Shown: positions 1 to 12,398 of the stretch, one piece after another
Layout: the number at the start of each line of letters is the position of its first letter
Numbering within the stretch: the first letter of the stretch is position 1
Assembly (NCBI GenBank): GCA_937892665.1
Contig: CALBJF010000343.1
Coordinates: 1-12,398, forward strand
Length of the DNA stretch: 12,398 bases
From: an uncultured euryarchaeote
Lineage (GTDB): Archaea; Thermoplasmatota; Poseidoniia; Poseidoniales; Poseidoniaceae
Direction of reading: 5' to 3'
Translations under genes and position numbers: made by a program
Notes under the pieces: model-generated
What the model was told of the DNA's origin: nothing
Seen by the model: the letters and a program-made list of their open reading frames with translations, nothing else
Databases searched by the model: none

Positions 1-1
1 G

Positions 2-955
2 ATTGAATTCTTTACAGGAAATAAACGCGTTTCCAGGTCTGAAATTACAGGCCGAGTTCGTGCATTTTCTTCCAAAAATGAAAAACAATATCTAGGATTA
101 GATAATGGCTCGATCATCCACGTTTCAGATAAGTACGAGTTAACTGGAATACATCAATTTCCTTACGCAATACGATGTCTAGAGTTAACTGAAAAGCACT
201 TACTCGTCGGAACTTGGTTCAATATATATGGTATTGATTTAGCCACGAACGAAATTGATTGGACAATCGAGCACAAAGGATTAGTTGAGCAAATCATTAT
301 CAACAAGAATCAAACAAAAATGCTCTTTTTTGGAGAAGATCAAAACGACTGGACAGAAGCGGAACCTGTTGGAATCTGCAGCATTCCCCAACAACCTGTG
401 GAAGTTGATGACTCCTTCCTACAAGGCTGGTTTGAGAAAGAAGTGGTATTTGCTGAGACAAACCCAGAAGTCGTCTATAGAAACGTAGATGACTTTGAAT
501 CTCTTTTGTCAGAAGGGGAGAGAGAAATGCTTTCAGATTCCGATCGAATTGAAGAATTTGCATTTGATGCTTTATCGGATGCGCTGAATGAAATTAGTCA
601 TTCAATCGAAGACATCGATGAAGAAGAAGGAGATGATTTGTTGAGCATGCTCCATGAATCGAGTGAAGTATTCATACCGCCATCAGCCCATGCAGGTGAC
701 GACCAAACCTATGTCCTTGAACAGGGAGAAGCATCACTCATACTGACTCTTGATGCTTCGAATACAAATGACCCCCAAAGCAACATTGTCCGTTGGTCAT
801 GGCTCGATTCGACTGGAAAGGAGATTGCGACTTCTCAGAAAGTGAAGGTAAGACTTCCAATCGGTACGCATCAATTTGAACTGAGAGTTGAAGCATCAGA
901 TGGTGTCTTAACAACAGATTACGTTCAAATCACAATCCTATCCTCAGACTCATGA
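2..955 (+). CDS. Propeller-like protein with C-terminal PKD/Ig-like domain (5' partial)
   Basis: The reading frame is open from base 2 to a TGA at 953-955, giving at least 317 residues, and the true start lies before the window. The first 110 or so residues alternate short beta-strand motifs with Gly/Asn turns (YLGLDNGSIIHVS, HLLVGTWFNIYGIDL, KMLFFGEDQ), spaced like blades of a WD40 or PQQ-type beta-propeller. A strongly acidic stretch of about 100 residues follows, with many Asp/Glu including DIDEEEGDD near residue 205. Residues about 228-314 look like a PKD/Ig-like beta-sandwich: AHAGDDQTYVLEQGE opening, LDASNTNDPQSNIVRWSW core and VEASDGVLTTDYVQITI closing. PKD domains are usually extracytoplasmic adhesion or scaffold modules, but no membrane segment is visible in this part. 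The role is unknown. The MBL-fold gene starts 22 bases downstream on the same strand and may be co-transcribed. Confidence 0.75.
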   Translation: MEFFTGNKRVSRSEITGRVRAFSSKNEKQYLGLDNGSIIHVSDKYELTGIHQFPYAIRCLELTEKHLLVGTWFNIYGIDLATNEIDWTIEHKGLVEQIIINKNQTKMLFFGEDQNDWTEAEPVGICSIPQQPVEVDDSFLQGWFEKEVVFAETNPEVVYRNVDDFESLLSEGEREMLSDSDRIEEFAFDALSDALNEISHSIEDIDEEEGDDLLSMLHESSEVFIPPSAHAGDDQTYVLEQGEASLILTLDASNTNDPQSNIVRWSWLDSTGKEIATSQKVKVRLPIGTHQFELRVEASDGVLTTDYVQITILSSDS

Positions 956-977
956 AGGTGGAGTTCCTAGCATTGAC

Positions 978-1733
978 ATGAGCGTCCAATCACCACTGGT
1001 TGAGAACTTTCTAGTCGGGCCACTCCAGATGAGATGCTCCGTTGTAACCGATGTACAAACAGGCGATACTGTGATCATCGATGGCGGTGATGAACCTCAA
1101 CGCCTGATTAATTGGATAGAGAATTGTGAAGGCAACGGCCCAAATTGGTCAAACTATTCCAAGGAGGAAACACAAATCCTTCAACGCAATGTTGTTGCTC
1201 TCTTGAATACGCATGCCCATTTTGATCACAGTGGACACATACCCACACTCAAACAACATTACAATGTAGAATGGTATCTTCATCCTGATGATACCTTCCT
1301 GCAAACATTGGCTAAAACAGCAGCGGTTCGATATGGAATCCATCTCCCTGAACCTGCTCTTGCTGATGTTCAGATTCAAGACGATGAACTGTTGAAACTT
1401 GGCTCTATTGAATTTGAAATCCTTCACACACCGGGCCACACGCTCGGAGGATGTTGCCTTCGATTACTAATTGATGATGAAGCTGATCATTTGTTTGTTG
1501 GAGACACCTTATTCGCCGGATCTGTTGGTAGAACCGATTTAGAAAATACTGGAGGAGATTTCAATGTTCTTTCAAACAGTATTCGGACAAAGTTGTGGCC
1601 ATTGAATCCTGAGACGATTGTTCATCCTGGGCATGGGCCTCTAACCACAATCGGTCACGAGAAGAGGACGAACCCATTCGTTGGTGAATCAGCAGGTGAA
1701 GGTGGAACCTTCACATTTGGAAAATATGCTTAA
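978..1733 (+). CDS. Metallo-beta-lactamase-fold hydrolase, glyoxalase II-like
   Basis: A 251-residue protein of the MBL superfamily with the full set of expected di-metal ligands: THAHFDH (His79, His81, Asp83, His84), TPGHT (His154), GDTLF (Asp176) and HPGHG (His219). GSVGRTD (181-187) and the closing TIGHEKRTNPF (224-234) are typical of the glyoxalase II / YcbL-like branch, which hydrolyses thioesters such as S-lactoylglutathione analogues. The natural substrate cannot be told from sequence. There is no signal peptide, so it is probably cytoplasmic. The start is ATG 978; GGTGG at 957-961 is rather far (16 bases) for a ribosome site, so translation may depend on the upstream gene or be weakly led. 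The TAA stop shares bases with the stop of the convergent etfA gene. Family is certain, exact function is not. Confidence 0.9.
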   Translation: MSVQSPLVENFLVGPLQMRCSVVTDVQTGDTVIIDGGDEPQRLINWIENCEGNGPNWSNYSKEETQILQRNVVALLNTHAHFDHSGHIPTLKQHYNVEWYLHPDDTFLQTLAKTAAVRYGIHLPEPALADVQIQDDELLKLGSIEFEILHTPGHTLGGCCLRLLIDDEADHLFVGDTLFAGSVGRTDLENTGGDFNVLSNSIRTKLWPLNPETIVHPGHGPLTTIGHEKRTNPFVGESAGEGGTFTFGKYA

Positions 1734-2662
1734 CCAAGCATTGCTGAAAGTGCTTCTTGGAATACTGGCAACGCCTCTTCCCATGTTGCTACAATTCCAT
1801 AATCTGCGTGCTGGAAGATTGCAGCATCAGCATCTTTGTTGATTGCTACAATATACTTTGAAGAACGCATACCAGCGAGATGTTGAATCGCACCAGAAAT
1901 TCCAACTGCAATGTAGAGATTTGGATTTACTGTCTTACCAGTTTGACCAACTTGCATAGAGTGAGGGATTTCCCCCCATGTGTCAACAGCAGCTCTTGAA
2001 GCGCCAACAGCTGCTCCTATGGTATCTGCAACTGCTTCAAGATGAGCAAAATTTGCAGGTGAACCCATGCCTCTTCCTCCAGAGATAACGATGTTTGCTT
2101 CAGACACATCGAGACGAGTACTTGCTCGTTGCATAACCTCTTGCACAGCAGTTTTGACGTCCCCTGATGCATCGACGATTGATACATCACAGGATCCATC
2201 ATTACCTACTGAATCGAATACATTTGCTCGTACAGTAATCACTGCTTCTCCAGAAACCGAAACTGTTTGATTTGCCTTACCGGAGTAGATTGGAGAAGTT
2301 AGGTTTGTACCATCGATTCGAATGACATCTTGAACTACTGAAATATTTCGTCGCGCTGCAAGACGTGCTGCTACGTCTTTGCTTCGTGTCGTGGCAAGAC
2401 AAAGGACAGTTCCAGAGGGTAGTGCGCTATCAAGAGCACTTGCCCATCCACTGCTGTCGTTTCCATCAAAGACATCTGATTTTACTGCGATGATCTTAGA
2501 AATTCCTGAAAGAGATTGGACGGAGTCCGCAACCGATGCGTCTGTACACGGAACCACAAGTATTGGTTCTCCTCCAAAGGCATGGGCTGCTGTTACGAGT
2601 TCTGCGGTTGAAGGATGGATGCTTCCCTTTGATAATTCTGCTATTACAATCATATTTGTCAT
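1730..2662 (-). CDS. etfA: Electron transfer flavoprotein, alpha subunit
   Basis: A 310-residue ETF alpha subunit, which carries most of the FAD site and, with EtfB, moves electrons from acyl-CoA dehydrogenases to the membrane quinone pool. The N-terminal domain (MIVIAELSKGSIHPSTAEL) is the usual alpha/beta fold. The C-terminal FAD domain is intact: VISGGRGMG (about 192-200), GASRAAVDTWG (220-230), QVGQTGKTVNPNLYIAVGIS (237-256) with GAIQH just after, and AINKD (273-277). ATG 2662 is chosen because GAGGTGA lies 5 bases upstream. An in-frame ATG at 2710 would add 16 residues overlapping etfB and unlike the family, and ATG 2653 is also possible. It follows etfB by 10 bases, clearly one operon. 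Its TAA stop overlaps the stop of the convergent MBL gene by three bases in TTAA. Confidence 0.95.
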   Translation of the reverse strand: MTNMIVIAELSKGSIHPSTAELVTAAHAFGGEPILVVPCTDASVADSVQSLSGISKIIAVKSDVFDGNDSSGWASALDSALPSGTVLCLATTRSKDVAARLAARRNISVVQDVIRIDGTNLTSPIYSGKANQTVSVSGEAVITVRANVFDSVGNDGSCDVSIVDASGDVKTAVQEVMQRASTRLDVSEANIVISGGRGMGSPANFAHLEAVADTIGAAVGASRAAVDTWGEIPHSMQVGQTGKTVNPNLYIAVGISGAIQHLAGMRSSKYIVAINKDADAAIFQHADYGIVATWEEALPVFQEALSAMLG

Positions 2663-2667
2663 ATTAT

Positions 2668-2674
2668 TCACCTC
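2668..2674 (-). promoter_or_regulatory. Ribosome binding site of etfA overlapping the etfB stop
   Basis: GAGGTGA, complementary to the archaeal 16S rRNA 3' end, lies 5 bases before ATG 2662. It overlaps the etfB TGA stop (2673-2675), so the stop and ribosome site form TGAGGTGA. This fixes the etfA start and suggests termination-reinitiation coupling of the two ETF subunits. Confidence 0.75.
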
Positions 2675-3416
2675 ATAGTACATTTGCTTCATCACGAAGA
2701 AGTTGAGCAACTTGCGAAGCGCTGGCTCCGCCTTCGAATGTTTTTCCTGCAGGTTTGGCAGGAGGCATAGAATGGGAAGCGATATTGATTGATGATGATG
2801 GAGCTGAAGCGCTCATGAGTTCCACTTTCGCTTTCTTAGCCATCATAATTCCTTTCACATTCGGCTTTCGGACTTTGAAATCTGCTTTGTCACAGGATAT
2901 GACTGCTGGTAAAGCAACATTGATCTTGGCAACCCCTGATTCTATTGGCATTGATACTACGACAGAATCTGAAAATTCTGCTCCTATAACGTTGGAAGCA
3001 TTTCCCCAGCCGAGTCTTTCAGCGAGTCCAGGTCCTGTGGAACCAGCACCAGTATCAGCTGCGGATTTTCCGCAGTAGACGACAGTAGCGCCCATTCCTT
3101 GAATTGTTTCTGAAAGAATGCTCTGGAGGGCATTGGAATCAAGTTCAGACCAGGATTCATCCCAGACACGTACGATATTATCCACGCCAATTGCCTTTGC
3201 GTCCTTGAGAATCTTCTCAGAGCCTGGTCCACCGACGGTGAGTGCTGTTACCGTGCCATCAGTAGCTTCCTTGTGGCGGATTGCAGTTTCAATTGCAAAC
3301 TCGTCATATGGGCTCATGACCATTTTGACGGATGAGAGATCCACACGGTCTCCTTGGACCACAATTTTAGCATTGGTATCGGGTACTTGCTTCACTAAAA
3401 CTACGATTGTAGGCAT
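2673..3416 (-). CDS. etfB: Electron transfer flavoprotein, beta subunit
   Basis: A 247-residue ETF beta subunit, partner of EtfA, binding AMP and docking the dehydrogenases. Family landmarks are in order: IVVLVKQVPDT (4-14), SPYDEFAIETAI (35-46), the GGPGSEKILKDAKAIGVD stretch (62-79), GKSAADTGAGSTGPGLAERLG (116-136, only partly quoted in the family as GK..D...G..), VISCDKADFKVRKPN (172-186) and KGIMMAKKAKVE (188-199). The C-terminal 50 residues are Ser/Ala/Pro-rich and end in a short helix. The start at ATG 3416 matches the conserved beginning MPTIVVLVKQVPDT. An upstream in-frame ATG at 3449 would add 11 residues; it lies about 25 bp after an AT-rich box, so a leaderless start there cannot be excluded. 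Neither start has a clear ribosome site. First gene of the etfBA operon, divergent from the MCM-N-like gene. Confidence 0.94.
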   Translation of the reverse strand: MPTIVVLVKQVPDTNAKIVVQGDRVDLSSVKMVMSPYDEFAIETAIRHKEATDGTVTALTVGGPGSEKILKDAKAIGVDNIVRVWDESWSELDSNALQSILSETIQGMGATVVYCGKSAADTGAGSTGPGLAERLGWGNASNVIGAEFSDSVVVSMPIESGVAKINVALPAVISCDKADFKVRKPNVKGIMMAKKAKVELMSASAPSSSINIASHSMPPAKPAGKTFEGGASASQVAQLLRDEANVL

Positions 3417-3464
3417 CTGTATCAATTGTCCGAATGAGGCTCGATTCATGAAGATTGGCTTTGC

Positions 3465-3492
3465 GCCGTTTGTAATTTAAGAATATAAATCA
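3465..3492. promoter_or_regulatory. Divergent AT-rich promoter between etfB and the MCM-N-like gene
   Basis: The sequence GAATATAAATC (3481-3491) reads as a TATA box on either strand: AATATAAA forward and TTTATATT reverse. Forward, a start site about 25 bp on would give a leader near 27 bases for the gene at 3539. Reverse, a start near 3460 would serve etfB. A second AT-rich block (reverse TTAAATTA, about 3470-3477) sits 25 bp before ATG 3449. These are visual matches only; no transcript data support them. Confidence 0.4.
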
Positions 3493-3538
3493 AAAGCACG
3501 GAAATCTTTAGAAACCGTCTGTATTAAGGCCAATTTCC

Positions 3539-4369
3539 ATGTCAGATGAACGAGTATTTCCCGGACCATCGCCCGCCCAAGCAGACACACTCAACGCTTG
3601 GAGAGAACTGTTTGAATCCAAACATAGCGAGGACTTTAGATCCCTAAAAGGGACTGATTGTCTTGAGCAGCCAATCTTTCCGTTTGAAGTCGATTACAGA
3701 GATATTGATCGCAACGATGTGCTAAGCCTTTACTTTAATGAAATACCAGAGGAAACGATAGAACTTGCAAATGAAGTTCTTCGCACAATGGTCGCTGAGT
3801 ATGAGGTTAGCGACATTCGATGTATACTCCGTCCCCTCTTCCTCCCACCCGAACGCACAATGAGTATTTCCTCCTTACGAATGAGAAACAGAGGTAAAAT
3901 TGTTAGTTCTGTGGTGAGAGTCAAGGATGTAGGACCTCGCTTAGGCTATCTGCAAGAGGCGCTCTATGTGTGTGTTCGCTGTGAGGCGAGAGATATCGTC
4001 AAACAAAAAATTGCTCGGGAGAGAAAACGTCCTGAAGGACCTTGTCAAGATTGCTTCAATAAAGCGATGGAAACGTTTGAAGGTAAAATCCCATATGGTG
4101 TTTATGAACGCCTGAAATCTTCGATGAAACTCACTGCTGAGGGTTCATTTTACAAAGATATTCAATATTTGTCTGTTTCAGATATCGACGACTCATCTGG
4201 GCAACCAATTTGGGTCGTTATAGACGATGAATATGTAGATACTTACAAGATTGGAGACACTGTGAGAATCAATGGCGTCGTCCAGATAGATCCTGTCCCT
4301 GATAGAAACTTCATGAAAGATACACGACGTATTCTACAAATTCATGCATTCAGTATTGAGAATCTGTGA
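3539..4369 (+). CDS. Stand-alone MCM N-terminal-like zinc/OB-fold protein without ATPase domain
   Basis: A 276-residue protein whose layout follows the N-terminal region of archaeal MCM replicative helicase. A helical part (about 46-90; FPFEVDYRDID, then ELANEVLRTMVAEYE) resembles MCM subdomain A. GKIVSSVVRVKDVGPRL (119-135) matches the start of the OB fold and the allosteric-loop region. A four-Cys zinc site follows (C145-x2-C148, C169-x2-C172). SFYKDIQYLSVSD (203-215) and VIDDEYVDTYKIGDTVRING (227-246) match the closing OB strands, ending in VVQIDPVP. In MCM this region binds DNA and drives ring assembly. The protein stops where the linker to the AAA+ domain would begin, so no Walker motifs are present and it cannot be a helicase by itself. 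The C-terminus is short and clean, so this is not an obvious truncation. Possible roles are a ssDNA-binding protein, an MCM regulator or a diverged paralogue. Stop lies 7 bases from the convergent tyrS stop. Confidence 0.8.
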   Translation: MSDERVFPGPSPAQADTLNAWRELFESKHSEDFRSLKGTDCLEQPIFPFEVDYRDIDRNDVLSLYFNEIPEETIELANEVLRTMVAEYEVSDIRCILRPLFLPPERTMSISSLRMRNRGKIVSSVVRVKDVGPRLGYLQEALYVCVRCEARDIVKQKIARERKRPEGPCQDCFNKAMETFEGKIPYGVYERLKSSMKLTAEGSFYKDIQYLSVSDIDDSSGQPIWVVIDDEYVDTYKIGDTVRINGVVQIDPVPDRNFMKDTRRILQIHAFSIENL

Positions 4370-4376
4370 ACGCCTA

Positions 4377-5519
4377 TCAGGATGTAATGCTTAGCATTGT
4401 CTCGTAAGATTCTGGATGTTCTTCAAAGTGCTGGGCGATTGAAACCAAACCGTTTGCCACGCCTTCCGCAACACCCATTTTCGCATCAAAAGGATGGAGC
4501 GTACCATCTTTCACTGCCTGCTTGAATTGATCAAGATTATCCCAAGTGCTTGGTTCTCCAAATTTAGGATTCGGAGTGACTGTGATTGACCCGAATTCGG
4601 GTAAAACAACATGTTCAGCAAGTTCGTAAACAGGTGAATTATTATCGACAGGATCGAGATAAGCCTTTTTCATTTTCTTTTGGACAAGTTGAAGAGTATC
4701 ATGAAGCAATAAAGCTCCATTGGGATCAGATTTGCTCATCTTGTGATCAAAGGAATCCATTCGAACACCTGATGCCTTCAATGAGGAAAGGATTGGAGTG
4801 TGAAGACAGGTCGCCTTCTTCCAGTTCCATTTTGAGGCCATATCTCTCATGAACATGTGGGCTTTTCGTTGATCCATTCCACCAAGGGCAACATCAATTC
4901 CAAGTTCAAAAATATCTGCAGCCTGCATGGCAGGATAATAGAATTTAGACAAATCATGGTCTGAGGAAGCTTCATCACGCCCCATGATAGTGAATGTTTT
5001 ACGAACCATCGGCAGTGTTGCTCCCTTCGAACATCGAAGTACTCTTGCCCAATAATTACCAGAATCCATGAGCGCACTAGCCCAAACAAATCGAAGTTGT
5101 CCAGGGCCTTCTCCTTCCTCTGGATAATCAAGGAGGGCTCGGAAAGTCTCTTCCATATACACAGCAGTCTTCTGAATATCATCCATCTGACCACCGAATT
5201 TGTCATTGACCCATGCATGCCAATCTGCGAGGAAAACCAAGACATTTGCTTTTGCCTCAAGCATCCGTTTTAGTTGCAGTGAAAGGACCTTCCAGCCAAT
5301 ATGGGCTTTGCCACTTGGTTCGAAACCAACGTAGCATCGAATTACACCATCGCCAGACATTGAGGTCTCATCAGCCAGACAGTCGACAAGGTGGTTAATG
5401 CCAACACATTCTTCAACATCTGAAACCATTAGACAAAGACGCTTACGCTGTTCTTCGTTTAGTTCCTTAATACGTTCATATCTTTCCTCGAAGGGAGATA
5501 GGAGCGTATCAACGTCCAT
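4377..5519 (-). CDS. tyrS: Tyrosyl-tRNA synthetase, archaeal type
   Basis: A 380-residue class I synthetase that charges tRNA-Tyr. In numbering from ATG 5519, CYVGFEPSGKAHIGW (62-76) carries the tyrosine-binding Tyr and the first signature; YYPAMQAADI (194-203) and GGMDQRKAHM (213-222) supply the other tyrosine-pocket residues; KMSKSDPNGAL (260-270) is the KMSKS loop. LHPFDAKMGVAEGV near 341-354 is the typical archaeal C-terminal segment. The second His of the HIGH box is Trp (HIGW). Length is toward the long end for archaeal enzymes because of a helical N-terminal extension of about 55 residues. ATG 5519 is chosen over an in-frame GTG at 5525, because GAGGTG (5525-5530) lies 5 bases before the ATG and would overlap the GTG. 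It follows the DUF5611-like gene by 9 bases, an operon. Confidence 0.95.
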   Translation of the reverse strand: MDVDTLLSPFEERYERIKELNEEQRKRLCLMVSDVEECVGINHLVDCLADETSMSGDGVIRCYVGFEPSGKAHIGWKVLSLQLKRMLEAKANVLVFLADWHAWVNDKFGGQMDDIQKTAVYMEETFRALLDYPEEGEGPGQLRFVWASALMDSGNYWARVLRCSKGATLPMVRKTFTIMGRDEASSDHDLSKFYYPAMQAADIFELGIDVALGGMDQRKAHMFMRDMASKWNWKKATCLHTPILSSLKASGVRMDSFDHKMSKSDPNGALLLHDTLQLVQKKMKKAYLDPVDNNSPVYELAEHVVLPEFGSITVTPNPKFGEPSTWDNLDQFKQAVKDGTLHPFDAKMGVAEGVANGLVSIAQHFEEHPESYETMLSITS

Positions 5520-5524
5520 GTCCA

Positions 5525-5530
5525 CACCTC
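5525..5530 (-). promoter_or_regulatory. Ribosome binding site of tyrS overlapping the upstream stop
   Basis: GAGGTG lies 5 bases before ATG 5519. It overlaps the TGA stop (5529-5531) of the upstream gene, forming TGAGGTG, the same arrangement as at the etfB-etfA junction. It decides the ATG 5519 start. Confidence 0.75.
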
Positions 5531-6053
5531 AAACAAGGTCTGTGAGTTTCTTCACTTTGCCTTCCGACGGAGGTGTTCCTGCTGCAATCATCTTTTCGAT
5601 TTCTGCAATCATTGATTCAGCAAGATCAATCGTTTCTTGTGTTACAGTTGAACTCATCTCGATCGATTTACGAATCATCTTAATGCCAGATTTAGCTTTT
5701 GAGTATTTCTTTCCGTCTTCCTTTGCTTTATCACCGCGTTGTTTGGGAGTGTATCCAGTTGCTTCGTCGAGGAAAGATGACCACTTCTTACGACTTTCTA
5801 ACGCTGTTTCACGACCGCCGTCCTGAGATAAAAATGATTCAAGATCAGACCCTTTGAGTTGTACGACGTCAACCATGAGTTTGCCTTGATCTGTATAGGA
5901 ACCTTTGATGGATGAAAGAAGACCGAACGATGCTTCAAATTCACCTTCAGAATTTGCTTGAACATTACCGAAATGTTGTGCTGCTAACTTTGCAAGACCA
6001 GCATTTCCACCAATCGACTTTTCTAAACCACGCTTAACTGCGAATCGCTCCAT
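5529..6053 (-). CDS. Uncharacterised archaeal protein, probably DUF5611/COG4004 family
   Basis: A 174-residue soluble protein of unknown function. The beginning MERFAVKRGLE, the following short alpha/beta pattern (AKLAAQHFGNVQ, ASFGLLSSIKGSY, KLMVDVVQLKG) and WSSFLDEATGYTPKQR (91-106) fit what I recall of the DUF5611/COG4004 archaeal family, whose Thermoplasma member TA0095 has been solved structurally without a known function. That assignment is from memory and not checked. Residues 107-123 are Lys-rich (RGDKAKEDGKKYSKAK) and 124-174 are predicted helical, ending KVKKLTDLV. The basic linker could suit nucleic-acid contact, but this is speculation. It is the first gene of the operon with tyrS, the two being 9 bases apart. 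ATG 6053 is the only good start; no ribosome site is evident, so it may be leaderless, with a weak TATA-like CTTATGAG about 25 bp upstream. Confidence 0.8.
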   Translation of the reverse strand: MERFAVKRGLEKSIGGNAGLAKLAAQHFGNVQANSEGEFEASFGLLSSIKGSYTDQGKLMVDVVQLKGSDLESFLSQDGGRETALESRKKWSSFLDEATGYTPKQRGDKAKEDGKKYSKAKSGIKMIRKSIEMSSTVTQETIDLAESMIAEIEKMIAAGTPPSEGKVKKLTDLV

Positions 6054-6142
6054 GTTAGGCCATCGACAGGTGCCTCATAAGTCTCGCGAAAGAGAAGCCA
6101 CCTCATGCGGGGGGTTTTTTTGTGTTAATCTCTGCGCCAACT
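6054..6142. other. Divergent intergenic region with hairpin and G6T7 tract
   Basis: This 89-base gap separates the DUF5611-like gene and the membrane-anchored propeller gene, which are transcribed away from each other. It contains an imperfect inverted repeat, AGGTG (6068-6072) with CACCT (6099-6103). Nested inside is TCTC (6082-6085) with GAGA (6092-6095) around the loop GCGAAA. CCTCAT occurs twice (6073-6078 and 6101-6106). Directly after comes GCGGGGGG and a run of seven T (ending at 6121). A hairpin followed by a T-run looks like a terminator on the plus strand, yet no plus-strand gene ends here. It could instead be a leader element, a small RNA 3' end or a barrier between divergent units. 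Confidence 0.35.
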
Positions 6143-7330
6143 ATGCGCAAGTTAATGGCGATAGTACTAATTGGGGTTCTCCTTCTACCATTGGCTTCTG
6201 CTTCTGAAGTCAAATTTTCTGATTTAACACCGCTTAGTTCGCAGAATCTGGCACTGAATGCTGGGGATGTTTCTCCAGATGGAACCACTGTTCTCGTGGT
6301 TGGTTCTGATGGATTCGTTCATGGTTTTTCTGCAAATGAGCCAGGTGATCGAGCAAAAGATATTTCCATAGACAGTGGGCGAAGCGCCTCTTTCAATGAT
6401 GTTGCATGGCACCCCAACGGTGAGACTGCCCTCATTGCAGGTGATTTGGGAGCCGCCCTACGATATGTCCATTCTGACCAAACCATTGAATCCTTGAATG
6501 GAGCCACGATTGTAAACGGAATAGAGCTTACAAATGTTGAATGGAGAGCGGGAGGCGATCTCGCTTTCTTTGGAGCAAAAAATGGCAACATATACAGTTT
6601 TAATCAAGGTGAAGGGCTTACTGAAATGGAAGGTAGTATGAATTCAACGGTTACTGATATAGCGTGTCATCTCGAACAAAATATCTGTGTTTTGACGACT
6701 CTCGAAGATGGTATCGGAGTCATTGATAGAACAAGAGAATTAACTTGGATAAGTGGAACCTCAAACCAAGCATGGATGGCTATTGATTGTCCTAAGTCTA
6801 CACTTTACACATGCACTGGGTTTGCTAGTGGGAGACAATATCTTTCGATACGTCTCGATATCGAGGATGCATCAAAATCGACCGGCGATCTTGATGGAGA
6901 TGGTAAAACAGAAGCACGACTTCTGGAAAATGGTGATAGCGATTTCATCAAACTAAGCCGTGGATATGATGGAACTACAGTCGTCCACATGGCTCCAATG
7001 GAATCTGTTCGGTACCAACCAAAATTGAATGAGATATTCATTCATACCTCTTCAGAAGAATTAACTGCATTCAATCCGACTGTTGCAGGAGATAGTATTA
7101 CCCTGATTTGGGAAAAGGGAGAAAATGATGGATGGATGATGACGAATACAGGAAAGATTGTCCAAATCACTCCTGATGTAACAACACCAACCTTGGGGAT
7201 AATGGAAACACTTGTTTTCACTGCTGTGGCGATTTCTGTTCCTGGAGTCATTATTGGTTTGATTTACATGAATTCTCCGTTTTTACAACGTAAATACCGC
7301 CAACTGCGAGGCTTTGATAAGAAAAAGTAA
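6143..7330 (+). CDS. Secreted propeller-like protein with C-terminal membrane anchor
   Basis: A 395-residue protein that appears exported and tethered to the membrane. A signal peptide is clear: MRKLMAIVLIGVLLLPLASA with likely cleavage after Ala20. Residues 40-340 contain repeated strand-turn motifs of a WD40/YVTN-like propeller (DVSPDGTTVLVVGSDGFVHGF; DVAWHPNGETALIAGDLGAAL; FFGAKNGNIYSF). STGDLDGDGKTEARL (about 246-260) is a DxDxDG calcium-binding-type loop, with Asp249, Asp251 and Asp253. Four Cys (175, 182, 216, 224) could form two disulfides outside the cell. A hydrophobic helix (about 354-376, METLVFTAVAISVPGVIIGL then IYM) is followed by a basic tail ending GFDKKK, giving outside propeller and inside tail. 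The start is ATG 6143, the signal-peptide Met; a GTG at 6122 would add seven unlikely residues. No ribosome site is visible. Substrate or partner unknown. Confidence 0.85.
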   Translation: MRKLMAIVLIGVLLLPLASASEVKFSDLTPLSSQNLALNAGDVSPDGTTVLVVGSDGFVHGFSANEPGDRAKDISIDSGRSASFNDVAWHPNGETALIAGDLGAALRYVHSDQTIESLNGATIVNGIELTNVEWRAGGDLAFFGAKNGNIYSFNQGEGLTEMEGSMNSTVTDIACHLEQNICVLTTLEDGIGVIDRTRELTWISGTSNQAWMAIDCPKSTLYTCTGFASGRQYLSIRLDIEDASKSTGDLDGDGKTEARLLENGDSDFIKLSRGYDGTTVVHMAPMESVRYQPKLNEIFIHTSSEELTAFNPTVAGDSITLIWEKGENDGWMMTNTGKIVQITPDVTTPTLGIMETLVFTAVAISVPGVIIGLIYMNSPFLQRKYRQLRGFDKKK

Positions 7331-7402
7331 TCATTCTTATCCCCACGGAGCTCGTGCTAAAGTTCATCAATCACTTTCAACCACGTCGGGTTAGGGAACA
7401 CT

Positions 7403-8578
7403 ATGGAACCATACGAAGGCCTAGACTTTTACGACATTGAGTCCTTACTTACAGAAGAAGAAATTATGATTCGCGACATGGTTCGTAACTGGGTCGATGA
7501 AGAAGTCATTCCTAAGATTGAACATGCATGTGCTGAGGGTATTTTTCCTGATGAGTGGAGAGTTGCGCTTGGAGAAATGGGCGTCCTAGGCGCTCCATTG
7601 AAAGGATACGGTTGCCCCGGACTTTCCTACGTAGCCTATGGACTCATCTGCCAAGAACTTGAAAGAGGAGACTCTGGACTTCGTTCTTTTGCTTCAGTTC
7701 AAGGTTCACTCGCAATGTATCCAATCTGGGATTTCGGAAGCGAGGAACAGAAAAATAAGTACCTCCCTAAAATGGCGAGTGGAGAATACATCGGCTGTTT
7801 TGGACTGACTGAACCAGATTACGGTTCAAACCCTGGAGACATGGTCACAAAGGCAGAAGATATGGGAGACCACTATCTTCTCAATGGCGCAAAGATGTGG
7901 ATTACAAACGGGACTATTGCTGATTTAGCTGTCGTATGGGCAAAACTTGACGGAGTGATTCGTGGGTTTATTGTCGAAAAAGATGACGAGGGATTCTCCG
8001 CTCCAGAGATGAAAGGAAAACATTCGCTCAAGGCTTCGGTCACATCAGAACTTGTCTTCCAAGATTGTAAGATACCAAAAGATCGTATGTTGCCAGATGT
8101 GAAAGGCCTAAAAGGACCATTTTCGTGTCTTAACAATGCCCGCTTCGGAATATCATGGGGCGCTCTTGGTGCTGCTATGGCGTGCTTCCATAGTGCTAAG
8201 ACCTATTCGATGAGTCGAATCCAATTTGATCATCCTATCGCCTCTTACCAACTAGTGCAAAATAAACTTGCATGGATGCTTCGAGAGATTACCAAAGGTC
8301 AGCTCCTCGCCTATCATTTGGGGCGAAAGAAAGACGAGGGGACTTGGTTCAATGAACAAATTTCTCTTGCTAAGATGAATAACGTTGACATTGCATTAGA
8401 AATCGCTCGTGTATCAAGAGATATACACGGAGCCAACGGTATTCTAGATGAGTATCCAGTCATGAGGCACATGGCAAATCTTGAGTCTGTCAAGACATAC
8501 GAGGGAACTCATGATATCCACAATCTCATAATTGGACGCTATATCACTGGAATTCAAGCATTCACACGAACAGTCTGA
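7403..8578 (+). CDS. Acyl-CoA dehydrogenase, glutaryl-CoA dehydrogenase-like
   Basis: A 391-residue FAD acyl-CoA dehydrogenase closest to glutaryl-CoA dehydrogenase, which oxidises and decarboxylates glutaryl-CoA to crotonyl-CoA in lysine, tryptophan and aromatic breakdown, passing electrons to ETF. Family-specific stretches include DIESLLTEEE (11-20), GCPGLSYVAYGL (70-81), ELERGDSGLRSFASVQ (85-100), FGLTEPDYGSNPGDM (133-147), WITNG (166-170) and the ending TYEGTHDIHNLIIGRYITGI (365-384) before QAF. Glu367 in TYEGT is the expected catalytic base. Glu87 and Arg94 align with the human residues that hold the glutaryl carboxylate, and Tyr366 precedes the base as in decarboxylating enzymes. Arg272 in SRIQF is the usual FAD-contact region. 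The start matches the family. It lies 72 bases after the propeller gene and converges on the phytoene synthase gene with a 25-base gap. Substrate is inferred, not shown. Confidence 0.93.
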   Translation: MEPYEGLDFYDIESLLTEEEIMIRDMVRNWVDEEVIPKIEHACAEGIFPDEWRVALGEMGVLGAPLKGYGCPGLSYVAYGLICQELERGDSGLRSFASVQGSLAMYPIWDFGSEEQKNKYLPKMASGEYIGCFGLTEPDYGSNPGDMVTKAEDMGDHYLLNGAKMWITNGTIADLAVVWAKLDGVIRGFIVEKDDEGFSAPEMKGKHSLKASVTSELVFQDCKIPKDRMLPDVKGLKGPFSCLNNARFGISWGALGAAMACFHSAKTYSMSRIQFDHPIASYQLVQNKLAWMLREITKGQLLAYHLGRKKDEGTWFNEQISLAKMNNVDIALEIARVSRDIHGANGILDEYPVMRHMANLESVKTYEGTHDIHNLIIGRYITGIQAFTRTV

Positions 8579-8603
8579 GTGAATTCAATCTCTCTGAGAA
8601 GAT

Positions 8604-9899
8604 TCACACGTTCGGAAGCAATCCAATTCTTGCAAAACCTGACCAAACTGGGTCAAGGAACCTTGGAAGGAATCTGTGTCGAAGATAGACAGCAGCAGCC
8701 AGAGAAAGCTTCTGTACCTTGGAAAGACCGACTCGACGGGTAAATACATCTCCTTGTTGCTTCTCTATTTGCTTCAAGATTTTATCGTAGAATGCAATCA
8801 TAGCCGCAGGGGAATAACGAGTTCGTCGAGGGAGCAGAGGTAGTAGTTGGCGTGCTTCTTCCAAATAGGTTCGAGCTCGCTTAGCATAATGATGGCAGTA
8901 AGGCTCCCATGAAGAATTGAGAACAACTTTTCCTCCTTGAAGGTCTTCTTCACCGATACCGTTGTGTTCAAGTTCATCAAGAGGAAGGTAAACTCGATCT
9001 CGCTCGATATCCTCGCCCACGTCACGTAGTACGTTCGTTAGTTGCATGAATATGCCCCATGATTCAGCAAATTTTCTGGCACGAGGATCATCATATCCGT
9101 AAATTTCTATACACATTAGGCCAACAACAGAAGCTACTCTGTAACAATAAACATAGAGTTCATCGAATGTTCTATAGCGATTACTATACAGATCATCTTC
9201 CATACCAGAGATGAGATCGTCAAAGACACTACGAGGGATTGCGTAGCGCTCTACGGTATCCTTGAGTGCAAGGAAAACTGGGTCTGTGCTGTAAACGCCT
9301 GAATAACATGTAGAAAGTTTCTTTCTGAAGAAAAAGAGTTGATTGATTTTGTTAAGGTATACTTCATTGTCGAGAATAGTCGTTCTTTGTTGCAAAGACT
9401 CAAGTTGTTCTCGGTATTCGATTGATTCTTGACTCAACTCGCCTTCTGCACCAGGGAAACGATCTGCCCAATCACCATCAGCGATGTCATCTGCACGACG
9501 ACAGAATGCATAGACTGCACACATTGCTTGGCGTTGATCATCTGGAAGATATTTGAACGAATGATAGAAGTTTCCGGCTTCTCTCTTGGTCAATTCCTCA
9601 CAATATTTGTAAGCAAGACGATGGAGTTCAGCAGGGGGTTTATCCGACCAGATAGGGGCATCTAAATCTGCAAAAGGATCGACAAGTTCATTCTCCTCTC
9701 CGATAATTCCAATCATGAGTGCTCCTTCACGAAGGGCTTCCATTGCAGTCATGCTCACGGCTTTAACTGCGTCTCTAGCTAACATAACACCTGCTCTGAG
9801 GCGGTCGAGCGGAGTTGGGTTTTTCTTGGCTGAAACAGAACTCTCTGCTCCTCCCTTTAACGGGAAGAGAAGGTCTAAGGGTTTTCGACGTTCCAGCAT
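8604..9899 (-). CDS. Squalene/phytoene synthase family enzyme, phytoene synthase-like
   Basis: A 431-residue head-to-head prenyltransferase. The core (about 90-400) carries both Asp-rich motifs that bind the diphosphates through Mg2+: DDIAD (137-141) and RDVGEDIERDRVYLP (292-306). Also present are YHSFKYLP (112-119), AVYAFCRRADD (128-138) and YCYRVASVVGLMCIEIYGY (251-269), all typical of CrtB/HpnD-type enzymes. It probably condenses two GGPP to phytoene, the first carotenoid step and a source of retinal, although squalene-type activity cannot be excluded. An N-terminal extension of about 90 residues, basic at its beginning and then helical (ARDAVKAVSMTAMEALREGA, 41-60), is not part of the usual fold. 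The C-terminus (HRFLPRFLDPVWSGFARIG) is hydrophobic/basic and may touch the membrane. ATG 9899 is the first possible start after an in-frame TAA. It follows a second family member by 120 bases and has its own TATA-like box. Confidence 0.9.
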   Translation of the reverse strand: MLERRKPLDLLFPLKGGAESSVSAKKNPTPLDRLRAGVMLARDAVKAVSMTAMEALREGALMIGIIGEENELVDPFADLDAPIWSDKPPAELHRLAYKYCEELTKREAGNFYHSFKYLPDDQRQAMCAVYAFCRRADDIADGDWADRFPGAEGELSQESIEYREQLESLQQRTTILDNEVYLNKINQLFFFRKKLSTCYSGVYSTDPVFLALKDTVERYAIPRSVFDDLISGMEDDLYSNRYRTFDELYVYCYRVASVVGLMCIEIYGYDDPRARKFAESWGIFMQLTNVLRDVGEDIERDRVYLPLDELEHNGIGEEDLQGGKVVLNSSWEPYCHHYAKRARTYLEEARQLLPLLPRRTRYSPAAMIAFYDKILKQIEKQQGDVFTRRVGLSKVQKLSLAAAVYLRHRFLPRFLDPVWSGFARIGLLPNV

Positions 9900-9964
9900 C
9901 CTAACCAGTTATTGCTCGCGGTACTTCCTTAAGAGGCCTCCTCTCGAAAGTTTGGATTTAGTAA

Positions 9965-9974
9965 ATTTAAATAT
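9965..9974 (-). promoter_or_regulatory. TATA-like box before the phytoene synthase-like gene
   Basis: Reverse-strand ATATTTAAAT sits within an AT-rich stretch of the 120-base gap between the two prenyltransferase genes. A start about 25 bp downstream falls near 9942, giving a leader of roughly 40 bases. The leader would begin near GAGGAGGCCTC, where GAGGAGG lies some 37 bases from ATG 9899, too far to act as its ribosome site. Confidence 0.45.
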
Positions 9975-10019
9975 CACATGTAACTTTTTACTTACAAGTA
10001 TTGCTCAGGTGGATGTCCT

Positions 10020-11075
10020 TTACTTATCTTTATTTTTTTCAAGTAAACGACGCACTCCCCCAGGAATAACCAGGGCTCGTAATAATTTCCTTGCATAAGA
10101 TTTCATCTCATCTCTTGTAACCTTAATCCGTTCATCCGAATCTAAAATATTACCAGTCCTAAGGAGAGTCACTGTACGTTGGCCGATTAGTACAGGCAAC
10201 ATACAGGATGCTTTGAGACGGAATTGTTTGTCTGGAAGCATTCGAATGTAATCTGTAGCAGCCTCGAGATGGTCATTTGTTAAATCCAAATATGCATCGT
10301 AGAGTGGACGGAATGAATCCAGATTCGAATCATCCAAGAGATCTTCTGGAACTAATCCGTTCTTTTCGAGTTCTTCACTTGGAATGTAACATCGGCCAAA
10401 ACGTAAATCTTCAGGAATATCTCGAAGAATATTGATCATTTGAAGGGCCTTTCCGAATCGAATTCCTTTCTCAAGGAATATCTTCTCTTTCTCAGGAGAC
10501 AGCGTCATAAGATGAACAAGAGACATTTTGCTCCAAAACGTACCAACGCAACCTGCGACTCTGTAGGCATAATCATCTAATTCCTCATCCGAGGTGAGGG
10601 ACAAAATACCCCCACCTTCCATTGCTGTTCCAAAGCGTTTAAGATCAAGAATCTGGCCACCTACAATTACTTCTAAGCATTCAAGAATTCGATTCCGGTC
10701 TCCTTCATCATACTCTAGTAATCCTTCAATTACATCTTCAGCATTTAGAAGAAGTTCAGCCTCATGTGGATTCGTTTGAATCGCTGCTAGGCCTGAGAAA
10801 TCGGGTAAGTTGGTTTCACGTCCCTGAACTACATTGTTGTATTTTTCCAGAAAATCAAGTAAGATTTCGGCCTCTCCATGCTTAGAATCAGCAATCGTGT
10901 CGGCGAGTCGGGCCAAAAGATAGAGCAAACCAATCTGACCACGTACCTTTTTTGGAAGATATTTCAGGGTTGGATAAAAGGAACGTGAGGTCGTTTCGAG
11001 AAGTTTGTCTATTTTAGCATTGATTAGAACTGCCACTGACTCCTCTCCTGTCAGTCCCAACCGACTCTTCCGCAT
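10020..11075 (-). CDS. Squalene/phytoene synthase family enzyme, squalene synthase-like
   Basis: A 351-residue second head-to-head prenyltransferase. From ATG 11075, the first Asp-rich motif is DTIAD (59-63) within the stretch GLLYLLARLADTIADS, and the second is RDIPEDLRFGRCYIP (218-232). ETTSRSFYPTLKYLPKKVR (27-45) and YRVAGCVGTFWSKM (171-184) resemble squalene synthase-type members, where SRSF and Y.VAG.VG are hallmarks. It probably makes a C30 (or C40) hydrocarbon or its presqualene-type intermediate from prenyl diphosphates; the exact chain length is unknown. The two family members in this window are divergent in sequence, not a recent duplication. ATG 11075 is preferred to an upstream in-frame TTG at 11099; no ribosome site is seen, so it may be leaderless. 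The C-terminus is basic (RRLLEKNKDK). It is transcribed before the phytoene synthase-like gene and divergently from the zinc-ribbon gene. Confidence 0.88.
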   Translation of the reverse strand: MRKSRLGLTGEESVAVLINAKIDKLLETTSRSFYPTLKYLPKKVRGQIGLLYLLARLADTIADSKHGEAEILLDFLEKYNNVVQGRETNLPDFSGLAAIQTNPHEAELLLNAEDVIEGLLEYDEGDRNRILECLEVIVGGQILDLKRFGTAMEGGGILSLTSDEELDDYAYRVAGCVGTFWSKMSLVHLMTLSPEKEKIFLEKGIRFGKALQMINILRDIPEDLRFGRCYIPSEELEKNGLVPEDLLDDSNLDSFRPLYDAYLDLTNDHLEAATDYIRMLPDKQFRLKASCMLPVLIGQRTVTLLRTGNILDSDERIKVTRDEMKSYARKLLRALVIPGGVRRLLEKNKDK

Positions 11076-11164
11076 GAAGATTCGTGTTCTCACTGGCAAA
11101 TTTTCGTGCCCATAATACAGAAGACTTTAGATTGAAGGGGCGGTACGTATGCATAGGTGAGGAG
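11076..11164. promoter_or_regulatory. Divergent promoter region before the zinc-ribbon and squalene synthase-like genes
   Basis: This 89-base gap must hold the start signals of two genes that point away from each other. CATAATACAG (about 11111-11120) is a weak TATA-like element: reverse TATTATG lies about 35-40 bp before ATG 11075, and the forward reading would start near 11135. AGGTGA (11155-11160) ends 4 bases before ATG 11165 and is a good ribosome site for the zinc-ribbon gene. Nothing else stands out. Confidence 0.35.
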
Positions 11165-12398
11165 ATGGACTGTGGTTCTTGCGGAGCAATGATTCCTGAT
11201 GACAGTATCTTCTGTCCAGAATGCGGTTCACGTCAAGAAATGTCCAGAGCGGGCAGTTTCTCAGCCATTGGGTCTACAAGTCTCGGTGGGGGTGAAGCGA
11301 CTGGGGGACGCGGTTTTGGGGTTGTCTCAGGCGAAGCAGTTCGTCAACAGAGAGATACACAACAGCAAGGAATGCCTCAAGGAATTCCAGCCGATGTTCT
11401 TCAACAAATTGCTTCTGGAATTAATCAACAATCGAACCTCCCCCCTGGTGGCCAGATACCCCCTCAACAACCTTCCCAATTTCCAAACCAAATGAGTAAT
11501 CAATTTCCACAAGCTCAACCATTTGGTCAGAACCAACCTGGCCAGATGCCTCAGGGTCAACAGAGAAGTGATCTTCCCTCACAACCGAAAGGACCAACAC
11601 TAGGTAGCGGAGCACTTCCGACCACGAACGTCGAACCACAGTTGGGCGGGACAACGGTATCGAACAACCCAGCAGCATCGCCTACGGATGCGATGGTTAA
11701 TCGTTTGGCTGAAACCGAACGTGCTGTGAAAACTGAACGAAGAAGCCAATGGCTCAACATGAATCAATCTAGTGCAACCAATGTTCTTGCGAATCTAGGA
11801 GCAGATCTCCCCTCACATCTAAAAGATGCTCAAGGAATTACTCCGGCTGCTGAAGTCATTGCTGGAACTATGGGCCAGACGTCCCCAGATGCGCCAAATG
11901 AGGCTCTTTTGAGAAGAATGTGCGAAGTTGCTTCTCGTCGCGTTGCTCGAAAACGGGGTGTTGCTGTTGAAACACCAGAAGCGAAAACTGTTGATGGTTC
12001 CCTGATCGTAAACCTAACCTATGTCGACGACGGTAGAGTTCTCGATACTCCTGAAGATTTAGAATCTGCATTTGAACACGCTATTCAAACAGAAGTGGCT
12101 TTGAAAGGATTCGACATGGATGTTCAAATCATCTTATCTTGTATGAAAGATGGAAAGGTCAGTACAATCGGAGCAAGTGAAGAACCTGAAGAAGAGATGT
12201 TCGCTTGCGAAGTCTGCGATGGTCTCGTCAAAGAATCCGATCCAAAATGCCCACATTGTGGAGCTATTTTTGAAGAAGAAGAGGAAGAACTCGAAGAAAA
12301 ACCATCCCGAGGAGGGCCTCCTGGCCCATCTCGTGGAGGGCCGCCCGGACCAAAGAAGGGTGGAGGACCACCCGGACCAAAGAAGGGTGGAGGACCGC
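11165..12398 (+). CDS. Dual zinc-ribbon protein with Gln/Pro-rich linker and Gly/Pro repeats (3' partial)
   Basis: The frame runs from ATG 11165 to the window end without a stop, at least 411 residues. The N-terminal zinc ribbon is MDCGSCGAMIPDDSIFCPEC (Cys 3, 6, 17, 20). Residues about 55-175 are low complexity, rich in Gln, Pro, Asn and Gly (GQIPPQQPSQFPNQM, PFGQNQPGQMPQGQQ). Residues about 176-335 look folded: a helical part (MVNRLAETERAVKTERRSQW), then an alpha/beta part (CEVASRRVARKRG; DGSLIVNLTYVDDGRVLD; SAFEHAIQTEVALKGFDMDV). A second zinc ribbon follows (Cys 348, 351, 362, 365), then an acidic run (FEEEEEELEE) and Gly/Pro repeats with basic residues (SRGGPPGP, KKGGGPPGP) up to the edge. 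I do not recognise the family. Paired zinc ribbons and RGG-like repeats suggest binding to nucleic acid or a scaffold role, unproven. AGGTGA supports the start. No signal peptide or membrane helix is visible. Confidence 0.82.
   Translation, partial: MDCGSCGAMIPDDSIFCPECGSRQEMSRAGSFSAIGSTSLGGGEATGGRGFGVVSGEAVRQQRDTQQQGMPQGIPADVLQQIASGINQQSNLPPGGQIPPQQPSQFPNQMSNQFPQAQPFGQNQPGQMPQGQQRSDLPSQPKGPTLGSGALPTTNVEPQLGGTTVSNNPAASPTDAMVNRLAETERAVKTERRSQWLNMNQSSATNVLANLGADLPSHLKDAQGITPAAEVIAGTMGQTSPDAPNEALLRRMCEVASRRVARKRGVAVETPEAKTVDGSLIVNLTYVDDGRVLDTPEDLESAFEHAIQTEVALKGFDMDVQIILSCMKDGKVSTIGASEEPEEEMFACEVCDGLVKESDPKCPHCGAIFEEEEEELEEKPSRGGPPGPSRGGPPGPKKGGGPPGPKKGGGP
12305..12398 (+). repeat. In-frame tandem repeats coding SRGGPPGP / KKGGGPPGP
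   Basis: Two 24-base units (12305-12328, 12329-12352) encode SRGGPPGP. They are followed by a 27-base unit (12353-12379, KKGGGPPGP) and the start of another that continues past the window. The last two units are nearly identical in bases (CCAAAGAAGGGTGGAGGACC), which suggests recent slippage or unequal exchange and likely length variation between strains. Confidence 0.85.

Follow-up and report, generated by a model that had tools for sequence, protein, structure and literature searches.

A conserved stand-alone protein homologous in sequence to the archaeal MCM N-terminal domain in Poseidoniales

Introduction

Archaea and eukaryotes use MCM as their replicative helicase. Eukaryotes also have Mcm10, a replication factor that has OB and zinc parts and no motor. 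To our knowledge, Mcm10 is not a paralogue of the MCM N-terminal domain (MCM-N); on this general description, an analogy of role with the protein described here is possible.

The best point of comparison is archaeal MCM-N itself. According to the passages available of one study, Pfu MCM-N binds ssDNA on its own, mainly via R124 and R186 with K129 helping, and the substitutions R124A and R186A each lower ssDNA binding 6-7 fold (PMC3970758). Passages of another study report that hexamer-defective Pfu mutants show no binding in the ssDNA assay, and they place F179 centrally in the subunit interface and P130 in the intersubunit beta-sheet (PMC4627082). Additional archaeal copies of mcm have been described as well: Methanococcales and Thermococcus kodakarensis have extra MCM homologues, only one copy being essential, and the passages seen of that work mention no motor-less form (PMC3984812).

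Here we describe an additional archaeal copy that lacks the motor. It lies in a 12,398-nucleotide stretch of DNA (the window) from an uncultured member of the Poseidoniaceae, whose genome assembly (1.73 Mb) is 82.8% complete. The gene (positions 3539..4369, plus strand) is a complete open reading frame of 276 amino acids with an ATG start and a TGA stop. The protein shares with the archaeal MCM N-domain (1ltl, 4me3, and 4pof; PF17207 and PF14551) its pattern of zinc cysteines and homology over residues 14-275. Unlike that domain, it is encoded by a separate gene without an AAA+ region, it does not keep the first basic residue of the MCM ssDNA-binding site (MSSB) or a segment of the type of the allosteric loop (ACL), and it has two motifs, LRMRxR and DTRR, that MCM does not. 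We found no description of a protein made up of an MCM N-domain alone in the literature searched (subscription journals and preprints lay largely outside it), including the passages seen of PMC3970758, PMC4153887, PMC9258230, PMC3984812, and PMC4627082. Among the matches listed, those relatives that have a name at all in databases are called hypothetical protein or MCM. A free, conserved paralogue of the N-domain offers a natural test of what the N-tier of MCM is capable of without its motor.

Homology to the MCM N-terminal domain

Taken alone, the window protein matches the NCBIfam model for MCM (NF040949) with residues 49-264 against profile positions 36-241 of 682 (E = 9.5e-10); the score is 37 bits, where the cut-off for a full protein is 940, and only the N-terminal part is matched. 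It falls under the Pfam cut-off for MCM_OB (20.4 vs 24.8 bits, E = 4.7e-4), and precomputed matches to PF17207 are shown for many of its relatives among the matches listed. MCM N-domains are also the top matches when the single sequence is searched against the PDB (E about 0.002).

For more sensitive comparisons we used a profile of 19 diverse stand-alone copies from genera g1, g2, g3, g5, and g8 (alignment A2) and a less diverse profile (A3). Within A2, MCM_OB is matched at E ≤ 0.01 by 16 of the 19 members and NF040949 by all 19. The best five PDB matches of the A2 profile have E values of 3.9e-17 to 1.1e-12 (1ltl, 3.9e-17; 4me3, 1.1e-14; 4pof, 4.1e-13), and of its 22 matches at E ≤ 0.001, 21 are named MCM, Cdc21, or Cdc54 and one is named only 'DNA helicase'. 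With A3, the best E value is 1e-9, and non-MCM zinc proteins first appear at E = 0.03. Finally, profile-profile alignment (hhalign) with 22 full-length Thermoplasmatota MCMs trimmed to the N-domain gave a probability of 99.9 and an E value of 6.3e-31, and it spans 244 columns and takes in the A subdomain; as a negative control, alignment with TyrS gave a probability of 0.2. By sequence comparison, homology to the archaeal MCM N-terminal domain is thus confirmed over residues 14-275.

In the profile-profile alignment, the helical A subdomain corresponds to residues ~14-107 (3578..3859, plus strand; the boundary was set by reading), a region that is weak when scored alone (Pfam MCM_N, E = 0.12, window protein). 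The zinc-ribbon-like C145-xx-C148-x20-C169-xx-C172 (3971..4054, plus strand) follows, and its four cysteines are kept in 19/19 stand-alone copies. Nothing of the MCM linker or the AAA+ domain follows the OB fold, where the protein stops. The MCM-N architecture without a motor, which the initial annotation had read from this one sequence, is borne out by the profile-profile alignment and by the NF040949 match, which ends at position 241. The same annotation would have been undone if the best structural match were some other OB/zinc family. On such a reading, the likeness to MCM would be convergent. The window protein alone does score under the MCM_OB cut-off, and a generic zinc ribbon also matches 4/19 members, but the best match is to MCM in both the PDB profile search and the profile-profile alignment, and the latter extends through the A subdomain. 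Given this contradiction by the sequences, we regard another family as having next to no chance of being correct.

Full-length MCM in the same genomes

A separate full-length mcm, for which the annotation had suggested a search, is indeed present in the genome of the window (G000:C399, a 724-aa frame, AAA+ E = 7e-91). PF00493 gave this one full-length MCM and two weak matches under the cut-off there. Of 18 genomes searched for the motor, 17 have one or more full-length MCMs, including 9/9 carriers of the stand-alone gene; none was found in G141 (87% complete). The remaining PF00493 matches in the 18 genomes are partial, at no more than 34.5 bits vs 252-341 for MCM, and we read them as other AAA+ proteins. 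A motor encoded as a split gene for the stand-alone protein was not found with PF00493 in the window's genome or the 18 genomes. We also rejected an apparent motor fusion at locus L032 (a 661-aa open frame) because the additional frame runs antisense to etfB. Genome G229 (g8) encodes two full-length MCMs; the second (L145, G229:C16:28000-32000) has the better AAA+ score, and frames at L145 do not match the A2 profile.

Compensation for a missing Orc1/Cdc6 was rejected because Cdc6_C is present in all 20 genomes considered (in family f1, 10 carriers and eight non-carriers; in family f2, two). Four genomes have a second orc1/cdc6-type gene that shares a contig with the stand-alone gene, at a distance of ~48-81 kb (G049:C1, G258:C10, G024:C26, and G015:C1). 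The GINS model PF05916 had no match in the window's genome; this model matches only 1/14 controls.

Distribution and genomic locus

Protein searches returned 144, 145, and 185 relatives. Those with lengths given (120 listed of 144) have 275-305 aa, contrary to the possibility, raised with the initial annotation, that all relatives carry an AAA+ domain and this copy is a truncated allele. The annotation had also suggested a survey of orthologues across Thermoplasmatota. Conserved orthologues do exist, and they do not extend across the phylum: among the matches listed from 389 Thermoplasmatota genomes, the stand-alone form is seen only in family f1 (inferred to be Poseidoniaceae, with f2 as its sister family in Poseidoniales), and most other matches listed lie in frames of ~680 aa or more. 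Three short frames outside f1 (in G146, G169, and G061) were rejected as stand-alone copies: motor sequence is present, with a contig end or a frame break.

Within f1, 105/170 genomes, from 6/11 genera, carry the gene (match at E ≤ 1e-25), so the window gene is not a truncated allele. Among f1 genomes with a completeness of 90% or more and a contamination of 5% or less, the fraction is 18/21. By genus, the carriers number 20 in g1, 46 in g2, 29 in g3, seven in g5, one in g8, and two in g10; some are contig-end fragments. One scan of viral contigs with A2, run on a single peptide pattern, produced 14 matches, none of them a relative, and a viral origin was rejected. One contig titled as an uncultured Rhodobiaceae bacterium (L048, CALDQY010000161.1) carries the archaeal locus and is surely from a mislabelled bin.

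In the window, etfB/etfA lie upstream and are divergent from the stand-alone gene, and a TyrS-like gene lies downstream and is convergent with it (names read from translations). The stand-alone gene lies between etfB and tyrS in 48/50 loci, one (L053) being a remnant; many loci of this set are near-duplicates of one another, and contig ends truncate L043 and L052. The start is conserved across the stand-alone copies. The g10 arrangement differs in that an acyl-CoA dehydrogenase gene separates tyrS from the stand-alone gene. In 9/9 genomes examined from g4 (G164, G377, G103, and G155), g7 (G141), and non-carriers of g2 (G261, G340, G130, and G218), tyrS adjoins etfB with a gap of less than ~180 bp; these nine junctions are clean absences of the gene. 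Elsewhere among the genomes examined, tyrS has other neighbours (G106 of g6; G300 and G379 of g9; G112, G045, G357, and G179 of f2), G115 stops at the contig edge, and no tyrS was found in G347. A frame-broken remnant of the gene occupies the conserved locus in L053 (UBA124; L053:2666-2910) and in G383 (G383:C93, L117), which are probably one genome.

Selection, rate of evolution, and origin

The gene is under purifying selection. Compared with six g1 relatives, its dN/dS is 0.025-0.059 (NG86), although dS exceeds 1 for three of these relatives; with YN00, the values for five relatives are 0.036-0.050 (L039 was not computable). Of 21 further g1 pairs, 17 are saturated and four have dN/dS of 0.025-0.068. 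These values bear on whether the gene is a truncated or decaying copy of mcm without function. Decay would fit with the remnant in G383 and L053, with copies in L050 and G469 that are split between frames or pieces (perhaps assembly errors), and with the gene's being missing from many genomes. However, selection and distribution contradict it, as do the conserved locus and start and the four zinc cysteines in 19/19 copies. We therefore consider decay very improbable, and the initial view that this is not a decaying fragment holds up (dN/dS as above, 105/170 genomes, 48/50 loci).

The stand-alone protein also evolves faster than MCM across genera. The window protein is 31-35% identical to the g2 and g3 copies, whereas the MCM N-domain from the same genome is 70% identical to that of g2 and 66% to that of g3 (for TyrS, 71-77%).

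In a tree of 19 stand-alone copies, 32 MCM N-domains, and three PDB sequences, the stand-alone copies form one clade (support 100/100), which joins the Poseidoniales MCMs (98/88) and whose stem measures 3.2 changes per site. Because these copies form a single long-branch clade that is rooted with the Poseidoniales MCMs, a single origin by an old duplication of mcm is well supported. In the best tree, the stand-alone split precedes the divergence of f1 and f2, and an origin inside Poseidoniaceae is not rejected (AU test, P = 0.117, or 0.089 without the outgroup); the exact branching place is uncertain because of the long branches.

Residues lost and gained relative to MCM

We compared the 19 stand-alone copies (g1, g2, g3, g5, and g8; g10 is outside this set) with 32 full-length MCMs. 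At the first MSSB site (Pfu R124), the MCMs have K or R in 32/32, vs a basic residue (R) in 1/19 stand-alone copies and D in nine; the window protein has D130 (3926..3928, plus strand). The position of Pfu K129 is R or K in 28/32 MCMs vs 0/19 stand-alone copies. One residue away, g1 copies have R134 (R in 4/19), which could be a partial replacement for the lost basic residues. At the second MSSB site (Pfu R186), where the window protein aligns S212 (4172..4174, plus strand), a basic residue is found in 2/19 copies. Only the first site is diagnostic, because the second is already Glu in 32/32 MCMs of the phylum. A segment of the form QE-x-PE...G-x-QP-x-R, present in at least 30/32 MCMs at each column listed, is not conserved in the stand-alone copies; by reading, we equate it with the allosteric (motor-coupling) loop, the ACL.

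The initial annotation had named ssDNA binding as one possible job for the protein. Binding of the canonical MCM-N kind would be in line with an OB fold by homology and with the ability of Pfu MCM-N alone to bind ssDNA (PMC3970758). This idea is weakened, and canonical binding becomes doubtful, because the first basic MSSB residue is gone in 18/19 copies. The second site is rarely basic, either of the two Pfu substitutions suffices for a 6-7 fold loss (PMC3970758), and hexamer-defective Pfu mutants do not bind in the assay (PMC4627082). We consider it improbable that the stand-alone protein binds ssDNA as MCM-N does.

The stand-alone copies have also gained invariant arginine motifs. The motifs LRMRxR (LRMRNR in the window protein, residues 113-118; 3875..3892, plus strand) and DTRR (residues 261-264; 4319..4330, plus strand) are found in 19/19 stand-alone copies and 0/32 MCM N-domains. 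Inside the zinc region, ARER (residues 159-162; 4013..4024, plus strand) represents an ARxR string that occurs in 19/19 copies (A159, R160, and R162 are each in 19/19) and somewhere in 6/32 MCM N-domains. R118, R162, R263, and R264 are Arg in 19/19 copies and in 0/32 MCMs, and the position of R256 is a gap in 31/32 MCMs. R116 and R160 are less special than the other invariant arginines: position 116 is Lys in 7/32 MCMs, and position 160 is Arg in 6/32 and Arg or Lys in 8/32. Two divergent g10 copies (L141 and L142) keep the four cysteines and have LRTRDR; DTRR and ARxR are absent from them.

Positions at the subunit interface of MCM have changed as well. The place of Pfu F179 is Tyr in 19/19 stand-alone copies, vs L in 15, F in nine, Y in five, and M in three of the MCMs. 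The place of Pfu P130 is Pro in 32/32 MCMs and Gly in 19/19 stand-alone copies. A third position, which we tentatively take to be that of Pfu F240, is Phe in 31/32 MCMs and Arg in 19/19 stand-alone copies.

Possible roles

The interface positions that have changed, and with them several of the new arginines, map to the subunit-interface and channel elements of MCM; therefore, a new nucleic-acid site and a contact with MCM would both fit. Our tentative preference, held with a little less than even confidence, is that the protein is a neofunctionalised, non-catalytic accessory that binds nucleic acid or the replisome and is dispensable in some lineages. On this proposal, mcm would have been duplicated, most likely in the Poseidoniales stem or in early Poseidoniaceae, and the duplicate would have lost its AAA+ half, with a burst of sequence change. 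The scaffold of A domain, zinc site, and OB fold would have been kept, while ssDNA binding in the manner of MCM and signalling to the motor would have been lost. A new Arg-rich surface, including LRMRxR and DTRR, would then most likely hold nucleic acid or a partner in the replisome. Such an accessory would be useful yet dispensable, the latter because several lineages do not have the gene. The invariant arginines could also serve folding or protein contacts rather than nucleic acid.

A second possibility is that the protein regulates the full-length MCM ring, as a motor-less subunit that would dock on or in the N-tier and limit loading, double-hexamer contact, or activation. As a paralogue of the MCM N-domain that coexists with full-length MCM in all nine carriers checked, with its zinc site intact and an invariant Tyr at the interface place of F179, the protein would fit this role. 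On the other side, the interface Pro has become Gly and the putative F240 Phe has become Arg in every copy, the protein diverges faster than the MCM it would have to contact, and g4 and others keep MCM without having the gene. We consider regulation of the ring a real possibility, though probably not the correct one. A more specific version, in which this lineage-specific protein is dedicated to controlling the archaeal replicative helicase and docks on the N-tier of MCM as a brake or an assembly factor, is in our view unlikely, if not very much so. Contact with MCM, if it occurs, would make the protein a helicase regulator of a new kind. Between the two kinds of contact, we favour the new nucleic-acid site, as our preferred accessory reading allows, given how fast the protein evolves and that whole genera lack the gene.

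Upstream element and neighbouring genes

Upstream of the gene, 20-32 nt 5' of the ATG, lies TTTAGAAACCGTC (3507..3519, plus strand). This sequence may be a promoter or regulatory element, and as a full 13-mer it has a single exact match in the window. The shorter AACCGTC is found 26-27 nt 5' of the ATG in 24/49 stand-alone genes (g1, g2, and g3 copies), and other g1 copies have variants of it. A search of five genomes for a regulon sharing the upstream motif gave 33 matches vs 10 with the reversed control, and at least one of the 33 seems to lie inside the tyrS coding sequence. Further along the window, two neighbouring genes on the minus strand (8604-9899 and 10020-11099) resemble phytoene/squalene synthases, as read from their translations.
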